DNA of 64,000 nt, from assembly GCF_035207705.1 (NCBI RefSeq), contig NZ_CP128187.1, positions 4,340,001 through 4,404,000 of the forward strand, given 5' to 3'. A program made the translations under genes and the position numbers. Source of the stretch: Maribacter sp. BPC-D8 (GTDB lineage: Bacteria; Bacteroidota; Bacteroidia; Flavobacteriales; Flavobacteriaceae). This document shows positions 1 to 64,000 of this stretch, in pieces. Each line of letters opens with the position of its first letter. Position 1 is the stretch's first letter. The notes under the pieces were generated by a model. It searched no databases and had not been told where the DNA came from. It saw nothing but the letters and a program-made list of their open reading frames with translations.

Positions 1-127
1 TCAAAAACAAGGAGCACTTAGGGTAACGTGTATTTCACAATGCGCCAAACGCATCACGCAAAATAAAAAGCCCGCAGCGCAAAACCACTAATTCAAAAGC
101 AAACTATCTCACTAACAAACTTAGCCT

Positions 128-1369
128 CTAATCATCTATCTCAGCATCCGGTAATTCTAAAATGGTACTTGTAGATAATGCATTACCCGCAATCCCTTTA
201 ATAGAACCGAAGAGTACATTGATATTTTCTTGAACGCCCCAAATTTGTTTCTCACGAACCGCAAAATTCTTGAACGCCGCTTTCTTCTCGTAGTTCAGTT
301 GCTTGATCATAGAATCGTAGTTCTCTATAATTCTATTAATGTTCTGTACAAACTCGTTACTGGTAAGGTAAGAATAGAGCAGCTCCATCTTATCGCCTTT
401 GTTCTCATCGGAAGATTTAATAGATTGGGTTTTTAGTAGCAGCTCACGCAGTACAAGTGATACACTTTTAACCTCGTTGAATCCGCAGATCCACACGCCA
501 TTTTTCTCCCCAAAACGATCCATGTCTGGCGGAAAAGTTTCGGTTACAATCACCGCAATATCAGCTTTGCAGTTAATCTGATCCTGCTTTAATTTATTGA
601 TCCAGTCGTTAGAGAAGTTTTTGGTACGCTTACTCTCATAAACGATAGAACCACAGGTTTGCTGTAACGAATTTATAACCGTTTGCACGCAATCTGCACC
701 ACGTACGCCTTTGCCCACCTCATCTATATCATCAAAAGGGTATGTAGCACGTAAAAGTTCTTCTAAGGCTAATTCTTGTACCTCTCCCTGCATTTGCATA
801 GAACCTTGCTCTGCCTTGCGCTTCATTTCATCAATAAGCTTCTTTTGATCTTCAAGTTGCTTTTGATATTCCTTCTCTTTCATCGCCATAGATTCCCGCT
901 CTTTGGCCTTGGCTTTTTCCTCTATTTCGGTCTGCTTTTCTAGCAATTCTTTTTGCACGTTCAGCTTTAGATCCTCCGCTTTTTCTTTAAGCTCGTTCTC
1001 ACGTTTAAGCAAATCTATTTCTTGCGAACGCAATGCCCTGTTTTCCTCTTTCTTTTTCTCGTTCTCTTCTTGTAGGGCTTTTAACTTCTGCTCAAAAGAT
1101 TCGTTGGTTTGCAGTTGTATTTTTTCAGATTCTTTAGCAAGGCGTTGTGCTAGCTTTTCTTTAAAAAGCTCGTTCTCCTTCTCCTTTTTCTTCTCGAACT
1201 CTTCAACTTCTAGAGCCAGTTTATTACGCTCTTTATTGAAAATTTCTGCCTGCTCCGCTACTTTACGCTCATACTCAGCCTTAAAATGCGCCTGCATTTT
1301 ACCAGATAACGCCTCTTCAACATCAAACTCATGCGCGCAATTGGGACACTTAATTTTATCTACCATCAT
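128..1369 (-). CDS. DUF2130 family coiled-coil protein
   Basis: A 413-residue soluble protein of the DUF2130 family. It opens with a CPNC pair followed by HEF (about residues 8-14), a short zinc-ribbon-like start. A very long charged coiled coil rich in Glu, Lys and Gln follows (about 25-205). The C-terminal globular DUF2130 domain (about 205-400) contains the EELLRATYPFDDIDEVGKGVRGAD-type core and a YESKRTKNFSNDWINKLKQD-type segment. The core resembles a nuclease-like fold (E-K with a preceding D), but that is inference. The molecular function is not established. Two adjacent Met codons are possible starts (1369 or 1366). It is transcribed away from the rest of the window edge, with no operon partner. 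Confidence 0.9.
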   Translation of the reverse strand: MMVDKIKCPNCAHEFDVEEALSGKMQAHFKAEYERKVAEQAEIFNKERNKLALEVEEFEKKKEKENELFKEKLAQRLAKESEKIQLQTNESFEQKLKALQEENEKKKEENRALRSQEIDLLKRENELKEKAEDLKLNVQKELLEKQTEIEEKAKAKERESMAMKEKEYQKQLEDQKKLIDEMKRKAEQGSMQMQGEVQELALEELLRATYPFDDIDEVGKGVRGADCVQTVINSLQQTCGSIVYESKRTKNFSNDWINKLKQDQINCKADIAVIVTETFPPDMDRFGEKNGVWICGFNEVKSVSLVLRELLLKTQSIKSSDENKGDKMELLYSYLTSNEFVQNINRIIENYDSMIKQLNYEKKAAFKNFAVREKQIWGVQENINVLFGSIKGIAGNALSTSTILELPDAEIDD

Positions 1370-1545
1370 TTATAACATACCAAATTCAACTATAAAAATA
1401 CAGAACCCGTACCAAGCTTACAATATTTGGAGGAACTCTTATGAAATGAAAATTTGAAACAAGCGTAGTATTTTGATTTACTGACAATTGTCATATGATG
1501 CCTTGCAACTTCATTATATTTTTGTTGCTCTAAAATAACCGACCT

Positions 1546-1689
1546 ATGATATCACAGATGATACCCCTTGTTAATTGGAGCTATGGCGTAATTCTTATTG
1601 CCATTTTTGCAGCCGTATGTTTAGGACTTGTACTTATAGTGCTGAATTTAATGAAGAACGATAAGAAAAAGCAAGAGCAAGAGGAGTAG
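1546..1689 (+). CDS. small single-pass membrane protein, 47 aa
   Basis: A short reading frame from ATG at 1546 to TAG at 1689. It encodes a hydrophobic segment of about 22 residues (GVILIAIFAAVCLGLVLIVL, residues about 14-33) followed by a strongly charged tail with KNDKKKQEQEE. This is the usual arrangement of a small bacterial inner-membrane protein with a cytoplasmic tail. It lies alone between two converging minus-strand genes and does not overlap a coding gene on the other strand, which favours a real gene. No family is recognised and the function is unknown. Confidence 0.6.
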   Translation: MISQMIPLVNWSYGVILIAIFAAVCLGLVLIVLNLMKNDKKKQEQEE

Positions 1690-1695
1690 CATAGG

Positions 1696-2655
1696 CTATT
1701 CCGTTCCACCTTTGCTTTTAAGTAGTTCAATTGCTGCTGTATGATTTCTCGTAATAGCTTTATTCAAAGCTGTTCGTTTCTGCTTGTCTTTTAGGTTAAT
1801 GTCAACATTATTGTCTAGACAAAAGGTTATGCCTACCAGGTTGTTTCTGTCTGTAAAATTATGCAAGTGCGGAAACGATGCATCGTATGTGTTGAGGTCT
1901 CCGCCTATACGTAATAAAAAATCTAGTGTTTCTCGGTTGGTACAATCGGCGGCGAGATAAAAACCTTTTTTGTCAAACTCTTTATCAAAAGCTTCCTTAT
2001 GGTGTTCGTAGATATAGGTAACGATATCGGGCGAATGTTTAAATGCAATTTGAAGCGGAGAAGAACCTAGCGATTTTTTATTGATATCAGCCCCTTTTTC
2101 GGCAACAGCAATAAAACCTTCAAGGTTATTGTTCTCAGTACAAAATGCAAGCGGAGTGCCAGTATATTCAAGTACTTTGTTTAATTGAGATTTCTTTGCA
2201 GTTTTCGCTATTTCTAAAATGTTAGCGGTGTCGTTCATATAACAGGCATAGACTAACGTATTTTTAATCTTTTCTTTTTTGATGGAGCTTTCTAGAGTAG
2301 TAATGCGTTCTTCAGTAGCGGGTTTAATACCAAATTCTTGAAATATTAGAAGTTCAAATAAATCACTATCAAAAAGTTCGGGATTGTATTTGGGTATAGA
2401 TTTAATACTAAAAGAAGATGAGTTTTCTTGGTAGATTATGGTTACTCCCGTTCCAGTTAGATCTTGCTGAATGCGATCAGAAAATTCTTTGAACAATTCA
2501 ACAGTCTTATTAGCGTAATTTATAGTGTTGTTTTCTACGGTATATAAGGCAGATGTAAATGCGTTATTGGTAGCCAGAATTACAAAGTAGTAATAGTCAC
2601 TATTTATTCTTTTGGCAATATCAGAAAACAGTTGTTGGGTAGATGTTATTGACAT
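1696..2655 (-). CDS. ankyrin-repeat protein
   Basis: A 319-residue protein without a signal peptide. The first 120 residues form a domain I do not recognise. The C-terminal part (about 135-315) is built of degenerate ankyrin repeats: LAFCTENNNLEGFIAVAEKG, GSSPLQIAFKHSPDIVTYI, and the best one, RTALNKAITRNHTAAIELL, near the C terminus. It is presumably a cytosolic protein-binding scaffold. The N-terminal domain may be a general stress-type or DUF4303-like domain (inference only). Its stop lies 6 bases from the stop of the small membrane-protein gene on the other strand. Confidence 0.8.
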   Translation of the reverse strand: MSITSTQQLFSDIAKRINSDYYYFVILATNNAFTSALYTVENNTINYANKTVELFKEFSDRIQQDLTGTGVTIIYQENSSSFSIKSIPKYNPELFDSDLFELLIFQEFGIKPATEERITTLESSIKKEKIKNTLVYACYMNDTANILEIAKTAKKSQLNKVLEYTGTPLAFCTENNNLEGFIAVAEKGADINKKSLGSSPLQIAFKHSPDIVTYIYEHHKEAFDKEFDKKGFYLAADCTNRETLDFLLRIGGDLNTYDASFPHLHNFTDRNNLVGITFCLDNNVDINLKDKQKRTALNKAITRNHTAAIELLKSKGGTE

Positions 2656-2708
2656 GTGTAAGATTTTTTTTTCTGTGAAGCGGTTTAATGTATTGCTATG
2701 TCTCGTAT

Positions 2709-3242
2709 TTATTGATACAACACATACCTAGGCGGCACCAATCCGTTTAATCGCATAGATACTAGCATTTGTGCCCTGTGGTGCGTAATATGGTCTGCCA
2801 ATAGCATATAAATTTGGCGCTTACTTCTAGTAGATCCAAAATAGTCAAGCTCTATATTTAATTCTGCGGGTACAACATCTTGTAAAAGGGCAATGGCTTC
2901 GGTAAACGTTTGGTCTATACGAGCCATCATTTCTTCTTTTGTTTTGTTGGCAGGTTTAAAAATGGTGTCGGTTTGGTACACACGTGCTTCTCGGTTGCCT
3001 ATAAGAGACTGACTGTGCCAGTCAAGTGCAAAACCAATATGCATTAAATTTTCTGAAAAACTCAAGGACTCTTCCGTCGCTTTATAATCATACTTTTCTT
3101 CCGGCATCATATCAGCTACCAGTAATAAATATTTGCGGGAGTTTTCTAAGCGTTCTATGGAGTCGTCAATGAATTCGTTTTGTTGGGCTATAAGCGGAGA
3201 GGAAGTTAATAGAAGTAATGTGATGACAATGAGATTTTTCAT
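2709..3242 (-). CDS. DinB-like four-helix protein, exported
   Basis: A 177-residue protein with a clear signal peptide (MKNLIVITLLLLTSSPLIA, cleaved near AQQ). The mature part matches the DinB/YfiT superfamily. A His sits in the LMHIGFALDWHSQSL helix and a HITHHRAQM motif near the C terminus supplies further His residues; together these form the metal-site triad typical of the fold. DinB-like proteins include metal-dependent thiol transferases, but the substrate here is unknown. Export is uncommon for the superfamily, though it occurs often in Bacteroidetes. It is a stand-alone gene with no operon partner. Confidence 0.85.
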   Translation of the reverse strand: MKNLIVITLLLLTSSPLIAQQNEFIDDSIERLENSRKYLLLVADMMPEEKYDYKATEESLSFSENLMHIGFALDWHSQSLIGNREARVYQTDTIFKPANKTKEEMMARIDQTFTEAIALLQDVVPAELNIELDYFGSTRSKRQIYMLLADHITHHRAQMLVSMRLNGLVPPRYVLYQ

Positions 3243-3319
3243 GATGATTTTTTTTGATTGATGAATGAATATCGAAGTTACTTCAATTAAAAATACGAAA
3301 TCCCTTTCTACTACTTCAC

Positions 3320-4561
3320 TTACCAGCCTTTAGGCAATGGGTCAAGTAACTGCACAATGGGTGATGGCAGGGCGTTTCCTGGAAGTTTATTTAGAATATC
3401 GGCAAATTCATGTTCATCAAATCCAAGTGCGGCATTCCAGTATAACTCGTTAGCCCTACTAGAACTTAAAGGTCGAACTTGATCTCCTGGCCACTCTTTT
3501 TTACCGAGAATAAAAGGAGTGATATAATCAATAGCAAGTCGAATACTACGACCCTCGGTACTGCGATAGGCAAATAGGTCAATATCGAGATGACGACCAA
3601 GTCGGGCAACACCTACTAGCGCACGTGCACCGTAAATACTATAGCTCAATGCATTAGTGCGAATAAGTTCTTGGGGTTGGCGTCCATCGATGAATACCTG
3701 TCCAAAAATACGTGCAGGCATAAGCTCAAGATAAGTTCGTGCAATCTCAGGTTTTTCACCATAGAGAGAAAAGAGAATAAGATGCTGATTATACCAAGCA
3801 CCGTGGTTGTTAGGTTGCATAGCTTCTTCGATACCTTCGGGACTTTTCACCATCCAGGTAGATAATTCACCAAACCAATTACGCAGGTCGGTTTTGTCTT
3901 TATCAGTCCAACCAGAAAAGTCCTCAAGCAGAATAGCACAATCTACAACCCAATCCATACGATTAGATTCTAGAATACCACCACTACTATTATAGTCGTG
4001 ACCACGGCGTTTTTGACCATAGCGGAAATTAGGGTTCATCTTAGTTTCAGGATTTAGATACCAAGCACGAATTTGCTGCACTGCACGTTCTGCGTACCGT
4101 TCATCGCCAGTGAAATACCAAGCAGGCACAAGAGAAGTTACTGCCTTGTTCATGGCTTCTAGCCTAGAGACATCAGAGGTGCGGCGATCAGGGTTTGTAA
4201 CTCCGTCACGCCAAATGTAAGGACCATTTGGATTTTCAGCATCTGGCCACCAATAGGGGCTATAGCTAAAGTAATCGTGCGCATCGCTGCTCGGTGGCAA
4301 GGCACCTTCTGCTACCACGTTGACAATCGGTTGCTCAAGTGCGGCATCGGCATCTGTAACGATTTTTTTCAAAGCTGCCACCAAATCAGTATTACCCGCT
4401 GCAAGTTCTTTTTTTATTCGTGGCAGTTGATCTCCTTGACCAAGTAATAAAGATGGTGTGGTATTGGGTTCGCTGTTTTGGGCGAAAGCGAATGTTGTCA
4501 ATAGAATGCATAAGAATGGCAAAGTAAGATAGTCGTAACGTAACTTTAACAGTGTATTCAT
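3320..4561 (-). CDS. polysaccharide lyase with alginate_lyase (PF05426) domain, PL5/PL38-like
   Basis: A 413-residue exported protein (signal peptide about 1-28, ending FAFAQ). Residues about 60-380 fit the alpha/alpha-toroid Alginate_lyase domain. Visible signatures are SYSPYWWPDAENPNGPYIWRDG, which is conserved in this domain, and QPNNHGAWYNQHLILFSLYG, whose NNH and Tyr correspond to the catalytic His and its surroundings in PL5. The family cleaves uronate polymers by beta-elimination: alginate in PL5, glucuronan in PL38. I cannot separate PL5 from PL38 by eye; the length and the PYWWPD segment look more like the Bacteroidetes PL38-type proteins. It lies 40 kb from the alginate locus and has no SusC/D neighbour. 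Confidence 0.82.
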   Translation of the reverse strand: MNTLLKLRYDYLTLPFLCILLTTFAFAQNSEPNTTPSLLLGQGDQLPRIKKELAAGNTDLVAALKKIVTDADAALEQPIVNVVAEGALPPSSDAHDYFSYSPYWWPDAENPNGPYIWRDGVTNPDRRTSDVSRLEAMNKAVTSLVPAWYFTGDERYAERAVQQIRAWYLNPETKMNPNFRYGQKRRGHDYNSSGGILESNRMDWVVDCAILLEDFSGWTDKDKTDLRNWFGELSTWMVKSPEGIEEAMQPNNHGAWYNQHLILFSLYGEKPEIARTYLELMPARIFGQVFIDGRQPQELIRTNALSYSIYGARALVGVARLGRHLDIDLFAYRSTEGRSIRLAIDYITPFILGKKEWPGDQVRPLSSSRANELYWNAALGFDEHEFADILNKLPGNALPSPIVQLLDPLPKGW

Positions 4562-4768
4562 AATGCAAAATTTTCATATCAAGTTTGAGATATAAAATTT
4601 AGCCTAATTAAAGCAGATTAGCTAGGGAGATCATCAATTTAACTACGTAATATTTAATGAAACTAATGATTTAAAATATTAAAGAAATATGACCATCCTT
4701 CGTTTGTAGTAATTTCATAGGGTTATATTGGGCTTAGCCAATAAAACTTTAAAAATTATTTTGTTTAT

Positions 4769-5782
4769 TTAATCTCTTCTAAGCCAGGCGTCAAACTCTC
4801 TTAATTTGTTTTCGTTTACTGCAAGCCATTTTAAAGATTCCTGATTTTTAATTTGACTAATGTATTGGCAATAGGTTTCTAAATGGTCGCTTTTTGCTAA
4901 ATCGTAAAAGAAAGGCACATAGAATGTCCACCAAATATTTTTATTACTATCCTCCTTGAGTTCTCCTAATATTTTAAAGAATGACTCGGTATTTTCTTTG
5001 AACATTTCTTCATCTGTCTTGTCTTTATTTTCTTCAATTGATTTTGAAGCTTCTAACATAGAAATCATTAATTCTGCAGCACCAAATTGTTTGTCATTAT
5101 TCATATCCAACAGAATATTAATAGTGTTAGGTTTTTTAGAGTCTTTAGTAACATTACCACTAAAATTATTTTGCAAATTCTTAAATGCTTCTTTAGACCT
5201 TTCACTATTCGGTTCTAAGAATAGAAAGTAGTGAGATGCCAATAAAGTTTGAACTTTATTCCCTTTTTGATTATGAATATAAGAGAGTATTAAATGGCTA
5301 CTTGAATGATTGGGATTTAATTCAATTGCCTTTATCAAATGTTCTTCTGCTTTGTCTAGGGCATTTTGCTTGTAGTAATTTATACCTAAGTTAAAATGAA
5401 GTAGATAATGACTTTGTTTTTGTTTTATTGCTTTTTCAAAAAGTTTAATGGATTCTTTTGTTTTACCTAGCATGTCTAAGGATGAGCCTTTTGTGAGAGT
5501 GGCTTCTAACATGTGGTCTTCCTTTTGCTTTAGAACGAAATCTGAGTATTTAACCGCTTCTTCATAATCTCCTTTAGAAAAGTAGCTCAACGACATTTCG
5601 TAATGGGCAATAGTAGATACTGGATCTATTTCAAGTGCTTTAGTGTAGGCAGTAATGGCATTATCATATTCTCCATTATCGTGGTATTGTATTCCTTCTT
5701 TTATATAGTTGTCAAAGGTGTTTTGGGCAGATGTAAAAAGGAAAGAAAATAGTAAAATAGTAGTAATGGCAAATAGTTTCAT
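4769..5782 (-). CDS. exported TPR-repeat protein
   Basis: About 337 residues from the preferred start MKLFAITTILLFSFLFTSAQ, which gives a good signal peptide; a Met seven codons upstream (5803) is also possible. At least four tetratricopeptide repeats follow (about residues 20-180), including GEYDNAITAYTKALEIDP, GDYEEAVKYSDFVL and NALDKAEEHLIKAIELNPNH. The C-terminal 150 residues lack clear repeats and resemble a domain of unknown function with two helices and a KNIWWTFYVPFFYDL stretch. It probably acts as a periplasmic protein-interaction scaffold. No specific role is supported by its neighbours. Confidence 0.82.
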   Translation of the reverse strand: MKLFAITTILLFSFLFTSAQNTFDNYIKEGIQYHDNGEYDNAITAYTKALEIDPVSTIAHYEMSLSYFSKGDYEEAVKYSDFVLKQKEDHMLEATLTKGSSLDMLGKTKESIKLFEKAIKQKQSHYLLHFNLGINYYKQNALDKAEEHLIKAIELNPNHSSSHLILSYIHNQKGNKVQTLLASHYFLFLEPNSERSKEAFKNLQNNFSGNVTKDSKKPNTINILLDMNNDKQFGAAELMISMLEASKSIEENKDKTDEEMFKENTESFFKILGELKEDSNKNIWWTFYVPFFYDLAKSDHLETYCQYISQIKNQESLKWLAVNENKLREFDAWLRRD

Positions 5783-6235
5783 AGCTGGTTTATTGGTTTG
5801 CAACTAATTTAAGAAATACAAATTGAATTGGAAAAGCTCAAAAGAATCCATTCCTTTCATAAGAGTATAGGTTTTCGTTTTGGTTGTGGGTTGTTGGGAG
5901 TTTGGTTTTTAGAATAGTTGCTTCGTCTGTTTTATCTAAAAAGTTTAAAAAAAGTCACAATCTATTCCCCTCTCGGGAGGGGCTAGGGGTGGGTAGTTTG
6001 TAAGTTAGAATGTTGAATGCATGTTCCAGTTGAAGAATTTGGTGAGAGTTGCGTTTTTAATTTCAGCATAGTACACCGTAGCACCCACCCCTCAATCCCC
6101 TCCCAAAAGGGGAGGAATACGTTTTTGGTTGTGGGTTTGTTACTGCTTGGGAGATTTGTTTTTACAAGAGTTATTTCGTCTGTTTTATCTAAAAAGTTTA
6201 AAAAAAGTCACAATCTATTCCCCTCTTGGGAGGGG

Positions 6236-6619
6236 CTAGGGGTGGGTATTTGATTGTTCTAGTTTCTTAATTTCTACTTTAATTTCCTCTAAAACAAAAG
6301 TCAGATTATCTTTTACATCAGTATCAGAAAATCTAATCATTATTACTCCTAATGACTCTAATTTAGATTGCCTTCGCTTATCTTTTTCTTCATGCCCTTC
6401 TTCAAAGTGAATACTGCCATCTACTTCTATGGCGAGTTGGAGGTCTTTGCAATAAAAATCAACTATATATTGGTCAATGGGTATTTGTCTACTAAACTTA
6501 TGTCCTAGTTTTTTGCTTTTAATTTCTCGCCAAAGCGCAATTTCACCAAGGGTCATGTTATTCCTTAAGTTTTTAGCTAGGTCTACTAAATATGGGTGGT
6601 ATGGTATAATTTTTCTCAT
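6236..6619 (-). CDS. DUF559 restriction-like endonuclease
   Basis: About 127 residues from the preferred start MRKIIPYHPYLVDLAKNLRN at 6619. An upstream Met at 6649 would translate repeat DNA. The protein is a typical DUF559/Vsr-like nuclease: NMTLGEIALWREIKSKKLG, FSRQIPIDQYIVDFYC, then LAIEVDGSIHF, which supplies the D and E-x-D of a PD-(D/E)xK active site. The gene sits exactly in the place of one inter-unit spacer. Its start is 8 bases from a degenerate left arm (6627-6657), and its last codons (T-H-P-stop) and TAG stop are read from the CACCCCTAG of the right arm at 6219-6247. It may be the mobility or maintenance protein of the repeat family, which is inference. No methyltransferase is nearby. 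Confidence 0.85.
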   Translation of the reverse strand: MRKIIPYHPYLVDLAKNLRNNMTLGEIALWREIKSKKLGHKFSRQIPIDQYIVDFYCKDLQLAIEVDGSIHFEEGHEEKDKRRQSKLESLGVIMIRFSDTDVKDNLTFVLEEIKVEIKKLEQSNTHP

Positions 6620-6787
6620 CGTAGAATCCACCCTTTTATCCCTTCCCAAGTGGGTAGATGTACGCTTTTGATTGCGAAATTAGAGTTAGTCGAAACTTCT
6701 ATTTTCATAAGAATAATTTGGTATTGAATATATTTTAATCACAGTCACTATCTGTTCCCCTCTCGGGAGGGGCTAGGGGTGGGTTCT

Positions 6788-7012
6788 TTATTCTATAATT
6801 TCATAGTCAATACTTAACTTTCTCAAAGCTCTTAAAGCTGATCCAGAATTTTTATCGCTTACTTCAATATCTACTGCATCACCTTCTAAAAGTATATCTG
6901 TAAGTTCATTAGCAAGCGAATCGCTAACGTTTGACGATAATTCTGCTATACATTTTGTTATCGCTCTTCTGTCTGGTCGTTGAGCATCACAAGACAATAA
7001 GTTTAGTTTCAT
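6788..7012 (-). CDS. small protein of unknown function, 74 aa
   Basis: The reading frame from MKLNLLSCDAQRPDRRAITK (an upstream Met at 7033 is less likely) encodes a compact alpha/beta protein ending SALRALRKLSIDYEIIE. The alternating hydrophobic pattern, two predicted helices and a terminal beta strand resemble ribosomal L7/L12 C-terminal-like small domains, but I do not recognise the family. The gene lies between two copies of the right repeat arm (6755-6784 and the remnant at 7067-7094); its stop is 3 bases from the first. Codon use looks coding and no gene opposes it. Function unknown. Confidence 0.6.
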   Translation of the reverse strand: MKLNLLSCDAQRPDRRAITKCIAELSSNVSDSLANELTDILLEGDAVDIEVSDKNSGSALRALRKLSIDYEIIE

Positions 7013-7831
7013 AGTTTTAGTTTGTTGCTGCAAGATACTAGAGTTTAATTAAAGGCAGACTCTATTTCTGTTAGGTTCTAGCTAGGAGTGGGTAGCTTGA
7101 TTGTTAGTTTGTTGCAATTTTCATCATCTCGACACCCACCCCTTTATCCCCTCCCAAGAGGGGAGGATTTCGTTTTGTTCGCGGGTTAGTTGTTTGTTGT
7201 GAGTTTCGTTTCTACAAGAACTACCTCGTCTGTTTTATCCAAAAAGTTTAATCATAGTCACTTTATGTTCCCCTCTCGTGAGGGGTTTGGGGTGGGTTGT
7301 TTATTAGTTAGAATGTTGAGTGTATGTTCCAATTTAAGAATTTGGTAAAAGTGGCGTTTTTAATTTCTGCATAGTGCACCTGAGAACCCACCCCTTTGGT
7401 CCCCTCCCAAGAGGGGAGGATTTCGTTTATGATTGCGAGTTTAGGTGGTGTTGTGAGTTTCGTTTCCATAAGAGTTAACTTGTCTGATTAATCTAGAAAA
7501 TTGATTTATAGTCAGTATCTGTTCCCCTCTTGGGAGGGGCTAGGGGTGGGTTGTTTGTATGTTAGAATGTTGAATGTACATTCCGGTTGAAGAATTTGGT
7601 GAGGGTGGTGTTTTTAATTTCAGTATAGTGCACTCGAGAACCCACCCCTTTGGTCCCCTCCCAAGAGGGGAGGATTTCGTTTTTGTTTGCGAAATTTTAG
7701 GTTGTTGGTTTTTGATTTTTAATAAGAATTACCTCGTCTGTTTTATCTAAAAAGTTTAATACAAGTCAGAAACTGTTCCCCTCTTGGGAGGGGCTAGGGG
7801 TGGGTAATTGGTTGGGAGAAATAATCTAATA

Positions 7832-9592
7832 TTACTCCACCTTCTTACCGTTTAATTCTTGTCCGTTTTGAAATAGGGTCAAGCTTTCGATATTTCCATT
7901 ATTATCTTTTATGAATTGAATTTGAGCAGCAACTTCTTTTAAGTAAAAAGTATCGTTCGATTTGGCAAGAATATCCAACATTGGCTGCCCTGTTGCTTGT
8001 GCTTTTAATTGATTACCTTCTTTGGTAATCGTAATTTTAAAAGTGGGCATTAATTCATAGACACCTATGTAGCTTTCTAATAGGGCTTCTGGTACTTCGA
8101 ACTCTTTTGTTAAGTTACTGGTATCTACACCTAATTTTGTAAGCATATCTATTGCATTTTGATTACCAGGATTCATTTCTACAGTTTTAGTGTAATTCTC
8201 AATAGCACCTTCGTTATCACCTGATATCATTAATGCTTCGGCATAACTATCATATGCATTAGGTGATTTTGGATACGTTTCTACGATCAGTTTAAATACT
8301 TGAATAGCTTCTTTGGTTTTGTCAGATCCCAATAGTTGATATCCTGTTTGGTTCATCTCATTTTCATTAACATCGAAATCATTGTTGTCCTTATTCTTTT
8401 TAAAATACGCAACCCCTGCATCAATACCTTTCGTTTCTATAACCTCTAAAAGTTTAGATGCCAATGGAGTTTTTGGAAGGTCATAACTTTTATCATTTAT
8501 AATACCAAGTATTGATTGGGTGATTTTACCTAACGGAGCGCCGCCTGTATTATTTAAAAGTACAATCAATGACTTGTCTGAAAGCTGCCTTGAAATTTGT
8601 GTGTTGAATCCGTTAATACCACCACCATGGGTAATTACCGCAATGCTATCGGTTGTGTTACCTAGAGCTTCGTTACCTACCATCCATCCGTAGGCATAGT
8701 GAAAACTGCCAAATGCAGGTATGTGTGGTTTAAAATACATATCCATATATTTTTGAGATAATAATTTGTTGGTATATAATGCTTGATCCCACAGATATAA
8801 ATCTTCTACGGTGGAGTATATCGATCCTGCAGCATACGGAATAGACATATCTAGGTAAGGGGAATTAATAAATCCGTTTCCACTATTTTCATAACCTGTT
8901 GCTCTATTTTTTAGGATGTCGGAATAATGATCGAATCCGGATTCCTTCATTCCTATTGGAGAAAATATCTTCTCGTCTAGCATTTCTTCATACGTTTTAC
9001 CGGATAGTTTTTCAATAAGCACTCCTAATAAAAAATAACCGGAATTACTATAATTAAACATTTCACCAGGCATAAATTCCAGCTCCATGTCTTGAAATGT
9101 TTCCGTAAACTCTTCAGGAGTATATGGGTTTCTGCTTACATTTTTGAAGAAATCAGGAAATGCCGTGTAGTTGGGTATTCCAGAAGTATGAGTTAATAAA
9201 TGGTGGGAGGTGATTTTGTCTCCATTTTCTTTTGAATACTCTGGCAAGTATGTGGTTATAGGCGCTTGTAAGTCTAGTTTTCCTTCGGCTGCCAATTGTA
9301 GAATAAGCATGGCAGTAAATTGCTTGGTAACAGAGCCTAGGCGATGTTTGGTGTTGGGGCTGTTGGGGATATCCCATTCCATATTCGCCATACCGTATCC
9401 CTTTTTAAAAATGACCTTGCCATCTTTGGCAACTAGAGCAGAGCCATTGAATTTAGTATAGGCTAGATACTCTTTTAGAAGCTCATCTATCTGTTCGGAT
9501 TTCGTTTGGCCATATGTTACAGTGCCTGAAAATAATATTACGAAAATGCCTAAAAGAAGTGTTCTAATTAAAATGTGTTGTGATGATTTCAT
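7832..9592 (-). CDS. exported serine hydrolase, class C beta-lactamase fold, with TPR
   Basis: A 586-residue protein with a signal peptide (about 1-28). The beta-lactamase/penicillin-binding domain (about 35-370) has all three active-site motifs: SVTK (in LGSVTKQFTAM, the nucleophile Ser and Lys), YSN (in MFNYSNSGYFLLG), and HGG in place of KTG (in VITHGGGINGF). A tetratricopeptide pair follows (about 410-490, GDNEGAIENYTKTVEMNPGN). A C-terminal DUF3471-like beta domain ends the protein. Such proteins are usually D-aminopeptidases, esterases or peptidases rather than antibiotic-resistance enzymes. It lies 46 bp downstream of the amidohydrolase gene on the same strand, so the two may be cotranscribed. 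Both are bracketed by repeat clusters. Confidence 0.9.
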   Translation of the reverse strand: MKSSQHILIRTLLLGIFVILFSGTVTYGQTKSEQIDELLKEYLAYTKFNGSALVAKDGKVIFKKGYGMANMEWDIPNSPNTKHRLGSVTKQFTAMLILQLAAEGKLDLQAPITTYLPEYSKENGDKITSHHLLTHTSGIPNYTAFPDFFKNVSRNPYTPEEFTETFQDMELEFMPGEMFNYSNSGYFLLGVLIEKLSGKTYEEMLDEKIFSPIGMKESGFDHYSDILKNRATGYENSGNGFINSPYLDMSIPYAAGSIYSTVEDLYLWDQALYTNKLLSQKYMDMYFKPHIPAFGSFHYAYGWMVGNEALGNTTDSIAVITHGGGINGFNTQISRQLSDKSLIVLLNNTGGAPLGKITQSILGIINDKSYDLPKTPLASKLLEVIETKGIDAGVAYFKKNKDNNDFDVNENEMNQTGYQLLGSDKTKEAIQVFKLIVETYPKSPNAYDSYAEALMISGDNEGAIENYTKTVEMNPGNQNAIDMLTKLGVDTSNLTKEFEVPEALLESYIGVYELMPTFKITITKEGNQLKAQATGQPMLDILAKSNDTFYLKEVAAQIQFIKDNNGNIESLTLFQNGQELNGKKVE

Positions 9593-9638
9593 GATGTTCG
9601 TTTTTTTACTGATTGGCTATTTTGCTGCAACGTTATTT

Positions 9639-10913
9639 TTACTTTTCATTCTTATAAATGACTCCGTTTTTCATAACAAACTTTACATCTTCTAAAGTGG
9701 ATATATCATTAATTGGGTTTGTGTCTACAGCAATAATATCAGCTAGTAGTCCTGCTTTTAGTTCTCCTCGATCGGTAAGTCCGAGCATTTCTGCACTATT
9801 GGTAGTAGCAGTTTTTATAGCTTCTTTGGCGCTCATACCACATTCCATCAATGCTGCAAATTCAATGGCATTTTTTCCGTGAGGTATTATTGGGGTATCT
9901 GTACCAAAAGCAATTTTGACGCCTGCTTTAATAGCTTTCGTTAGGTTTTGTTTGGCAATAGGCATTACATAGTTTGCTTTGCCAGCCATAACAGGATCCA
10001 TTTTGTCTATCATAGGTTCAATTATAGTAGCGAGCCCTCTGGTAGGTACTAAGTACACTCCCTTTTCTTTCATTAATTGTATGCTCTGGTCGTCTATTAT
10101 AGAACCATGTTCAATAGAATACACACCGGCTCTAATGGCTTCTTTAATACCTTCGGTGCCATGTGCATGGGCAGCTACTTTTATATGGTGTCTAGCAGCT
10201 TCATCAACAATGGTTTTCATTTCTTCATTGCTTAATTGTTGTGCGCCAATGGCATCTTCCATAGAAAGAACACCAGCAGTAGCATGCATTTTAATGAATT
10301 TAGCGCCGTGCTTTATTTGGTATCTTACCGCTTCAATAGCATCGTATTTTCCGTTTATAATTCCGTCATTAGGACCGACAGTAACTAATCCTTCAGCTAA
10401 TCCTAAAGAAATATCTCCGTGACCGCCACTAATAGAAATCATATGTCCTGATGGAATAATTCTAGGTGCGGCAATCATGCCTTTGTCAGAAGCCTCAGAA
10501 ACGGCAACATCGATAAGCTCGGGTGTAATGTGTAATTGACCAATACTTCTAATAGTAGTAAAACCAGCCATTAATGTTTTTTCGGCATTAACTACAGCTC
10601 TAATAGTACCTTGGCTTGCACTTTCTTTATAAACATAATCCCAATTACCTTTAAAATCACCATCTAAATGAACGTGCATATCCATGAGTCCGGGTAGTAA
10701 TATCTTGCCTGTAAGGTCAACAGTTTCAGTGCCTTCAGGTAATGCCTTCGGATTAATAGATTTTATGATTCCGTTTTCAACAAGAAGATTAGCTGGAGAG
10801 ATTAATTTACCGGTTCTGACATCTAAGTACGAATCTGCTTTGATCAGTTTAGATTGGGCATGAATGGAAGTTGTAGTGGTTAATAGTAGTAGAAGTAGTA
10901 ATAGATTTTTCAT
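9639..10913 (-). CDS. exported metal-dependent amidohydrolase (imidazolonepropionase/prolidase-like)
   Basis: A 424-residue protein with a signal peptide (MKNLLLLLLLLTTTTSIHA). It is an amidohydrolase-superfamily TIM barrel with HxH in LMDMHVHLDG, a carboxylated Lys candidate in KFIKMHATAG, a His in VAAHAHG, a His in YSIEHGS and the catalytic Asp in FGTDTP. The set matches the binuclear-metal Xaa-Pro dipeptidase/organophosphate acid anhydrolase branch. It probably cleaves a peptide-like amide in the periplasm. It is followed 46 bp downstream by the serine hydrolase; the pair could act together on D-amino-acid or dipeptide substrates (inference). Confidence 0.9.
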   Translation of the reverse strand: MKNLLLLLLLLTTTTSIHAQSKLIKADSYLDVRTGKLISPANLLVENGIIKSINPKALPEGTETVDLTGKILLPGLMDMHVHLDGDFKGNWDYVYKESASQGTIRAVVNAEKTLMAGFTTIRSIGQLHITPELIDVAVSEASDKGMIAAPRIIPSGHMISISGGHGDISLGLAEGLVTVGPNDGIINGKYDAIEAVRYQIKHGAKFIKMHATAGVLSMEDAIGAQQLSNEEMKTIVDEAARHHIKVAAHAHGTEGIKEAIRAGVYSIEHGSIIDDQSIQLMKEKGVYLVPTRGLATIIEPMIDKMDPVMAGKANYVMPIAKQNLTKAIKAGVKIAFGTDTPIIPHGKNAIEFAALMECGMSAKEAIKTATTNSAEMLGLTDRGELKAGLLADIIAVDTNPINDISTLEDVKFVMKNGVIYKNEK

Positions 10914-11032
10914 TTGAAATTGTTTGGTTTTGATGGTCTTTATTTGAGTTAGATTATTTTACATGAAAGTAGTGAAAATAAGTTGTTTACGTTGCTGTTT
11001 TTATTGAAGAAGTAGCGTAATATTATCGCGGT

Positions 11033-11713
11033 ACCCATCCCTTTGGTCCCCTCCCGAGAGGGGAGGATTTCGTTTTTGATTGCGAGTTTTTTAGCTGTTG
11101 TGGTTTTTGTTTTAATAAAAGTTACCTCGTCTATTTTATCTCAAAAGTTTATTTCAAGTCACAATCCGTCCCCCTCTAGGGAGGGGCTAGGGGTGGGTCG
11201 TTTGTGAGTTAGAAATTGCAATGCCAGTACTAGTTTCAAGAAGATATAGTGATGGTGGTATTTTTAGATTTGGCATAGTGCACCTGAGAACCCACCCCTT
11301 TGGTCCCCTCTCGAGAGGGGAGGGTTTACGCTTTTTGTTGAGGGTTTTGTTAGTTGTTGGGAGTTTAGTTTCTAGAAGAGTCACTATATCTATTTTATCC
11401 CAAAAGTTTAATACTAGTCAGAATCTGTTCCCCTCTCGGGAGGGGCTAGGGGTGGGTTGTTTGTGAGTTGGAATTTGTAAAACTTGTACTAGTTTCAAGA
11501 AGATATAGTGAGAGTGGCGTTTTTAATTTCTGCATAGTGCACTCGAGAACCCACCCCTTTGGTCCCTTCCCGAGAGGGGAGTATTTCGTTTTGTTTGCGG
11601 GTTAGTTGTTTGTTGTGAGTTTTGTTTTCATAATAGTTACCTCGTCTGATTAATCTAGAAAATTCATTTCTAGTCAGTATCCGTTCCCCTCTCGGGAGGG
11701 GCTAGGGGTGGGT
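11033..11713. repeat. palindromic repeat array, cluster 2
   Basis: Three further units of the same GC-rich inverted-repeat family at 11033-11198, 11290-11457 and 11549-11713 (165-168 bp each). They are separated by 91 bp spacers that are conserved with each other and partly with those of cluster 1 (shared GCATAGTGCACC-type end). Arms again read ACCCACCCCTTTGGTCCCCT and CCCCTCTCGGGAGGGGCTAG. The array is in the same orientation as cluster 1, 3.2 kb away. Together with the flanking 120 bp it fills the 889 bp between the amidohydrolase and PepSY genes. No gene is supported inside it. Confidence 0.93.
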
Positions 11714-11744
11714 TTTTAATGGTTACAGTGTTTATCAAAAACAA

Positions 11745-11778
11745 AATCCGCTTTAAAGAAATGTCTTCAAAGCGGATT
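11745..11778 (-). terminator. rho-independent terminator of the PepSY gene
   Basis: A near-perfect stem (AATCCGCTTTAAAG with CTTCAAAGCGGATT) lies 25 bp beyond the stop of the minus-strand membrane-protein gene. On the minus strand it is followed by TTGTTTTTGA, a T-rich tail. Confidence 0.85.
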
Positions 11779-11802
11779 CGATATCAATTTATCTTAATAT
11801 AA

Positions 11803-12315
11803 TTACACGAAAAGCAAAATAATAGTTAGTACGATACCACCAAGTGAGAAATAGAGACCTTTTTTAAAAATGGTGGTTTTAGGCATGAACATCCAAAAAG
11901 AAGACACTACGAAAAAGAGTAGCGAGAGTCCGAAAAAGATGTTTAGCCAATACACGGGACTATCTGTTGTTGCTTTGTGCAGGTGCTCCATTTTATCTAA
12001 GACAAAAGGGAGTTCCATCTTTTTTATGGTAGCCATACCGGTTACAGTATTGTACTCGCCTTGTTTAAAGTAAACAACATCACCTTCTGTCTTTTCGGGT
12101 TTTACTCCCCCTTTAATTTTCAATGCTCCACTAAGTTCAGCGGCTTTTAAATTTGGTTTGAGTTGTTTTTCTATGATTTTTTCACTTTTTAGAAAATCTG
12201 TATTTCTAAATACCATAATGATGCCGCTAATAGAATACATCGCCATAATACCGGCTAAAAAGAAGCCTAGGTAGCGGTGAATAATTCTCATGCGTAAACT
12301 TGTAGTCATTTTCAT
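11803..12315 (-). CDS. PepSY-type inner-membrane protein
   Basis: A 170-residue protein with one transmembrane helix near the N terminus (LGFFLAGIMAMYSISGIIMV), a soluble middle domain (about 38-120) and two helices at the C terminus (WLNIFFGLSLLFFVVSSFWMFM and GLYFSLGGIVLTIILLFV). The RIIHRYLGFF start and the overall layout match PepSY-associated transmembrane proteins, often linked to iron or flavin reduction. Here the gene is alone and a specific role cannot be given. Start options are 12315 and 12309. Confidence 0.75.
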   Translation of the reverse strand: MKMTTSLRMRIIHRYLGFFLAGIMAMYSISGIIMVFRNTDFLKSEKIIEKQLKPNLKAAELSGALKIKGGVKPEKTEGDVVYFKQGEYNTVTGMATIKKMELPFVLDKMEHLHKATTDSPVYWLNIFFGLSLLFFVVSSFWMFMPKTTIFKKGLYFSLGGIVLTIILLFV

Positions 12316-12430
12316 GTGGTCACTTTTTAAATTTGGTTTTGCTTGCGCAAAAATAGGTACATATTTTTATAAGTGACTAAGACAGTGTTTGGGATGAAAG
12401 GTTTAATGAGAAAGGGACTAAAAAAGAAAA

Positions 12431-12456
12431 CCCCAAAGAGAAAAATCTCTTCGGGG
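12431..12456 (-). terminator. rho-independent terminator of the isomerase-like gene
   Basis: Stem CCCCAAAGAG / CTCTTCGGGG with a 6-base loop. On the minus strand the run TTTTCTTTTTT follows. It lies 26 bp beyond the stop of the sugar isomerase-like gene. Confidence 0.9.
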
Positions 12457-12482
12457 CTATCTCCGTTGTTTGGTATTAGTAA

Positions 12483-13361
12483 TTATTTGAATCCTATTTC
12501 TTTTAGTCCGTCGTGACTAATTTTAATAGCATCTAATGGTTTTAATCCGTCGAAAGTCATATCCTGTTCAACCATGTAATACTTCATGCCTGAAAGCTCT
12601 TTATTAGCTAGAATGTTTTGAAAGCCAATTGATCCTTTACCTACTGGGGCAAATCTACCTTGCTCATCCATATCTTTTACATGCCAGATTTTAAATCGAC
12701 CTGGGTATTTGTTGAAATAGGCGATAGGGTTGGCACCTGCTTTGGTTACCCAAAATAAATCCATCTGAAAGTTTAATAATTTAGGATCTACATTTTCTAA
12801 CAAGTAATCTATCGGCACAATACCGTCAGCATTTTTTTTGAATTCAAAATCGTGATTGTGGTATAATAACTTCAATCCAGCTTTGTTAGCTTTCTCACCA
12901 AGCGTGGTTAGAATTTTAGCTAAATCTTCTACAGTACCCGTCATGCCCATTGTTCTGTCTTCTTGGTTGAAGGTGAACATACCCATTGGCGGAATCGGAA
13001 CTACAAAATATTTGAAGCCTGCAGACTTTGCATCAGCCATCATCTTATCGGCATTGTCAACAGTTACTGCGCTTTGGTGTGTGCTAATCGGCTTTAATTT
13101 TAGAGATTTTAATAAGTCTTTAAAATCTGCCGGAGTCATACCATAATACTTGCCGTCTTCGTACCCAGCAGCTTCAATATTTTTATAACCTGCATCAGAT
13201 ACGGCTTGTAAAGTTGCTTTCGCATCGGTACCCATATCGTCTCTAACAGTGTAAAGTGCAAGACCGCCAAATTTCTTTTGAGCGTAGGTTGTTAATGTGC
13301 CGAACATAAAAGCAGCGAGAACGGTACATTTTAAAAAGTTGTTAAGTGTTGATTTGTTCAT
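12483..13361 (-). CDS. exported sugar phosphate isomerase/epimerase-like TIM barrel
   Basis: A 292-residue protein with an N-terminal export signal (about 1-27, ending TTYAQ). It belongs to the xylose isomerase-like TIM barrel family (AP_endonuc_2). Candidate metal ligands are the Asp of NFQMDLFWV, the His and Asp of IWHVKDMD and the Glu of MVEQDM; LLYHNHDFEF is the usual substrate-side motif. Exported members are common in Bacteroidetes and include keto-glycoside-processing enzymes; the substrate here is unknown. A strong terminator follows. It is preceded by the Nudix-like regulator gene on the same strand (27 bp), so the two may be cotranscribed. Confidence 0.87.
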   Translation of the reverse strand: MNKSTLNNFLKCTVLAAFMFGTLTTYAQKKFGGLALYTVRDDMGTDAKATLQAVSDAGYKNIEAAGYEDGKYYGMTPADFKDLLKSLKLKPISTHQSAVTVDNADKMMADAKSAGFKYFVVPIPPMGMFTFNQEDRTMGMTGTVEDLAKILTTLGEKANKAGLKLLYHNHDFEFKKNADGIVPIDYLLENVDPKLLNFQMDLFWVTKAGANPIAYFNKYPGRFKIWHVKDMDEQGRFAPVGKGSIGFQNILANKELSGMKYYMVEQDMTFDGLKPLDAIKISHDGLKEIGFK

Positions 13362-13388
13362 TGTTGTTGTTAGTTTAAGTATGTAATT

Positions 13389-14087
13389 TTATTTAAAACT
13401 GTATAGGTACGGAGCTTTATGGGCTTTACCCTCAAAAAGCTTTTCATGTCGTTGTAATATATCTAGAGACAACATTTTACGTTGAAAACTAGTGCGCCTT
13501 AGTGTTTGGTCTAAAATAGCCTCGAACACTTGTTGTAACTGTTTCATGGTAAATTTCGGAGGTAGAAGATTCATACCTATTATCTTCTCACTAATGTTAT
13601 TGCGAAGTACTTCAAGAGCTTTGTCTACAATCTCGTTATGATCCATCATTAATTTAGGTACGTTATCAATGTCGTACCATTCAATACTATCTGAAAGTTG
13701 ATCAGGTTTCGGGTTAACATCTTCGTAGTTGATTAATGCATAATGACCCACAGTAATAAAGCGGTCCATCATCCATTCATTTTTTTCCAAATTTTTATCA
13801 TTTGCAACTAAAATACGTCGCATGGCATCGGGATCAGATCTTTCTGGTTTTCCGAAAATTTGAAATTGATCTAAGAACACATTTTTTAATCCTGTACGTT
13901 CTTCTACGCCTTTGTTTACAGCATCTTGTAGACTCTGATTTTTTTTGATAAATCCCCCCGGAAGTGCAAATAAACTAGTGTTGTGGTATTCTAAAATAAG
14001 AATTTTTAAATTTACTCCATTGAACCCAAAAATCACACAATCATAAGAAAGGTTGGGAATGAATTTCTTATTTTTGATACCTTTCAT
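13389..14087 (-). CDS. Nudix-domain transcriptional regulator (NrtR/AraR-like)
   Basis: A 232-residue protein with an N-terminal Nudix fold (about 10-145) and a C-terminal winged-helix domain (about 155-225, containing TMKQLQQVFEAIL and RTSFQRKMLS). The Nudix box is degenerate: after GGFIKKNQSLQDAVNKGVEE the catalytic R-E pair is replaced by K-G. That points to a ligand-binding regulator rather than a hydrolase. Related Bacteroidetes proteins control pentose or NAD genes. The adjacent downstream sugar isomerase-like gene (27 bp) is the obvious candidate target. No operator could be assigned with confidence. Confidence 0.85.
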   Translation of the reverse strand: MKGIKNKKFIPNLSYDCVIFGFNGVNLKILILEYHNTSLFALPGGFIKKNQSLQDAVNKGVEERTGLKNVFLDQFQIFGKPERSDPDAMRRILVANDKNLEKNEWMMDRFITVGHYALINYEDVNPKPDQLSDSIEWYDIDNVPKLMMDHNEIVDKALEVLRNNISEKIIGMNLLPPKFTMKQLQQVFEAILDQTLRRTSFQRKMLSLDILQRHEKLFEGKAHKAPYLYSFK

Positions 14088-14325
14088 TAGTGAATTTGAT
14101 AAATTTCAGTTGTCTTTATCAAATAAAGCACAAAAAAACATGTAATCAAAGAATTATTGTCATAAAGTGAGACAATAGAATTTGACTATTCCATATTAAA
14201 TTTATAATTATCTAAAATGAAATAGTCGAAATGCTATTTTTTATTCTAATAAGTAGCATTTAGCGCAATTGTAAATGTATTTCTTATACCTCTTCAACGC
14301 TAAGATGTGTAGTATTAATGCTGTG

Positions 14326-15147
14326 TTATTCTATTGAATTTACCTTTTCTTTTCCGAGTTCAACTGCACGTTCAAATGCTGCGAAAGCAGCATCTTTTAT
14401 AAGTTCACCTACATTATTGTTTTCCATAGAGTCAAGAGCTGCACGAGTAGTACCGCCTTTACTGGCTACTTTGTCCATCCAAGAATTTGGGGATAGTTCA
14501 TTTTGGTTGAAAAGTTCAATAGCTCCTGTAAATGTCTGTGCAACCAAAACTTTAGATACATTTGGTGTAAAGCCCATTTTAAGGGCAGCTTCCATCATAC
14601 TTTGCATAAAGTAAAATACATAAGCCGGTCCGCTACCAGAAATACCGGTAGAGGCATCAATAAAGTTTTCGTTACTTACTTGAATTGATTTACCTGTAGT
14701 GTCTAACAAACTTTCAATGGTTAACAGCTCAATTCTAGTTACTTCTTTAGAAGCAACAAACGATGTTAAACCTCTACCAATAGATGCCGGTAGATTTGGC
14801 ATAGCACGAACTATTTTTGTGAGTCCTGTTAGGTTCTGAATAGTTTCGATAGTAACACCAGCCATAATCGAAATTACAATTTGACCAGGTTTCACAAGCG
14901 GATTCAATTTTAAGAAAACACTTTCGGCGTGATATGGTTTTACTGCAATAAAAATAATATCTGCTTCTGGAGCACATTTCTTTAAATCATCAAAAGCATC
15001 GAATTGCGGATTCTCGCGTAGTTCTTCTAACTTTTCTTCAGAAGTATCGAGCACCATTATATTCCTCTTCTTAAGTAATTTTGATTTCGACATGCCTTCT
15101 GCATAAGTCAATCCCATGTTGCCGGCTCCTATTACTAGTATTTTCAT
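14326..15147 (-). CDS. proC: pyrroline-5-carboxylate reductase
   Basis: A 273-residue enzyme that reduces 1-pyrroline-5-carboxylate to proline with NAD(P)H, the last step of proline synthesis. The N-terminal Rossmann motif is VIGAGNMG (residues 5-12). The middle has FIAVKPYH, MAGVTIETI and RAMPNLPASIGRG. The C-terminal helical dimer domain has the signature GISGSGPAYVFYFMQSMMEA. The length is normal for the family. It stands alone; upstream lies a small basic hypothetical protein. Confidence 0.96.
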   Translation of the reverse strand: MKILVIGAGNMGLTYAEGMSKSKLLKKRNIMVLDTSEEKLEELRENPQFDAFDDLKKCAPEADIIFIAVKPYHAESVFLKLNPLVKPGQIVISIMAGVTIETIQNLTGLTKIVRAMPNLPASIGRGLTSFVASKEVTRIELLTIESLLDTTGKSIQVSNENFIDASTGISGSGPAYVFYFMQSMMEAALKMGFTPNVSKVLVAQTFTGAIELFNQNELSPNSWMDKVASKGGTTRAALDSMENNNVGELIKDAAFAAFERAVELGKEKVNSIE

Positions 15148-15181
15148 TAATTAAATTTTAATTATTGGATAATATGTATGA

Positions 15182-15373
15182 TTAGATAAATAACATTTTT
15201 TCAATGGCGTTGTTTTTACGCCTGTAATAAATTTGCCTGTAAGTGTGCAGGGTTTTTATAGGTATGCCCATAAAGTATTTTGTAATTGAGGTCACCTTTG
15301 ACTTTTTAAGTCCGTTACGTGTTCTGTATAATTCTTTAGTATTACTTTCTCTTTTTATATAAATAAATTTCAT
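15182..15373 (-). CDS. small basic hypothetical protein, 63 aa
   Basis: The reading frame from MKFIYIKRESNTKELYRTRN (Met at 15373; a longer start at 15415 is less likely) gives a very basic protein with many Tyr, Lys and Arg and no hydrophobic segment. The segment YFMGIPIKTLHTYRQIYYRR is regular enough to be a folded small protein. No family is recognised. It lies 34 bp upstream of proC on the same strand and downstream of the sigma-factor gene region. It could be a small RNA-binding protein, but there is no direct support. Confidence 0.45.
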   Translation of the reverse strand: MKFIYIKRESNTKELYRTRNGLKKSKVTSITKYFMGIPIKTLHTYRQIYYRRKNNAIEKMLFI

Positions 15374-15517
15374 GTAATGGTATTTCAAACAGTAACATAA
15401 TATATGCATTACCAACTCCTAATTAGAGCTGTTAAGCTTATGTTATACTATCGCAAAGTGGTTAAAATGAATGATGGAAAAGGTTTTTCCTAGTGATGAT
15501 AAATGATGATTTAATAA

Positions 15518-16378
15518 TTATAGATAAGCGCGTAATAATTCGGTATTTGAAGTACGTCTAAGAGATTTAATACCTTTGTCTTTTATTTGTCGTACCCGTT
15601 CTCTGGTAACATCAAATACTTCACCTATTTCAATAAGACTCATTGCGGGCTGATTACCTAAGCCAAAGAAAAGACGTAAAACATCACCTTGTCTTTCCGG
15701 AATTTTTCTCAACACTTGATTGATGTCCGTTTCTAATGATTCTACCATCATGTTTTTATCAGGACTATTTAGTTTTGTAGACTCCAACACATTATATAAT
15801 GAAGAAGATTCCCCTTCTTTAAAAGGAGCATCCAAAGAAATAGACTTGCCCGAATTCTTAATAGAGGTTTTTACTTTCGAAACGCTTATATCTAATTCTG
15901 ATGCGATTTCGTCGGCACTCGGTGGTCTTTCGTTTGCTTGTTCTAAAGATGAATATACCTGATAGATTTTGCTGTTTACCGCGATTTTGTTCTGCGGTAT
16001 CCGGATCATACGCGAAGTATTAGAAAGTGCCTGTAGAATGGATTGGCGGATCCACCAAACGGCATACGAGATAAATTTAAAACCTCTAGTTTCATCAAAA
16101 CGTTTTGCTGCTTTTACTAATCCTAAATTACCTTCGTTGATGAGGTCGGTCAAGCGTAGTCCTCTATTTTGATATTGCTTAGCGGCAGATACTACGAACC
16201 TTAAATTGGCACTCACCAATTTGTCTAGCGCTTTCTGATCACCTTTACGAATTTTTCTTGCCAATTCTACTTCCTCGTCTGCAGTGATCAAATCTATTTT
16301 ACTGATTTCTTGGAAATATTTTTCTAATGAAATGGAATCTCTGTTCGTAATTTGTTTGGTGATCTTTAGTTGTCGCAT
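15518..16378 (-). CDS. rpoD: RpoD/SigA-family sigma-70 factor
   Basis: A 286-residue group 1/2 sigma factor lacking region 1.1, as in Bacteroidetes. Region 1.2 is SLEKYFQEISKIDLITADEE. Region 2 contains NLRFVVSAAKQYQNRGLRLT and EGNLGLVKAAKRFDETRGFK followed by FISYAVWWIRQSI (core binding, -10 recognition). Region 3 runs through SLDAPFKEGE. Region 4 ends with SLIEIGEVFDVTRERVRQIK and GIKSLRR (helix-turn-helix for the -33 element). It may be the primary factor or one of the RpoD paralogues common in flavobacteria. The unusual tail NTELLRAYL differs from the usual SKLLK end and leaves this open. Confidence 0.92.
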   Translation of the reverse strand: MRQLKITKQITNRDSISLEKYFQEISKIDLITADEEVELARKIRKGDQKALDKLVSANLRFVVSAAKQYQNRGLRLTDLINEGNLGLVKAAKRFDETRGFKFISYAVWWIRQSILQALSNTSRMIRIPQNKIAVNSKIYQVYSSLEQANERPPSADEIASELDISVSKVKTSIKNSGKSISLDAPFKEGESSSLYNVLESTKLNSPDKNMMVESLETDINQVLRKIPERQGDVLRLFFGLGNQPAMSLIEIGEVFDVTRERVRQIKDKGIKSLRRTSNTELLRAYL

Positions 16379-16747
16379 AGATTATTTTTAAGTTCTAATA
16401 TAACATACTATAATTTCGTTAAAATGCAAGAAAATAAGACGTTTTATGATAAGTTTGACTAATTTAAAGGGTTTTTTGCTTTTTTTTGAGCGAAAAGGAG
16501 TCTTTTTTGAAAATATTTATTTTGATGATGTTGTTTAAAAAACACGATGATGGGTGTTTAAATTCTCCACGCAATTAATAAGAATGCAATTCTTTTTTTT
16601 TGAGTTAAAAATCCCCCTTTTAAATTGTTTAATTTGTAGACGTTAGTTTATAAATGTAATTCAGATTTGAGTTAAACTGATATTGCATTTTAGAAACGCG
16701 TATTCAATGTTTTAATCCTTAATTTAGAGACTTCAATTTGCATTCTT
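16379..16747. other. AT-rich divergent intergenic region, 369 bp
   Basis: This stretch separates the minus-strand sigma factor from the plus-strand histidine kinase and must hold both promoters. It is rich in T and A runs. I see no gene, no strong hairpin and no repeat unit of the kind seen at 5.8-11.7 kb. Confidence 0.5.
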
Positions 16748-18400
16748 ATGAAAAAAGAATTTCATTTTCTTGATGATGGTGGCGAGATGGGGAAGCTAAT
16801 GCGCGAAAAAGATTGGTCATTGACTCCGCTTGGTGCGCCAGAAGGCTGGCCGCAGAGTTTGCGAACCACAGTTAATATTATTTTGAATTCTCCTTTTCCG
16901 ATGTTTTTATTTTGGGGAGATACCTTAAAGGGTTTTTATAATGATGCCTACAGACCAATTTTAGGTGTAGACGGTAAGCATCCAAAAATTTTAGGTTTAA
17001 ACGGAGCTGAAGCCTGGGCAGAAATATGGAAAGATATTTACCCTATGCTTAGTGTAGTTACTAAAAAAGGAGAATCTATTTGGAGAGAAAATTTAATGAT
17101 TCCTATTTATAGGAACGGTAGAATAGAAGATGTTTATTGGACCTTTAGTTATAGTCCCGTTAAAGATGAAAAGGGCAACGTATCTGGAGTATTAGTGATT
17201 GTAACAGATACTACCGAAGCCGTAATGGCAGAAAGAAGATTGAGAGAAAGTGAGCGCCGTTTTCGCGATATTGCAAATCTATCACCAATGTGGATATGGA
17301 TTACAGATGCTGACATCAATGTAGAATATGCCAACAAAGAACTTCTAAATTTTATAGGTCTATCTCATTATTCTGAATTTGAAGGACAGGTATGGAAAAA
17401 CGTTGTACACCCAGATGATATTGATGTTGTTTTTGAAGGGTTCGCTAGAGCTGTAGAAACACAAGAAAGACTTTCGTTAGAGTATCGTGTTAAAAACGCA
17501 GAAAACAATAATTATGAATGGTTTAAAATAGTTGCGGTACCTAAATTTGAAGATGGAGTTTTAAAAGGTTTTCTGGGTACAGCTATGAATATTGAGCAGC
17601 AGAAATCGTACGAAGAGAATTTAAAAAACGAAGTGAATCACCGTACAAAAGAACTGGCTTCTAGTAATTTAAAGCTAGAAAAAATGAATAAAGAGTTGCA
17701 ATCTTTTGCATATATCTCTAGTCACGATTTACAAGAACCGTTACGTAAAATACAAATGTTCGCCGAAGTGTTGATGGATAATGAGTACGATCAATTATCT
17801 ACTTCTGGTAAAGTTAAGTTCGAAAAAATACAATCTGCAGCCAATAGAATGCAGTCGCTTATCAACGATTTACTATCATATTCTCGCACAGATACAGAGC
17901 AAAGGGTTTTTGAAACAATAGATTTAAAAGACCTAGTAGAAGATATTAAAAATGATTTAGGAGAAGAGTTAAGTAAAAAAGAAGGTACCATTACCTTAAA
18001 AAACTCTTGTCAATTAGAAGTAGTTCATTTTCAATTCCGCCAATTAATATATAACCTGTTATCGAACTCTATAAAATATTCGAAGGCAGATGTACCACCT
18101 GTAATTACTATAGAAACCGAGGTAATTAAAAAAGCGAAATCTATTGATTCAAGTCTGTCGAATACTAAAGAATACGTTCAAATAACCATTACCGATAATG
18201 GTATTGGGTTCGAAGACCAATTTTCTGAGAAAATATTTGAGGTTTTTCAGCGATTACATTCTAAGCAAGAATACGTAGGTACAGGTATAGGTTTGGCTAT
18301 TGTAAAGAAAATTGTACAAAATCACGCTGGGGTCATTAGTGCTGCAGGTGAGTTAAATAAAGGATCGGTTTTTACAATTGTGCTTCCTAAAAAGCAGTAA
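16748..18400 (+). CDS. soluble PAS-domain sensor histidine kinase
   Basis: A 550-residue kinase with no transmembrane segment. An N-terminal PAS-like domain (about 15-155) carries the DWSLTPLGAPEGWPQSLRTT signature common to bacterial hybrid sensors. A second PAS/PAC domain follows (about 165-290, RFRDIANLSPMWIWITDADI). After a short coiled coil, HisKA has the phosphoacceptor in YISSHDLQEPLRKIQMF (about residue 328). The ATPase domain has NLLSNSIKYSK (N box), TDNGIGFEDQ (G1) and GTGIGLAIVKKI (G2). It is closely related in its catalytic half to the kinase at 21.7 kb. No receiver is adjacent; the stand-alone receivers at 21.1 and 25.1 kb are candidate partners. Confidence 0.93.
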   Translation: MKKEFHFLDDGGEMGKLMREKDWSLTPLGAPEGWPQSLRTTVNIILNSPFPMFLFWGDTLKGFYNDAYRPILGVDGKHPKILGLNGAEAWAEIWKDIYPMLSVVTKKGESIWRENLMIPIYRNGRIEDVYWTFSYSPVKDEKGNVSGVLVIVTDTTEAVMAERRLRESERRFRDIANLSPMWIWITDADINVEYANKELLNFIGLSHYSEFEGQVWKNVVHPDDIDVVFEGFARAVETQERLSLEYRVKNAENNNYEWFKIVAVPKFEDGVLKGFLGTAMNIEQQKSYEENLKNEVNHRTKELASSNLKLEKMNKELQSFAYISSHDLQEPLRKIQMFAEVLMDNEYDQLSTSGKVKFEKIQSAANRMQSLINDLLSYSRTDTEQRVFETIDLKDLVEDIKNDLGEELSKKEGTITLKNSCQLEVVHFQFRQLIYNLLSNSIKYSKADVPPVITIETEVIKKAKSIDSSLSNTKEYVQITITDNGIGFEDQFSEKIFEVFQRLHSKQEYVGTGIGLAIVKKIVQNHAGVISAAGELNKGSVFTIVLPKKQ

Positions 18401-18570
18401 ATACAACCCATCTTTTTATCCGAAGTTCTAGAAATCTATTCAACTATAATGATTAGGTTAAATTGTTATGTCATTGCAATTCATATAAATAGATGACTTA
18501 AATCGATTTTATTGATTTTATTTAAAAGAAAACTTTATTGAGTTAAAGCATATTCTTTTAAGGATATTAT

Positions 18571-18603
18571 ATGGGCGAATTCGATTCTACTTTTGACTCA
18601 TGA
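18571..18603 (+). other. possible 10-codon leader peptide overlapping the glycosidase start
   Basis: An ATG at 18571 opens a 10-codon frame (M-G-E-F-D-S-T-F-D-S) whose TGA overlaps the ATG of the GH13 gene as ATGA. The same DNA contains TACTTTTG (18588-18595), a match to the Bacteroidetes -7 box TAnnTTTG, so it could instead be a promoter for a nearly leaderless transcript. Both readings are tentative. Confidence 0.25.
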
Positions 18604-20396
18604 ATACTACAATAACAAAATCGGCAGGTATGGGTGCTGTCATAAATGATAGTGCTGTAACCTTTAGAATATGGGCTCCGAATGCAGAGAAAGTCTTCGT
18701 TGGCGGTAGCTTTAATAATTGGTCTGAAAATGAGATTGTTCTCGAAGCAGAGAATAATGGGTATTGGTCTGTAAGTACGGAGCGAGCATCAGAAGGTGAT
18801 GAATATAAATTCTTTATAGCATATAACGGTAAGCTTTTATCGAGAAATGATCCGTATGCCTATGAGGTGACAAATAGCAACGGTAATTCTATAATAAGAA
18901 CATTAGATTTCAACTGGGAGGATGAAGATTTTAAAATGCCAAGCTGGAACGAGCTTGTAATTTATGAACTTCACGTAGGTACTTTTAATCGTTCTTCGCC
19001 AGATGCTGTTGGTACTTTCGAAGATGTAATTGCCAAACTTGATTATCTTAAGAACTTAGGCATAAACTGTATAGAATTATTACCTGTGGCTGAGTTTGCA
19101 GGTGGAATATCTTGGGGTTACAATCCTGCTCACCCGTTTGCAATAGAACAAGATTATGGTGGTCCAGATGCTTTCGCAAAGCTGGTCAATGAAGCACATA
19201 AAAAGGGAATCGCGGTAATAATGGATGTTGTTTATAATCATTTCGGTCCGTCAGATGTAGATTTATGGCAGTTCGATGGCTGGAGCGAAAATGATAAAGG
19301 CGGAATTTATTTCTACAATGATCATAGAAGCGAAACCCCATGGGGCGATACCAGACCAGATTATGGTAGAGAAGAAGTACGTCAATACTTGCGTGACAAT
19401 GCGATGATGTGGATCGAAAAGTATCATTGTGACGGTTTACGAATGGATGCTACTTCATACATACGTTACGAAGGTGGTGGTTTGGGTTATGACACCGAAA
19501 TTGAAGAAGGCAATGTTTTAATAAGGGATATCAATTCAGAAATTAGAGAGAAATATCCTCATGTATTAACCATTGCAGAAGATTTAAAAGGTGATAGTAG
19601 CGTTACCGATCCTGTTGATCATAACGGATTGGCATACGGTTCTCAATGGGATATGAATTTTGTACACCCAGTAAGAGAGGTCATTGAAGACACCCACGAC
19701 GATAGCAGAGATTTACAGAAAATTATAGATGCACTTGAGTTTAAGTATAGTAATGATGCATTTTGTCGTATAGTGTATACCGAATCTCATGATGAGGTTG
19801 CCAATGGTAAAGCGAGGGTGCCAGAAGAAATTCAACCCGGAGATGCAGAAAGTGATTTTGCCAAGAAAAGAGCCATTTTGGGTATGGTATTGACATTAAC
19901 ATCGCCAGGTATACCAATGCTTTTTCAAGGGCAAGAGTTTATTGAAGACGAGTATTTTCAAGATACTGAAGGCTTAGATTGGGAAAAAGAAGAAAAGCAC
20001 AAGGGTATAGAAAACTTAATCAGCGATATTATTAAGTTGAGAACAGGAGAAACTGAAGGCGGTAAAGGGTTAAGAAGTCAGCATATAGAAATCTTACATA
20101 GCAACCACGAAACGAAAATATTAGCTTACACACGGTTTGATGGTAATGATCCCACAGAACCAGTACTTGTAGTTTTGAATTTTAGTAATCAAGAGTATGA
20201 AGACTATGGTATAGGTCTAAACGAAAACGAGCCTTTTGAGTTAAGAATAAATGCAGGTAGTAAAATCTACGATAAAGATTTCTCAGAATTACCAGTAGAT
20301 AGTGTTGAAGTAGTTGAAGAAAGCACAGACGCTAAAAACTGGACGGGTAAAATAAATATTCCGGCTTATGGAGCACTGATTTTTACAAAAGCCTAA
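18600..20396 (+). CDS. GH13 alpha-glucan branching-enzyme-like protein with CBM48
   Basis: A 598-residue protein without a signal peptide. The N-terminal CBM48/E-set domain (about 15-95, VFVGGSFNNW) is followed by a GH13 (beta/alpha)8 barrel (about 115-490). Active-site residues are in GLRMDATSYI (nucleophile Asp), TIAEDLKG (acid/base Glu) and ESHDEVANG (transition-state Asp); VMDVVYNHFGP is region I. A C-terminal all-beta domain ends the protein. The layout matches GlgB and related maltooligosyltrehalose-type enzymes. EQDYGGPDAF and FHVG-like YELHVGTF favour a short branching enzyme or trehalohydrolase-like enzyme. It acts on cytoplasmic alpha-glucan. It has no glycogen-gene neighbours. Confidence 0.88.
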   Translation: MNTTITKSAGMGAVINDSAVTFRIWAPNAEKVFVGGSFNNWSENEIVLEAENNGYWSVSTERASEGDEYKFFIAYNGKLLSRNDPYAYEVTNSNGNSIIRTLDFNWEDEDFKMPSWNELVIYELHVGTFNRSSPDAVGTFEDVIAKLDYLKNLGINCIELLPVAEFAGGISWGYNPAHPFAIEQDYGGPDAFAKLVNEAHKKGIAVIMDVVYNHFGPSDVDLWQFDGWSENDKGGIYFYNDHRSETPWGDTRPDYGREEVRQYLRDNAMMWIEKYHCDGLRMDATSYIRYEGGGLGYDTEIEEGNVLIRDINSEIREKYPHVLTIAEDLKGDSSVTDPVDHNGLAYGSQWDMNFVHPVREVIEDTHDDSRDLQKIIDALEFKYSNDAFCRIVYTESHDEVANGKARVPEEIQPGDAESDFAKKRAILGMVLTLTSPGIPMLFQGQEFIEDEYFQDTEGLDWEKEEKHKGIENLISDIIKLRTGETEGGKGLRSQHIEILHSNHETKILAYTRFDGNDPTEPVLVVLNFSNQEYEDYGIGLNENEPFELRINAGSKIYDKDFSELPVDSVEVVEESTDAKNWTGKINIPAYGALIFTKA

Positions 20397-20574
20397 GAAT
20401 TTACCTGTAATTCATTGTAGAAAACTAATTATTTGTAATCTAAAACCTACAATTAAAATGTTTTTTAAGCTGAGCTTCAAAAGTGGTAATATTTTATTGT
20501 ATTTTGTTATAGAATGTTTTTCTAAAATAATAATTTTACAAACTTTTATGCAGAGAATTAATTGTGTTTATTAA

Positions 20575-21108
20575 ATGGAATATAGTTTCATATATAGCCC
20601 TGAAAAAATGGTTAATGAAGTATTTCGAAAAACAATGATCGCTGCTGAGGTTGATTTTGAAATGTTGCAAGACGGTACCATCAAGTTACCTAAAGATTTA
20701 AGTGATGAAAAGCTTAAATTTATTTCAATGGAGCTTGAGGGTTTTGGTATAAAGATTCAAACAAAAGAGAATCGAGATATCGTTGAAGAGATTAAGATTT
20801 ATATAAAGAAAATGGTTTATGAGGGCGATATAAGAAATGTAAAAATTTCAGAATTACTTTCTAAACAATTGGGTTTTAGTTATCCATATCTTTCAAATCT
20901 ATTTTCTAGTAAAACGTTTACCTCGATAGAGAATTTTTATATATTAGTGCGCATTGAAAAAGTGAAGGATTTAGTGTTGTTAGAGAATACAAGTTTAGGC
21001 GAGATTGCTCATGACTTAAATTTTAGCAGTGTTCCTCATTTGTCGAATCAGTTTAAAAAGGTTACCGGGTTAACAATAACCCAATATATAAAGTTTAGAA
21101 AAAAGTAA
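20575..21108 (+). CDS. AraC-family regulator with small N-terminal domain
   Basis: A 177-residue protein. The C-terminal AraC/XylS double helix-turn-helix (about 85-177) shows VKISELLSKQLGFSYPYLSN and TSLGEIAHDLNFSSVPHLSN, followed by QFKKVTGLTITQYIKFRK. The N-terminal 80 residues are small, lack a cupin and resemble a heavy-metal-associated (ferredoxin-like) fold, a layout common in Bacteroidetes. It lies 31 bp upstream of a receiver-domain gene on the same strand, suggesting a shared operon. Target genes are unknown. Confidence 0.87.
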   Translation: MEYSFIYSPEKMVNEVFRKTMIAAEVDFEMLQDGTIKLPKDLSDEKLKFISMELEGFGIKIQTKENRDIVEEIKIYIKKMVYEGDIRNVKISELLSKQLGFSYPYLSNLFSSKTFTSIENFYILVRIEKVKDLVLLENTSLGEIAHDLNFSSVPHLSNQFKKVTGLTITQYIKFRKK

Positions 21109-21145
21109 GAAGAACGGTTCTTCTTTCAATACATGTAAAGTGAAA

Positions 21146-21586
21146 ATGGATAAATTAAGAATACTACTCGTTGACGATGACGAAGACGACAGACAATTTT
21201 TTGCCGATGCATTGGAGGGAATCGAATTGAACACCGATTTACATCAATTAGAGAATGGAAAAAGCTGTATGGAATATTTACTGACCGATACATATAATAC
21301 TCCTGATTTGGTGTTTCTAGATTTGAATATGCCTATTATGAATGGGTTTGAATGTTTAGAAGCAATTAGACGTACGCCACATTTAAAAGATTTATTAGTA
21401 GCTATTTATTCTACCTCTTCTGCTGAAAGAGATATAGAAGAAACTTTTGAAAAAGGGGCGAATATCTATATTAAAAAACCTTCTAGTTTCAATGAGCTTA
21501 AAAAATCACTAAAACAAGTGGTTAAAATGAACTGGGCTTATCATTTAAATGATTTCAAGAAAGAGAATTTTTTATTGAAAATATAA
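21146..21586 (+). CDS. stand-alone response regulator receiver
   Basis: A 146-residue single receiver domain without an output domain, of the RcpA/phytochrome-partner type. Acidic pocket DDDEDDRQFF near the N terminus; phosphoacceptor Asp in LVFLDLNMP (about residue 62); conserved Thr/Ser in AIYSTSS and Lys in IYIKKPSS. ATG at 21146 is preferred over a GTG two codons upstream. It probably accepts phosphate from one of the soluble PAS kinases at 16.7 or 21.7 kb. A hairpin terminator follows directly. Confidence 0.92.
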   Translation: MDKLRILLVDDDEDDRQFFADALEGIELNTDLHQLENGKSCMEYLLTDTYNTPDLVFLDLNMPIMNGFECLEAIRRTPHLKDLLVAIYSTSSAERDIEETFEKGANIYIKKPSSFNELKKSLKQVVKMNWAYHLNDFKKENFLLKI

Positions 21587-21609
21587 GTTTTCAAATAAAG
21601 TTATAGTGC

Positions 21610-21641
21610 AAAAGTTGTTTCATTCGGAACAACTTTTTTTG
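21610..21641 (+). terminator. rho-independent terminator
   Basis: Stem AAAAGTTGTT / AACAACTTTT with an 8-base loop and a run of T, 24 bp after the receiver gene. It ends the AraC-receiver transcript. Confidence 0.9.
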
Positions 21642-21716
21642 TTTTAGCGCCAAGCAAGTCGCATAATTATCGGTTAATTCGCAGTACCTTAACTAAGGTT
21701 TGAAAAGTGATATAGT

Positions 21717-23648
21717 ATGAAGAATAATTTAGCAGATGATATTTTTAGAACAATGGTCGATAATGCCGACACTGCTGTATTATACACTGAGCCTTCTGTA
21801 CCTAATTCTTTAAATGCAAAAGAATATCATGTTAAGTATGCCAACCAAAAAGCTCAAAGTTTCTTTTTTATCTCATCTGAGAGTAATGAAAATCAATCTT
21901 TAGAAGAGATTGTAAAATATGATGAACTGCTTATTCTGGCTAATAAGGTTCTGGAAACAAATGAAAATGAGAATTTTAATATCATAGTCAAAGAATCAGA
22001 TAATATACTTAATTATCATGTTAGAATTAGATCTTTTAACAAAGGTCTTTTATTTGCCTTATCATTAATTAAGCCCAAGTATATCACAGATAAAGAATCT
22101 AAGTATCCTTTAGTTAGTCTTGAGTCAAGAAAGAGAGAACTTGAAATTTCTAATCTTTTTGGTATACGAGTTCTAGATAGTAACGACAGTATTATTTGTT
22201 ATTTAAAACCCATATTCAACAAGAAAGGTGATGTTGAAGACTTTCGTATCGATTATATAAATAATCGAATGGGTGAGATTGCTAATGACGATTCAGCATT
22301 TATAGAGGGTCAGACCATACTTGAATATTATCCGAAGAACTCAGAGAACGGAGTTTTAGAAATTCTAGCAGATAGTTATACAACGGGGGAAAATAAAGAA
22401 TATACTAAAGAATTCATATTTGACAAAGAATCAGTTTGGTTGACCACTAGGGCAGTAAAAATGAACGATGGTCTAATATTGTTCTCTAAAGATGTAACGC
22501 AAGAGAAGTCATATGAGGCGCAATTATTTATACAGAACAGGTTGCTTTCAGAAGCAGAGCATGTTGCCAATATTGGTAGTTTCCGATGGAATTTAGCTAA
22601 AGAGCAAATAAAATACTCAGACAATGTTTATCGGTTGTTTGGTTATGATCCTAATGAGTTTGATGATAAGTATGACCGCTTACTTACATTTTTGCATCCT
22701 AATGATTTTGAGAAAGTGAAATCTAGTTTTAAAGTAGCTAGAAAAAATAAATCTAAAATTGACTTAGTTTTTCGTGTGTATACAAAGTCGAAGGAGTTAA
22801 GGTATATGAACACCATAGGTGAATGTTACCAGAAAGAAGGTAACTGGTATATGGTAGGTGTTATTAGAGACGTTACAAAGCAAATAGAGGCAGAGTCGGT
22901 ACTACAGCTTAAGAATACAGAATTAAAAAGAACGAACGCCGATTTAGAAGCCTTTAACCGAGTAGCCAGTCACGATTTGCAAGAACCCCTTCGTAAAATT
23001 CAAATGTTCGTTAGTCGATTAGATGAAGAAGAAGAGGGTCGGTTAAGTAATCGGTCACAAGGCTACTTATCTAAAATCAAGTACTCTTCAGATAGAATGC
23101 GTAACCTTATTAACAATCTACTGTCTTATTCTAAAATAGATGAGGTGGGCGAGCAACCAAGGCGTGTAGATCTTAATGATGTTTTAAATAATGTTTTAGA
23201 AGATTTAGGGGAACGTATAAATGATTTAGATGCCAAGGTAGCGTCTGTAAGTTTACCGGTGGTAAATGGTATTCAATTTCAGTTAGAACAATTATTTGCC
23301 AACCTTATAGGTAATTCACTTAAATATGTAAAAGAAGAGGTGCGACCAGATATTAAAATTATAGGTAATATCGTTAGTGGAGATAAAAGTTCGGTAGAAA
23401 GCTTATTGCCAAACATTAATTATGTGAAGCTACAATTTATTGACAATGGCATAGGATTCGAGAAAAAGTATCAAGAGAAAATTTTTGAGATATTTCAACG
23501 TCTTCATGGCAAAACAGAATTTTCAGGTACTGGGTTAGGCTTATCTATCTGTAAAAAAATTGTTCAATCGCATAATGGCACCATCACGGCAAAAGGTGAA
23601 TTGGACAAAGGCGCTGAGTTCACCGTTTATCTTCCTACCTTGTTATAG
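21717..23648 (+). CDS. soluble multi-PAS sensor histidine kinase
   Basis: A 643-residue kinase without membrane helices. Three PAS-like segments are visible: about 5-120 (FRTMVDNADTAVLYTE), about 145-260 (LFGIRVLDSNDSIICYLKPI) and about 275-395 (HVANIGSFRWNLAKEQIKYS, a well-formed PAS with a PAC tail MVGVIRDVTKQ). HisKA contains VASHDLQEPLRKIQMF (phosphoacceptor His about residue 422). The ATPase domain has ANLIGNSLKYV, FIDNGIGFEKK and GTGLGLSICKKI. Its catalytic half closely matches the kinase at 16.7 kb, so the two are paralogues. It sits between two receiver genes and two AraC genes. Confidence 0.92.
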   Translation: MKNNLADDIFRTMVDNADTAVLYTEPSVPNSLNAKEYHVKYANQKAQSFFFISSESNENQSLEEIVKYDELLILANKVLETNENENFNIIVKESDNILNYHVRIRSFNKGLLFALSLIKPKYITDKESKYPLVSLESRKRELEISNLFGIRVLDSNDSIICYLKPIFNKKGDVEDFRIDYINNRMGEIANDDSAFIEGQTILEYYPKNSENGVLEILADSYTTGENKEYTKEFIFDKESVWLTTRAVKMNDGLILFSKDVTQEKSYEAQLFIQNRLLSEAEHVANIGSFRWNLAKEQIKYSDNVYRLFGYDPNEFDDKYDRLLTFLHPNDFEKVKSSFKVARKNKSKIDLVFRVYTKSKELRYMNTIGECYQKEGNWYMVGVIRDVTKQIEAESVLQLKNTELKRTNADLEAFNRVASHDLQEPLRKIQMFVSRLDEEEEGRLSNRSQGYLSKIKYSSDRMRNLINNLLSYSKIDEVGEQPRRVDLNDVLNNVLEDLGERINDLDAKVASVSLPVVNGIQFQLEQLFANLIGNSLKYVKEEVRPDIKIIGNIVSGDKSSVESLLPNINYVKLQFIDNGIGFEKKYQEKIFEIFQRLHGKTEFSGTGLGLSICKKIVQSHNGTITAKGELDKGAEFTVYLPTLL

Positions 23649-23767
23649 TTGGTTTTATCGCCATAAAATACACCCTTCTTAAAATTGTGTAACAGCTTCT
23701 AAAAATGATGTAACAGATTTACGTTGCATCGGCTGCATCTTTGTATCAACAAGAAATGTAAGCCTTT

Positions 23768-23929
23768 ATGAATAATCTTCAATATGCTAGAGTAGGTAAC
23801 GTAAGACGAAAAGATTCTTATGACCAGACTTTAAATGTTCAAAGTGGTACTCCTAGTTTTTCCGAAAACTTTCAAGCACAAGAGGCTTCATTAAATAATA
23901 ACCATCTAAATAATAATTCATGCAAATAG
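23768..23929 (+). CDS. possible 53-aa upstream peptide overlapping the AraC start
   Basis: ATG at 23768 opens a frame of 53 codons whose TAG ends at 23929, overlapping the first 10 bases of the AraC gene (ATG at 23920) in another frame. The peptide is polar and Asn/Gln-rich (ends EASLNNNHLNNNSCK), with no membrane segment. Its position suggests translational coupling or an upstream regulatory frame. The low complexity at the end could also mean it is not a true protein. Confidence 0.35.
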   Translation: MNNLQYARVGNVRRKDSYDQTLNVQSGTPSFSENFQAQEASLNNNHLNNNSCK

Positions 23930-24915
23930 TTCATAATCAGTTAAGTCATTTTAATAATGTTTTAGGAGGAAGTATCTCTAGTTTTCAAGGCGATCGTATT
24001 CTTCAATATGATAACGATAAAGGTAGCGGTAGAATACAGACTGTTTCCTTAGGATCCGGAATCTCTTACACAGAATATGATTTGGATTTGAACGATGATT
24101 TCAATTTCGATTTAAAGTTGGATGAGAATCGTAGTTTGTACTTCATTTATTGCTTAGAAGGTAGCTTTAGATTTTCAAAAGGTAAAGAGTCGAGTAAAGT
24201 TGAAGCTTTACAAACAGTAGTAATTGGTGGTTCTAATGAGAATATTAATATTAAACTAAGAGAGGCAACAAAGTCTAACTTGTCTATTATTAAAGTTACA
24301 CAAGATGGTGAGTCATTAAGTAAGAATGTTAACAACAATGAATTATACGAGCAATTGTTTGCTTCATTCTTAAATGAAGATGGTAGCGCTCATATTGGTA
24401 CTTTCAACCTCAAAATAAAAGAACAACTATTACAGATTAGATCAATTACCCAAGTAGGTTTGGTAAGAAAACTGCTTATTGAGGGTATTGTAAACTTTAC
24501 GTTGGCATTAGAGATTTTACACTGTAAACAAGATATTGAGAATAGCGGTCAAGTTTCGACTATGCTAACAAAGAAAGAGCTTTTAAGAATTGAAGAAGCA
24601 GTAAATGCTATCAAGAGAAAACCAGAGTTTCCTTACACTGTAACCGATTTAAGTAAAGAATACGGTCTTTCACCAACAAAATTACAAGAAGGCTTTAAGG
24701 TGATGGAAGGTACTACGGTAACGAATTTCATTAGAAATGAGCGATTGATATTAGCTGAAGAATTAATACAGACATCTGATATGAATATTTCAGAGATAGT
24801 TTATTCTATAGGGTTTACAAGTAGAAGTTACTTTTCTAAAATCTTTAGAAATAAATTTAAATGTACACCAAAAGCATACCTAATGAATATTAGAAACGTG
24901 TCGATTTCAGCATAG
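23920..24915 (+). CDS. AraC-family transcriptional regulator
   Basis: A 331-residue protein. The N-terminal half (about 20-160) is a beta-rich sensor domain of the AraC-binding type (SLYFIYCLEGSFRFSKGKES). The C-terminal half is the double helix-turn-helix (about 225-325): YTVTDLSKEYGLSPTKLQEG, then NISEIVYSIGFTSRSYFSKI followed by FRNKFKCTPKAYL. No transmembrane part. A terminator follows 25 bp after the stop. An upstream short frame overlaps its start. Confidence 0.92.
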   Translation: MQIVHNQLSHFNNVLGGSISSFQGDRILQYDNDKGSGRIQTVSLGSGISYTEYDLDLNDDFNFDLKLDENRSLYFIYCLEGSFRFSKGKESSKVEALQTVVIGGSNENINIKLREATKSNLSIIKVTQDGESLSKNVNNNELYEQLFASFLNEDGSAHIGTFNLKIKEQLLQIRSITQVGLVRKLLIEGIVNFTLALEILHCKQDIENSGQVSTMLTKKELLRIEEAVNAIKRKPEFPYTVTDLSKEYGLSPTKLQEGFKVMEGTTVTNFIRNERLILAEELIQTSDMNISEIVYSIGFTSRSYFSKIFRNKFKCTPKAYLMNIRNVSISA

Positions 24916-24938
24916 AAAAACATATATGAAAAAGATAA

Positions 24939-24967
24939 GGCCGGCTCAATTGAGCTGGCTTTTTTTG
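24939..24967 (+). terminator. rho-independent terminator of the AraC gene
   Basis: Stem GCCGGCTCAA / TTGAGCTGGC without a real loop beyond four bases, followed by TTTTTTTG. Confidence 0.92.
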
Positions 24968-25095
24968 TTTATAATTTTAAGGTAGAACTGTTTTAAAGAT
25001 TGAAAAGAAGGTAAACAAGAAAATACCGTTAACTAAAAGCTAGGTAGCTTAGAAGATTTAAAATAATAGTATTGAGTGTATCTTAAAAAGTTATT

Positions 25096-25533
25096 TTAAA
25101 TGGAAATGACGAATTCTTTCTCATTTCTTTCAGCATCATTTACATAGCGTAAACATTTGTGTAAAAGTGTTTTTAGCTGGTTGTAAGAAGAAGGTTTTTG
25201 TAAATACAAAGAAGCGCCCATTTCATCTAAACGGGTAATCTCTTTAGGGTGATAAGATGTTGAGTAGATAATTACAGGAATATCTGTATATTTCTCAAGA
25301 TCACGAATATCTGCAAGACACTCAAATCCGTCCATCATTGGCATTTTCAAATCTAAAAATATAACATCTGGTTTTTCAGCGGTATTTGATAGCAAACTAG
25401 CCATCAGATCTACGCCATTATTAAATTCAGAAATTTTAGTTTGTATCGGTATCTCTCTTAATGCATCAGAAAAGAATGTTCTGTCATCACTATCATCGTC
25501 AGCTAGGAAGACATTTAGTAAATTTTTGCTCAT
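25096..25533 (-). CDS. stand-alone response regulator receiver
   Basis: A 145-residue single receiver paralogous to the one at 21.1 kb. Acidic pocket ADDDSDDRTFF; phosphoacceptor Asp in VIFLDLKMPMMDG; Thr/Ser in VIIYSTS; Lys in LYLQKPSS. There is no output domain. It is probably part of the same RcpA-like phosphorelay as the soluble PAS kinases nearby. It is transcribed towards the AraC gene (convergent). Confidence 0.92.
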   Translation of the reverse strand: MSKNLLNVFLADDDSDDRTFFSDALREIPIQTKISEFNNGVDLMASLLSNTAEKPDVIFLDLKMPMMDGFECLADIRDLEKYTDIPVIIYSTSYHPKEITRLDEMGASLYLQKPSSYNQLKTLLHKCLRYVNDAERNEKEFVISI

Positions 25534-25741
25534 GGCAATTAATAATTTAAAACGCTAAAAAATGTTTGTTCTTAAAGACTTCAATTAAAAATTTCAATCA
25601 AAATCCAACAGCAAGGTAAAACTTAAGAAGTCTATTCTCTAATGCGATTCGTTTAAAAAATAGCTCAATACCTAAAATATAACGCTGGCATATGAGCACA
25701 TATTACTATTTTGAGTCAAAATGTACAAGAAGTTTCACCGG

Positions 25742-26173
25742 TTATATTGGCGGTTCTGAAACCATGGTTTTAATCTTCTTCCAAAAGTGCTTTGAAGTGA
25801 CATTTGTAGGTTCAATAAGATCAGCCATTAGAATCAAGTTTCTCTTGAATTGCTCATACTCATATCTATTAGTATTATTCTCATCGATGGGGTAGTAAGC
25901 CATTCCCCAATTGGGGAATGTTCTCTTGCTTATTTCATCATCAGAAAAAAGGGTAACATTCTTATGGCGAGGATCCATTTTAATCTTTTTGTAAAGCGCC
26001 TCTATTTTCTTTTTGTTTCCCTCCAATAATTGAACAAAGCCGCCTTGATAATAGATTAGGCAACCTGTGATATCTTGACGTTGATTGTTTTCACGTGCTT
26101 TTTCAAGTAATTCTTCCATTTCTGCGCCCTTAATCTTATTGGTAGCAACAGATTCATAAGTCAATGTATACAT
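25742..26173 (-). CDS. BLUF-domain blue-light photoreceptor
   Basis: A 143-residue single-domain FAD-binding photosensor. Key positions are present: Tyr6 (MYTLTYES), Gln48 (GGFVQLLEG), Trp89 and Met91 (FPNWGMAY). ITGCLIYYQGGF matches the family core. About 45 residues after the domain end form helices that may contact a partner. BLUF proteins signal by a hydrogen-bond switch around the flavin. No enzymatic output is fused, so it must act through a partner protein. The neighbouring receivers and kinases are plausible but unproven partners. Confidence 0.93.
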   Translation of the reverse strand: MYTLTYESVATNKIKGAEMEELLEKARENNQRQDITGCLIYYQGGFVQLLEGNKKKIEALYKKIKMDPRHKNVTLFSDDEISKRTFPNWGMAYYPIDENNTNRYEYEQFKRNLILMADLIEPTNVTSKHFWKKIKTMVSEPPI

Positions 26174-26284
26174 CTAAAATGAAATTGGTCTTAATGGGCA
26201 AAAATAATAAAAATGTCAAAACAAATACTCTAATTGCGTTTAGTAGTATGATTTGGTGCGAAGTAGCAATCTTTTTAAAAACAA

Positions 26285-26307
26285 AAAAGCCCCTAAAAGG
26301 GGCTTTT
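26285..26307 (-). terminator. rho-independent terminator downstream of tRNA-Arg
   Basis: Stem AAAAGCCCCT / AGGGGCTTTT with a 3-base loop, 3 bp beyond the tRNA 3' end. On the minus strand it is followed by TTTTGTTTTT. Confidence 0.9.
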
Positions 26308-26310
26308 GAG

Positions 26311-26384
26311 TGATCGCAGGAGGATTCGAACCTCCGACCGTCTGCTTAGAAGGCAGATGCTCTATCCAGCTGAGCTATGCGACC
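26311..26384 (-). tRNA. tRNA-Arg (anticodon TCT)
   Basis: A 74-base cloverleaf on the minus strand. The acceptor stem GGTCGCA pairs with TGCGATC (one G-T pair), discriminator A, no encoded CCA. D arm AGCTCAGCTGGATAGAGC. Anticodon stem-loop CTGCCTTCTAAGCAG gives TCT (AGA at 26348-26350 on the plus strand). T arm GGAGGTTCGAATCCTCC. It reads AGA arginine codons. A terminator follows directly. Confidence 0.97.
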
Positions 26385-26488
26385 GACACCATTTTTTCAA
26401 ATGTGGGTGCAAACTTAGTGATTTTTATAGACTGGTAAAACCAAAATCAACAAAATTTTAATTATTTCTTTTATCTGCCAATTTACGG

Positions 26489-26935
26489 CTATGAACGACC
26501 TTCATATTGATCAAAATTTTCCCACAGTTGATCAAGAACTTTGTAGAATATTTCAAACTCTTCTTCAGTGATACCCAGTGTACTAACTTTTCTTAAATCT
26601 TTAATAAACGGCATAACCTGTTTTGTAAGTGCAGATCCTTCATCTGTTATTACAAGCTTGTATCTTTTTTGATCATCTCTAAATCGAGACTTTCTTAAGA
26701 AGCCTTTTTTGCATAATCCGCTAATAACTCGAGAAGTTGTAGCTCTATTCCTAAAATTAGATTTGGCAATATCAGCTTGAGAAGCATCTTTACCTTCTAG
26801 TTGTACACGTTGTAAAATCACCCATTGCTCAATGGTCAAATCAATATTGTTCTCTGCAAAAACCTGTAGAAAGGTACTCTGTACTTTTTTTAATGTGCGA
26901 TCAATATATACGCCGAAGCCTTCCGTCCTGTCCAT
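26489..26935 (-). CDS. MarR-family regulator of the tyrosine degradation cluster
   Basis: A 148-residue winged-helix protein; the start MDRTEGFGVYIDRTLKK at 26935 is chosen because the upstream frame continues into the promoter region. The DNA-binding core is ASQADIAKSNFRNRATTSRV (recognition helix), then KGFLRKSRFRDDQKRYKLVI (wing). It is divergent from the aminotransferase that starts the tyrosine cluster. A perfect palindrome (ATTGTTG-N6-CAACAAT) lies between them, and a near copy precedes hppD. By analogy with HmgR-type regulators it is probably a repressor relieved by a tyrosine intermediate (inference). Confidence 0.88.
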   Translation of the reverse strand: MDRTEGFGVYIDRTLKKVQSTFLQVFAENNIDLTIEQWVILQRVQLEGKDASQADIAKSNFRNRATTSRVISGLCKKGFLRKSRFRDDQKRYKLVITDEGSALTKQVMPFIKDLRKVSTLGITEEEFEIFYKVLDQLWENFDQYEGRS

Positions 26936-26954
26936 AATCCAAATGTTATTCCTC

Positions 26955-26962
26955 CAAAAGTA
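26955..26962 (-). promoter_or_regulatory. candidate -7 box of the MarR gene
   Basis: CAAAAGTA on the plus strand reads TACTTTTG on the minus strand, a match to the Bacteroidetes TAnnTTTG box, about 20 bp upstream of the MarR start. The operator palindrome lies just upstream, in the -33 region. Confidence 0.45.
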
Positions 26963-26980
26963 ATAGAGTTTATCGTTAAT

Positions 26981-27000
26981 ATTGTTGTTAGTGCAACAAT
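26981..27000. promoter_or_regulatory. MarR operator 1 (palindrome)
   Basis: ATTGTTG-TTAGTG-CAACAAT is a perfect 7-bp inverted repeat with a 6-bp spacer in the 120 bp between the divergent MarR and aminotransferase genes. A second copy with the same arms and spacing precedes hppD (28177-28196), which is the main reason to call it an operator. Confidence 0.75.
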
Positions 27001-27055
27001 AATTAAAAAAAAGTGTATATTTACTTCGGATAAATTGGTCAAAAGAAGAAGAAAT

Positions 27056-28162
27056 ATGCAACTAGGTTTCAAGAAATATATATTAGAAGATAGTACCTAT
27101 AAAGGTGGTGGCAAGAAAATTGTTATGCCCGATGGTGTTACGGTACACAAGCTTTCATCTAATGAGAATCCGCTAGGGTATTCCCCAAAAGTGAAAGAAG
27201 CATTAGCAAAAACACTAGACGATTTAAGTTTTTATCCAGATAATACAGACATCAGATTGCGAGAAGCATTGGTAAAGGATTTTGACGGAGTGTTGACTGC
27301 AGATAACTTCATTACGGCAAATAGTGGATCTGAAATTATTGATATGATTTCGAAGGCATTTTTGAACGAAAACGATGAGGTAATTGTGAGTCAGCCATGT
27401 TTTCTTCCATATACAGCATTTACCCGTTGGATGGGAGCAAAGGCTATCAATGTACCCATGACCGAGAATTATGATTATAATTTAGAAGGTATTCTAGCCG
27501 CAATCACAGATAGAACGAAGTTGGTATTTCTAGCATCGCCTAATAATCCGTCAGGAAATTATATTCCTATGGCAGAGTTGCGAAGCTTTATAGAGAAATT
27601 ACCTGAGCATGTTGTTCTGGTATTAGATGAGGTATACAGACATTTTGCAGAAGCAGAAGATTACACATCAGGTTTGCCGTTTGTGATAGAAGGTAAAAAT
27701 GTAATTGCCATAAATAGTTTTTCAAAAACGTATGGTTTAGCTGGTTTACGCGTAGGGTATTGCTATGCTCCGTTAGAAATCAGTAATTACATGCGTAGAA
27801 TTTGTAAGCCTTTTTTACTGTCTTCTTTAGCTTTAGAAGGTGCTATTGCAGCATTAGAAGATGTAGATTTTGTAAACAAAACGGTAGCATTGGTGAAAGA
27901 AGAAAGAAGGTTTATTTTGAACGGACTTGATGCTTTGCAGATAAAATACTGGCCTGCACAGGGTAATTTTGTACTAATAGATCCGCCAATCAATGATATG
28001 GAATTCACTTCGTTTTTAGAACAACGTGGTATTATGGTACGCCCGGTCGGCAATTTTGGAGCACCAGGGAAAGTAAGAATTTCATTTGGCGTAAGAGAGG
28101 CGAACAAAGCACTTTTAGCAGCTTTAGAAGTACTTATGAAAACCCAAACAACAACAGCATAA
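27056..28162 (+). CDS. HisC-like class I/II aminotransferase, probable tyrosine aminotransferase
   Basis: About 368 residues from ATG at 27056 (MQLGFKKYILED); the frame is open a little further upstream but that part lies in the promoter region. PLP-dependent fold type I with a histidinol-phosphate aminotransferase-like sequence: SSNENPLGYSPKV, ASPNNPSGNY, LVLDEVYRHF and the Schiff-base Lys in INSFSKTYGLAGLRVGY. Its place at the head of a homogentisate pathway, without other his genes, suggests that it converts tyrosine to 4-hydroxyphenylpyruvate. HisC enzymes often accept aromatic substrates. The assignment to tyrosine rests on context. Confidence 0.85.
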   Translation: MQLGFKKYILEDSTYKGGGKKIVMPDGVTVHKLSSNENPLGYSPKVKEALAKTLDDLSFYPDNTDIRLREALVKDFDGVLTADNFITANSGSEIIDMISKAFLNENDEVIVSQPCFLPYTAFTRWMGAKAINVPMTENYDYNLEGILAAITDRTKLVFLASPNNPSGNYIPMAELRSFIEKLPEHVVLVLDEVYRHFAEAEDYTSGLPFVIEGKNVIAINSFSKTYGLAGLRVGYCYAPLEISNYMRRICKPFLLSSLALEGAIAALEDVDFVNKTVALVKEERRFILNGLDALQIKYWPAQGNFVLIDPPINDMEFTSFLEQRGIMVRPVGNFGAPGKVRISFGVREANKALLAALEVLMKTQTTTA

Positions 28163-28176
28163 AAATTTTTAACATA

Positions 28177-28196
28177 TATGTTGCATTAGCAACAAT
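28177..28196. promoter_or_regulatory. MarR operator 2 upstream of hppD
   Basis: TATGTTG-CATTAG-CAACAAT: the same arms (TGTTG / CAACA) and 6-bp spacer as operator 1, 31 bp before the hppD start. It suggests an internal, separately repressed promoter. Confidence 0.7.
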
Positions 28197-28226
28197 AAAC
28201 GAAATAAAAATATAAAACTCAACAAT

Positions 28227-29357
28227 ATGTCAACAGCAACAAAAGCAGAAAATAAACACAAAGAGGCACAAGATTTTATGCCTATTAACGGTACAGATTA
28301 TTTAGAGCTGTACGTAAGTAATTCTAAACAAGCAGCACATTATTACAAAACTGCATTTGGCTTTAAATCTTTAGCCTATAAAGGTTTAGAGACTGGTAGT
28401 AGAGAATATGAGTCTTATGTATTAGAGCAAGATAAGATAAGATTGGTTTTGACTTCACCATTAAGAAGTGGTACTGATGTAGGTAGACATATTGATAAGC
28501 ATGGTGACGGCGTAAAAGTTACTGCTCTTTGGGTAGATGATGCTACTTATGCGTATAATGAAGCGATGAAAAGAGGTGCCAAAAGTTATATGGAACCTAA
28601 AACTGAAAAAGATGACGATGGTAAGGTGGTTACTTCTGGTATCTATTCTTATGGTGAGGTAGTTCATGTTTTTGTAGAACGTAAAGACTACAACGGTACA
28701 TTTTTACCAGGCTACCAAAAATGGGAATGTGATTACCAGCCAACAGCTACAGGTTTAAAATTTGTTGATCATATGGTAGGTAATGTACATGAAGGTCAAA
28801 TGAACTATTGGGTAGATTTCTATGCTAATGTTATGGGCTTCAAGCAAATTATGTCTTTCGATGATAAAGATATCTCTACAGATTTTACGGCATTAATGAG
28901 TAAGGTAATGAGTAATGGTAACGGTCGTATTAAGTTCCCGATTAACGAACCGGCACCAGGTATGAAAAAATCTCAAGTAGATGAGTATTTGGAGTTCTAC
29001 GAAGGTGAAGGTGTTCAGCATATTGCCGTTGCAACAGATGATATTGTAAAAACAGTAACCGATTTAAAGAATAGAGGTGTTGAGTTTTTGACAATACCAA
29101 CTACCTATTATGATGTATTGACCGAAAGAGTTGGTGAAATTGATGAAGATATCGAATCGCTAAGAAAACTAGGTATTTTAGTTGATCGTGATGATGAAGG
29201 GTATTTGTTACAGATTTTTACGAAGACGGTACAAGCAAGACCAACAATGTTCTTTGAAATTATTCAACGTAAAGGAGCAACTTCATTCGGAAAAGGAAAT
29301 TTCAAAGCTTTATTTGAAGCTATTGAGCGTGAGCAAGAATTAAGAGGAACTTTATAG
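28227..29357 (+). CDS. hppD: 4-hydroxyphenylpyruvate dioxygenase
   Basis: A 376-residue non-haem iron dioxygenase converting 4-hydroxyphenylpyruvate to homogentisate. There are two VOC-type domains. The C-terminal one holds the iron triad: His in LKFVDHMVGNV, His in GVQHIAVATDDI and Glu in TMFFEIIQRKG. The ITDxxx/DYLEL start, PAPG (in NEPAPGMKKSQ) and the C-terminal SFGKGNFKALFEAIE gate helix are typical. Length is normal. It has its own upstream palindromic operator. A 326 bp gap with a hairpin and a MITE-like element separates it from hmgA. Confidence 0.97.
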   Translation: MSTATKAENKHKEAQDFMPINGTDYLELYVSNSKQAAHYYKTAFGFKSLAYKGLETGSREYESYVLEQDKIRLVLTSPLRSGTDVGRHIDKHGDGVKVTALWVDDATYAYNEAMKRGAKSYMEPKTEKDDDGKVVTSGIYSYGEVVHVFVERKDYNGTFLPGYQKWECDYQPTATGLKFVDHMVGNVHEGQMNYWVDFYANVMGFKQIMSFDDKDISTDFTALMSKVMSNGNGRIKFPINEPAPGMKKSQVDEYLEFYEGEGVQHIAVATDDIVKTVTDLKNRGVEFLTIPTTYYDVLTERVGEIDEDIESLRKLGILVDRDDEGYLLQIFTKTVQARPTMFFEIIQRKGATSFGKGNFKALFEAIEREQELRGTL

Positions 29358-29411
29358 GTTCAACAAATTTCTTGAGAATCTTAAAATAGATTATTTTTAA
29401 AGGAAGTATTC

Positions 29412-29446
29412 ATAAATACCTCGAGGCTAGTTATCGAGGTATTTAT
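29412..29446 (+). terminator. hairpin after hppD, possible terminator
   Basis: Perfect 13-bp stem ATAAATACCTCGA / TCGAGGTATTTAT with a 9-base loop, 54 bp after the hppD stop. The T-rich tail is weak, so it may be a processing or attenuating hairpin. Confidence 0.55.
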
Positions 29447-29450
29447 TACT

Positions 29451-29611
29451 GAACTCATCTTGACTTTTTGTTTGGAACCGAGAATTATGGCTTTTGTGCC
29501 GTAATGAAGTCATTTTTTATTTACATAGCCATAGCTACGGAACTTAAAATTGACAAAATTAGGGTGCAAAATGTATAATTCGTAGGTAAAAGAAAAAGTC
29601 AAGATGAGTTC
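29451..29611. mobile_element. MITE-like element with 19-bp terminal inverted repeats
   Basis: GAACTCATCTTGACTTTTT (29451-29469) is exactly inverted at 29593-29611, and the similarity extends imperfectly to about 35 bp each side. The 123 bp between contain no gene but an inner imperfect repeat (ATGGCTTTTGTGCCGTA and TAGCCATAGCTACGG region). The length and terminal repeats resemble a miniature inverted-repeat element, or else a long regulatory hairpin. It lies between hppD and hmgA. Confidence 0.55.
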
Positions 29612-29683
29612 ACTAAGTATTTTTAATATTTCGAGGCAAATCTCAAAGTATGTAATCTCAATCATCAACTAAAACGAACTCAT

Positions 29684-30850
29684 ATGCCTATATATCATAA
29701 ACAAGGAGCGGTGCCACCTAAAAGGCACACGCAGTTTAGAAAACCAAATGGTGAATTATATTCTGAGCAATTGTTCGGTACTATAGGGTTTGACGGTATG
29801 TCCTCTTTATTATATCACCACAATAGACCAACAATGGTTAAGGAGATATTGAAGAGTACCGATGTTTCTCCGAAAATTGCTTTAGAGAAAAATATACGAT
29901 CGTTGAAGTTGGTCAGTTTTAATGCTCCGGCAAAAGATGATTTTTTAGAAGCTAGAGAGCCACTTTTGGTGAATAGCGATATTATTATCGGTGTAGCAGC
30001 ACCACGAAAATCGTTACGAGAATATTTTTATAAGAATACCGATGCCGATGAAATGTTGTTCATTCATAAAGGGACAGGTATTTTGAGAACCATTTTCGGA
30101 CAGATCCCGTTTGAGTATGGCGATTATTTAATAATTCCTAGAGGAACGATTTATCAGATAGATTTTGATACTGAAGACAATCGCATTTTGTACGCAGAAT
30201 CATTTTCTCCTATTTACACTCCAAAGAGATATCGCAATTGGTTCGGACAGTTATTAGAGCATTCTCCGTTTTGTGAGCGCGATTATAAATTGCCACAGAA
30301 TTTAGAAACCTTTACCGATACCGATACCGATGAGCACTTGATAAAAGTGAAGAAGCAAGGGGTCATGCATGAAATGGTCTACATTGGGCATCCTTTTGAT
30401 GTTGTAGGTTGGGATGGTTATAATTTCCCTTACGGATTCTCAATTCACAATTTTGAACCTATCACAGGTAGAGTTCATCAACCGCCACCAGTACACCAAA
30501 CATTTGAGACGAATGCTTTTGTAATTTGCTCTTTTGTGCCGAGGTTGTACGATTATCATCCACTGTCTATACCAGCACCATACAATCACTCTAACATAGA
30601 TTCTGATGAAATGCTGTATTATGTTGACGGAGATTTTATGAGCAGAAACGGAGTGCAGCCAGGTAACATATCTCTGCATCCCGCAGGAATACCTCATGGT
30701 CCACACCCAGGGGCAGCAGAACGCAGCATAGGTCAAAAAGGTTCAGAAGAACTAGCGGTTATGATAGATACGTTCAAGCCATTAATGGTTACTGAGAATG
30801 CCTTAAAATTAGACGACGGAGATTATTATAAATCGTGGTTGGATAAATAA
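29684..30850 (+). CDS. hmgA: homogentisate 1,2-dioxygenase
   Basis: A 388-residue iron enzyme that opens the ring of homogentisate to maleylacetoacetate. Starts MPIYHKQGAVPPKRHTQFRK. Family motifs include EMLFIHKGTGIL and YGDYLIIPRGTIYQ (N-terminal cupin part). The metal region contains GRVHQPPPVHQTFETNAFV and HPAGIPHGPHPGAAE. It is shorter than the roughly 430-residue proteobacterial enzyme, as usual for the Bacteroidetes form. It is followed after 12 bp by the fumarylacetoacetase gene. Confidence 0.96.
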   Translation: MPIYHKQGAVPPKRHTQFRKPNGELYSEQLFGTIGFDGMSSLLYHHNRPTMVKEILKSTDVSPKIALEKNIRSLKLVSFNAPAKDDFLEAREPLLVNSDIIIGVAAPRKSLREYFYKNTDADEMLFIHKGTGILRTIFGQIPFEYGDYLIIPRGTIYQIDFDTEDNRILYAESFSPIYTPKRYRNWFGQLLEHSPFCERDYKLPQNLETFTDTDTDEHLIKVKKQGVMHEMVYIGHPFDVVGWDGYNFPYGFSIHNFEPITGRVHQPPPVHQTFETNAFVICSFVPRLYDYHPLSIPAPYNHSNIDSDEMLYYVDGDFMSRNGVQPGNISLHPAGIPHGPHPGAAERSIGQKGSEELAVMIDTFKPLMVTENALKLDDGDYYKSWLDK

Positions 30851-30862
30851 ACAAATACACAC

Positions 30863-32098
30863 TTGACAACACTAAATACATGGGCTTCAGTACCCGAAAA
30901 TTCAGATTTTTCTATCTATAATCTCCCTTTCGGAATCTTCGCTGTAAACGGTGAAGCTCCAAAAGCAGGTATTGCTATTGGTGAGCAGATAGTTGATTTG
31001 GCAGCAGTATCAGAATTAGGTTTATTAGAGGTCAGCGCTTCTTATTTTCGACAGAAAACCTTAAATGAGTTCATCGCATTAGGAAAGAAAATCACAAATA
31101 AGGTCCGTTTAGATATTCAGAGTTTATTGATTTCTGAGAATTCTCCGCTGAAAAATCATTCAGAAGTTTTTTTATCGCAGCTAGATGCCAAAATGCATTT
31201 GCCTGTTCATGTAGGTGATTATACAGATTTCTATTCAAGTATAGAACACGCTACTAATGTGGGTAAAATGTTCCGTGATCCAGAGAATGCGCTGTTGCCA
31301 AATTGGAAACATATTCCAGTAGGGTATCATGGTCGTGCTTCGTCGATAGTCGTGAGTGGTACAAATATTCACAGACCAATGGGTCAAGTGAAAACCAATG
31401 ACATGAAAGTTCCGGTTTTTAAAGCCTCAGGAAATCTAGATTTTGAATTGGAAATGGGCTTTGTAGTTGGTAAAAGTACCGAATTGGGCGAACGCGTTTC
31501 TACAAAAAATGCCGCTGAACATATTTTCGGATTAGTGCTATTCAATGACTGGTCTGCCAGAGATATTCAGAAGTGGGAATACGTGCCTTTAGGTCCGTTT
31601 TTAGGAAAAAGCTTTGCATCATCTATGTCACCGTGGATTGTTACGTTAGAAGCCTTAGAACCATTCAAAGTTCAAGGTCCGGAGCAAACACCAGAAGTCC
31701 TTTCGTATTTAGCGTACGAAGGAGAAAAGAATTATGACATACAGTTAGAGGTCGGCATGTCTTCGTCAACTTCAGAAGAAACCACTATTAGCAAATCTAA
31801 TTTCAAATTCATGTATTGGAATATGATGCAGCAGTTGGCGCATCATACGGTAAACGGCTGTAATTTGAATGTTGGGGATGTTATGGCGTCTGGAACGATA
31901 TCAGGCAAAGATGAAAGTTCGTACGGCTCATTGTTAGAAATCTCGTGGGGCGGTAAAAAACCATTCGAATTAAAAGACGGAAGCGAACGTACTTTTATAG
32001 AAGATAATGATACAGTAACTATGCGAGGGTTCGCAGAAAAAGAAGGTAAAAGAGTAGGGTTCGGTGAAGTAACCGGAACCATTTTACCAAGTAAATAA
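30863..32098 (+). CDS. fahA: fumarylacetoacetase
   Basis: A 411-residue hydrolase of fumarylacetoacetate to fumarate and acetoacetate, the last step of tyrosine breakdown. Motifs: DFYSSIEHATNVGKMFRDP, PVGYHGRASSIVVSG, LDFELEMGFVVGK (metal Glu residues), LFNDWSARDIQKWEYVPLGP and FLGKSF. No in-frame ATG exists near the N terminus, so the start is TTG at 30863, 12 bp after hmgA. No maleylacetoacetate isomerase gene is visible in the cluster. Confidence 0.96.
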   Translation: MTTLNTWASVPENSDFSIYNLPFGIFAVNGEAPKAGIAIGEQIVDLAAVSELGLLEVSASYFRQKTLNEFIALGKKITNKVRLDIQSLLISENSPLKNHSEVFLSQLDAKMHLPVHVGDYTDFYSSIEHATNVGKMFRDPENALLPNWKHIPVGYHGRASSIVVSGTNIHRPMGQVKTNDMKVPVFKASGNLDFELEMGFVVGKSTELGERVSTKNAAEHIFGLVLFNDWSARDIQKWEYVPLGPFLGKSFASSMSPWIVTLEALEPFKVQGPEQTPEVLSYLAYEGEKNYDIQLEVGMSSSTSEETTISKSNFKFMYWNMMQQLAHHTVNGCNLNVGDVMASGTISGKDESSYGSLLEISWGGKKPFELKDGSERTFIEDNDTVTMRGFAEKEGKRVGFGEVTGTILPSK

Positions 32099-32129
32099 AA
32101 CAACACAATTCACATTAGAAGTTTATAGC

Positions 32130-33020
32130 ATGTCAAATAACGAAGAAATTAATTCTATAGATCCAAACAGTATTTCTCAACAAGAATTACATGGGTATTT
32201 ATTATCTGCCGTAGCACCAAGACCTATATGTTTTGCCAGTACGATTGATAAAGATGGTAATGTTAATTTGAGTCCGTTTAGCTATTTTAATCTATTCAGT
32301 GTAAATCCGCCAATGATGATATTTTCACCTTCTAGAAGAGGTCGAGATAATACCACGAAGCATACGTTAGAGAATGTATTGGAGGTAAAAGAAACGGTTA
32401 TCAATATTGTGAATTATGACATGGTAGAGCAAATGTCATTGTCAAGCACCGAATATGGTGATGGAGTAAATGAATTTGTAAAAGCAGGTTTCACACAAGT
32501 AGCAAGTGATAAAGTGAAACCGCCAAGAGTAGGCGAGGCACCTGTAGCATTTGAGTGTGTGGTAGATCAAGTAATCGCATTGGGTGACGGACCAGGAGCT
32601 GGTAATTTGGTGCTAGCTAAAGTCGTTCAGATTCATGTAAAAAAAGCCTTTTTAGATGCCGAGGGAAAATTAGATACTCCCAAATTAGATTTAGTAGCAC
32701 GTATGGGAGGAAATTGGTATTGCAGAGCCAGTGGCGATGCTCTATTCGAAATCCCTAAGCCAATACGTACCCAAGGTATAGGCGTAGATATGCTACCTGA
32801 AGCTGTGCAGAATAGTGCGGTATTGACAGGTAATAATTTAGGCAGATTAGGGAACTTAGAAGAATTGCCAACGAAAGAAGCAATCGCTAAAATAACAGAA
32901 CACCCTGAGGTGAAATCTATTTTAAATGGAGCTGAAGATGTTTCAGAAATACACAAATTAGCGCAACAGTGGTTAGCAGAGGGTAAAAATGAAGATGCTT
33001 TAGCGTTGTTGCATCTATAG
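32130..33020 (+). CDS. flavin reductase-like FMN-binding split-barrel protein
   Basis: A 296-residue protein of the flavin reductase-like family (flavoredoxin type). Motifs: LLSAVAPRPICFASTIDKDG, NLSPFSYFNLFSVNPPMMIF and the C-terminal helical extension of about 100 residues typical of this subgroup. It probably binds FMN and may supply reduced flavin or act as an oxidoreductase. It is the fifth gene of the tyrosine cluster (31 bp after fahA), and its role in that pathway is not established. It converges on the CDF transporter with a one-base gap and no terminator. Confidence 0.88.
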   Translation: MSNNEEINSIDPNSISQQELHGYLLSAVAPRPICFASTIDKDGNVNLSPFSYFNLFSVNPPMMIFSPSRRGRDNTTKHTLENVLEVKETVINIVNYDMVEQMSLSSTEYGDGVNEFVKAGFTQVASDKVKPPRVGEAPVAFECVVDQVIALGDGPGAGNLVLAKVVQIHVKKAFLDAEGKLDTPKLDLVARMGGNWYCRASGDALFEIPKPIRTQGIGVDMLPEAVQNSAVLTGNNLGRLGNLEELPTKEAIAKITEHPEVKSILNGAEDVSEIHKLAQQWLAEGKNEDALALLHL

Positions 33021-33021
33021 G

Positions 33022-33894
33022 TTAAAGATTATCGGGTTCAATATGAATTAAAACATGCTCTAAATTAGGGATATTTTCGTGTAGGTAGTCTTTTAAGAGA
33101 TGTGCTATGTCATGCCCTTCGGTAACAGAAATATCACCATTTACCATGGCATGTAAGTCTACATGAAACTTCATTCCCGCTTTACGAATAAAACATTTTT
33201 CGGTACCAGTAATGCCCGGTACTTCTAATGATTTAATACGTATGTCTTCCAAGAGGTCGTCATAACGTTGCTCGTCCATTATTTCTCCTAAAGCAGGTCT
33301 TAGAATTAAGTAACTGTTATAAAGAATAAAGCCCGATGCCATAAGGGCAGCCCAATCATCAGCCGTTTCATAACCTTTGCCAAGTACTACGGCAATAGAA
33401 ATACCAATAAATGCCATTATCGAGGTAATAGCATCACTTCTATGGTGCCAAGCATCTGCTTTTAAAGAGGTGCTTTGTGTCTCTTCACTTTTTTTGATAA
33501 CAACGCGGTACGATATTTCTTTCCATACAATTATTAATCCCAGAACAATCAATGTCCATGCTTTCGGAACCTTATGCGGAGTCTGTATGTTCTCAATACT
33601 TTCATAAGCGATAACGGTAGCAGAAACGACTAAAAAGGCAACGACAAGAAAAGTGATGATAGGTTCTATTTTTCCGTGTCCGTATGGGTGGTTTTCATCT
33701 GCGGGTCTTTCGGCATATTTAAAACCTAAAAGAACCAGGATAGAAGAAAAAATATCTGTGGTAGATTCAATAGCATCGGCGATAAGGGCATAAGAATTGC
33801 CAAAAAAACCGGCAATACCTTTAATCAAAGCGAGGCATATGTTCCCTATAATGCTGAAATACGTGGTCTTAATTGCCGTCTGTTCGATACTCAT
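33022..33894 (-). CDS. cation diffusion facilitator (CDF) metal exporter
   Basis: About 290 residues from MSIEQTAIKTTYFSI (a Met six codons upstream is possible). Six transmembrane helices (first SIIGNICLALIKGIAGFFGN) with the zinc-site pairs of the family: DAIESTTD in helix 2 and DAWHHRSDAITS in helix 5. The RPADENHPYGHGKIEP loop and a C-terminal cytoplasmic ferredoxin-like domain (MKFHVDLHAMV, ending LIHIEPDN) follow. It exports Zn2+, Co2+, Fe2+ or Mn2+ by proton antiport; the metal cannot be told from sequence alone. Probably unrelated to the tyrosine cluster. Confidence 0.95.
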   Translation of the reverse strand: MSIEQTAIKTTYFSIIGNICLALIKGIAGFFGNSYALIADAIESTTDIFSSILVLLGFKYAERPADENHPYGHGKIEPIITFLVVAFLVVSATVIAYESIENIQTPHKVPKAWTLIVLGLIIVWKEISYRVVIKKSEETQSTSLKADAWHHRSDAITSIMAFIGISIAVVLGKGYETADDWAALMASGFILYNSYLILRPALGEIMDEQRYDDLLEDIRIKSLEVPGITGTEKCFIRKAGMKFHVDLHAMVNGDISVTEGHDIAHLLKDYLHENIPNLEHVLIHIEPDNL

Positions 33895-33961
33895 AATGCA
33901 AAGGTAAAACACTCAAATTATCAAGTGCGCTTTTTGAAATCAAATTTAAGATTAGAAACTA

Positions 33962-34504
33962 TTATTCCGCCTTTTCATATGCTTCCTTCATCCAAGTAAT
34001 TAATTCATCATCCACCTGATTAGCTTCAGTAAGTTGAACTCGGTGTGTACACATACTACCAAATGGTCCTGAAGATTCTAGACGGTCAGTGGTAGGCTTG
34101 TCTTTTATTTTGAGTCCGAGGTCAATTCTTGTTTTGGTTGCAGGTTTTATTAGTGCAAATTGCTTTTTTCGAATAATACTTACGGTAGTTTTTTTAGGGG
34201 TAATAGTAATATCGTTACCAAATGTTTTTACCACTTTTAAAAGAGCTTCGTAAATAGGGGTTAAGCTTTCTTTTCCCTTATACTGTTGCAAAACCAAATC
34301 GGTTGGGGAGTTGTTTTCTTCTTTAGATAAAGTGACAATGGTATTCGCAAAACCGTGGGTAACTCCGTATTCTTTTTTTAGAAAATTGACACCTTCAGAA
34401 TGTTTGGCAAACGATTTAGACTTTAAGACAGATTTCCATTCGCTTAGAGATTTGCCAGTTTTCTCGGGCATATTATCAATCATGGTTTGTAGTGCCTTGT
34501 CCAT
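33962..34504 (-). CDS. DUF4287 and DUF5655 domain protein
   Basis: A 180-residue cytosolic protein. The N-terminal DUF4287 (about 1-60) contains KTGKSLSEWKSVLKS and YGVTHGFANTIV. The C-terminal DUF5655 (about 70-178) contains YEALLKVVKTFGNDITITPK and KKQFALIKPATKTRIDLGL. Both are small domains of unknown biochemical role found together in many bacteria. It lies 67 bp upstream of the CDF gene on the same strand. Confidence 0.88.
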   Translation of the reverse strand: MDKALQTMIDNMPEKTGKSLSEWKSVLKSKSFAKHSEGVNFLKKEYGVTHGFANTIVTLSKEENNSPTDLVLQQYKGKESLTPIYEALLKVVKTFGNDITITPKKTTVSIIRKKQFALIKPATKTRIDLGLKIKDKPTTDRLESSGPFGSMCTHRVQLTEANQVDDELITWMKEAYEKAE

Positions 34505-34755
34505 TTTTTTTGAGTTTGGTTGAGAATATTAATGTACAAAATTTTAAAGGTTTCTTAGGCGCCTATCTTAAATCATCGGTCTTACTCAATTATCCCATCC
34601 AAAGAAAAAACAACAATTCTATCATCACATTAAGAATCTATCAATAAAAATCGCTGCAACTCTAATATGTATAAAAATTTGGCGATTAAGGCATTGTGTT
34701 CGATAATTGCTGATATTAGTGCTTATATTAGGTAGTACTGAAATCCCACCACATT

Positions 34756-37700
34756 ATGGCATTAAAAGTTGCAATTAAACACAAGACGAAATATATCTAC
34801 GATAGAAGTATAAATCTATCTCCACACATATTTAGATTACGACCTGCCCCACACAGTAGAACACCTATAGAGGCGTATTCAATAAAAATAAAACCAGAGA
34901 ACCATTTTTTCAATTGGCAGCAAGATCCATTTGGTAATTATATGGCGAGAATTGTTTTCCCAGATAAGACCACAGAGCTTTCTGTTGATGTAGAAATCAT
35001 AGCAGATTTAAAGACCATTAATCCGTTCGATTTTTTCGTAGAAGAAGCGAGTGAAGAATTTCCTTTCAAGTATTCTGAAGAAGCTAAAAAGGAGCTTTTG
35101 CCTTATTTAGAAAAAGTGGAAAGTGGTCCATTTTTAAAGGAATACCTCTCTAAAATAGATTTAACGCCGGTACGAAGTATCGATTTCTTAATTAACCTTA
35201 ATAGCAACTTGTATAATTACCTGAACTATACCTTGCGTATGGAGCCTGGTGTGCAAACATGCGAAGAAACGCTAGAAGCTAAATTAGGTTCTTGTAGAGA
35301 TTTTGCGTGGTTATTGGTGCAGATACTTCGCCATTTAGGTCTGGCTGCACGTTTTGTATCTGGGTATTTAGTACAATTAAAATCAGATGAAAAATCATTG
35401 GATGGTCCGTCAGGTCCTGAAGAAGATTTTACAGATTTACATGCATGGGCAGAAGTATATTTACCAGGCGCCGGGTGGGTCGGTTTAGATGCCACATCTG
35501 GACTCTTTACCGGTGAAGGTCATATACCTTTGGCTTGTACACCATCTTATGAGAGTGCAGCTCCCGTAAGCGGATTTAGCGATTTTGCAGAAACAACGTT
35601 CGAATTTGAAAATTCGGTTACTAGAATATTCGAATCTCCGAGGGTTACAAAACCATATACCGATGAGCAATGGAATGCTATATACAATCTTGGTTTTAAG
35701 GTAGAAGAAGAATTACAGGCAAATGATGTTCGTTTGACCATGGGTGGTGAACCTACGTTCGTTTCTATAGATGATATGGAATCTGAAGAGTGGAATACTG
35801 CTGCAGATGGTGAACACAAAAGAGAACTGGCAAGTAAATTGTCTATTCGATTATTAGAGGTTTTTGGTAAAGGTGGGTTGTTGCATCATGCGCAAGGTAA
35901 GTGGTACCCGGGTGAAGCGCTACCTCGTTGGTTAATTGGTATACATTGGAGAAAAGATGGAAAACCAATTTGGAAAGATCCGAGTTTGTTGGCATCATTT
36001 TCTGAGGAATATAAAATGCCCAGGAATATTACCAAGCGATTTTTAAAGACTTTGGGCGGCTATTTAGGTTGTAAAACCAATAGTATAATGCCTGCCTATG
36101 AAGATGCTTTTTACTTTTTATGGGAAGAGGGAAAATTACCTGTAGATGTAAACCCGAAAAAATATAATAAAGACGATACCCACTTACGTAGAAAGCTTGG
36201 CGAGATTTTAGAACAAGGTTTAGGCAAAACGGTAGGTCATGTATATCCGTTAATTAAAAAAGAGGATAAATGGATTACCAATAAATGGGAATTCAGAAAT
36301 AAGAATTTACTGCTTACTCCCGGTAATTCGGCAATTGGCTTGCGTTTACCTTTAGCGGCATTACCAAAGGATCCACCAATTCCGTCAGAACCAACGGCAG
36401 AGGTAGAGCTGTTTGAAAATACACCAGATTTACCAACGACTTGCGATGCTTTACAAAAGCGAATGAAGTTAAAATCTACTTCGCATCCACGAAAGCACCC
36501 CTATGTACGCACGGCTATTTGCGCCGAGGTTCGTGAGAAAAAGTTATTTCTATACCTGCCGCCATTAGACAGTGCAGAAGACTTTTTAGATTTGGTAGCA
36601 TGTATAGAAGCTACGACAAAAGAATTGAAAGTACCTGTCATTTTAGAAGGTTACGAACCGCCAAGAGATAATAGGTTAGAGGTGTTGAAGGTGACCCCAG
36701 ATCCTGGGGTAATCGAAGTAAATGTACATCCGGCGAAAAACTGGCAAGAATTAACCGATAATACGCTAACACTATATGCCGAAGCAAAACAAGCTCGTTT
36801 AGGCACAGAAAAATTTATGTTAGATGGCAAGCACACTGGTACAGGTGGTGGTAACCATGTAACCTTGGGCGGAGTAACGCCGGCTGATAGTCCGCTATTA
36901 CGTAATCCTCAATTATTACGAAGCTTATTGACCTTTTGGCAACATCACCCAGGCTTATCTTACCTGTTTTCAGGAGCGTTTATTGGTCCTACGAGTCAGG
37001 CACCACGTGTAGATGAGGCTAGGTTAGAGAATTTATATGAACTTGAAATTGCTTTTTCTCAAATTCCTGATGATAAGGAAGTCCCTTTTTGGATTACCGA
37101 CCGATTATTCCGTCACCTTTTAACAGATATTACGGGGAATACCCACAGGGCAGAATTCTGTATCGATAAATTATACTCGCCAGATTCTTCTTCTGGTCGC
37201 TTAGGTATATTAGAGCTACGTGCTTTTGATATGCCGCCACATGCACAAATGAGTTTAATGCAAATGTTACTGGTGCGTACATTAGTGTCTTGGTTTTGGA
37301 AAAAGCCGTACAAGCACGATTTGGTACGTTGGGGTACAGAGTTGCATGACAAGTTTTTACTAGAGCATTATGTAAAAGAAGATATAAAAGATATTGTGGA
37401 GCAATTGAACGATGCGGGCTATCCGTTTAAGTTAGATTGGTTCGATCCATTTTTTGAATTCCGTTTTCCGCTATACGGCATGGTAGAAATAAATTCGATT
37501 CAAATGGAATTGCGAATGGCTATAGAACCATGGAATGTTCTTGGTGAAGAAATGACCGGTGGTGGCACATCGCGTTATGTAGATTCGTCACTAGAGCGTG
37601 TACAGGTAAAAGTGAATAATTTTAATAGCAAACGATATATATTAACCTGTAATGGGGTGAAAATAGAACTCAGCTCGACGGGCACAAAAGGAGAATATGT

Positions 37701-38079
37701 TGCGGGAGTTCGTTTTAAAGCTTGGGAACCATGGTCGGCATTACACCCGACTATCGGTGTAGATACTCCGCTAGTATTTGATATCGTTGATGATTGGAAC
37801 CAAAAGTCAATTGGTGGTTGTACCTATTTTGTAGCACACCCAGGTGGGCGTTCTTATGATACATACCCTGTAAATAGTTTAGAGGCAGAATCGCGCAGAA
37901 TCAATAGATTTTGGGATATTGGGGTAACACAAGATGAGGTAACACCTACAGAATTGGTCGCTTCAACAAATTTTACGGGTAGAATGGTAGAACCTAAGGC
38001 AGGTTCAAATACATTTGTATACAAAGAGATGCCGATTAACCCCGAGTATCCGCATGTAACAGATTTACGTAAGAAGTAA
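34756..38079 (+). CDS. transglutaminase-like protease fused to DUF2126
   Basis: An 1107-residue protein without a signal peptide. The N-terminal bacterial transglutaminase N domain (about 5-90) and transglutaminase core (about 150-265) have Cys in LGSCRDFAWLLVQILRHLGL, His in DLHAWAEVYLPG and Asp in VGLDATSG. The large remainder (about 310-1100) is DUF2126, related to carboxylate-amine ligase or amidoligase folds, with DVRLTMGGEPTFVSIDDMES and GTGGGNHVTLGG, a nucleotide-site-like stretch. It is the first of a three-gene operon with the ATP-grasp/alpha-E protein (11 bp) and a second transglutaminase. Such cassettes are predicted to make and trim a peptide; the product is unknown. Confidence 0.92.
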   Translation: MALKVAIKHKTKYIYDRSINLSPHIFRLRPAPHSRTPIEAYSIKIKPENHFFNWQQDPFGNYMARIVFPDKTTELSVDVEIIADLKTINPFDFFVEEASEEFPFKYSEEAKKELLPYLEKVESGPFLKEYLSKIDLTPVRSIDFLINLNSNLYNYLNYTLRMEPGVQTCEETLEAKLGSCRDFAWLLVQILRHLGLAARFVSGYLVQLKSDEKSLDGPSGPEEDFTDLHAWAEVYLPGAGWVGLDATSGLFTGEGHIPLACTPSYESAAPVSGFSDFAETTFEFENSVTRIFESPRVTKPYTDEQWNAIYNLGFKVEEELQANDVRLTMGGEPTFVSIDDMESEEWNTAADGEHKRELASKLSIRLLEVFGKGGLLHHAQGKWYPGEALPRWLIGIHWRKDGKPIWKDPSLLASFSEEYKMPRNITKRFLKTLGGYLGCKTNSIMPAYEDAFYFLWEEGKLPVDVNPKKYNKDDTHLRRKLGEILEQGLGKTVGHVYPLIKKEDKWITNKWEFRNKNLLLTPGNSAIGLRLPLAALPKDPPIPSEPTAEVELFENTPDLPTTCDALQKRMKLKSTSHPRKHPYVRTAICAEVREKKLFLYLPPLDSAEDFLDLVACIEATTKELKVPVILEGYEPPRDNRLEVLKVTPDPGVIEVNVHPAKNWQELTDNTLTLYAEAKQARLGTEKFMLDGKHTGTGGGNHVTLGGVTPADSPLLRNPQLLRSLLTFWQHHPGLSYLFSGAFIGPTSQAPRVDEARLENLYELEIAFSQIPDDKEVPFWITDRLFRHLLTDITGNTHRAEFCIDKLYSPDSSSGRLGILELRAFDMPPHAQMSLMQMLLVRTLVSWFWKKPYKHDLVRWGTELHDKFLLEHYVKEDIKDIVEQLNDAGYPFKLDWFDPFFEFRFPLYGMVEINSIQMELRMAIEPWNVLGEEMTGGGTSRYVDSSLERVQVKVNNFNSKRYILTCNGVKIELSSTGTKGEYVAGVRFKAWEPWSALHPTIGVDTPLVFDIVDDWNQKSIGGCTYFVAHPGGRSYDTYPVNSLEAESRRINRFWDIGVTQDEVTPTELVASTNFTGRMVEPKAGSNTFVYKEMPINPEYPHVTDLRKK

Positions 38080-38090
38080 TTGAAGAGGTA

Positions 38091-40652
38091 ATGCCAACAA
38101 CAGAAACGCGATGGTTTAATAATTATGATACCCAAAAGGGCAATGATGAAATGTATTCATTGAACAATGGTATGAAACCCTATTGGAATAAATTATTAAC
38201 CGAATTTGACACTTTAGGAATAACAGGATTAACCGCCCGCCAAAAAGATATTGACTGGTTGTTATCAGAAAACGGTGTCACTTATAATGTATATAATGAC
38301 CCAAAAGGGTTGCACAGACCTTGGAACCTGAACGTGGTTCCTTTTATGTTGCACCAAGATGAATGGACAAAAGTAGAGGCAGGCTTAAAGCAAAGAGCAG
38401 AACTACTTAATTTGGTACTTAAAGATGTCTATGGCGAACGAAAGCTGATTAAAAATGGCATTGTGCCCTATGAAGTTATTTATGGTCACCGTGGTTTTCT
38501 AAGGCAATGTTCTGGTATGGAACTGAAACTAGAACAGTATCTATCAATTTATGCAGCAGATCTTTGTCGTGGTACAGATGGGCGTTTGTGGGTCGTAAAT
38601 GATCGCACAGAAGCACCTTCAGGTATGGGGTATGCGTTAGAGAATAGATCTACCACAAGCAGAGTTCTGTCAGATATGTACGCTGAAATGAAGGTAAAGC
38701 GATTGTCTGGCTTCTTTCAAGAATTCAATCAAATGCTTATTGATGCGGCACCAGGTAAAAAAGAAAATCCGACAATTGTAATACTAACTCCCGGTTCACA
38801 CAACGAAACCTATTTTGAACATGCCTATATGGCTTCGTTCTTAGGCTACCCGTTAGTTCAGGGTAATGATTTAGTAGTGCGAGATGGTTTTCTTTGGATG
38901 AAATCATTGCAAGGTTTAAAGCAGATAGATGTCGTTTTACGTAGAGTAGACGATGCTTTTACGGATCCTTTAGAATTGCGGGAAGATTCCCATTTGGGCG
39001 TTGCCGGATTGCTAGATGTAGTACGAAGAAAAAATGTATCTGTCATTAATCCTATTGGTAGCGGAGTAATTGAAAATCCGGGATTGATTCCGTTTATGCC
39101 TGCAATTGCAAAATATTTTTTGAAGGAAGAATTAAAACTACCTCAAATAGCGTCGTGGTGGTGTGGGCAAGAGAAAGAAAGAAACTATGTGCTAGAGCAT
39201 ATATCTGAATTGGTAATAAAGAGAATAGATCGCACCAATAGAGAGAGTATATACTTTTGCGAGCAAATGAGCGCTAAAGAATTAGAAGAGCTTAAAAAAG
39301 TTATTCTAGAGCGACCGTATCGTTTTGTAGCCCAAGAGCGTATAAATTTTTCAACCGCACCTAATCTTTCTAAAGATAAATTAGAACCTAGAAATGTGGT
39401 CGCTAGATCATTTTGTATAGCATCAAAAGGTGAATATTCAGTTATGCCTGGTGGTTTGGTACGAGTTGCACCCGATGGCGAAACTGTTAGGGTTTCAAAC
39501 CAAAGAGGTGGTACTAGTAAAGATTTTTGGATATTAGATGATGCAGAAATAAAAGAAGATAAGAACAGGCATTGGCAGAAGAAATCATCGATAGCCATTT
39601 CTGGTCTTGATGATTTGCCAAGTTTAACAGCCGAGAATTTATATTGGGCAGGTCGTTATGTTGGTCGTACATTGGTAAATGCACGATTTTTACGTACTGT
39701 AATGCGCCAAATGGCAATAGTTCAGAATAGAGATGAAAAGCCAGATTCTGAGAAGCTTAAAGTATTGTTTAAAGCAGTTACGCAGTTAACGGGTACTTAT
39801 CCTGGTTTTGTAGAAAAGGATAAGAACGGTAAGCTGGCGATGGACAATCCGTATGAAGAGATGTTGTCCGTCATTCTAGATAAAAACAGAATAGGTAGTT
39901 TGGCTCATACCATAAGTATGTTCAGTAATTCTTATTATTCCATTCGTAATCTGTGGTCATCAGATATGTGGCGTGTATTTGAAAATATTCAGAAACTATG
40001 GAATGGCTTGGTAGATGGCAAAGACCATTCAATCAATAAAATATTAAAAGTGTTGAATCAATTAATTACCCGCTTAATTGCATTTATGGGATTGATTGAA
40101 GAAAGCATTATGGTGCAACAAGGTTTGTTGTTATACTTTATCGGTTTGCAATTAGAGCAAAGCACCTTGAATATTACTAAATGCAGAGCCTTATTGACCA
40201 TAAAATATGATGAGCAAGTAGAGTATGACCTGTTGGAATATTTATTGACCAGTCATGAAAGTTTAAATATATACCGATACAGTTACCGTTCTCATATAGA
40301 GTTGGCACATGTACTAGATTTGGTTGTATTAGATTTAGACTATGCACGTTCCTTGACCTTTATGATCAATAGAATTCAAAAGGATATTGCACGTTTGCCA
40401 CATTCTAAGCATGACCATCAATTAAATAATTATCAAAAGTATATTTTCGAGGCATTCTCTAAGTTGAGGTTGGCAGAGTCTACAAAGTTGGCAATGACCA
40501 AGTCAGAAACAGATTTTAAAAGAGAAGATTTAGATACGCTTTTAGAGGAGCTTTCAGATTTGTTGTACAAGGCATCGCAGTCCATCTCTAATACCTATTT
40601 CAATCATACAGACAAGCAGACCCAATTGTTTACACAGTCTTTTCCTATTTGA
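38091..40652 (+). CDS. circularly permuted ATP-grasp fused to alpha-E domain
   Basis: An 853-residue protein. The N-terminal circularly permuted ATP-grasp ligase (about 60-520) shows RPWNLNVVPFMLHQDEW, LKDVYGERKLIKNGIVPYEV, WVVNDRTEAPSGMGYALENR and LVQGNDLVVRDGFLWMKS. It should form an amide bond using ATP. The C-terminal all-helical alpha-E domain (DUF403; about 525-845) begins LTAENLYWAGRYVGRTLVNA. The two are separate genes in many genomes; here they are fused. It is flanked by two transglutaminases in one operon. The predicted role is ligation of amino acids onto an unknown acceptor. Confidence 0.92.
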   Translation: MPTTETRWFNNYDTQKGNDEMYSLNNGMKPYWNKLLTEFDTLGITGLTARQKDIDWLLSENGVTYNVYNDPKGLHRPWNLNVVPFMLHQDEWTKVEAGLKQRAELLNLVLKDVYGERKLIKNGIVPYEVIYGHRGFLRQCSGMELKLEQYLSIYAADLCRGTDGRLWVVNDRTEAPSGMGYALENRSTTSRVLSDMYAEMKVKRLSGFFQEFNQMLIDAAPGKKENPTIVILTPGSHNETYFEHAYMASFLGYPLVQGNDLVVRDGFLWMKSLQGLKQIDVVLRRVDDAFTDPLELREDSHLGVAGLLDVVRRKNVSVINPIGSGVIENPGLIPFMPAIAKYFLKEELKLPQIASWWCGQEKERNYVLEHISELVIKRIDRTNRESIYFCEQMSAKELEELKKVILERPYRFVAQERINFSTAPNLSKDKLEPRNVVARSFCIASKGEYSVMPGGLVRVAPDGETVRVSNQRGGTSKDFWILDDAEIKEDKNRHWQKKSSIAISGLDDLPSLTAENLYWAGRYVGRTLVNARFLRTVMRQMAIVQNRDEKPDSEKLKVLFKAVTQLTGTYPGFVEKDKNGKLAMDNPYEEMLSVILDKNRIGSLAHTISMFSNSYYSIRNLWSSDMWRVFENIQKLWNGLVDGKDHSINKILKVLNQLITRLIAFMGLIEESIMVQQGLLLYFIGLQLEQSTLNITKCRALLTIKYDEQVEYDLLEYLLTSHESLNIYRYSYRSHIELAHVLDLVVLDLDYARSLTFMINRIQKDIARLPHSKHDHQLNNYQKYIFEAFSKLRLAESTKLAMTKSETDFKREDLDTLLEELSDLLYKASQSISNTYFNHTDKQTQLFTQSFPI

Positions 40653-40654
40653 TT

Positions 40655-41545
40655 ATGATATTCAACGTTACACATATTACTAAGTACGATTATAATGCTC
40701 CAGTAAGCTACTGTCATAATATAGCCACGCTGCGCCCGAGAGAATCTAAAGGGCAAGAGTTATTAGAATACAGTATTGATATTTCGCCAGAACCGGCAGA
40801 AATAAGTGAGCGAATAGATTTTTTCGGTAATTATATTACCCGTTTTTCTATACAGACAGAACATAGAACCTTAAAGGTTACTACTCGAAGTAAAATTAAA
40901 AGAGCTTATGCCAAGTTTCACGAATCGTTCAAGAGTGATGCCTGTAAGAGCATAACAATGAACGATGCGCTTGCGGCATTAAATGGCATGCACCCAGAAA
41001 TTCTAGAGGCAAAGCAATATATACTAGAATCTATATTTATAAGAAGAACAGACAAGGCGATACGAGATTATGCCGAGGTTTCTTTTAAAGGGGATAGGTC
41101 TGTATTTGAAGCCGCTTACGAATTGATGCAACGTATTTATACAGATTTTGATTTTGATTCAGAATTCTCGACCATATCAACTCCTATAGAAGAGGTAATG
41201 AAAGAGAAGAAGGGTGTCTGTCAAGATTTTGCTCAAATTGCTATTGCTTGTATACGTTCTATTGGTTTACCAGCAAGATATATAAGTGGGTATATAGAAA
41301 CATTACCTGCACCAGGTAAAAAGAAGTTGGTAGGTGCCGATGCATCGCATGCATGGTTTGCTATTTTTATACCAGGTTTTGGTTGGGTAGATTTTGACCC
41401 TACGAATAATCAAATACCCAAAGACCAGCATATTGTAGTAGGTTGGGGTAGAGATTATTATGATGTACCACCTTTAAAAGGAGTGGTGTATGGTAGTGGA
41501 CAGAGTAAATTGCATGTATCGGTTGATATTGCTGCTGTAGATTAA
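40655..41545 (+). CDS. transglutaminase-like cysteine peptidase
   Basis: About 296 residues from ATG at 40655, 2 bp after the stop of the ATP-grasp gene (a TTG at 40649 would overlap it). The N-terminal transglutaminase-associated beta domain (about 1-80, VTHITKYDYNAPVSYCHNIA) is followed by the core: Cys in KKGVCQDFAQIAIACIRSIG, His in GADASHAWFAIFIPG and Asp in WVDFDPTNNQ. No signal peptide. In cassettes of this kind the transglutaminase fold is expected to hydrolyse or exchange isopeptide bonds made by the ATP-grasp partner. Confidence 0.93.
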   Translation: MIFNVTHITKYDYNAPVSYCHNIATLRPRESKGQELLEYSIDISPEPAEISERIDFFGNYITRFSIQTEHRTLKVTTRSKIKRAYAKFHESFKSDACKSITMNDALAALNGMHPEILEAKQYILESIFIRRTDKAIRDYAEVSFKGDRSVFEAAYELMQRIYTDFDFDSEFSTISTPIEEVMKEKKGVCQDFAQIAIACIRSIGLPARYISGYIETLPAPGKKKLVGADASHAWFAIFIPGFGWVDFDPTNNQIPKDQHIVVGWGRDYYDVPPLKGVVYGSGQSKLHVSVDIAAVD

Positions 41546-42268
41546 TTATTCTTCAAAAAAGAATTCATGTAGTTCAATTAAACTACCTCTTTTAATTTGA
41601 ACTAAATCTCCGGTATCTTTTAGAAAAATTCCTAATGATTTTTCGTTATAAATAAATTTCATTTCATTCGAGTAATCGGTAACAACATACATGTCGCCAG
41701 AAAGCTGATAAAAGGGGATTGTCAGCTTGTTTTTAAGTCTAACACCTTTATTGACAATTCTTCCATTTTTGATAGTTGACTCAACCTCTGAGTTATTTGT
41801 TTCGCCAGATGCTACTTTTACATAAGAGACCATCATGTTTGTCCATTCCGATTGATCAATCAAGAACCATTTTATTTTATTAAAATCAATACCGTATTCA
41901 TTGATCCATCCATGACTTGTAAAACCAAGTAAAACTTGCTTTTTTCCATCTAATTCTGGTTTGTCTGTTGGTACAAATTCCTGAATTTTAAAGGTGATGA
42001 CAGATGCAGAAGACATATCCTTAAGTTTTTTGCCATCAAAATCTATTGTTTTTAATGAAAAGCTCGTAATGTTAGGGTTATTCGCTAGTAACCATTCTGT
42101 TGCAGTTAATTCAGCACGCTCTTTCATTTGCTCTACAGCAGCTACGCCTGCACCTATTGCTGCCAATGCGCCAACAGCACCAGCAACTGCTGCACCATTA
42201 TCTTGAGCTTGATTTTTATTAGGAATTAAAATAGTAAGGATGAATAAAAGCAGAATTAATTTGCGCAT
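41546..42268 (-). CDS. exported protein of unknown function
   Basis: A 240-residue protein with a signal peptide (about 1-21, ending NQAQ), then a Gly/Ala-rich hydrophobic stretch (GAAVAGAVGALAAIGAGVAAV, about 24-46) that could insert in a membrane. The mature domain is beta-rich. No catalytic motif is visible and I do not recognise the family. It abuts the transglutaminase gene tail to tail with no gap. A structured element lies 32 bp upstream of its start. Confidence 0.7.
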   Translation of the reverse strand: MRKLILLLFILTILIPNKNQAQDNGAAVAGAVGALAAIGAGVAAVEQMKERAELTATEWLLANNPNITSFSLKTIDFDGKKLKDMSSASVITFKIQEFVPTDKPELDGKKQVLLGFTSHGWINEYGIDFNKIKWFLIDQSEWTNMMVSYVKVASGETNNSEVESTIKNGRIVNKGVRLKNKLTIPFYQLSGDMYVVTDYSNEMKFIYNEKSLGIFLKDTGDLVQIKRGSLIELHEFFFEE

Positions 42269-42299
42269 AGTTATTAATAAGTGGTTGAATAAAAAAATA

Positions 42300-42355
42300 G
42301 GCCATACCCACCAAATCGGTTAGTTCCCCCGAAATACCTTTTCGGTAGGATGGCC
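42300..42355 (-). ncRNA. compact hairpin element: terminator or cis-acting RNA
   Basis: On the minus strand an outer stem ATGGCC-GGCCAT closure (42350-42355 with 42300-42305) encloses an inner stem CCGAAA / TTTCGG (42340-42345 with 42329-42334). A further GC-rich stretch (GGGGGAAC...GGTGGG) could pair in alternative ways (ACC with GGT). The outer stem runs into TATTTTTTTATTC. It could be the terminator of the response-regulator operon upstream or a regulatory RNA leader of the exported-protein gene. Confidence 0.5.
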
Positions 42356-42474
42356 ATAGCATTAATGTTATAGATATTGACTAGTGTTTATTCTTATTTT
42401 TAAGTACGGCAAAATTAATACCATTCTATTAAAGAGCTTTACGGTTTTCCGTAATGTGATGTAATTTTCAGTTT

Positions 42475-43140
42475 TTAAATTAAACCAAGATCTTTCACAA
42501 TAGCCACTAGGTGTATGGCATTATTGGCATTGAATTGAATACGCAATTTATTTAAACGTTTTTCAATAGAACTTAAGCTGGCAGGTGCTATATTTTCTTT
42601 TCTATATAAAGCACTAATTTCATCTTGGGATAATCCTTTACTTAAATGATCTAGAAGAGAAATATCGTAATCATCTATCTCTAGTTCATTTTCACTGCTA
42701 AAGGCATTAGCCACCTCAGGAGATAAAAAGGTATTGCCTTCGGCTATTTCATTGATAGCTTGGGTAAGATTTTTGAGTCCGTTTCTACTCTTACATACAT
42801 AAGCATCAATATGATGTTGGTTAAATAAGGTTCTTACGGCTTGTAATCTATCTTCAACAGAATACACAATGACTTTTAATTCAGGAAACTCCGTTTTCAA
42901 TTTTTCGACCAGCGAATGCCCAGAAGTGTAGGTTTGTGATCTGTGGTCTACTTTAAAAGATAGGTCAGAAATTACCAAATCAAAAGACTCACCATCTAGG
43001 TTGGCCCTTTTAACTTTTAAGTATGCATCATCACAATACTGTACTTGGTCTATTTGTGAAACCCCTAATTCGGTCAGTAATGAAAATACACCTTTGTTGA
43101 TGTCTTCCATATCTTCCGCGATTAAAACTTTTTTGAACAT
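42475..43140 (-). CDS. NarL/LuxR-type response regulator
   Basis: A 221-residue two-domain regulator. The receiver (about 1-125) has EDMEDIN acidic residues, phosphoacceptor Asp in LVISDLSFKV, Ser in VYSVED and Lys in YVCKSRNG. The output domain (about 150-215) is a LuxR-like helix-turn-helix, LSKGLSQDEISALYRKENIA then SIEKRLNKLRIQFNANNAIH. It is 3 bp downstream of the TPR histidine kinase gene, its evident partner. Confidence 0.92.
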   Translation of the reverse strand: MFKKVLIAEDMEDINKGVFSLLTELGVSQIDQVQYCDDAYLKVKRANLDGESFDLVISDLSFKVDHRSQTYTSGHSLVEKLKTEFPELKVIVYSVEDRLQAVRTLFNQHHIDAYVCKSRNGLKNLTQAINEIAEGNTFLSPEVANAFSSENELEIDDYDISLLDHLSKGLSQDEISALYRKENIAPASLSSIEKRLNKLRIQFNANNAIHLVAIVKDLGLI

Positions 43141-43143
43141 GCG

Positions 43144-44805
43144 TTAAATTATTATTGATGCCTTAAAGCCATCACCTTGCTTAGATTCAAAATTAATAGT
43201 TCCATTTAAAGAAGCGATACGGGATTCCGTATGTTGGAGGCCATTTTTTTTAAAAAGATCACAACCCACCCCATTATCGCGGTAAATTATTTGAATTTTA
43301 GACCCTTCTTTTTTGAAAACTAGCGTAACAAATGATGCTTGACTATGCTTACGCATATTGGTCATAAGCTCTTGTAATACCCTATAAATAGCGGTTTTTT
43401 TATGTTCTGTCACAGTATTCCATGGCATTTTAGAAAGGTTGCGGGTAATCACATTAACCTTGTTGTTTTTGTAGCCAAGTAATAAATCATTTAATTGAAG
43501 ATCAAAATCATTTTTTAGGTCAATAGCACTATTTTCTCTTGAAATATCTCTTGTTTTGGTATAAATCTTCTCCATTTCATCAATAACCTTGCTGTCAATA
43601 GTCGAATTATTTTCAAGAGAGGTCATCACTTTATACATGTCGTTAGCTACTTCGTCGTGTACTTTTTTGGCAATTCTGGTTTCTGTTTTATAGATTTCTT
43701 CAATTTTAGCTTTGCGGTATCTGTTGCGATAGATAAAGTAAGAACCAACTAAGATTAAAAAAATAATAAATGCCAGAGCTTGGTAAGCCAATCGCTTGCG
43801 AGATTCTATTTCTTGAAGTAATATGCTGGCTTGAGTTTTTTTCTGTTCTTCGGCAACATTGTATTTTAGAAATGCATTTTTATTTTCTGCTATTTGTTTG
43901 GCATTTGTAATACTATCGGTCAGCTTTTTGTATTCATGAAGTAAGGGATTTCTATCCATATTCATAAGCGTTGAAATAGCTTCAAGTTTAAAGGAACTGC
44001 TGTTAATTTTATCTGATAAGGCTAGCGCATTTTCTGCATATATTCTCGCTTTGGTAGTGTCTTTTTTATCGAGATAAAACTCGGCTAAATGGCTGTTACT
44101 CGAGTGTTGACCAATAAAGTCATTGTTTGTTTCGCGTAACTCTAATGCATTTTTCAAATTTTGTAAACCTTCAGGTAGATTTAATTTAGATTGTACTTGT
44201 CCTAAATTGTCTGCCACTAAAGCTAGTTCGTAGGTATTTAATTGTGCTTGCTTTTTATGTAGTAAAGTATAGATATCAAGTGCTTTGTTATACGCTAATT
44301 CGTCTTTATAGATATTGGCTTTATTATTAAGAATGATAACACTGTCCTTTAATTTGTTCGCTATATCTAAAGCTCTATTGTAAGTTTTTATGGCTTCGTC
44401 GGGGTTGTTAGCAGCTCTGTAAATTCGCCCAAGTTGGTTATATAGTCCTACTCTAGAATTAATCAAGGTGTCTTTGGTAGCCATCGATTCAATGATGTTC
44501 AAAGCTTCTACGACATGATTTTCGCTATTAAAGTTATTTCCTATTTTAAACTCTGCAATAGACAATAGTCTTAAATCATAAATGGCATTTAAGGTGTCGT
44601 TTAATTCTAAATCTTTCTCCTTCTTTTTGGTAAAAAAGTGAATGCCTGATGGTAGGTCATTTGGTTCGCTAGGGTTTACAATGGCATTGCGATAATAAAT
44701 AGAATTATCAGAAGATGTTTGTGCTTTGACGCTTAAAGAAAAGCAAAATGCAATAGCGATGATATTGAAAAGATGCAGTATAAATGAAACCTTGTTATAT
44801 TTCAT
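43144..44805 (-). CDS. TPR-containing membrane histidine kinase (HisKA_3 type)
   Basis: A 553-residue sensor. Signal peptide or first helix (about 10-28), then a periplasmic stretch of tetratricopeptide repeats (about 60-300, including NPDEAIKTYNRALDIANKLK and NKALDIYTLLHKKQAQLNTY). One transmembrane helix (YQALAFIIFLILVGSYFIY, about 343-361). HisKA_3-like dimerisation region with the phosphoacceptor in TRIAKKVHDEVANDMYKVM. ATPase domain with QELMTNMRKHSQASFVTLVF, RDNGVGCD and the usual NarL-type end. Ligand unknown. It probably phosphorylates the adjacent LuxR-type regulator. Confidence 0.92.
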   Translation of the reverse strand: MKYNKVSFILHLFNIIAIAFCFSLSVKAQTSSDNSIYYRNAIVNPSEPNDLPSGIHFFTKKKEKDLELNDTLNAIYDLRLLSIAEFKIGNNFNSENHVVEALNIIESMATKDTLINSRVGLYNQLGRIYRAANNPDEAIKTYNRALDIANKLKDSVIILNNKANIYKDELAYNKALDIYTLLHKKQAQLNTYELALVADNLGQVQSKLNLPEGLQNLKNALELRETNNDFIGQHSSNSHLAEFYLDKKDTTKARIYAENALALSDKINSSSFKLEAISTLMNMDRNPLLHEYKKLTDSITNAKQIAENKNAFLKYNVAEEQKKTQASILLQEIESRKRLAYQALAFIIFLILVGSYFIYRNRYRKAKIEEIYKTETRIAKKVHDEVANDMYKVMTSLENNSTIDSKVIDEMEKIYTKTRDISRENSAIDLKNDFDLQLNDLLLGYKNNKVNVITRNLSKMPWNTVTEHKKTAIYRVLQELMTNMRKHSQASFVTLVFKKEGSKIQIIYRDNGVGCDLFKKNGLQHTESRIASLNGTINFESKQGDGFKASIII

Positions 44806-44946
44806 TCCCCTAATGTAGAAACTTTTTAGTTATTATTTTTTGAATTAGAGCGTAGTTATTACTTCTATAAAATTATAACTCTTAATATGAATGAGTTAAT
44901 TAGTAAGGAGAAGGGTCTTGATATTAGAACAAACAAAAAGAGCACC

Positions 44947-44971
44947 AAACTTCAGCGTAATGCTAAAGTTT
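44947..44971 (-). terminator. hairpin downstream of the eda operon
   Basis: Stem AAACTTTAGC / GCTGAAGTTT (minus strand) with a 5-base loop; the minus strand continues GGTGCTCTTTTTGTTTG. It is a second, more distal terminator-like hairpin after eda. Confidence 0.6.
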
Positions 44972-45014
44972 AAATGCCCTTTTTCAACTAACAACTTAAA
45001 TATGCACTTTTAAA

Positions 45015-45055
45015 AGGCGGCACTTTGTGAATGTAGAATTCACAAGGTGTTGCCT
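45015..45055 (-). terminator. rho-independent terminator of the kdgK-pfk-eda operon
   Basis: A long stem, AGGCAACACCTTGTGAAT with ATTCACAAAGTGCCGCCT (minus strand, one mismatch and one bulge), 7 bp after the eda stop, followed by TTTAAAAG. Confidence 0.85.
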
Positions 45056-45062
45056 CTATACT

Positions 45063-45731
45063 TTATGAACGTAACTTTTTGATAGTAGCCAAAGTATTTT
45101 TTACCAAAGCTTCTAAACCAGCGTAATCTTTATTTGCTAAAATTTCTTTACTAATAAGTTTTGATCCCATACCAACACAAGTAACACCTGCATCGAACCA
45201 ACCTTTAAGGTTAGCTTCGTCGGTACTAACACCGCCAGTAGGCATAATGCTTGTCCAAGGTTGAGGTCCTTTAATACCTTTTACAAATCCAGGTCCGTAA
45301 AGGTCACCAGGGAATAATTTTACAATCTCACAGCCCATTTCTTCGGCTTTGTTGATTTCGGTCAAAGATCCACAACCAGGAGACCATAAAACTTTTCTAC
45401 GGTTACAAACAATTGCAATATCTTCTCTTAAAGAAGGGGTTACAATGAAATTTGCACCAATTTGCATATAGTATGAAGCAGCTGCAGCATCTGTAATAGA
45501 TCCTACACCCATGATCATACCCGGTAAGTTTTTAATCGCGTATTTGTTCAATTCTGAAAACACTTCGAAAGCGAAATCTCCACGAGCGGTAAATTCCATT
45601 AAACGTGCGCCACCGTCGTAACAAGCTTGTAAAACCTTTTTACCTAACTCGATGTCTGGGTGATAAAATAACGGAACCATACCAGATTCCTTCATTACGT
45701 TTGCTACTTCTATTCTTGAATATTGTGCCAT
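45063..45731 (-). CDS. eda: KDPG/KHG aldolase
   Basis: A 222-residue class I aldolase that splits 2-keto-3-deoxy-6-phosphogluconate into pyruvate and glyceraldehyde-3-phosphate, ending alginate catabolism. Motifs: LMEFTARGDFAFEVF (catalytic Glu), GVGSITDAAAASYYMQIGAN, FIVTPSL and the Schiff-base Lys in EIVKLFPGDLYGPGF, then PTGGVSTDEANL. Length is normal. It is the third gene after kdgK and the PFK (8 bp gap). Transcription is probably repressed by the LacI protein acting at 48.1 kb. Confidence 0.96.
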   Translation of the reverse strand: MAQYSRIEVANVMKESGMVPLFYHPDIELGKKVLQACYDGGARLMEFTARGDFAFEVFSELNKYAIKNLPGMIMGVGSITDAAAASYYMQIGANFIVTPSLREDIAIVCNRRKVLWSPGCGSLTEINKAEEMGCEIVKLFPGDLYGPGFVKGIKGPQPWTSIMPTGGVSTDEANLKGWFDAGVTCVGMGSKLISKEILANKDYAGLEALVKNTLATIKKLRS

Positions 45732-45739
45732 TTGTTTTT

Positions 45740-46960
45740 TTATTTCTCAGTTAAAATTTTGTTGAAATCGTAGTCCGAAGGGTTGTCTACATATTGTTTT
45801 GCATCCTCATAATCTTCTTCACCGATATAGAATAAGTTTTGAAAGCATAATTGAGCTAATTCTGAATTGATATCTACCAATCGAGGGGCGATTTTACCGT
45901 TCTCATCTTGAATTTCAGATAAGAATAACGGCGTAATTTCACCTCTAGAATTCGCAGTAACCATACAGCCACTTTTATCTTCGTCAAATAATTTTTTTAC
46001 GCCAAGACCTAGAACCGTACATAAGGTAAGATCGAACCCAATAGGTCTACAACAGCGTAATTCGTAGCCTAGTTCAACAGGTCTACTTTTAATATCAATA
46101 CCTAACTCTTTTAATTTTTTTTGAACGAGCATATTAAAAATATGCGCTTTACTAACATTTCCTAATTCTGGGTGCCCATGATCATCATAGGTGAATTTAA
46201 TATCACACTTATTTAATTCTGAGTCTGGCATATTATGAAAAACCCCTTCACTAATTAATGCAACACCATAATTAATATTTTCAATTTTACGTTTGATCAT
46301 TGAAGAGATGACCATTCTAACCACTTTGTCAAAAGTGATTGTAGTGCGGTCAAACATTTCTGGAATAATCATCATAGGGTAGTGGCAGCTAGCTGCAATA
46401 CCAAATGCTAAATGACCTGCAGAACGCCCCATAGTAGACATTACAAACCAGTTTTGACTGGTACGAGCATCTTCATAGGTTGTATTACCAATACGCACAC
46501 CTTCATCTTTTGCAGAATGAAACCCGAAAGTTGGGTTTCTATCTGGTAACGGTAAATCGTTATCAATGGTTTTAGGTACGTGAATGTTAGCAATTGAAAT
46601 ACCTTCTTTCTTCAAAAAACCTGTAATTCTGTTGGCAGTAGAAGCAGTGTCGTCACCACCAATACTGACCAACAGTTTTACATTATTATCAATAAACAGG
46701 TTAGTGTTTAGTTTTTCGTTTTTAGGTTTAAAACGGCTCATTATTAATGTTGAGCCACCTCTACTAAAAATCCTATCGGCATGGAAAAAATCGAATTCCT
46801 TGATTTGCGGATTTTCATCAAAAATTCCTTTAAAGCCTTCATGTAAACCTAGAACGCGATAATTGTCTTTCAAGAAAGCCTTTGCTACGGTACTGATCAC
46901 GGTATTTATACCAGGTGCAGGTCCGCCACCACAAAGAATTAAAACAGATTTTTTCGACAT
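45740..46960 (-). CDS. phosphofructokinase with PPi-dependent signatures
   Basis: A 406-residue PfkA-fold enzyme phosphorylating fructose-6-phosphate. The phosphoryl-donor site reads SIGGDDTAST (residues 101-105 GGDDT) and the substrate loop reads VPKTIDND (129-135). In the family, Asp in place of Gly (GGDD versus GGDG) together with Lys in PKTID marks pyrophosphate-dependent enzymes. GGGPAPGINT at the N terminus and MSTMGRSAGHLAF are also typical of that branch. So PPi is the likely donor, or the enzyme may run in the FBP-to-F6P direction for gluconeogenesis from uronate. Located between kdgK (35 bp) and eda (8 bp). Confidence 0.9.
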   Translation of the reverse strand: MSKKSVLILCGGGPAPGINTVISTVAKAFLKDNYRVLGLHEGFKGIFDENPQIKEFDFFHADRIFSRGGSTLIMSRFKPKNEKLNTNLFIDNNVKLLVSIGGDDTASTANRITGFLKKEGISIANIHVPKTIDNDLPLPDRNPTFGFHSAKDEGVRIGNTTYEDARTSQNWFVMSTMGRSAGHLAFGIAASCHYPMMIIPEMFDRTTITFDKVVRMVISSMIKRKIENINYGVALISEGVFHNMPDSELNKCDIKFTYDDHGHPELGNVSKAHIFNMLVQKKLKELGIDIKSRPVELGYELRCCRPIGFDLTLCTVLGLGVKKLFDEDKSGCMVTANSRGEITPLFLSEIQDENGKIAPRLVDINSELAQLCFQNLFYIGEEDYEDAKQYVDNPSDYDFNKILTEK

Positions 46961-46995
46961 TTTTGGTTTTTAGAAGTTCTAAAGCAATTTTCTAA

Positions 46996-48042
46996 TTATC
47001 TAGCAACTCTACCAGAAGCATCACCACCCATTAGTTTCTCTACTTCAGAAACTGTTACAAGGTTGGCATCTCCTTTAATAGTATGCTTTAAACAAGATGC
47101 AGCTACTGCAAAGTCAAGTGCATTCTGATCATCTTCTGGGTATTTTAACAATCCGTAGATCAAACCACCCATGAAAGAATCACCACCACCAACACGGTCA
47201 ACGATATCTGTAATTTGGTATTGACGAGTTTCGTACATTTTAGTACCATCCCATAATACACCTGCCCATGTGTTGTGAGATGCAGAAATAGAACCTCTTA
47301 AGGTTGTAATTACTTTTTTAGCTTTCGGGAATTTCTTCATCATTTGCTTACAAACAGACAAGAAAGCTTCCGCTTTTACATCAGCACCATCTTTATGAAC
47401 ATCAAGTCCTTCAGGGTGAATACCAAAGTGCTTTTCAGCATCTTCTTCGTTACCTAAAATTACATCACAGTATTCAGTTAAACCAGACATAATTTTTTCT
47501 CTATGAGCTTCATCACAGAATGTCCAAAGTTTAGCTCTATAATTTAAATCGGTAGAAATAGTAATTCCTTTTGCGCTAGCAGCTTTTACAGCTTCTAAAC
47601 AAACATCTGCAGCTCCTTGAGAAATTGCAGGTGTAATACCCGTCCAATGAAACCATTCTACTCCTTCAAAAACAGCATCCCAATCGATCATGCCAGATTT
47701 AATTTCAGCAATGGCAGAATGTGCTCTATCGTAAACAACTTTACTACCTCTAGATACTGCACCAGTTTCTAAGAAATAGATACCTAAACGATCGCCACCG
47801 TAAACAATTTTATCTACACCAACACCTCTTTTACGCATTTCCATCATTGCACACTCACCAATATCATTCTTAGGCAAACGTGTTACGAAATCTACAGGAA
47901 TGCCATAATTAGCTAAAGAAACAGCTACGTTAGATTCGCCACCACCGTAAATAGCATCAAATCTATTTGCTTGTGAAAATCTTAAAAATCCTTCTGGAGC
48001 TAAGCGAAGCATTATTTCGCCGAATGTTACTACTTTTTTCAT
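46996..48042 (-). CDS. kdgK: 2-keto-3-deoxygluconate kinase
   Basis: A 348-residue PfkB-family kinase making KDPG from 2-keto-3-deoxygluconate. Motifs: N-terminal FGEIMLRLAPEGFLRFSQAN and YGGGESNVAVSLANYGIPVD, and C-terminal DIVDRVGGGDSFMGGLIYGL, which holds the catalytic Asp (GxGD). It leads the operon kdgK-pfk-eda and is divergent from the LacI regulator gene. Its promoter region holds two LacI-type operators. Slightly longer than the usual 310-330 residues. Confidence 0.95.
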   Translation of the reverse strand: MKKVVTFGEIMLRLAPEGFLRFSQANRFDAIYGGGESNVAVSLANYGIPVDFVTRLPKNDIGECAMMEMRKRGVGVDKIVYGGDRLGIYFLETGAVSRGSKVVYDRAHSAIAEIKSGMIDWDAVFEGVEWFHWTGITPAISQGAADVCLEAVKAASAKGITISTDLNYRAKLWTFCDEAHREKIMSGLTEYCDVILGNEEDAEKHFGIHPEGLDVHKDGADVKAEAFLSVCKQMMKKFPKAKKVITTLRGSISASHNTWAGVLWDGTKMYETRQYQITDIVDRVGGGDSFMGGLIYGLLKYPEDDQNALDFAVAASCLKHTIKGDANLVTVSEVEKLMGGDASGRVAR

Positions 48043-48079
48043 GTGAATATTAAGTTTAATATATACTGATTTATCGTTT

Positions 48080-48095
48080 GTTTAATCGATTAACC
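48080..48095. promoter_or_regulatory. LacI operator O1
   Basis: GTTTAATCGATTAACC, a near-perfect palindrome centred on ATCGAT, 38 bp upstream of kdgK. It is the exact inverted copy of O2. Confidence 0.8.
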
Positions 48096-48128
48096 ACTTT
48101 GAGTAAAAAATAACCAAAACAGACATTC

Positions 48129-48159
48129 TTTGTTAAAGATAATTAAAGTCTTACTTTTG
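48129..48159 (+). promoter_or_regulatory. promoter of the lacI-type gene
   Basis: TTTG (48129-48132), 19 bp, TACTTTTG (48152-48159): a good match to the Bacteroidetes TTTG / TAnnTTTG pattern. The -7 box abuts operator O2, so bound LacI would block the start region. Confidence 0.55.
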
Positions 48160-48174
48160 GTTAATCGATTAAAC
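48159..48174. promoter_or_regulatory. LacI operator O2
   Basis: GGTTAATCGATTAAAC, inverted copy of O1 with centres 79 bp apart. It overlaps the -7 box on the plus strand (ending 48159) and abuts a second box CAAATATA (48174-48181), which is TATATTTG on the minus strand and could serve kdgK. Confidence 0.8.
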
Positions 48175-48191
48175 AAATATATACAAAGTAA

Positions 48192-49208
48192 TTGAATAAA
48201 AAAAGAACAACTTTAAAAGACATTGCCAATGTTTTAGGTATTTCAACTGCAGCTGTTTCGAAAGCTTTAAATGATGATGCGCGTATAAGCGTAAAAACTA
48301 AAAAAGCCGTAAAGCAGGTTGCTAAAGAGTTGAACTATCAACCTAATCATTTGGCAAGTGCACTAAGAAAAGGGAAGAGTAAATTGGTTGGCGTTATAGT
48401 ACCTAGAACTAATAGTCATTTCTTCTCTTCGGTGGTCGAGAGCATGGAGGGTGTTCTGAATAAAGCTGGTTATAATATTATCATAACACAGTCTAACGAA
48501 TCATTTGAAAAGGAGTGCAACAATATAGATACGCTTCTATATTTACAGGTAGATGGTATTATTGCTTCGATGGCAAATGAAACGGTAGATTTATCATACT
48601 ATGAAAAAATAAAGTCTAACGGAATTCCATTAATTCTGTTCGATAGGGGAGAGAATGATTTGAATGTAGATTATGTGGGGATTAACGATTATGATAGTAG
48701 TCATATGATTATAGCCCATTTAGTAACACAGGGTTGTAAACGCATTGCCCATATAGGCGGATACCGTAGAACCCGAATATTTAATAACAGAATACGTGGG
48801 TATATAGATGCGATTAAAAAGCACGATTTGCCACATGATGATGAGTTATTAATTGAAAGTAGTTTGACATTAGAAGATGGCAGAAAACAAATTGAAAACT
48901 TATTAGCTTTAAAAAATAGACCAGATGCCGTTTATGTGGCGAGTGATTATGCAGCGTTGGGTGCGTTACAAGTTTTAAAGGAGAAAAATATCAAGGTACC
49001 CGAAGAGATAAAATTGGTAGGTTTTGGAAATGAACCGTTTACTTCTTTGGTAACGCCGTCTATTACAAGTATAAGTCAGCATAGTGATAAAATAGGAAAA
49101 CTAGCGGCAGATACTTTTTTAAGTTATGTCGATAAAGATGTAGTGAAACAATCTTTGAATAAAATTATATTAGATTCACAACTGATCATACGAGATTCGT
49201 CTAAATAG
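48192..49208 (+). CDS. LacI-family regulator of KDG metabolism
   Basis: A 338-residue repressor. N-terminal helix-turn-helix TTLKDIANVLGISTAAVSKA with the hinge helix NHLASALRKGKS; the rest is a periplasmic-binding-protein-like effector domain (about 60-335). The likely start is TTG at 48192, as no in-frame ATG precedes the HTH. It is divergent from kdgK-pfk-eda, and paired operators flank the shared promoter region. KDG or a related uronate intermediate is a likely inducer (inference). Confidence 0.94.
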   Translation: MNKKRTTLKDIANVLGISTAAVSKALNDDARISVKTKKAVKQVAKELNYQPNHLASALRKGKSKLVGVIVPRTNSHFFSSVVESMEGVLNKAGYNIIITQSNESFEKECNNIDTLLYLQVDGIIASMANETVDLSYYEKIKSNGIPLILFDRGENDLNVDYVGINDYDSSHMIIAHLVTQGCKRIAHIGGYRRTRIFNNRIRGYIDAIKKHDLPHDDELLIESSLTLEDGRKQIENLLALKNRPDAVYVASDYAALGALQVLKEKNIKVPEEIKLVGFGNEPFTSLVTPSITSISQHSDKIGKLAADTFLSYVDKDVVKQSLNKIILDSQLIIRDSSK

Positions 49209-49245
49209 AAAAAGCGTTATTGTAAGATTATAATAACGCTTTTTT
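49209..49245. terminator. bidirectional terminator
   Basis: AAAAAGCGTTATT / AATAACGCTTTTT stem with a 10-base loop, A-run on one side and T-run on the other. It serves both the LacI gene (+) and the SDR operon (-). Confidence 0.92.
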
Positions 49246-49264
49246 TATAAATAATTTCTATGTA

Positions 49265-50026
49265 CTAGATACCTAAAGCCTGTCCACCACCAATTTGGAT
49301 AGTTTCAGCAGTAATGAAAGCTGCATCTTTACCTGCAAGGAAAGAAACAACACCTGCAACATCACCAGGTTGACCTAATCTACCTAACATAATGTTATTT
49401 GCCCATGAAGCAAAAACTTCTGGTTTAGTAGCTTTAATCTGTGCGTGGAAAGGAGTATCGATAGTACCAGGAGATACTGCGTTTACTCTAATACCATATT
49501 CAGCAAGATCTTTAGCCAATGCTCTAGTTATTGCATTAACACCAGCTTTAGAAGTACCGTAGATACCTGCACCTGGTCCACCAGCTGTCCAAGCTGCGTT
49601 AGATGTATAGTTGATTATAGATGGGTGCTCACCTTTTTTAAGGTAAGGGATAGCTGCTCTTGAAGCAAAGAAAGTTGAATCAAGGTTCAATGCCATTACC
49701 GATCTGTAAAATTCAGTAGTCATTTCTTCGAAACGAGATCTACCACCTAGTCCACCTGCATTGTTTACAAGGGTATCAATTTTACCATACTTGTCACCAA
49801 TAGCTTTGATGTTTTTAGTTACCGCTTCTTCATTAGTAACATCAAACCCTAAGTACTCAGCGGTAATACCTTCTGCAGTAAGTTCTTTGATTCTTTTTGC
49901 ACCAGCTGCGTCATTTATACCATTCAATATAACGGTGAATCCGTCTTGTCCTAATCTTTTAGCAACTTCAAATCCGATTCCTCCAGTTGCTCCTGTAATT
50001 ACTGCTACTTTTCCTTCTGTACTCAT
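49265..50026 (-). CDS. SDR oxidoreductase, probable DEH reductase
   Basis: A 253-residue classical short-chain dehydrogenase. Cofactor motif VITGATGGIGFEVAKRL, NNAGG, catalytic Ser in NYTSNAAW and Tyr-x-x-x-Lys in YGTSKAGVNAITRALAKDL, then VNAVSPGTIDTPFH. In alginate loci of this type the SDR reduces 4-deoxy-L-erythro-5-hexoseulose uronate (DEH) to KDG with NAD(P)H. The placement between the MFS transporter (40 bp) and the kdgK operon supports this. Without context it could be another sugar acid dehydrogenase. Confidence 0.9.
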   Translation of the reverse strand: MSTEGKVAVITGATGGIGFEVAKRLGQDGFTVILNGINDAAGAKRIKELTAEGITAEYLGFDVTNEEAVTKNIKAIGDKYGKIDTLVNNAGGLGGRSRFEEMTTEFYRSVMALNLDSTFFASRAAIPYLKKGEHPSIINYTSNAAWTAGGPGAGIYGTSKAGVNAITRALAKDLAEYGIRVNAVSPGTIDTPFHAQIKATKPEVFASWANNIMLGRLGQPGDVAGVVSFLAGKDAAFITAETIQIGGGQALGI

Positions 50027-50066
50027 GATATAATTTATTTTAATCTATTCTTAATTCAGTTTATTA

Positions 50067-51356
50067 TTACTTTTTAATGTTGGGTATATATTTTTGTACG
50101 GGTTCCACTTTTTTGATTAAAATCAAAATCGCGAGAACACCTAAAACTACTGCTATACAAATAGCGATAAATGCAGGGGTGTATGAGCTGGTTGTAATCT
50201 TGCCTACAAACCAATTCATGATCATTGGTGATACTGCGGCTACCGTTCCTGCCATACCTGCAAGAGTACCTACAGATGGTCCGCTAAACATATCACTAGA
50301 TAGTGTTTGAATGTTACCAATTGCGAACTGGAAACCAAATAGGGCTAGACCTGCAAGATATATGAAGGTCATAAAGTTATCTTCTTTTACTAGCGTTATG
50401 ATGCCGACAAAGCCCATAAGAATTAGAATGGCGCCAAAGACAATGGTCGCTTTTCGTGAAATATCTACAGAATACTTTTTCATTAATTCGCCGCAAACCA
50501 TACCGCCTGCAATACTACCGACAGCCGCCATTAGGTAAGTTATCCACATCGTATTGGCAATCTGTTCAATACTCAAACCAAATTTATTATTTAGATAAAT
50601 TGGCATCCATGCAGCGAAGAACCACCAAATTGGCTCAATGAAAAATCTACAAAGTAAAATACCCCATGACTCTTTGTAGCTAAGAATTGCGCCAACGCTA
50701 AGGCTCTTTCTTTTAACACCTGTATCTTCTTCCTCAATTCTATCAGATAGAATTAATTTTCTCTCCTCATCTGTAACCCAAGGGTGTTTTTCTGGTGTAG
50801 ATTTATTTAAGAATAACCAAGGAATAACCCAAAGTAAACCAACAGCACCTAAAATGATGTAGGTAGTTTTCCATCCAAATTGAGCGTATAGAAATACGAT
50901 TATAAAAGGTGCAATAACATTACCAATAGAAGCACCAGCATTAAATATACCTTGCGCAATGGCTCGTTCTTTTACAGGAAACCATTCTCCATTACTTTTT
51001 ACCGCACCAGGCCAGTTACCTGCTTCACCTAAACCAAGCGCACCTCTAAATATAGATAGAGAAACGATACCACCTGCAAAGGCATGTAATACCGAGGCTA
51101 CAGACCAAATGATAATAGAAACGGTAAAACCAAGTCTTGTTCCTATTTGGTCATATAATTTTCCTGAAGCAAATTTACCAATGGCATAGGCTGCAAGAAA
51201 GATATTGAACATAAATGCGTAATCAGCTTTGTCCATTCCTAAATCTTTACCCATCTCTGGCCAAAGCAAAGCGAATGCTGTTCTATCAATATAATTTATG
51301 ACAGTTGCTATAAAAATAAGCACAATAATCCACCATCTTAATCCTTTAATTTTCAT
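50067..51356 (-). CDS. MFS hexuronate-type transporter
   Basis: A 429-residue permease with 12 predicted transmembrane helices. It is of the anion:cation symporter group (ExuT/GudP-like): RWWIIVLIFIATVINYIDR at the start, SGKLYDQIGTRLGF between helices 2 and 3, and GEAGNWPGAVKSNGEWFPVK, a hallmark of hexuronate symporters. It should import mono-uronates or DEH across the inner membrane. It lies upstream of the SDR gene and 123 bp downstream of the GntR gene. A LacI half operator (51449-51458) precedes it. Confidence 0.93.
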   Translation of the reverse strand: MKIKGLRWWIIVLIFIATVINYIDRTAFALLWPEMGKDLGMDKADYAFMFNIFLAAYAIGKFASGKLYDQIGTRLGFTVSIIIWSVASVLHAFAGGIVSLSIFRGALGLGEAGNWPGAVKSNGEWFPVKERAIAQGIFNAGASIGNVIAPFIIVFLYAQFGWKTTYIILGAVGLLWVIPWLFLNKSTPEKHPWVTDEERKLILSDRIEEEDTGVKRKSLSVGAILSYKESWGILLCRFFIEPIWWFFAAWMPIYLNNKFGLSIEQIANTMWITYLMAAVGSIAGGMVCGELMKKYSVDISRKATIVFGAILILMGFVGIITLVKEDNFMTFIYLAGLALFGFQFAIGNIQTLSSDMFSGPSVGTLAGMAGTVAAVSPMIMNWFVGKITTSSYTPAFIAICIAVVLGVLAILILIKKVEPVQKYIPNIKK

Positions 51357-51448
51357 AATTCAGTGCTTTTTTTGGTTTAGTTAGTTGTTGAAAATAAGTA
51401 GTATTGAGTTATTTTAATAATCTATAAAACTTCTTATTTTTATCGGTT

Positions 51449-51458
51449 GGTTAATCGA
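51449..51458. promoter_or_regulatory. possible LacI half operator upstream of the MFS gene
   Basis: GGTTAATCGA matches the first ten bases of O2 exactly, but the second half (GATGCT) does not. It sits 93 bp before the MFS start and could join this operon to the LacI regulon. Confidence 0.4.
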
Positions 51459-51479
51459 GATGCTATCTTACTTTATCTC

Positions 51480-52181
51480 TTATAAGTTGTAACAATATTT
51501 ATACAGTTCAACAAAATGATCTTTCATCATTTGCTTTGCTTTCTGTGTATTTTGTTCTTTAATAGCTTCAAAAATATCTTGATGCTCTTTCAATCTTTTT
51601 TCACTCTGGTTTTTATCGCAGACGTGGTATTTTTCAAAATTGTTAATGATCTCTGGCGTAATAATCAACATCATTCTATTAATGGTACTGTTACCGCATG
51701 CCTGAGCAATTGCTAAGTGAAAAAGTAAATCTTCTTGAACAGCGTCTTCTTTGTTCAATACTTTTTCTTTGAAAGCCTCTAATGCCGATTCCATTGATTT
51801 TAAATCGTCATCGGTTCTTCTTTTTGCTGCTAGTCTAACTGTTTTTAGTTCTAACAGAATTCTTGTTTCAACCAGTGATTTAAAATCAGGGTCTTCTAGT
51901 CTAAGAATATCATCCATCATACCGTTCATGGCTACTTGCCCAATATCGGCTACGAATGTTCCACTTTGTGGTTTCGATTTTAAAATACCGTAGAATTCTA
52001 GTTTTTGAATTGCTTCACGAACATTACTTCTACTAACTTCAAATTTTTCTGAGAGCATACGCTCAGAGGGTAATTTGTCGCCTGGTTCAAGATTCTTGTT
52101 GATTATTAAATCTCGAATATTGGCAATAATAATATTGTGAAGTTCTTTGTGTTCATTTTTTGTAAGAATCTCTAGCTTCAT
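51480..52181 (-). CDS. GntR regulator, FadR subfamily (UxuR/ExuR-like)
   Basis: A 233-residue regulator. Winged helix at the N terminus: PGDKLPSERMLSEKFEVSRS followed by NVREAIQKLEFYGILKSKPQ and SGTFVADIG. C-terminal all-helical FCD effector domain (about 95-225, with the His/Asp pattern LLFHLAIAQACGN). The subfamily senses uronates and binds TTGGT/ACCAA palindromes. Such palindromes occur upstream of this gene and upstream of susC, so it probably controls itself and the susCD operon. Confidence 0.94.
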   Translation of the reverse strand: MKLEILTKNEHKELHNIIIANIRDLIINKNLEPGDKLPSERMLSEKFEVSRSNVREAIQKLEFYGILKSKPQSGTFVADIGQVAMNGMMDDILRLEDPDFKSLVETRILLELKTVRLAAKRRTDDDLKSMESALEAFKEKVLNKEDAVQEDLLFHLAIAQACGNSTINRMMLIITPEIINNFEKYHVCDKNQSEKRLKEHQDIFEAIKEQNTQKAKQMMKDHFVELYKYCYNL

Positions 52182-52207
52182 AAATCACGTTTTATTATTG
52201 AAATAAA

Positions 52208-52232
52208 TTGGTTAACCAGATTGGTTTATCAA
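52208..52232. promoter_or_regulatory. GntR operators upstream of gntR
   Basis: Two adjacent palindromes, TTGGTTAACCAG (52208-52219) and TTGGTTTATCAA (52221-52232), 13 bp apart centre to centre, 27 bp upstream of the gene. Confidence 0.8.
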
Positions 52233-52259
52233 ATTTATAAAAATAACTGTGTTATCAAA
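52230..52259 (-). promoter_or_regulatory. promoter of the GntR gene
   Basis: Minus strand TTTG (52256-52259), 18 bp, TAAATTTG (52230-52237): TAnnTTTG consensus. The -7 box overlaps the distal palindrome, the arrangement expected for autorepression. Confidence 0.6.
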
Positions 52260-52308
52260 TTATTCAAGACCTTAATATTAAAATCTTCACTTAAAATATT
52301 GATTATGA

Positions 52309-52343
52309 AAGATTGCTGACCCGCTTAACAAGCCAGCAATCTT
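52309..52343 (-). terminator. hairpin downstream of susD
   Basis: AAGATTGCTG / CAGCAATCTT, 10-bp perfect stem with a 15-base loop, 113 bp after the susD stop. There is only a weak T run on the minus strand, so termination is uncertain. Confidence 0.5.
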
Positions 52344-52455
52344 AAAAACAACTAACTCAAACAACTTTCTTTAAACAATGCTTTAATTTTTAATATCGAT
52401 ATATTCTATTAGCTAATTCATGAATTTACAGATAGTAAAAATTAAAGCTTATAAC

Positions 52456-54051
52456 TTAATACCCTGGGTTTTGTGTTAGGTTAGGGTTTATTATTATTTC
52501 AGATTGAGGAATAGGGAATAAATAATCTTTGGCAGGGTCAAAAGATTTTGGACCAGGTCCAACTCCAGATTCTGTAGAAACTTCTGACTCTAGGCCATCA
52601 GCTCCAAAAACATCATTTCCTAATTTTCTTCTAGCGATATCGTACCATCTTTTCATTTCGTAAGCAAATTCTAACCTACGCTCATCTAAGATTCGAGTTC
52701 TAAAATCATCTTGAGATAGTCCTGAAAAATCTGCAGGAACTGCACTAGGTGCAATTGTTACTTCAGCACCATTTGCCCAAGAAACACCACCAGCTCTAGA
52801 TCTTTCCATTACTCTATTTACCCACATTTCAGCATCAGAAGATTGTCCTAATTCATTTGCAGCTTCAGCACCAATCATTAATACCTCTGCATAACGCATC
52901 ATCATATAGTTAGAGTGTGATGATCTACCATTACCATCTTGTTGAGGTAATTTACTTGCCATACGAGTGTATTTACCAACATGTGGTCTATTTACAGCTC
53001 TACCGTCAGCATCTGTAAAATTTGTGTAAGGCACAACTTCATCTCCTTGAACAGCGGTAGCATCGAAAGTAACTGCTTTTCTGTAATCTAAATCATCCCA
53101 AGAGGTAAATACTTTGAGAGCAGGAACCTCTACAGACCATCCGCCTCCCATATCATATTGATCATCTGATCTAATACCAGTAAAAGCTACTTGATAATCT
53201 CTACCTTGGTCTCCGTCAGAAACACCAGTAAAATCTAAAACAAAGATTGGTTCTAAAGACTGGTCGATTTTAATAGCATCGTATAAGTCTTGAAAATTTG
53301 GCTCTAAACCTAAGTTATAAGTTCCTTCGTTATTTATGATTTCTTTAGCTTCATCATAAGAATTTTGCCATTCTTCTAAAGTTAAATACACCAATGCTAA
53401 GTAAGCGCTAGCTGCTGATTTAGCAGGTATAGCTCTTGAAGATTGAGTGTTAGGTAAATTAGCTTTAGCAAACTCAAAATCAGCAATAATACTTTCATAT
53501 ACTGTAGCAGCAGGAGTTCTTTCTGCAACTGCAGCTTCTGATAATATTGTTGTATCATCTAAATAAGGGATATCACCAAATTGTCTTACTAAATGAAAAT
53601 AAGCGAATGCTCTTGCAAAACGAGCTCTAGCTATTACTTCGTTTCTTTCTGCTTCATCAACATCAGTTAATGAAAGACCAGATTTTATTGCTTCGTTAGC
53701 AGCACCAATAATTTGGTATACTTTAGGCCAGTATACGTTAGAACCACCAGCAATAAGTCCGTTATCTGCTTGAACGGTAAAGTTGTCATGATCAATTCTT
53801 TCTTGAGCACCTGTTCTACCTATAGCCATCATGTCGCTACGAAACATAAGTGCCTGAGTCATTTCTCTAGACATAAAGTTTCTGTGTACCATGTGTGCGT
53901 AAGAACCAGCAACGAAACCTTCTACTTCTGTTAAGCTTAAGGCACTGAAATAACTATCTGGACTTAATTCGGTAATTGGGTCTTCTTCTAAATCTGAGCA
54001 TCCTACGATTGTTAATCCAATCAATAAGAATAAATATTTATATGTTTTCAT
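52456..54051 (-). CDS. susD: SusD/RagB family surface glycan-binding lipoprotein
   Basis: A 531-residue outer-membrane lipoprotein. Lipobox in LIGLTIVGCSDLEED (Cys about residue 18). The body is SusD-like with N-terminal TPR-type helices (ARARFARAFAYFHLVRQFGD, a strong family motif) and a C-terminal ending RTRILDERRLEFAYEMKRWY and DYLFPIPQSEIIINPNLTQN. It caps the SusC channel and binds oligosaccharides, here presumably alginate oligomers. It is 25 bp downstream of susC. Confidence 0.96.
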   Translation of the reverse strand: MKTYKYLFLLIGLTIVGCSDLEEDPITELSPDSYFSALSLTEVEGFVAGSYAHMVHRNFMSREMTQALMFRSDMMAIGRTGAQERIDHDNFTVQADNGLIAGGSNVYWPKVYQIIGAANEAIKSGLSLTDVDEAERNEVIARARFARAFAYFHLVRQFGDIPYLDDTTILSEAAVAERTPAATVYESIIADFEFAKANLPNTQSSRAIPAKSAASAYLALVYLTLEEWQNSYDEAKEIINNEGTYNLGLEPNFQDLYDAIKIDQSLEPIFVLDFTGVSDGDQGRDYQVAFTGIRSDDQYDMGGGWSVEVPALKVFTSWDDLDYRKAVTFDATAVQGDEVVPYTNFTDADGRAVNRPHVGKYTRMASKLPQQDGNGRSSHSNYMMMRYAEVLMIGAEAANELGQSSDAEMWVNRVMERSRAGGVSWANGAEVTIAPSAVPADFSGLSQDDFRTRILDERRLEFAYEMKRWYDIARRKLGNDVFGADGLESEVSTESGVGPGPKSFDPAKDYLFPIPQSEIIINPNLTQNPGY

Positions 54052-54076
54052 TATATATATGTTTTTAAATTATTGA

Positions 54077-57076
54077 TTAAAATTTTAAGTTAAGTGCAAA
54101 GTTTACAGATCTAACAGTTGGGTAGTTACCAAAATCATGACCTTGAACAACGTTACCAGAACCTGTACTTCCACCACCGCTACCAAAGTAACTTACTTCA
54201 GGATCTAGACCTGAATAGTTAGTGAAAGTCAATAAGTTTTGTGCACTTACTGAAATTCTTAGATTATCCATTCCTAATTTTTCAACAATATCAATTGGGA
54301 AAGTATAACCTAAAGCAATATTCTTTAATCTAATGTAGCTACCATCTTCAACAAATCTAGAAGAGATTTCTCTATCTCTAATTTTATTAGAAGGTATGTT
54401 AGAGTCTGTATTTGTAGGAGACCAAGCATTGAATGCATCTGATATTGTATTAGAATCTCCATTAAACAACTGAACATTAGTAAGATTTAAGATTTCGCCA
54501 CCTTGAGAACCTTGAAAGAAGATATTTAAATCTAAGTTTTTGTATCTAAAGTTGTTTGTGAAACCAAATGTGAAATCAGGATTCGGGTCACCCATAATAG
54601 TTTGGTCACCTGTATCAATTTCACCACTACCATCTACATCTCTGAATAAAGGATCACCTGCTTCAGAGAAACCACCTTTAAGTGCTGTACCTGCTGGTAA
54701 ATCTCCACCTTGGTAAACACCTTGGTAATCAAGACCCCAGAATAAGCCAATCGCTTCACCTTCTCTTAAGATATAAGTGTCTTTACCTGAGAAATAACCA
54801 GGAGCCGCACTGTCAATGATATCACCATTGTTTAGTGTTATAACTTCATTTTTATTAGTGGCTATGTTAAAATCTGTAGTCCAGCTAAAGTTTTCTTTAC
54901 TGATATTTCTAGTGCTTAAAGTAACTTCAAAACCTTTGTTATTGATTTCACCAACATTAGAGAATACTTCTAAATCAACAGCACCACTATAAGCAGGTGA
55001 TGTTGCTGTTTCTAATAAAAGATCTTTCGTGTCAATATTATAGTAATCAAGTGAAAGAGAAATTTTGTTGTTTAATAACCCTAAATCAACACCAATGTTT
55101 GTCTGGTAAGAAGATTCCCATTTTAAATCAGGATTAGCTTCTTGAGCAACAGAAACTGAAGGAGCTGTTTCGATAGCTGTTGCAGGTGTTACTGCTAATT
55201 CAGCTAGAGATTGGTAAGGAGAAATTGCTTGGTTACCTGTTACACCGTAACTAGCTCTTAACTTTAAATTAGAAATAGTTTCGCTATTTTTTAAGAAGTC
55301 TTCATTTGAAACTTTCCAACCTATAGCACCTGAAGGGAAAATAGCATACTTTTCATTTTCAGCAAAGTTAGATGCACCATCACGTCTTACTGTAGCAGTT
55401 AATAAATATTTATCGTCATATTCATAGTTCAATCTACCAAATTGAGATTGAATTTCAGATTCTGAAATTGATGAAGTAACTCTTCGTGTTTGAACTTCAC
55501 CAGCAGCTAAGTTGTAAAATAAGAAATCATCAGAAAGAAGCTCTTGTGTAAGTGCAGAAAATCTAACTGTATTTGTTTTCTGATAAGAGTAACCTCCTAA
55601 TAAAGTTAAATTACCTTTTCCTATTTCAGCGTTATACGTTAAATAGTTTTCACTTAAAAGGTTTGTTGTTCTTCTATTTGCTAAGCTTGCAAAACCTGTT
55701 GAAAGTTGAAAAGTTTGTGGCTTAAAAGAACCAACAGTTTCGTTAAGCGTACTATAACCAAATGTTGTTTTAAAAGCAAGGTTATCTAAAATATCATAAT
55801 TCGCATAGAGATTTGTTCTATATCTATCAACTTTAGTTTCGTTTACCAATTCATTTGCAACAGCCCAAGGGTTTTCAACACCATCACCAACAGAGTTTTG
55901 AGTGAAATCGCCATCTTCGTCATATATACCTCTATCAGGAGCAAATCTAAATGCCAATGAAATAACATCATCACCACCACCATTAGCAGTTTCACCAGTT
56001 GACTGTGTAAGTACACCATTTTTAGTATCTCTACTTCCAAAAAGATTCATACCTAATTTTAACTTGTCAGTTACCTGAGCATCAATATTAGATAAGAAAG
56101 TCATTTTTTCGAAATCAGAATTAGTAACAATACCTTCTTGCTTAAAATAGTTAGCTGAAGCGTAGAAATTAATATTTTCGCTACCACCAGAGAAAGAAAA
56201 TTGGTGATTAGCAGTACTACCTGTTTTGTAAATAACATCTTGCCAGTCAGTATTTGCTGATCCTTGCTCGTAAGCAGGGTTTATAATTTGTTGGTATCTA
56301 GCAAATTCATCTGCATTTAATAAATCTAATCTGTTAGCAGTACTTTGAACAGAATAAGCAGTGTTTACTTCAACAGAAATTTTACCAGTTCTACCTTTTT
56401 TAGTAGTAACCAATACAACACCACCAGAACCTCTAGAACCGTAAATAGCAGTTGCAGAAGCATCTTTTAATACTTCAATAGATTCAATGTCATTTGGTTG
56501 TGGCATTGTTGCGCCAACGAAACCATCAACAACTACTAATGGACCACTACTTGCTCCAATAGAAGTATTACCCCTTACTCTAATAGCGATTGGGGCACCT
56601 GGTTCACCACCATTGTTAGACTGAACAACAACACCTGCTGCACGACCTTGAAGTGCTTGTTCTGCACTTGCTAATGGAAATGCATTTAATTCTTCAGATT
56701 TAACTGAAGAAACAGAACCAGTAATGTCACTTTTCTTTTGAGAACCGTAACCTACTACAACCACCTCTTCAAGTTGACTTGCATCTTCGGCAAGAACAAC
56801 GTTTAAAGTTTGTTGACCTGTAATGTTAACTGCTTTAGTAGCGTATCCTATAGAAGAGAACTCTAAAACATCTCCATTAGAAACTGTAATAGAGAAATTA
56901 CCGTCAAAATCTGTAGAAGTACCTGTTGTTGTATTTTGTATAACAACATTTGCACCTGGTACTGGCATACTAGTATCATCTATTACTGTACCGGTCAGGT
57001 TATATCCGTCTTGTGCGAACAATGATATGTTGAATAACAACATCATCAATAATCCTAATTTTGTTTTTAAATTCAT
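54077..57076 (-). CDS. susC: SusC-family TonB-dependent oligosaccharide transporter
   Basis: A 999-residue outer-membrane receptor. Signal peptide (about 1-21). CarboxypepD_reg-like domain (about 25-100, GTVIDDTSMPVPGANVVIQN). Plug domain (about 110-225, LEEVVVVGYGSQKKSDITGS; ALQGRAAGVVV; IRVRGNTSIGASSGPLVVVD; GSRGSGGVVLVTTKKG). The 22-strand beta barrel fills the rest, ending NFALNLKF. It imports oligouronates with SusD. Upstream lie three GntR palindromes at 13 bp spacing. Confidence 0.97.
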   Translation of the reverse strand: MNLKTKLGLLMMLLFNISLFAQDGYNLTGTVIDDTSMPVPGANVVIQNTTTGTSTDFDGNFSITVSNGDVLEFSSIGYATKAVNITGQQTLNVVLAEDASQLEEVVVVGYGSQKKSDITGSVSSVKSEELNAFPLASAEQALQGRAAGVVVQSNNGGEPGAPIAIRVRGNTSIGASSGPLVVVDGFVGATMPQPNDIESIEVLKDASATAIYGSRGSGGVVLVTTKKGRTGKISVEVNTAYSVQSTANRLDLLNADEFARYQQIINPAYEQGSANTDWQDVIYKTGSTANHQFSFSGGSENINFYASANYFKQEGIVTNSDFEKMTFLSNIDAQVTDKLKLGMNLFGSRDTKNGVLTQSTGETANGGGDDVISLAFRFAPDRGIYDEDGDFTQNSVGDGVENPWAVANELVNETKVDRYRTNLYANYDILDNLAFKTTFGYSTLNETVGSFKPQTFQLSTGFASLANRRTTNLLSENYLTYNAEIGKGNLTLLGGYSYQKTNTVRFSALTQELLSDDFLFYNLAAGEVQTRRVTSSISESEIQSQFGRLNYEYDDKYLLTATVRRDGASNFAENEKYAIFPSGAIGWKVSNEDFLKNSETISNLKLRASYGVTGNQAISPYQSLAELAVTPATAIETAPSVSVAQEANPDLKWESSYQTNIGVDLGLLNNKISLSLDYYNIDTKDLLLETATSPAYSGAVDLEVFSNVGEINNKGFEVTLSTRNISKENFSWTTDFNIATNKNEVITLNNGDIIDSAAPGYFSGKDTYILREGEAIGLFWGLDYQGVYQGGDLPAGTALKGGFSEAGDPLFRDVDGSGEIDTGDQTIMGDPNPDFTFGFTNNFRYKNLDLNIFFQGSQGGEILNLTNVQLFNGDSNTISDAFNAWSPTNTDSNIPSNKIRDREISSRFVEDGSYIRLKNIALGYTFPIDIVEKLGMDNLRISVSAQNLLTFTNYSGLDPEVSYFGSGGGSTGSGNVVQGHDFGNYPTVRSVNFALNLKF

Positions 57077-57324
57077 TTGTAGTCTTGTTATGTTAATTTA
57101 AGTTCGACTTGTTAAAGTCTGATTAAAGCATTCTAAAATGAAAATTGAGTTATATTTCATTTTTAGTCTGTTACACTTTTTAATTCTCTTATAGAACTTT
57201 GTGTAAACAGTTTAATAATATTCTTAGCTAAGAATAAGATATTTTGACAACTGTTTTAATGTGTTTTTAGTCATTGAGTTTGAATTAAAATTAAGTTCGA
57301 TAATAATTTGAGTGAAATATTATT

Positions 57325-57362
57325 TTGGTTTTCCAAACTGGTTATCCAATTTGGTTTACCAA
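57325..57362. promoter_or_regulatory. triple GntR operator upstream of susC
   Basis: TTGGTTTTCCAA (57325-57336), CTGGTTATCCAA (57338-57349) and TTGGTTTACCAA (57351-57362): three palindromes at exactly 13 bp spacing, of the same form as the pair at gntR. Confidence 0.85.
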
Positions 57363-57367
57363 ATATA
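57360..57367 (-). promoter_or_regulatory. susC -7 promoter box
   Basis: CAAATATA on the plus strand reads TATATTTG (TAnnTTTG) on the minus strand and overlaps the third palindrome, as at gntR. It implies a leader of about 280 bases. No clear -33 TTTG is seen. Confidence 0.5.
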
Positions 57368-57685
57368 TGTTATTTATTCGTTAAAAAAAGAGAATTTTAC
57401 ATTTTAACAACTTTGTGGTTCGGTAAATTTTTGAATTCCTCTTTTAAGTACTATGAATATTGAGGATATGGTATTTTGTTAACAAATAAAGTATTTTTTC
57501 GAATGGATATTTTTAAGCTATTTAGAACATTTTTTTGTCTAAAATTCATATATAAATTGCTAGATTTGAGCGGTTTTCCTCTCTAGATTTTCAATTATTT
57601 TTTATTACTGGATGTAAAAAATGAATTCAACTTTTTGATTTTCATTGACTTTCGATGATTTTAATTGAACATAAAACACAGCATT

Positions 57686-58780
57686 ATGATGAACGATTTT
57701 GAGCAATACGCATATATACCTTTAAAACAATTTTCTAACAGAGTGTGGCGAACTTATGAAGGAGGAGCACTAATTGATAAGTGGAAAAAAGATGCGCCAG
57801 AAGTAGATGGTAGCATGCCAGAAGAGTGGATTATGTCTACCGTAACTGCAAGGGGTAATGGAAGACCGGAAAACGAAGGACTCTCTCTTGTTGAAACTCC
57901 GTCGGGTACACATTCCTTAAAAGAATTGGTGGCCTCGAACAAAGAATTGTACCTAGGTAAAGCATTGGCAGATAAATTTGGCACTACAGGAGTCTTGATA
58001 AAAATGCTCGATTCTAAAGAAAGACTAACGATACAGGTGCACCCAGATAAAGAGTATGCCAAGACAATGCTGAATTCCACTTTTGGGAAAACCGAGTCAT
58101 GGTACGTTTTGAATAAGCGTGAAATAAATGGCGAGAAAAGTGTCATTTATATGGGCTTTAAAGAAGGTGTTACAAAAGCGCAATGGGAAACGCTTTTTAC
58201 AAATCAAGATATTGAGGGTATGCTTAATAGTCTTCATAAGATAGAAGTAAACCCAGGTGATGCATACATGATATATGGTGGAGTACCACATGCTATTGGT
58301 AGTGGTTGTTTTTTAATGGAAGTTCAGGAGCCTACAGATTATACCATGCGTGTAGAGAAAGTTACTCCTGCGGGATTGACAATTTCTGATGAATTAATAC
58401 ACCAAGGGGTAGGGGAGCAAAATATGCTAGATTGTTTTCATTACGATGGTTGTTCTTATGAAGAGGCATTGAAAAGATGGAAGGTGTCGCCTAAAACAAT
58501 AGATACATCTGATACGCATACATTGAATACGATTTTCAATGAAACACATACCGATTGTTTTGGTCTAAGTGAACTAGATTTAAATGGGTCACATAACATT
58601 AAGGCAAATGGAAGCTTTTTTGTAGCTGTTATTTACTTTGGTGAAGGCACTATAGTATGTGGTGGTAAAGAATATAGCTTTGCCCAAGGTGATGAAATAT
58701 TCTTTTCTGCAGCAATAGATGAAGTGGAATTTAAGTCTACTATAGCATCGAAAATCTTATTATGTTATCCGCCAAAATAA
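57686..58780 (+). CDS. manA: class I mannose-6-phosphate isomerase
   Basis: About 364 residues from ATG at 57686 (a second ATG follows directly). Cupin-type zinc enzyme interconverting mannose-6-phosphate and fructose-6-phosphate. Zinc-site motifs: RLTIQVHPDKEYAK (Gln and His), ESWYVL (Glu) and YGGVPHAIGSGCFLMEVQEP (His and Glu). C-terminal cupin half AKGEL-like ANGSFFVAVIYFGEGTIVCG. It is the only plus-strand gene in this part of the alginate locus, divergent from susC. Mannuronate catabolism does not need it, so the link may be to mannose from other brown-algal glycans or to GDP-mannose supply. Confidence 0.92.
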   Translation: MMNDFEQYAYIPLKQFSNRVWRTYEGGALIDKWKKDAPEVDGSMPEEWIMSTVTARGNGRPENEGLSLVETPSGTHSLKELVASNKELYLGKALADKFGTTGVLIKMLDSKERLTIQVHPDKEYAKTMLNSTFGKTESWYVLNKREINGEKSVIYMGFKEGVTKAQWETLFTNQDIEGMLNSLHKIEVNPGDAYMIYGGVPHAIGSGCFLMEVQEPTDYTMRVEKVTPAGLTISDELIHQGVGEQNMLDCFHYDGCSYEEALKRWKVSPKTIDTSDTHTLNTIFNETHTDCFGLSELDLNGSHNIKANGSFFVAVIYFGEGTIVCGGKEYSFAQGDEIFFSAAIDEVEFKSTIASKILLCYPPK

Positions 58781-58801
58781 TGTATTTCTTATAATTTATA
58801 T

Positions 58802-58850
58802 AGCAGTAGAAACTAGGAATTCTCTTAGTATAGAATTTTTAGTTTCTGCT
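58802..58850. terminator. hairpin between convergent manA and PL6 genes
   Basis: AGCAGTAGAAACTAGGAATT / TAGAATTTTTAGTTTCTGCT form a stem with minor mismatches. It covers the last codons and stop (58825) of the PL6 gene and lies 21 bp after the manA stop, so it may end both transcripts. Confidence 0.65.
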
Positions 58851-61143
58851 GTTCTTCCACTTTAATTTCACCAGAATTTATAGTTGAATTATTCTCGTGA
58901 TGATTATTCTTTTCTCCCCATAAAAGAGCTGCATAACTAACAGGATTGTTCTTGAAAGTGTTATCTGCAATTAGCACGTTGATGATACCTTTGGTTTTTA
59001 ATAGGATATCACTTTTTTCATTCTTTCCACAATTGGTAAAACTGCTATTTTTTATTGTCAAATAACCGCCAATAGTAGATTCATCATAACCACCTCTATA
59101 GAAATCAATAACATTCTGCCCAATATTGTCAAATGCACAATTATCAATTGTAACCATTTCGGCATTGTAGTCCCCCTTTTCATCGGCAGCGAGAACTATA
59201 CCGTTTAAGCAATTATTGAAAGCAGTATTTTTCAATGAAATACTATTGGCAAAAGAACCTTTATAAGCTTTTAAGATAAAGGCGAAATCGGTTATTTCAC
59301 AATCTTCTAAGTCCAAATCATAGGCAGATGACATATTGGTTTTTAATGGTGCAAAGGCAATCTGGTTATCTAAGCCTTTTATTATAATATGTTCTAATCT
59401 TAAATTTCCGGTAGGCTTCATTTTAAAAGCCACGCTATCTTTATCATTCGTGAATATTAATTGAGCTTTAGTGGTAGCGTCTTTTGAACGTATGGTGATA
59501 CTTTTGTCTATAGCTAACGGAGCATTTAATTGATAGACTGCATCGGTTAATTCTATGATGTCGCCACTATGAGCCTGTTGAATATTTTTAGCAAGTTCGC
59601 CTTGCGCAGCAGTAGCTTTTATTATTTGAGGTTCATAAACTTCTTCTTCGGGTGAGAACCAGTCTGGTCCGTACTTTTTCTTTTCAATTACAAACTTTTT
59701 GGCTGCTGAAAGGTCGATAATAGCACCAGGGCTATTTTTATCACTTCGTAAAGTACCAAAAAGATCCTTATCAATTTTAGCAAAATCGAATCCGTTATAC
59801 ACCATTTTTGAAATACTGTCTTTAAAATCTGTAGGAGCCAAGAGCCATTCATTAATTTGCTCCATTTTTACTTCTCCGTTTTGTAGTACATCATATTCTG
59901 AATAGACAGATCCATCATTGTCAATAATATTATTTTTAAATAAAATGCCCTCCATTTCACTGTGGTTAATAACAGGTTTTTTATCAGCTTTCGAATTATA
60001 GATAAGATTGTTCGCAACAATAGATCGTATAGGTGGTGCAGAGCGAATTTCACTCGCAGGTAACACACTGGCGCTTTCTAGGTTTTGACCTATACCAATT
60101 TGCCAAGGCGATGTACAATCTATCCAAGTATTAAAAGCGACCACAATATCTGATACTTGTAAGTATCTGTTTAAAGGTGTCATGGGTATACCATTCATTA
60201 TTGCAAGTGGCGACCTAAATTCTTCTCCTTTAATTTTATAGAAATAGTTATTGGTGATCCAATGTCCCGCGTTTACAACTCTAATGCCGCCATAGAATTC
60301 AGAATCATCACCGCCAATGAAAATGTTGCCATTTACTTTGGCGTAATTGCTATGTCGTAATACTAAAGAACCTTCAGATTTGTAAAAGATATTATGATTG
60401 AAAGAATTGAAATTTGTCTTGTCGGATATGATTTCAACCTCACCATTACAAGCTTCAAAATAATTATCAGATACATTTACATAGCCTGGTGAAAAACGGG
60501 TTTTACTATCACCGATACGAATGGTCTCACCTCTCGGACCTCCTTTTCTAGGGCGTGGTCCAAAATAATTGTTTACAATTTGATGGTGATTATCGATATG
60601 TTGGTTGCCTGTAAAAAATACTCTTAACGTTTCTCCGTCATTAGATTTGCCGGATATATAATTATGGTCGAATTGGTTGTGTTTACCGTAAAGCTCTATC
60701 CAACGGTCATTGGTATACCTATTCAGTTGATTAAAATCTTTTATTACGGTATTGGTTACTCGGCAATGATTGGCAACGCTATCTTCGTTGATCATAAAGC
60801 GAATAATAGCACCGTTAGGGGAGTAGCCATTTCTAAAGTAGAGATTGCTGACGTTTAAATAGGCTCCGCCTAGTTCTAGAAATGAATTGCCTTCTAGAAA
60901 TACTTTGCCAGGTGATTCTGCGCTAATGGTAATTGGTTCTTTTTCTGTACCATGACCGTAGAATTTTATGGCAGCATCTTTCCATATACCATCGGCTAAT
61001 AAAATATTGTCCCCAGGAGTAGCTTTCGATATTGCTGTGTTTAATTCGGAAATGTCATTAACAACAAGACCTTTTTTAGAGGTATTTTCTGTACAAGAAG
61101 CTAGTGCAATAATAACCGTAATCGCTAGTAGAATATTCTTCAT
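58825..61143 (-). CDS. PL6 alginate lyase lipoprotein with second beta-helix domain
   Basis: A 772-residue lipoprotein (lipobox ALASC, Cys17). Residues about 28-400 form a PL6 (chondroitinase B-like) right-handed beta helix. The catalytic pair is Lys242 (EVEIISDKTNFNSFNH) and Arg263 (GSLVLRHSNYAKVNGN), 21 residues apart as in the characterised PL6 alginate lyase AlyGC. GETIRIGDS and the NGEVE segment supply probable Ca-site acids. Residues about 490-765 form a second beta-helix domain, as in two-domain PL6 enzymes such as AlyGC. PL6 enzymes cut polyG or mixed alginate. Downstream of the Nramp-like gene by 41 bp, in an operon with kdgF and PL17. Confidence 0.94.
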   Translation of the reverse strand: MKNILLAITVIIALASCTENTSKKGLVVNDISELNTAISKATPGDNILLADGIWKDAAIKFYGHGTEKEPITISAESPGKVFLEGNSFLELGGAYLNVSNLYFRNGYSPNGAIIRFMINEDSVANHCRVTNTVIKDFNQLNRYTNDRWIELYGKHNQFDHNYISGKSNDGETLRVFFTGNQHIDNHHQIVNNYFGPRPRKGGPRGETIRIGDSKTRFSPGYVNVSDNYFEACNGEVEIISDKTNFNSFNHNIFYKSEGSLVLRHSNYAKVNGNIFIGGDDSEFYGGIRVVNAGHWITNNYFYKIKGEEFRSPLAIMNGIPMTPLNRYLQVSDIVVAFNTWIDCTSPWQIGIGQNLESASVLPASEIRSAPPIRSIVANNLIYNSKADKKPVINHSEMEGILFKNNIIDNDGSVYSEYDVLQNGEVKMEQINEWLLAPTDFKDSISKMVYNGFDFAKIDKDLFGTLRSDKNSPGAIIDLSAAKKFVIEKKKYGPDWFSPEEEVYEPQIIKATAAQGELAKNIQQAHSGDIIELTDAVYQLNAPLAIDKSITIRSKDATTKAQLIFTNDKDSVAFKMKPTGNLRLEHIIIKGLDNQIAFAPLKTNMSSAYDLDLEDCEITDFAFILKAYKGSFANSISLKNTAFNNCLNGIVLAADEKGDYNAEMVTIDNCAFDNIGQNVIDFYRGGYDESTIGGYLTIKNSSFTNCGKNEKSDILLKTKGIINVLIADNTFKNNPVSYAALLWGEKNNHHENNSTINSGEIKVEEQQKLKILY

Positions 61144-61184
61144 AAAAGTTACTTGTTAAATAAAATAAACTAGCGTTTGTTTGT

Positions 61185-62438
61185 TTACTGAATGAAATCA
61201 ATAAACCCGTTTAACGCAACGTAAAGCATATAACAGTTGAAAATAAAAGTGGCACCTAAAGCCAAATTCATACCGAAACCTACTTTGTACTCTTTCATGA
61301 TACTCTCTTTGTTCAGTAGGATAATTAGAAACAGTGTAATCAAAGGCATTACGAAAGGACTTAATGCTTGTGAAGCAATTAATATCCAAACTGGTTTTCC
61401 TCCTAGAATAGGAACAATTAAACCAGACAGTGCCACCAATACAACAATCAGTTTGTATAGTGGTTTTTTCATGTCGCGTTCTGTACCTGTGTAATCAGCG
61501 ACCAGCCAAGGAAATAATAATAGATTTGGAAAAATAGAAGACAAACCTGCACCTATAATACCTAATGTAAATAAGGTAAGAGCGAAATCTCCTGCCCATG
61601 GTCCTAATGCATGCATCATATCTGTAGCGTCTTCAACAGGAGCTCCTTTAAAGTATAATGTACCCGTTGCGCTGATCATTATGGCAAGACTTATAAAAAA
61701 GGTCATTACCATTGAAGACATCGCATCTTTATTCTCGGTCTTTAAATCTTTTAATCCCCAGTTTTGTTCTTGAACGAGAATACTTCTCGATGCTAAACAA
61801 ACACCTGCCATTGTAGTACCTACTATACCGGCAATTACCAATCCGTTATTATCACCTTTAGGCAATTCAGGGAAGAATTCGGTAATAGATGTGCCAGCTT
61901 CTTTTACGACCATAAAGCTGGTAATAATAAAAGCCAGAGCCATAAAGCCAACCATAATACTCATGGCTTTTATGAAATTTTCGTGTTTACCGGTCCAAAA
62001 GAGTCCGATAAGCAAAGCGATAAAAAAGATGGAAACTACAGGTTTGTTAAGAAATGAAATGGAAGTTTTTACTGAAATCCACTCCATTGTTACTTCGGCT
62101 ACTACGCCCATAACACCTATGCAAGATGAAACTATAGAGACGAGTAAAGCAGTAATGATAAAAATAGTGAGTGGTTTACCGAATGCCTTTTTAAAATTGA
62201 ACATTAGGGTATTTCCAGAGACGATGGTCAATTTACTAATAGAGACCAATAAGAAGTACGTAAAAAAACAAGAGAGTAGTAGAGCCCAAGAAAGGCTAAG
62301 ACCATATTTGGCCCCAGAAACTACCATTGAGGTAACACTACCAGTACCTACAACATAACCAATAATAAAAAATGCTGGACCAAAATCTTTGAGACGTTTT
62401 TTAAATTTTCCTGAGAAGGACATATTTTCTGTTGTCAT
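61185..62438 (-). CDS. Nramp-fold transporter lacking the metal-site residues
   Basis: A 417-residue integral membrane protein with about 11 helices and the Nramp (SLC11/LeuT-fold) sequence pattern. In helix 1 the usual DPGN metal motif is replaced: GPAFFIIGYVVGTGSVTSMV has no Asp or Asn at those positions. In helix 6 the usual MPHN segment reads AGVC (GTTMAGVCLASRSILVQ). All three canonical metal ligands (Asp, Asn, Met) are therefore absent. It is the second gene of kdgF-nramp-PL6. A role in importing an uronate or DEH rather than Mn2+/Fe2+ is an attractive inference, but the substrate is unknown. Confidence 0.88.
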   Translation of the reverse strand: MTTENMSFSGKFKKRLKDFGPAFFIIGYVVGTGSVTSMVVSGAKYGLSLSWALLLSCFFTYFLLVSISKLTIVSGNTLMFNFKKAFGKPLTIFIITALLVSIVSSCIGVMGVVAEVTMEWISVKTSISFLNKPVVSIFFIALLIGLFWTGKHENFIKAMSIMVGFMALAFIITSFMVVKEAGTSITEFFPELPKGDNNGLVIAGIVGTTMAGVCLASRSILVQEQNWGLKDLKTENKDAMSSMVMTFFISLAIMISATGTLYFKGAPVEDATDMMHALGPWAGDFALTLFTLGIIGAGLSSIFPNLLLFPWLVADYTGTERDMKKPLYKLIVVLVALSGLIVPILGGKPVWILIASQALSPFVMPLITLFLIILLNKESIMKEYKVGFGMNLALGATFIFNCYMLYVALNGFIDFIQ

Positions 62439-62528
62439 AAGTATTGGTTCAGCATTTAAATGTTAGTAAAAATAATAGTCAAAAAATCTATTTAAAGCCG
62501 CAAAAAGTAACTGTAAATAGATTAGGTC

Positions 62529-62903
62529 TTACTCTTTATCTCCAAAATAAGATGGACCCACACCACTTAAGAAATCTTCTCTTACAGGGCTAAAAGTGTC
62601 AATAAGTTCACCTTCTTCAAGGCAAACCGCACTATGTAACAAATTTGGTTCAATATAAACTCCGTCACCTGCTTCTACGATTTGTTTTTCACCATCGATT
62701 ACAAATTCGAATTTACCTGAAACACAGTAAGTAGCTTGTGTATGAAAATGTTGGTGAGGTGCACCTAATGCTCCTTTATCGAATTTTACTCTAACCATCA
62801 TAATTTGGTTGTCATACCCTAAGAATTTTCTTGATACTCCGCCGCCAAGTACTTCCCATTCCATGTCTTTTGTAATGACATATTTTTCGCTAAATCTTTT
62901 CAT
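62529..62903 (-). CDS. kdgF: KdgF-type cupin, unsaturated uronate cyclase/linearising enzyme
   Basis: A 124-residue single-domain cupin. Motif 1 is GAPHQHFHTQATYCVSG, giving His50, His52 and Gln56 with Gly63 in the HxH(X)3Q(X)6G pattern. Motif 2 is EPNLLHSAVC with His90. KdgF proteins turn the 4,5-unsaturated monouronate released by lyases into linear DEH. Its position 20 bp downstream of PL17 and upstream of the transporter and PL6 fits that step. Cytosolic; no signal peptide. Confidence 0.94.
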   Translation of the reverse strand: MKRFSEKYVITKDMEWEVLGGGVSRKFLGYDNQIMMVRVKFDKGALGAPHQHFHTQATYCVSGKFEFVIDGEKQIVEAGDGVYIEPNLLHSAVCLEEGELIDTFSPVREDFLSGVGPSYFGDKE

Positions 62904-62923
62904 AATATTAAATTTTTATGTTT

Positions 62924-64000
62924 TTATTTAAAATAATAAGAACCAGACCACTCATAATTCTTATCGTTAATTTTTAATGTATGTGTAGCTTCTTTTGAAG
63001 TATTTGTATTTGCAATAATAAATAGTTTGGTAGAATCTTTTACAGTAGTTATTGAAATAGCAGTGTAATCTACAGTGTCTAATACTACTTTCAATGTTGA
63101 AATAGAACTATTAGAATTAACAGCAGATTCTGAAACTGGGCTATAGCTACCATGTGCTTCTATCGCTGAAACAAAAAGTGTGTTTTGAGTATCTTTTCTG
63201 CGGATAATAAAACCAGCCTCTCTTCGTAAATTAAATTCAGGGTCATTTGCACCTATTCGTACAAATCTTAGCTCATCATCTTTTGATGTTGCAGAGGTTA
63301 ATGTGTAGAACTTCCCTTTATCTAACCAACTTAATTTAGTGTTTTCTTCTGTTGTACTTCCACAGCCTTCAGACCATAAATGTTGATACCCATTATCAGA
63401 ACCTAAAGGCTCAAGGGTTTTCGGAACTTCGTATTCAAAATTTGTGTTCAATACTTGACCCATAAAATAAAAGGGCAAATCATATTGGTTGGTGCTATCA
63501 GATTTAACTCGAAGTATATCAAGCATGAATGGTTTTTCGAATTCGTCGTCTTTAATAATCGCCATTGTTCTGTGCATCTCTGTACCAGGATACGCATTAG
63601 TCTCTATAGCACTAACAATTTGTATATCGGCATTAGAATCATCAAAAAGATACAAGTCAGGATTGTACTTACTACCAATATCATATTTGCCCTGGTAGTG
63701 AGATTTCTCATTTTGCACTAATGTATTATGGGCAATCGTTTGCTTCGCCCAAGTTTTGTTTTCCTTCAGATAATTACCGCCACCTTTCTGTTCAATATTA
63801 ACAAAACGTGCCAATCCGTAATCTTGTAATACTTCATCGCCATTTTCGTAGAAGGAGTATGATAACTTATCATAGTGACCATGACTTGACCCTTGAGCTG
63901 CATATTTAAAAACAAGTTCTAAATCATCGCTACGTAAAATACCGACACCACCTTGTTTTCCGTTAGGTCCGTCAGATAAATTAATTGATTTTTTATCAAA
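62924..64000 (-). CDS. PL17 alginate (oligo)lyase, partial at window edge
   Basis: The C-terminal 358 residues of a heparinase II/III-fold protein; the reading frame is open to base 64000, so the N-terminal toroid domain lies outside. Beta-sandwich residues for the zinc site are visible: GSSHGHYDKLSYSFYENGDE (His), VLQDYG (Asp) and TIAHNTLVQ (His). The region matches the PL17 exolytic oligoalginate lyases such as Alg17c, which release unsaturated monouronate. It is the first visible gene of the operon PL17-kdgF-nramp-PL6. The internal Leu codon at 63814 is not the real start. Confidence 0.92.
   Translation of the reverse strand, partial: FDKKSINLSDGPNGKQGGVGILRSDDLELVFKYAAQGSSHGHYDKLSYSFYENGDEVLQDYGLARFVNIEQKGGGNYLKENKTWAKQTIAHNTLVQNEKSHYQGKYDIGSKYNPDLYLFDDSNADIQIVSAIETNAYPGTEMHRTMAIIKDDEFEKPFMLDILRVKSDSTNQYDLPFYFMGQVLNTNFEYEVPKTLEPLGSDNGYQHLWSEGCGSTTEENTKLSWLDKGKFYTLTSATSKDDELRFVRIGANDPEFNLRREAGFIIRRKDTQNTLFVSAIEAHGSYSPVSESAVNSNSSISTLKVVLDTVDYTAISITTVKDSTKLFIIANTNTSKEATHTLKINDKNYEWSGSYYFK

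Follow-up and report, generated by a model that had tools for sequence, protein, structure and literature searches.

The window analysed here, 64,000 nucleotides of the genome of Maribacter sp. BPC-D8 (4.78 Mb, a single contig), contains a gene for a DUF559 (PF04480) nuclease between two copies of a repeat. Do the nuclease and the repeat belong together, or are they neighbours by chance? The initial annotation had described the gene as fitted between two repeat arms, with its last three codons and TAG read from the right arm. The open reading frame (ORF) proved to be real, matching the PF04480 profile with an E value of 1.3e-29, and the two arms are mutually inverted and face inward (Table 1). 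The codons ACC CAC CCC TAG (T-H-P-stop) are read as the reverse complement of the 3' arm. The left arm is degenerate as described, but its distance to the start codon is 6 bp and not the 8 bp given before. In the 89-gene Flavobacteriaceae set described below, such an arrangement was not general, the reading frame or stop being overlapped by 11 of the 59 detected 3' arms. Therefore, the reading of the stop from the arm is a frequent accident and not a rule, whereas flanking by arms is a general feature.

Table 1. Coordinates of the DUF559 unit, of gene-less units and of single arms in the window
Feature	Position	Strand	Remarks
DUF559 (PF04480) nuclease gene	6236..6619	-	127 aa; ATG at 6619, TAG 6238-6236; Pfam, AF2 model
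3' arm of DUF559 unit	6219..6247	+	ACCCACCCCTAGCCCCTCCCAAGAGGGGA; hairpin CCCCTC-TTGG-GAGGGG, loop CTA, third strand GGGGTGGG
5' arm of DUF559 unit	6626..6656	-	Degenerate; 6 bp upstream of ATG
Short unit, no gene	5966..6113	.	3' arm 5966-5994, 88-bp spacer, 5' arm 6083-6113
Extra 3'-type arm, between DUF559 unit and host ORF	6756..6784	+	
Extra 5'-type arm	7134..7164	-	Possibly paired with decayed 3' arm at about 7066-7093 (by eye)
Short unit	7269..7417	.	3' arm 7269-7297, 88-bp spacer, 5' arm 7386-7417
Short unit	7523..7671	.	3' arm 7523-7551, 88-bp spacer, 5' arm 7640-7671
3'-type arm, end of 254-bp-period array	7777..7805	+	
5'-type arm, second cluster	11034..11064	-	
Short unit, second cluster	11169..11321	.	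Spacer 91 bp
Short unit, second cluster	11429..11578	.	Spacer 91 bp
3'-type arm, second cluster	11685..11713	+	

The sequence GGGGTGGGT occurs 16 times in the window, compared with 0.09 occurrences expected. A fuller arm pattern gave 20 matches, or 16 sites after overlaps were merged, whereas the same pattern gave no match in 19 of 20 block-shuffled windows and one in the remaining one. In the whole genome, the 3'-type arm pattern has 12 exact matches and its reversed form has none; a pattern covering both arm types has 20 matches. An isolated exact GGGGTGGGT is located at 43264-43272, distant from both clusters of the window. Units lie head to tail with a period of approximately 254-260 bp at 7148-7813 and 11034-11713, and these arrays suggest tandem duplication after arrival. 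Read by eye, positions 7066-7164 resemble a decayed short unit, in which a degenerate 3' arm faces a 5' arm. Part of a predicted 81-aa ORF at 11221-11466 is translated from repeat arms (PLSRGEGLRFLL...FPSREGLGVGCL), and this ORF is probably not genuine. The repeats also cluster around another ORF at 6788-7033 of 81 aa (77 aa), a small host gene without a Pfam match. It was considered as cargo of the element and rejected, being present in 15 of the 36 genomes of the genus as a small host gene. In 5 of the 15 loci of this ORF fetched from relatives (L324, L326, L329, L332, and L333), neither an exact GGGGTGGG nor an exact CCCACCCC was found in a stretch of approximately 3 kb.

The arms mostly differ in sequence among DUF559 subfamilies and have a structural rule in common: a pyrimidine/purine hairpin and a short loop are followed by a purine strand that mirrors the purine strand of the hairpin, with T allowed for A. 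The window arm, with a stem of 6 bp in the 3' copy, obeys this rule. By the same rule, the arms would be members of the known intrastrand-triplex (PIT/TM) repeats (PMC4666352), the triplex fold being predicted here. According to the available text of Holder et al. (PMC4666352), the motifs of E. coli K-12 come as types A and B, distinguished by the second loop, and type A stands with type B in all five inverted pairs of E. coli. The same text reports triplex formation by the E. coli motif in vitro and no protection relative to the control in its in vivo footprint, and it suggests a replication-linked instability of the repeats. DUF559 arms share the hairpin with its mirror purine third strand and the tolerance of A to T, and they too come as two types with different second loops, paired in inverted orientation; at a Planctomycetia locus (L233), the loops TTA in the 5' arm and CCG in the 3' arm correspond to types A and B. 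On the other hand, DUF559 arms bound a nuclease gene and match the nuclease family by family, whereas PMC4666352, in the text available, names no dedicated enzyme; its main text contains no words that start with DUF559, nuclease, or ycjD. The initial annotation knew of no described system of this kind. This has to be divided, since the repeats themselves are a known class, but their partnership with DUF559 was not found in the literature searched. No link of DUF559 or ycjD to the repeats was met within that scope or in the available portions of PMC4666352, PMC3733652, PMC9403480, PMC12817139, and PMC1189080. The repeats and the protein family were each already known.

Of 249 Flavobacteriaceae genomes scanned, 119 had a PF04480 match. 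After fused, weak, and some duplicate matches were excluded, 89 standalone DUF559 loci were analysed with other ORFs of the same loci as controls. An inverted similarity of at least 13 between the 5' and 3' flanks was found at 39 of the 89 DUF559 genes and at 9 of 424 control ORFs (Mann-Whitney p 1e-22). When the triplex rule was applied with a stem of at least 7, both flanks had an arm at 46 of 89 loci compared with 1 of 302 controls, and at least one flank at 73 of 89 compared with 28 of 302; no arm was detected by this strict rule at 16 of the 89 standalone genes. A cross-phylum set consisted of the best 80 loci among the matches listed, from Bacteroidota, Pseudomonadota, Planctomycetes, Chloroflexi, and others. 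In this set, a flank score of at least 16 was reached at 22 of the 72 loci with enough flank and in 2 of 791 controls, and arms at this cut-off were found in 21 of 53 small ORFs and 1 of 18 long or fused ORFs. Among the same listed matches, the triplex rule held on both flanks at 20 of 57 small-ORF loci and none of 215 controls, and on at least one flank at 32 of 57 and 16 of 215, respectively. In ten genomes picked from the cross-phylum loci, a generic arm pattern was found 2 to 54 times per genome, and the reversed control in none of the ten. Arms bound the gene in many lineages, and the question raised in the initial annotation, whether DUF559 homologues elsewhere lack them, is answered by arms flanking the gene in many genera and several phyla.

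A scan for a direct instead of a mirror third strand under the same settings (stem 7) gave two-flank matches at 42 of the 89 loci, which is nearly as high because the third strands are nearly symmetric. Among 102 distinct asymmetric strands, the better fit was to the mirror in 72 and to the direct repeat in 8, with 22 ties; for all 420 asymmetric hairpins, the corresponding numbers were 192, 47, and 181.

The coupling between arm family, copy number, and enzyme was analysed at two levels. Two arm families were present in 10 and 23 of the 249 Flavobacteriaceae genomes (32 genomes together), and a PF04480 match was found in all 32. Among the matches listed, a standalone DUF559 gene was present in at least 27 of these 32 genomes, compared with at least 64 of the 249 overall (p 7e-14), and was absent from the other 5. 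An adjacent arm was found in 10 of 23 genomes, in nine of them from the list of arm places and in one (G134) from its sequence. At the 73 arm-bearing loci of the 89, arm similarity was correlated with protein identity (Mantel r 0.553), and none of 2000 permutations was as high. Paralogues of one genome that were less than 50% identical had unlike arms (similarity 0.33, 17 pairs), whereas proteins of different genomes that were more than 55% identical had alike arms (similarity 0.62, 472 pairs). The arm family tracks the DUF559 subfamily. Among the 36 genomes of the genus of the window, a DUF559 gene at least 68% identical to that of the window was found in 16, with an in-frame stop in 3 of the 16. 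The median number of arms was 10.5 in genomes with this gene and 0 in those without it, a count that includes the gene's own arms and ignores kinship. At least three arms were present in 13 of the 16 genomes with this DUF559 gene and in 1 of the 20 without it (p 3e-6, kinship ignored). Arm copy number goes with the gene within the genus. The initial annotation had proposed to compare strains with and without the gene for repeat copy number; made between species of the genus and not between strains, this comparison gave more repeats where DUF559 is present.

The AF2 model of the window DUF559 protein had a pLDDT of 90.9. Its best structural (Foldseek) matches were 3hrl (E 2.8e-7) and I-Bth0305I (3r3p, E 1.2e-4), together with a weak match to Vsr (1vsr, E 0.27). 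A profile search agreed, with values of 5e-31 for 3hrl and 5e-6 for 3r3p, and Pfam found just PF04480 and the related REase_MTES_1575 in the protein. The initial annotation described DUF559 proteins as Vsr-like; the folds are related, but among solved structures an endonuclease-like protein and I-Bth0305I are nearest to DUF559, and Vsr is remoter. Residues D54, E65, D67, and H71 do not vary among 40 diverse DUF559 members, and the enzyme is therefore probably active. In the available text of PMC1189080, YcjD is placed in the PD-(D/E)XK superfamily and its profile detects Vsr, and in that of PMC9403480 one DUF559 gene is placed in the EDxHD family.

At the genus loci read, the spacers of arm pairs were 42-44, 85-91, or 364-378 bp long, and those of 364-378 bp held DUF559; three larger pairings (349, 409, and 435 bp) merely span the small host ORF. 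The arms themselves are common to the short units and the gene-bearing unit. When the spacers were compared with the ends of the gene, the 5' end of the 42-44-bp spacers matched the 5' end of the gene best of all (rank 1 of 722 offsets), but their 3' end did not (rank 72 of 710), and the 86-91-bp spacers matched best at neither end (rank 30 of 722 at the 5' end and 18 of 710 at the 3' end). On these ranks, the short units may plausibly descend from the unit that carries the gene.

DUF559 was also found in frame inside other genes. RecG proteins with DUF559 inside were encoded at 11 PF04480 loci of 8 genera, with open frames of 846-865 aa and the insertion at one site, which lies between the DEAD and Helicase_C domains according to Pfam in the two proteins checked (L378 and L369). 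By the triplex rule with a stem of at least 6, both arms were present at 7 of the 11 recG loci, at least one at 9, and none at 2. Unlike those of the window, the recG-borne arms face outward; their translation yields peptides such as SPPLTPPKG and SLPSGEVGGA. No intron or intein (Hint) domain was found by Pfam in L378 and L369, in which only RecG/helicase-type, OB fold, and DUF559-type nuclease models matched. The 30 recG loci read from the genus of the window comprised 4 full ones, 2 with short in-frame scars, and 24 uninterrupted ones. In a recG tree, which was used for shape only and whose change counts compare just full with scar rows, the 4 full and 2 scar alleles fell in one supported 13-genome clade together with 7 uninterrupted ones, and in one supported clade of 4, two alleles were full, one was a scar, and one was uninterrupted. 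The pattern possibly reflects repeated gain; since these states fall within one 13-genome clade, one old insertion with several losses is possible as well. The gene leuS carries DUF559 similarly (L379), with an arm found on one side. DUF559 also stands before hemD at four loci (L381, L383, L385, and L386, by Pfam), with both arms at three of them, and before a gene for a PLP-dependent enzyme (L380), where both arms are present. Of all the observations, these in-frame insertions point most clearly to a unit that is mobile or once was.

In E. coli, the DUF559 gene reached by tblastn in two records was ycjD, located between sapF and fabI and matched in 3,365 of 5,426 genomes. Its stop codon TGA lies in a degenerate arm, CACCCTCTCCCTGA. 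In MG1655, TM no. 9 (1,351,204-1,351,239, as given in Table 1 of PMC4666352, which was available in part) lies between fabI and ycjD (1,351,407-1,351,760), 167 bp from the stop of ycjD. The ycjD unit looks partly decayed, because its 5' side has a perfect 17-bp inverted repeat in place of a triplex arm (L274:2936-2980). A clean empty site at ycjD was sought and rejected; the one strain without ycjD examined has the eef operon there, and the available text of PMC12817139 likewise reports the eef operon in place of ycjD in its assemblies. Two-arm units vary among E. coli strains, being absent or reduced at three loci, in a comparison that left out two of the five fetched alleles (L317 and L318). 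At hrpB-mrcB, the pair is lacking in LTC101 and W13-16, and I3 has a single hairpin in its place, reduced from stem to stem. The alx-sstT pair is reduced alike in HB42 and muskdeer13-4, and the fepB-entC pair is missing together with flanking DNA in ATCC 25922. At a given site, some related genomes thus carry a unit and others lack it. A clean target-site duplication was not apparent at the variable E. coli loci or in recG; at hrpB-mrcB, the empty allele differs in flanking bases too. A 91-base arm query gave no match against the E. coli collection, perhaps owing to low-complexity masking.

We consider it rather likely that the DUF559 gene and its two inverted arms form one nuclease-encoding mobile element with triplex-type ends and gene-less derivatives. 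We infer that DUF559 is the responsible enzyme, that it acts on folded arms, and that the DNA is copied by the following route. A nuclease of the Vsr/EDxHD homing-endonuclease fold would recognise its own arm family, most likely, and probably as folded single-stranded DNA. It would nick or cut at the arms, and the arm-bounded DNA could then be copied to new places. The gene-less two-arm units would be non-autonomous derivatives, as REPINs are for RAYT.

The strongest competitor is a homing endonuclease with decorated ends: DUF559 would cut an uninterrupted target and be copied in by double-strand-break repair, and the arms would be appendages or parts of the target that do not move alone. The relation of the protein to I-Bth0305I in fold and sequence, the assignment of a DUF559 gene to the EDxHD family cited above, and the occupation of a single recG site across 8 genera, with a patchy distribution inside one clade of the genus, are in its favour. 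However, many arms stand in gene-less two-arm units or far from any DUF559 match, the window unit is intergenic among repeats and outside any conserved gene, and arm number goes with the gene. We regard this explanation as unlikely.

Alternatively, the triplex repeats may spread otherwise, by replication slippage or recombination at folded DNA or through another enzyme, and DUF559 may settle at the arms because the nuclease cuts there. The 5 of 32 genomes with arms and no standalone DUF559 gene among the matches listed, the E. coli units reduced between hairpin stems, and the replication-linked instability proposed in the available text of PMC4666352 would agree with such a passenger role. It is nevertheless distinctly unlikely, given that the arm family follows the DUF559 subfamily even between paralogues of one genome and that the median number of arms is 0 in genus genomes without this DUF559 gene. 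That the arms are transcription terminators or mRNA-stabilising hairpins common to small genes, with DUF559 nothing special, would suit short GC-rich hairpins near gene ends. This reading was rejected as very improbable on the mirror rule of the third strand, which is superfluous for a terminator; moreover, of the 302 controls from these loci just 1 has arms on both flanks, and arms also lie within open reading frames (recG). That the gene and the repeat array are neighbours by chance, for which nothing speaks beyond the single window, has a negligible probability and was rejected on the excess of GGGGTGGGT in the window, the shuffled windows, the flank tests against controls in Flavobacteriaceae and across phyla, and the gene and arm counts of the genus.

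A broader reading may be put forward tentatively, and we hold it possible though somewhat doubtful: PIT/TM repeats throughout bacteria, including those of E. coli K-12, would be mostly gene-less progeny of a pan-bacterial element that codes only for DUF559/YcjD, whose nuclease reads the folded triplex end, each subfamily its own, with in-frame insertion into housekeeping genes (recG and leuS) being possible. With the mobile-element reading, a class of repeats that is known in E. coli and in hundreds of genomes, and is tied to no enzyme in the literature searched, gains a candidate enzyme, and DUF559/YcjD, a widespread uncharacterised family, a candidate biological role. The element would perhaps also offer an example, from nature, of a DNA triplex being read by a protein. 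The hypothesis is directly testable in E. coli K-12.

Several known systems resemble the DUF559 unit in part. Vsr acts in the repair of T:G mismatches and has a cytosine methylase as its partner. Its fold is related to that of DUF559, as the weak Foldseek match to 1vsr indicates, but the genome of the window has a separate Vsr-like gene (L002), and no arms were found near it in the 3.1 kb examined. This gene is the sole other PF04480 match of the genome at E <= 0.001 and was named Vsr-like from a reading of its sequence, the family search being limited to PF04480; with it present, the window DUF559 was rejected as the Vsr of this genome. The EDxHD homing endonuclease I-Bth0305I (PDB 3r3p) has a catalytic domain homologous by profile and fold, and the in-frame position of DUF559 at a conserved recG site is a further likeness; to our knowledge, homing endonucleases have neither triplex arms nor gene-less derivatives. 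Rickettsia palindromic elements are palindromic and inserted in frame within protein genes, like the DUF559 units in recG, and we know of no nuclease coding or triplex rule for them.

The closest comparison is with RAYT/REPIN. RAYT (TnpA-REP) is an HUH/Y1 tyrosine enzyme, and REPs are tagged with GTAG or CGTC. The DUF559 gene too is flanked by inverted repeats with many gene-less short pairs, and its repeat family too is matched to the enzyme family. DUF559, however, has the PD-(D/E)XK fold and is not an HUH/Y1 tyrosine nuclease, and its arms are purine/pyrimidine triplex motifs and not tagged REPs; neither a GTAG nor a CGTC tag stands at the start of the window arms. The analogy to RAYT drawn in the initial annotation thus holds for the anatomy (a gene between arms, many two-arm units, and two arm types) and fails for the enzyme, which is nearest to 3hrl and I-Bth0305I. 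By this analogy, the DUF559 system would work like RAYT/REPIN without being a member of it, because enzyme class and repeat tag differ. We know of no mobile-element class that matches the enzyme or the end structure of the DUF559 unit; the architecture, a gene between structured ends with short derivatives, is of a known kind. With the DUF559 unit, the RAYT/REPIN arrangement would have been arrived at independently, through a nuclease of another family.
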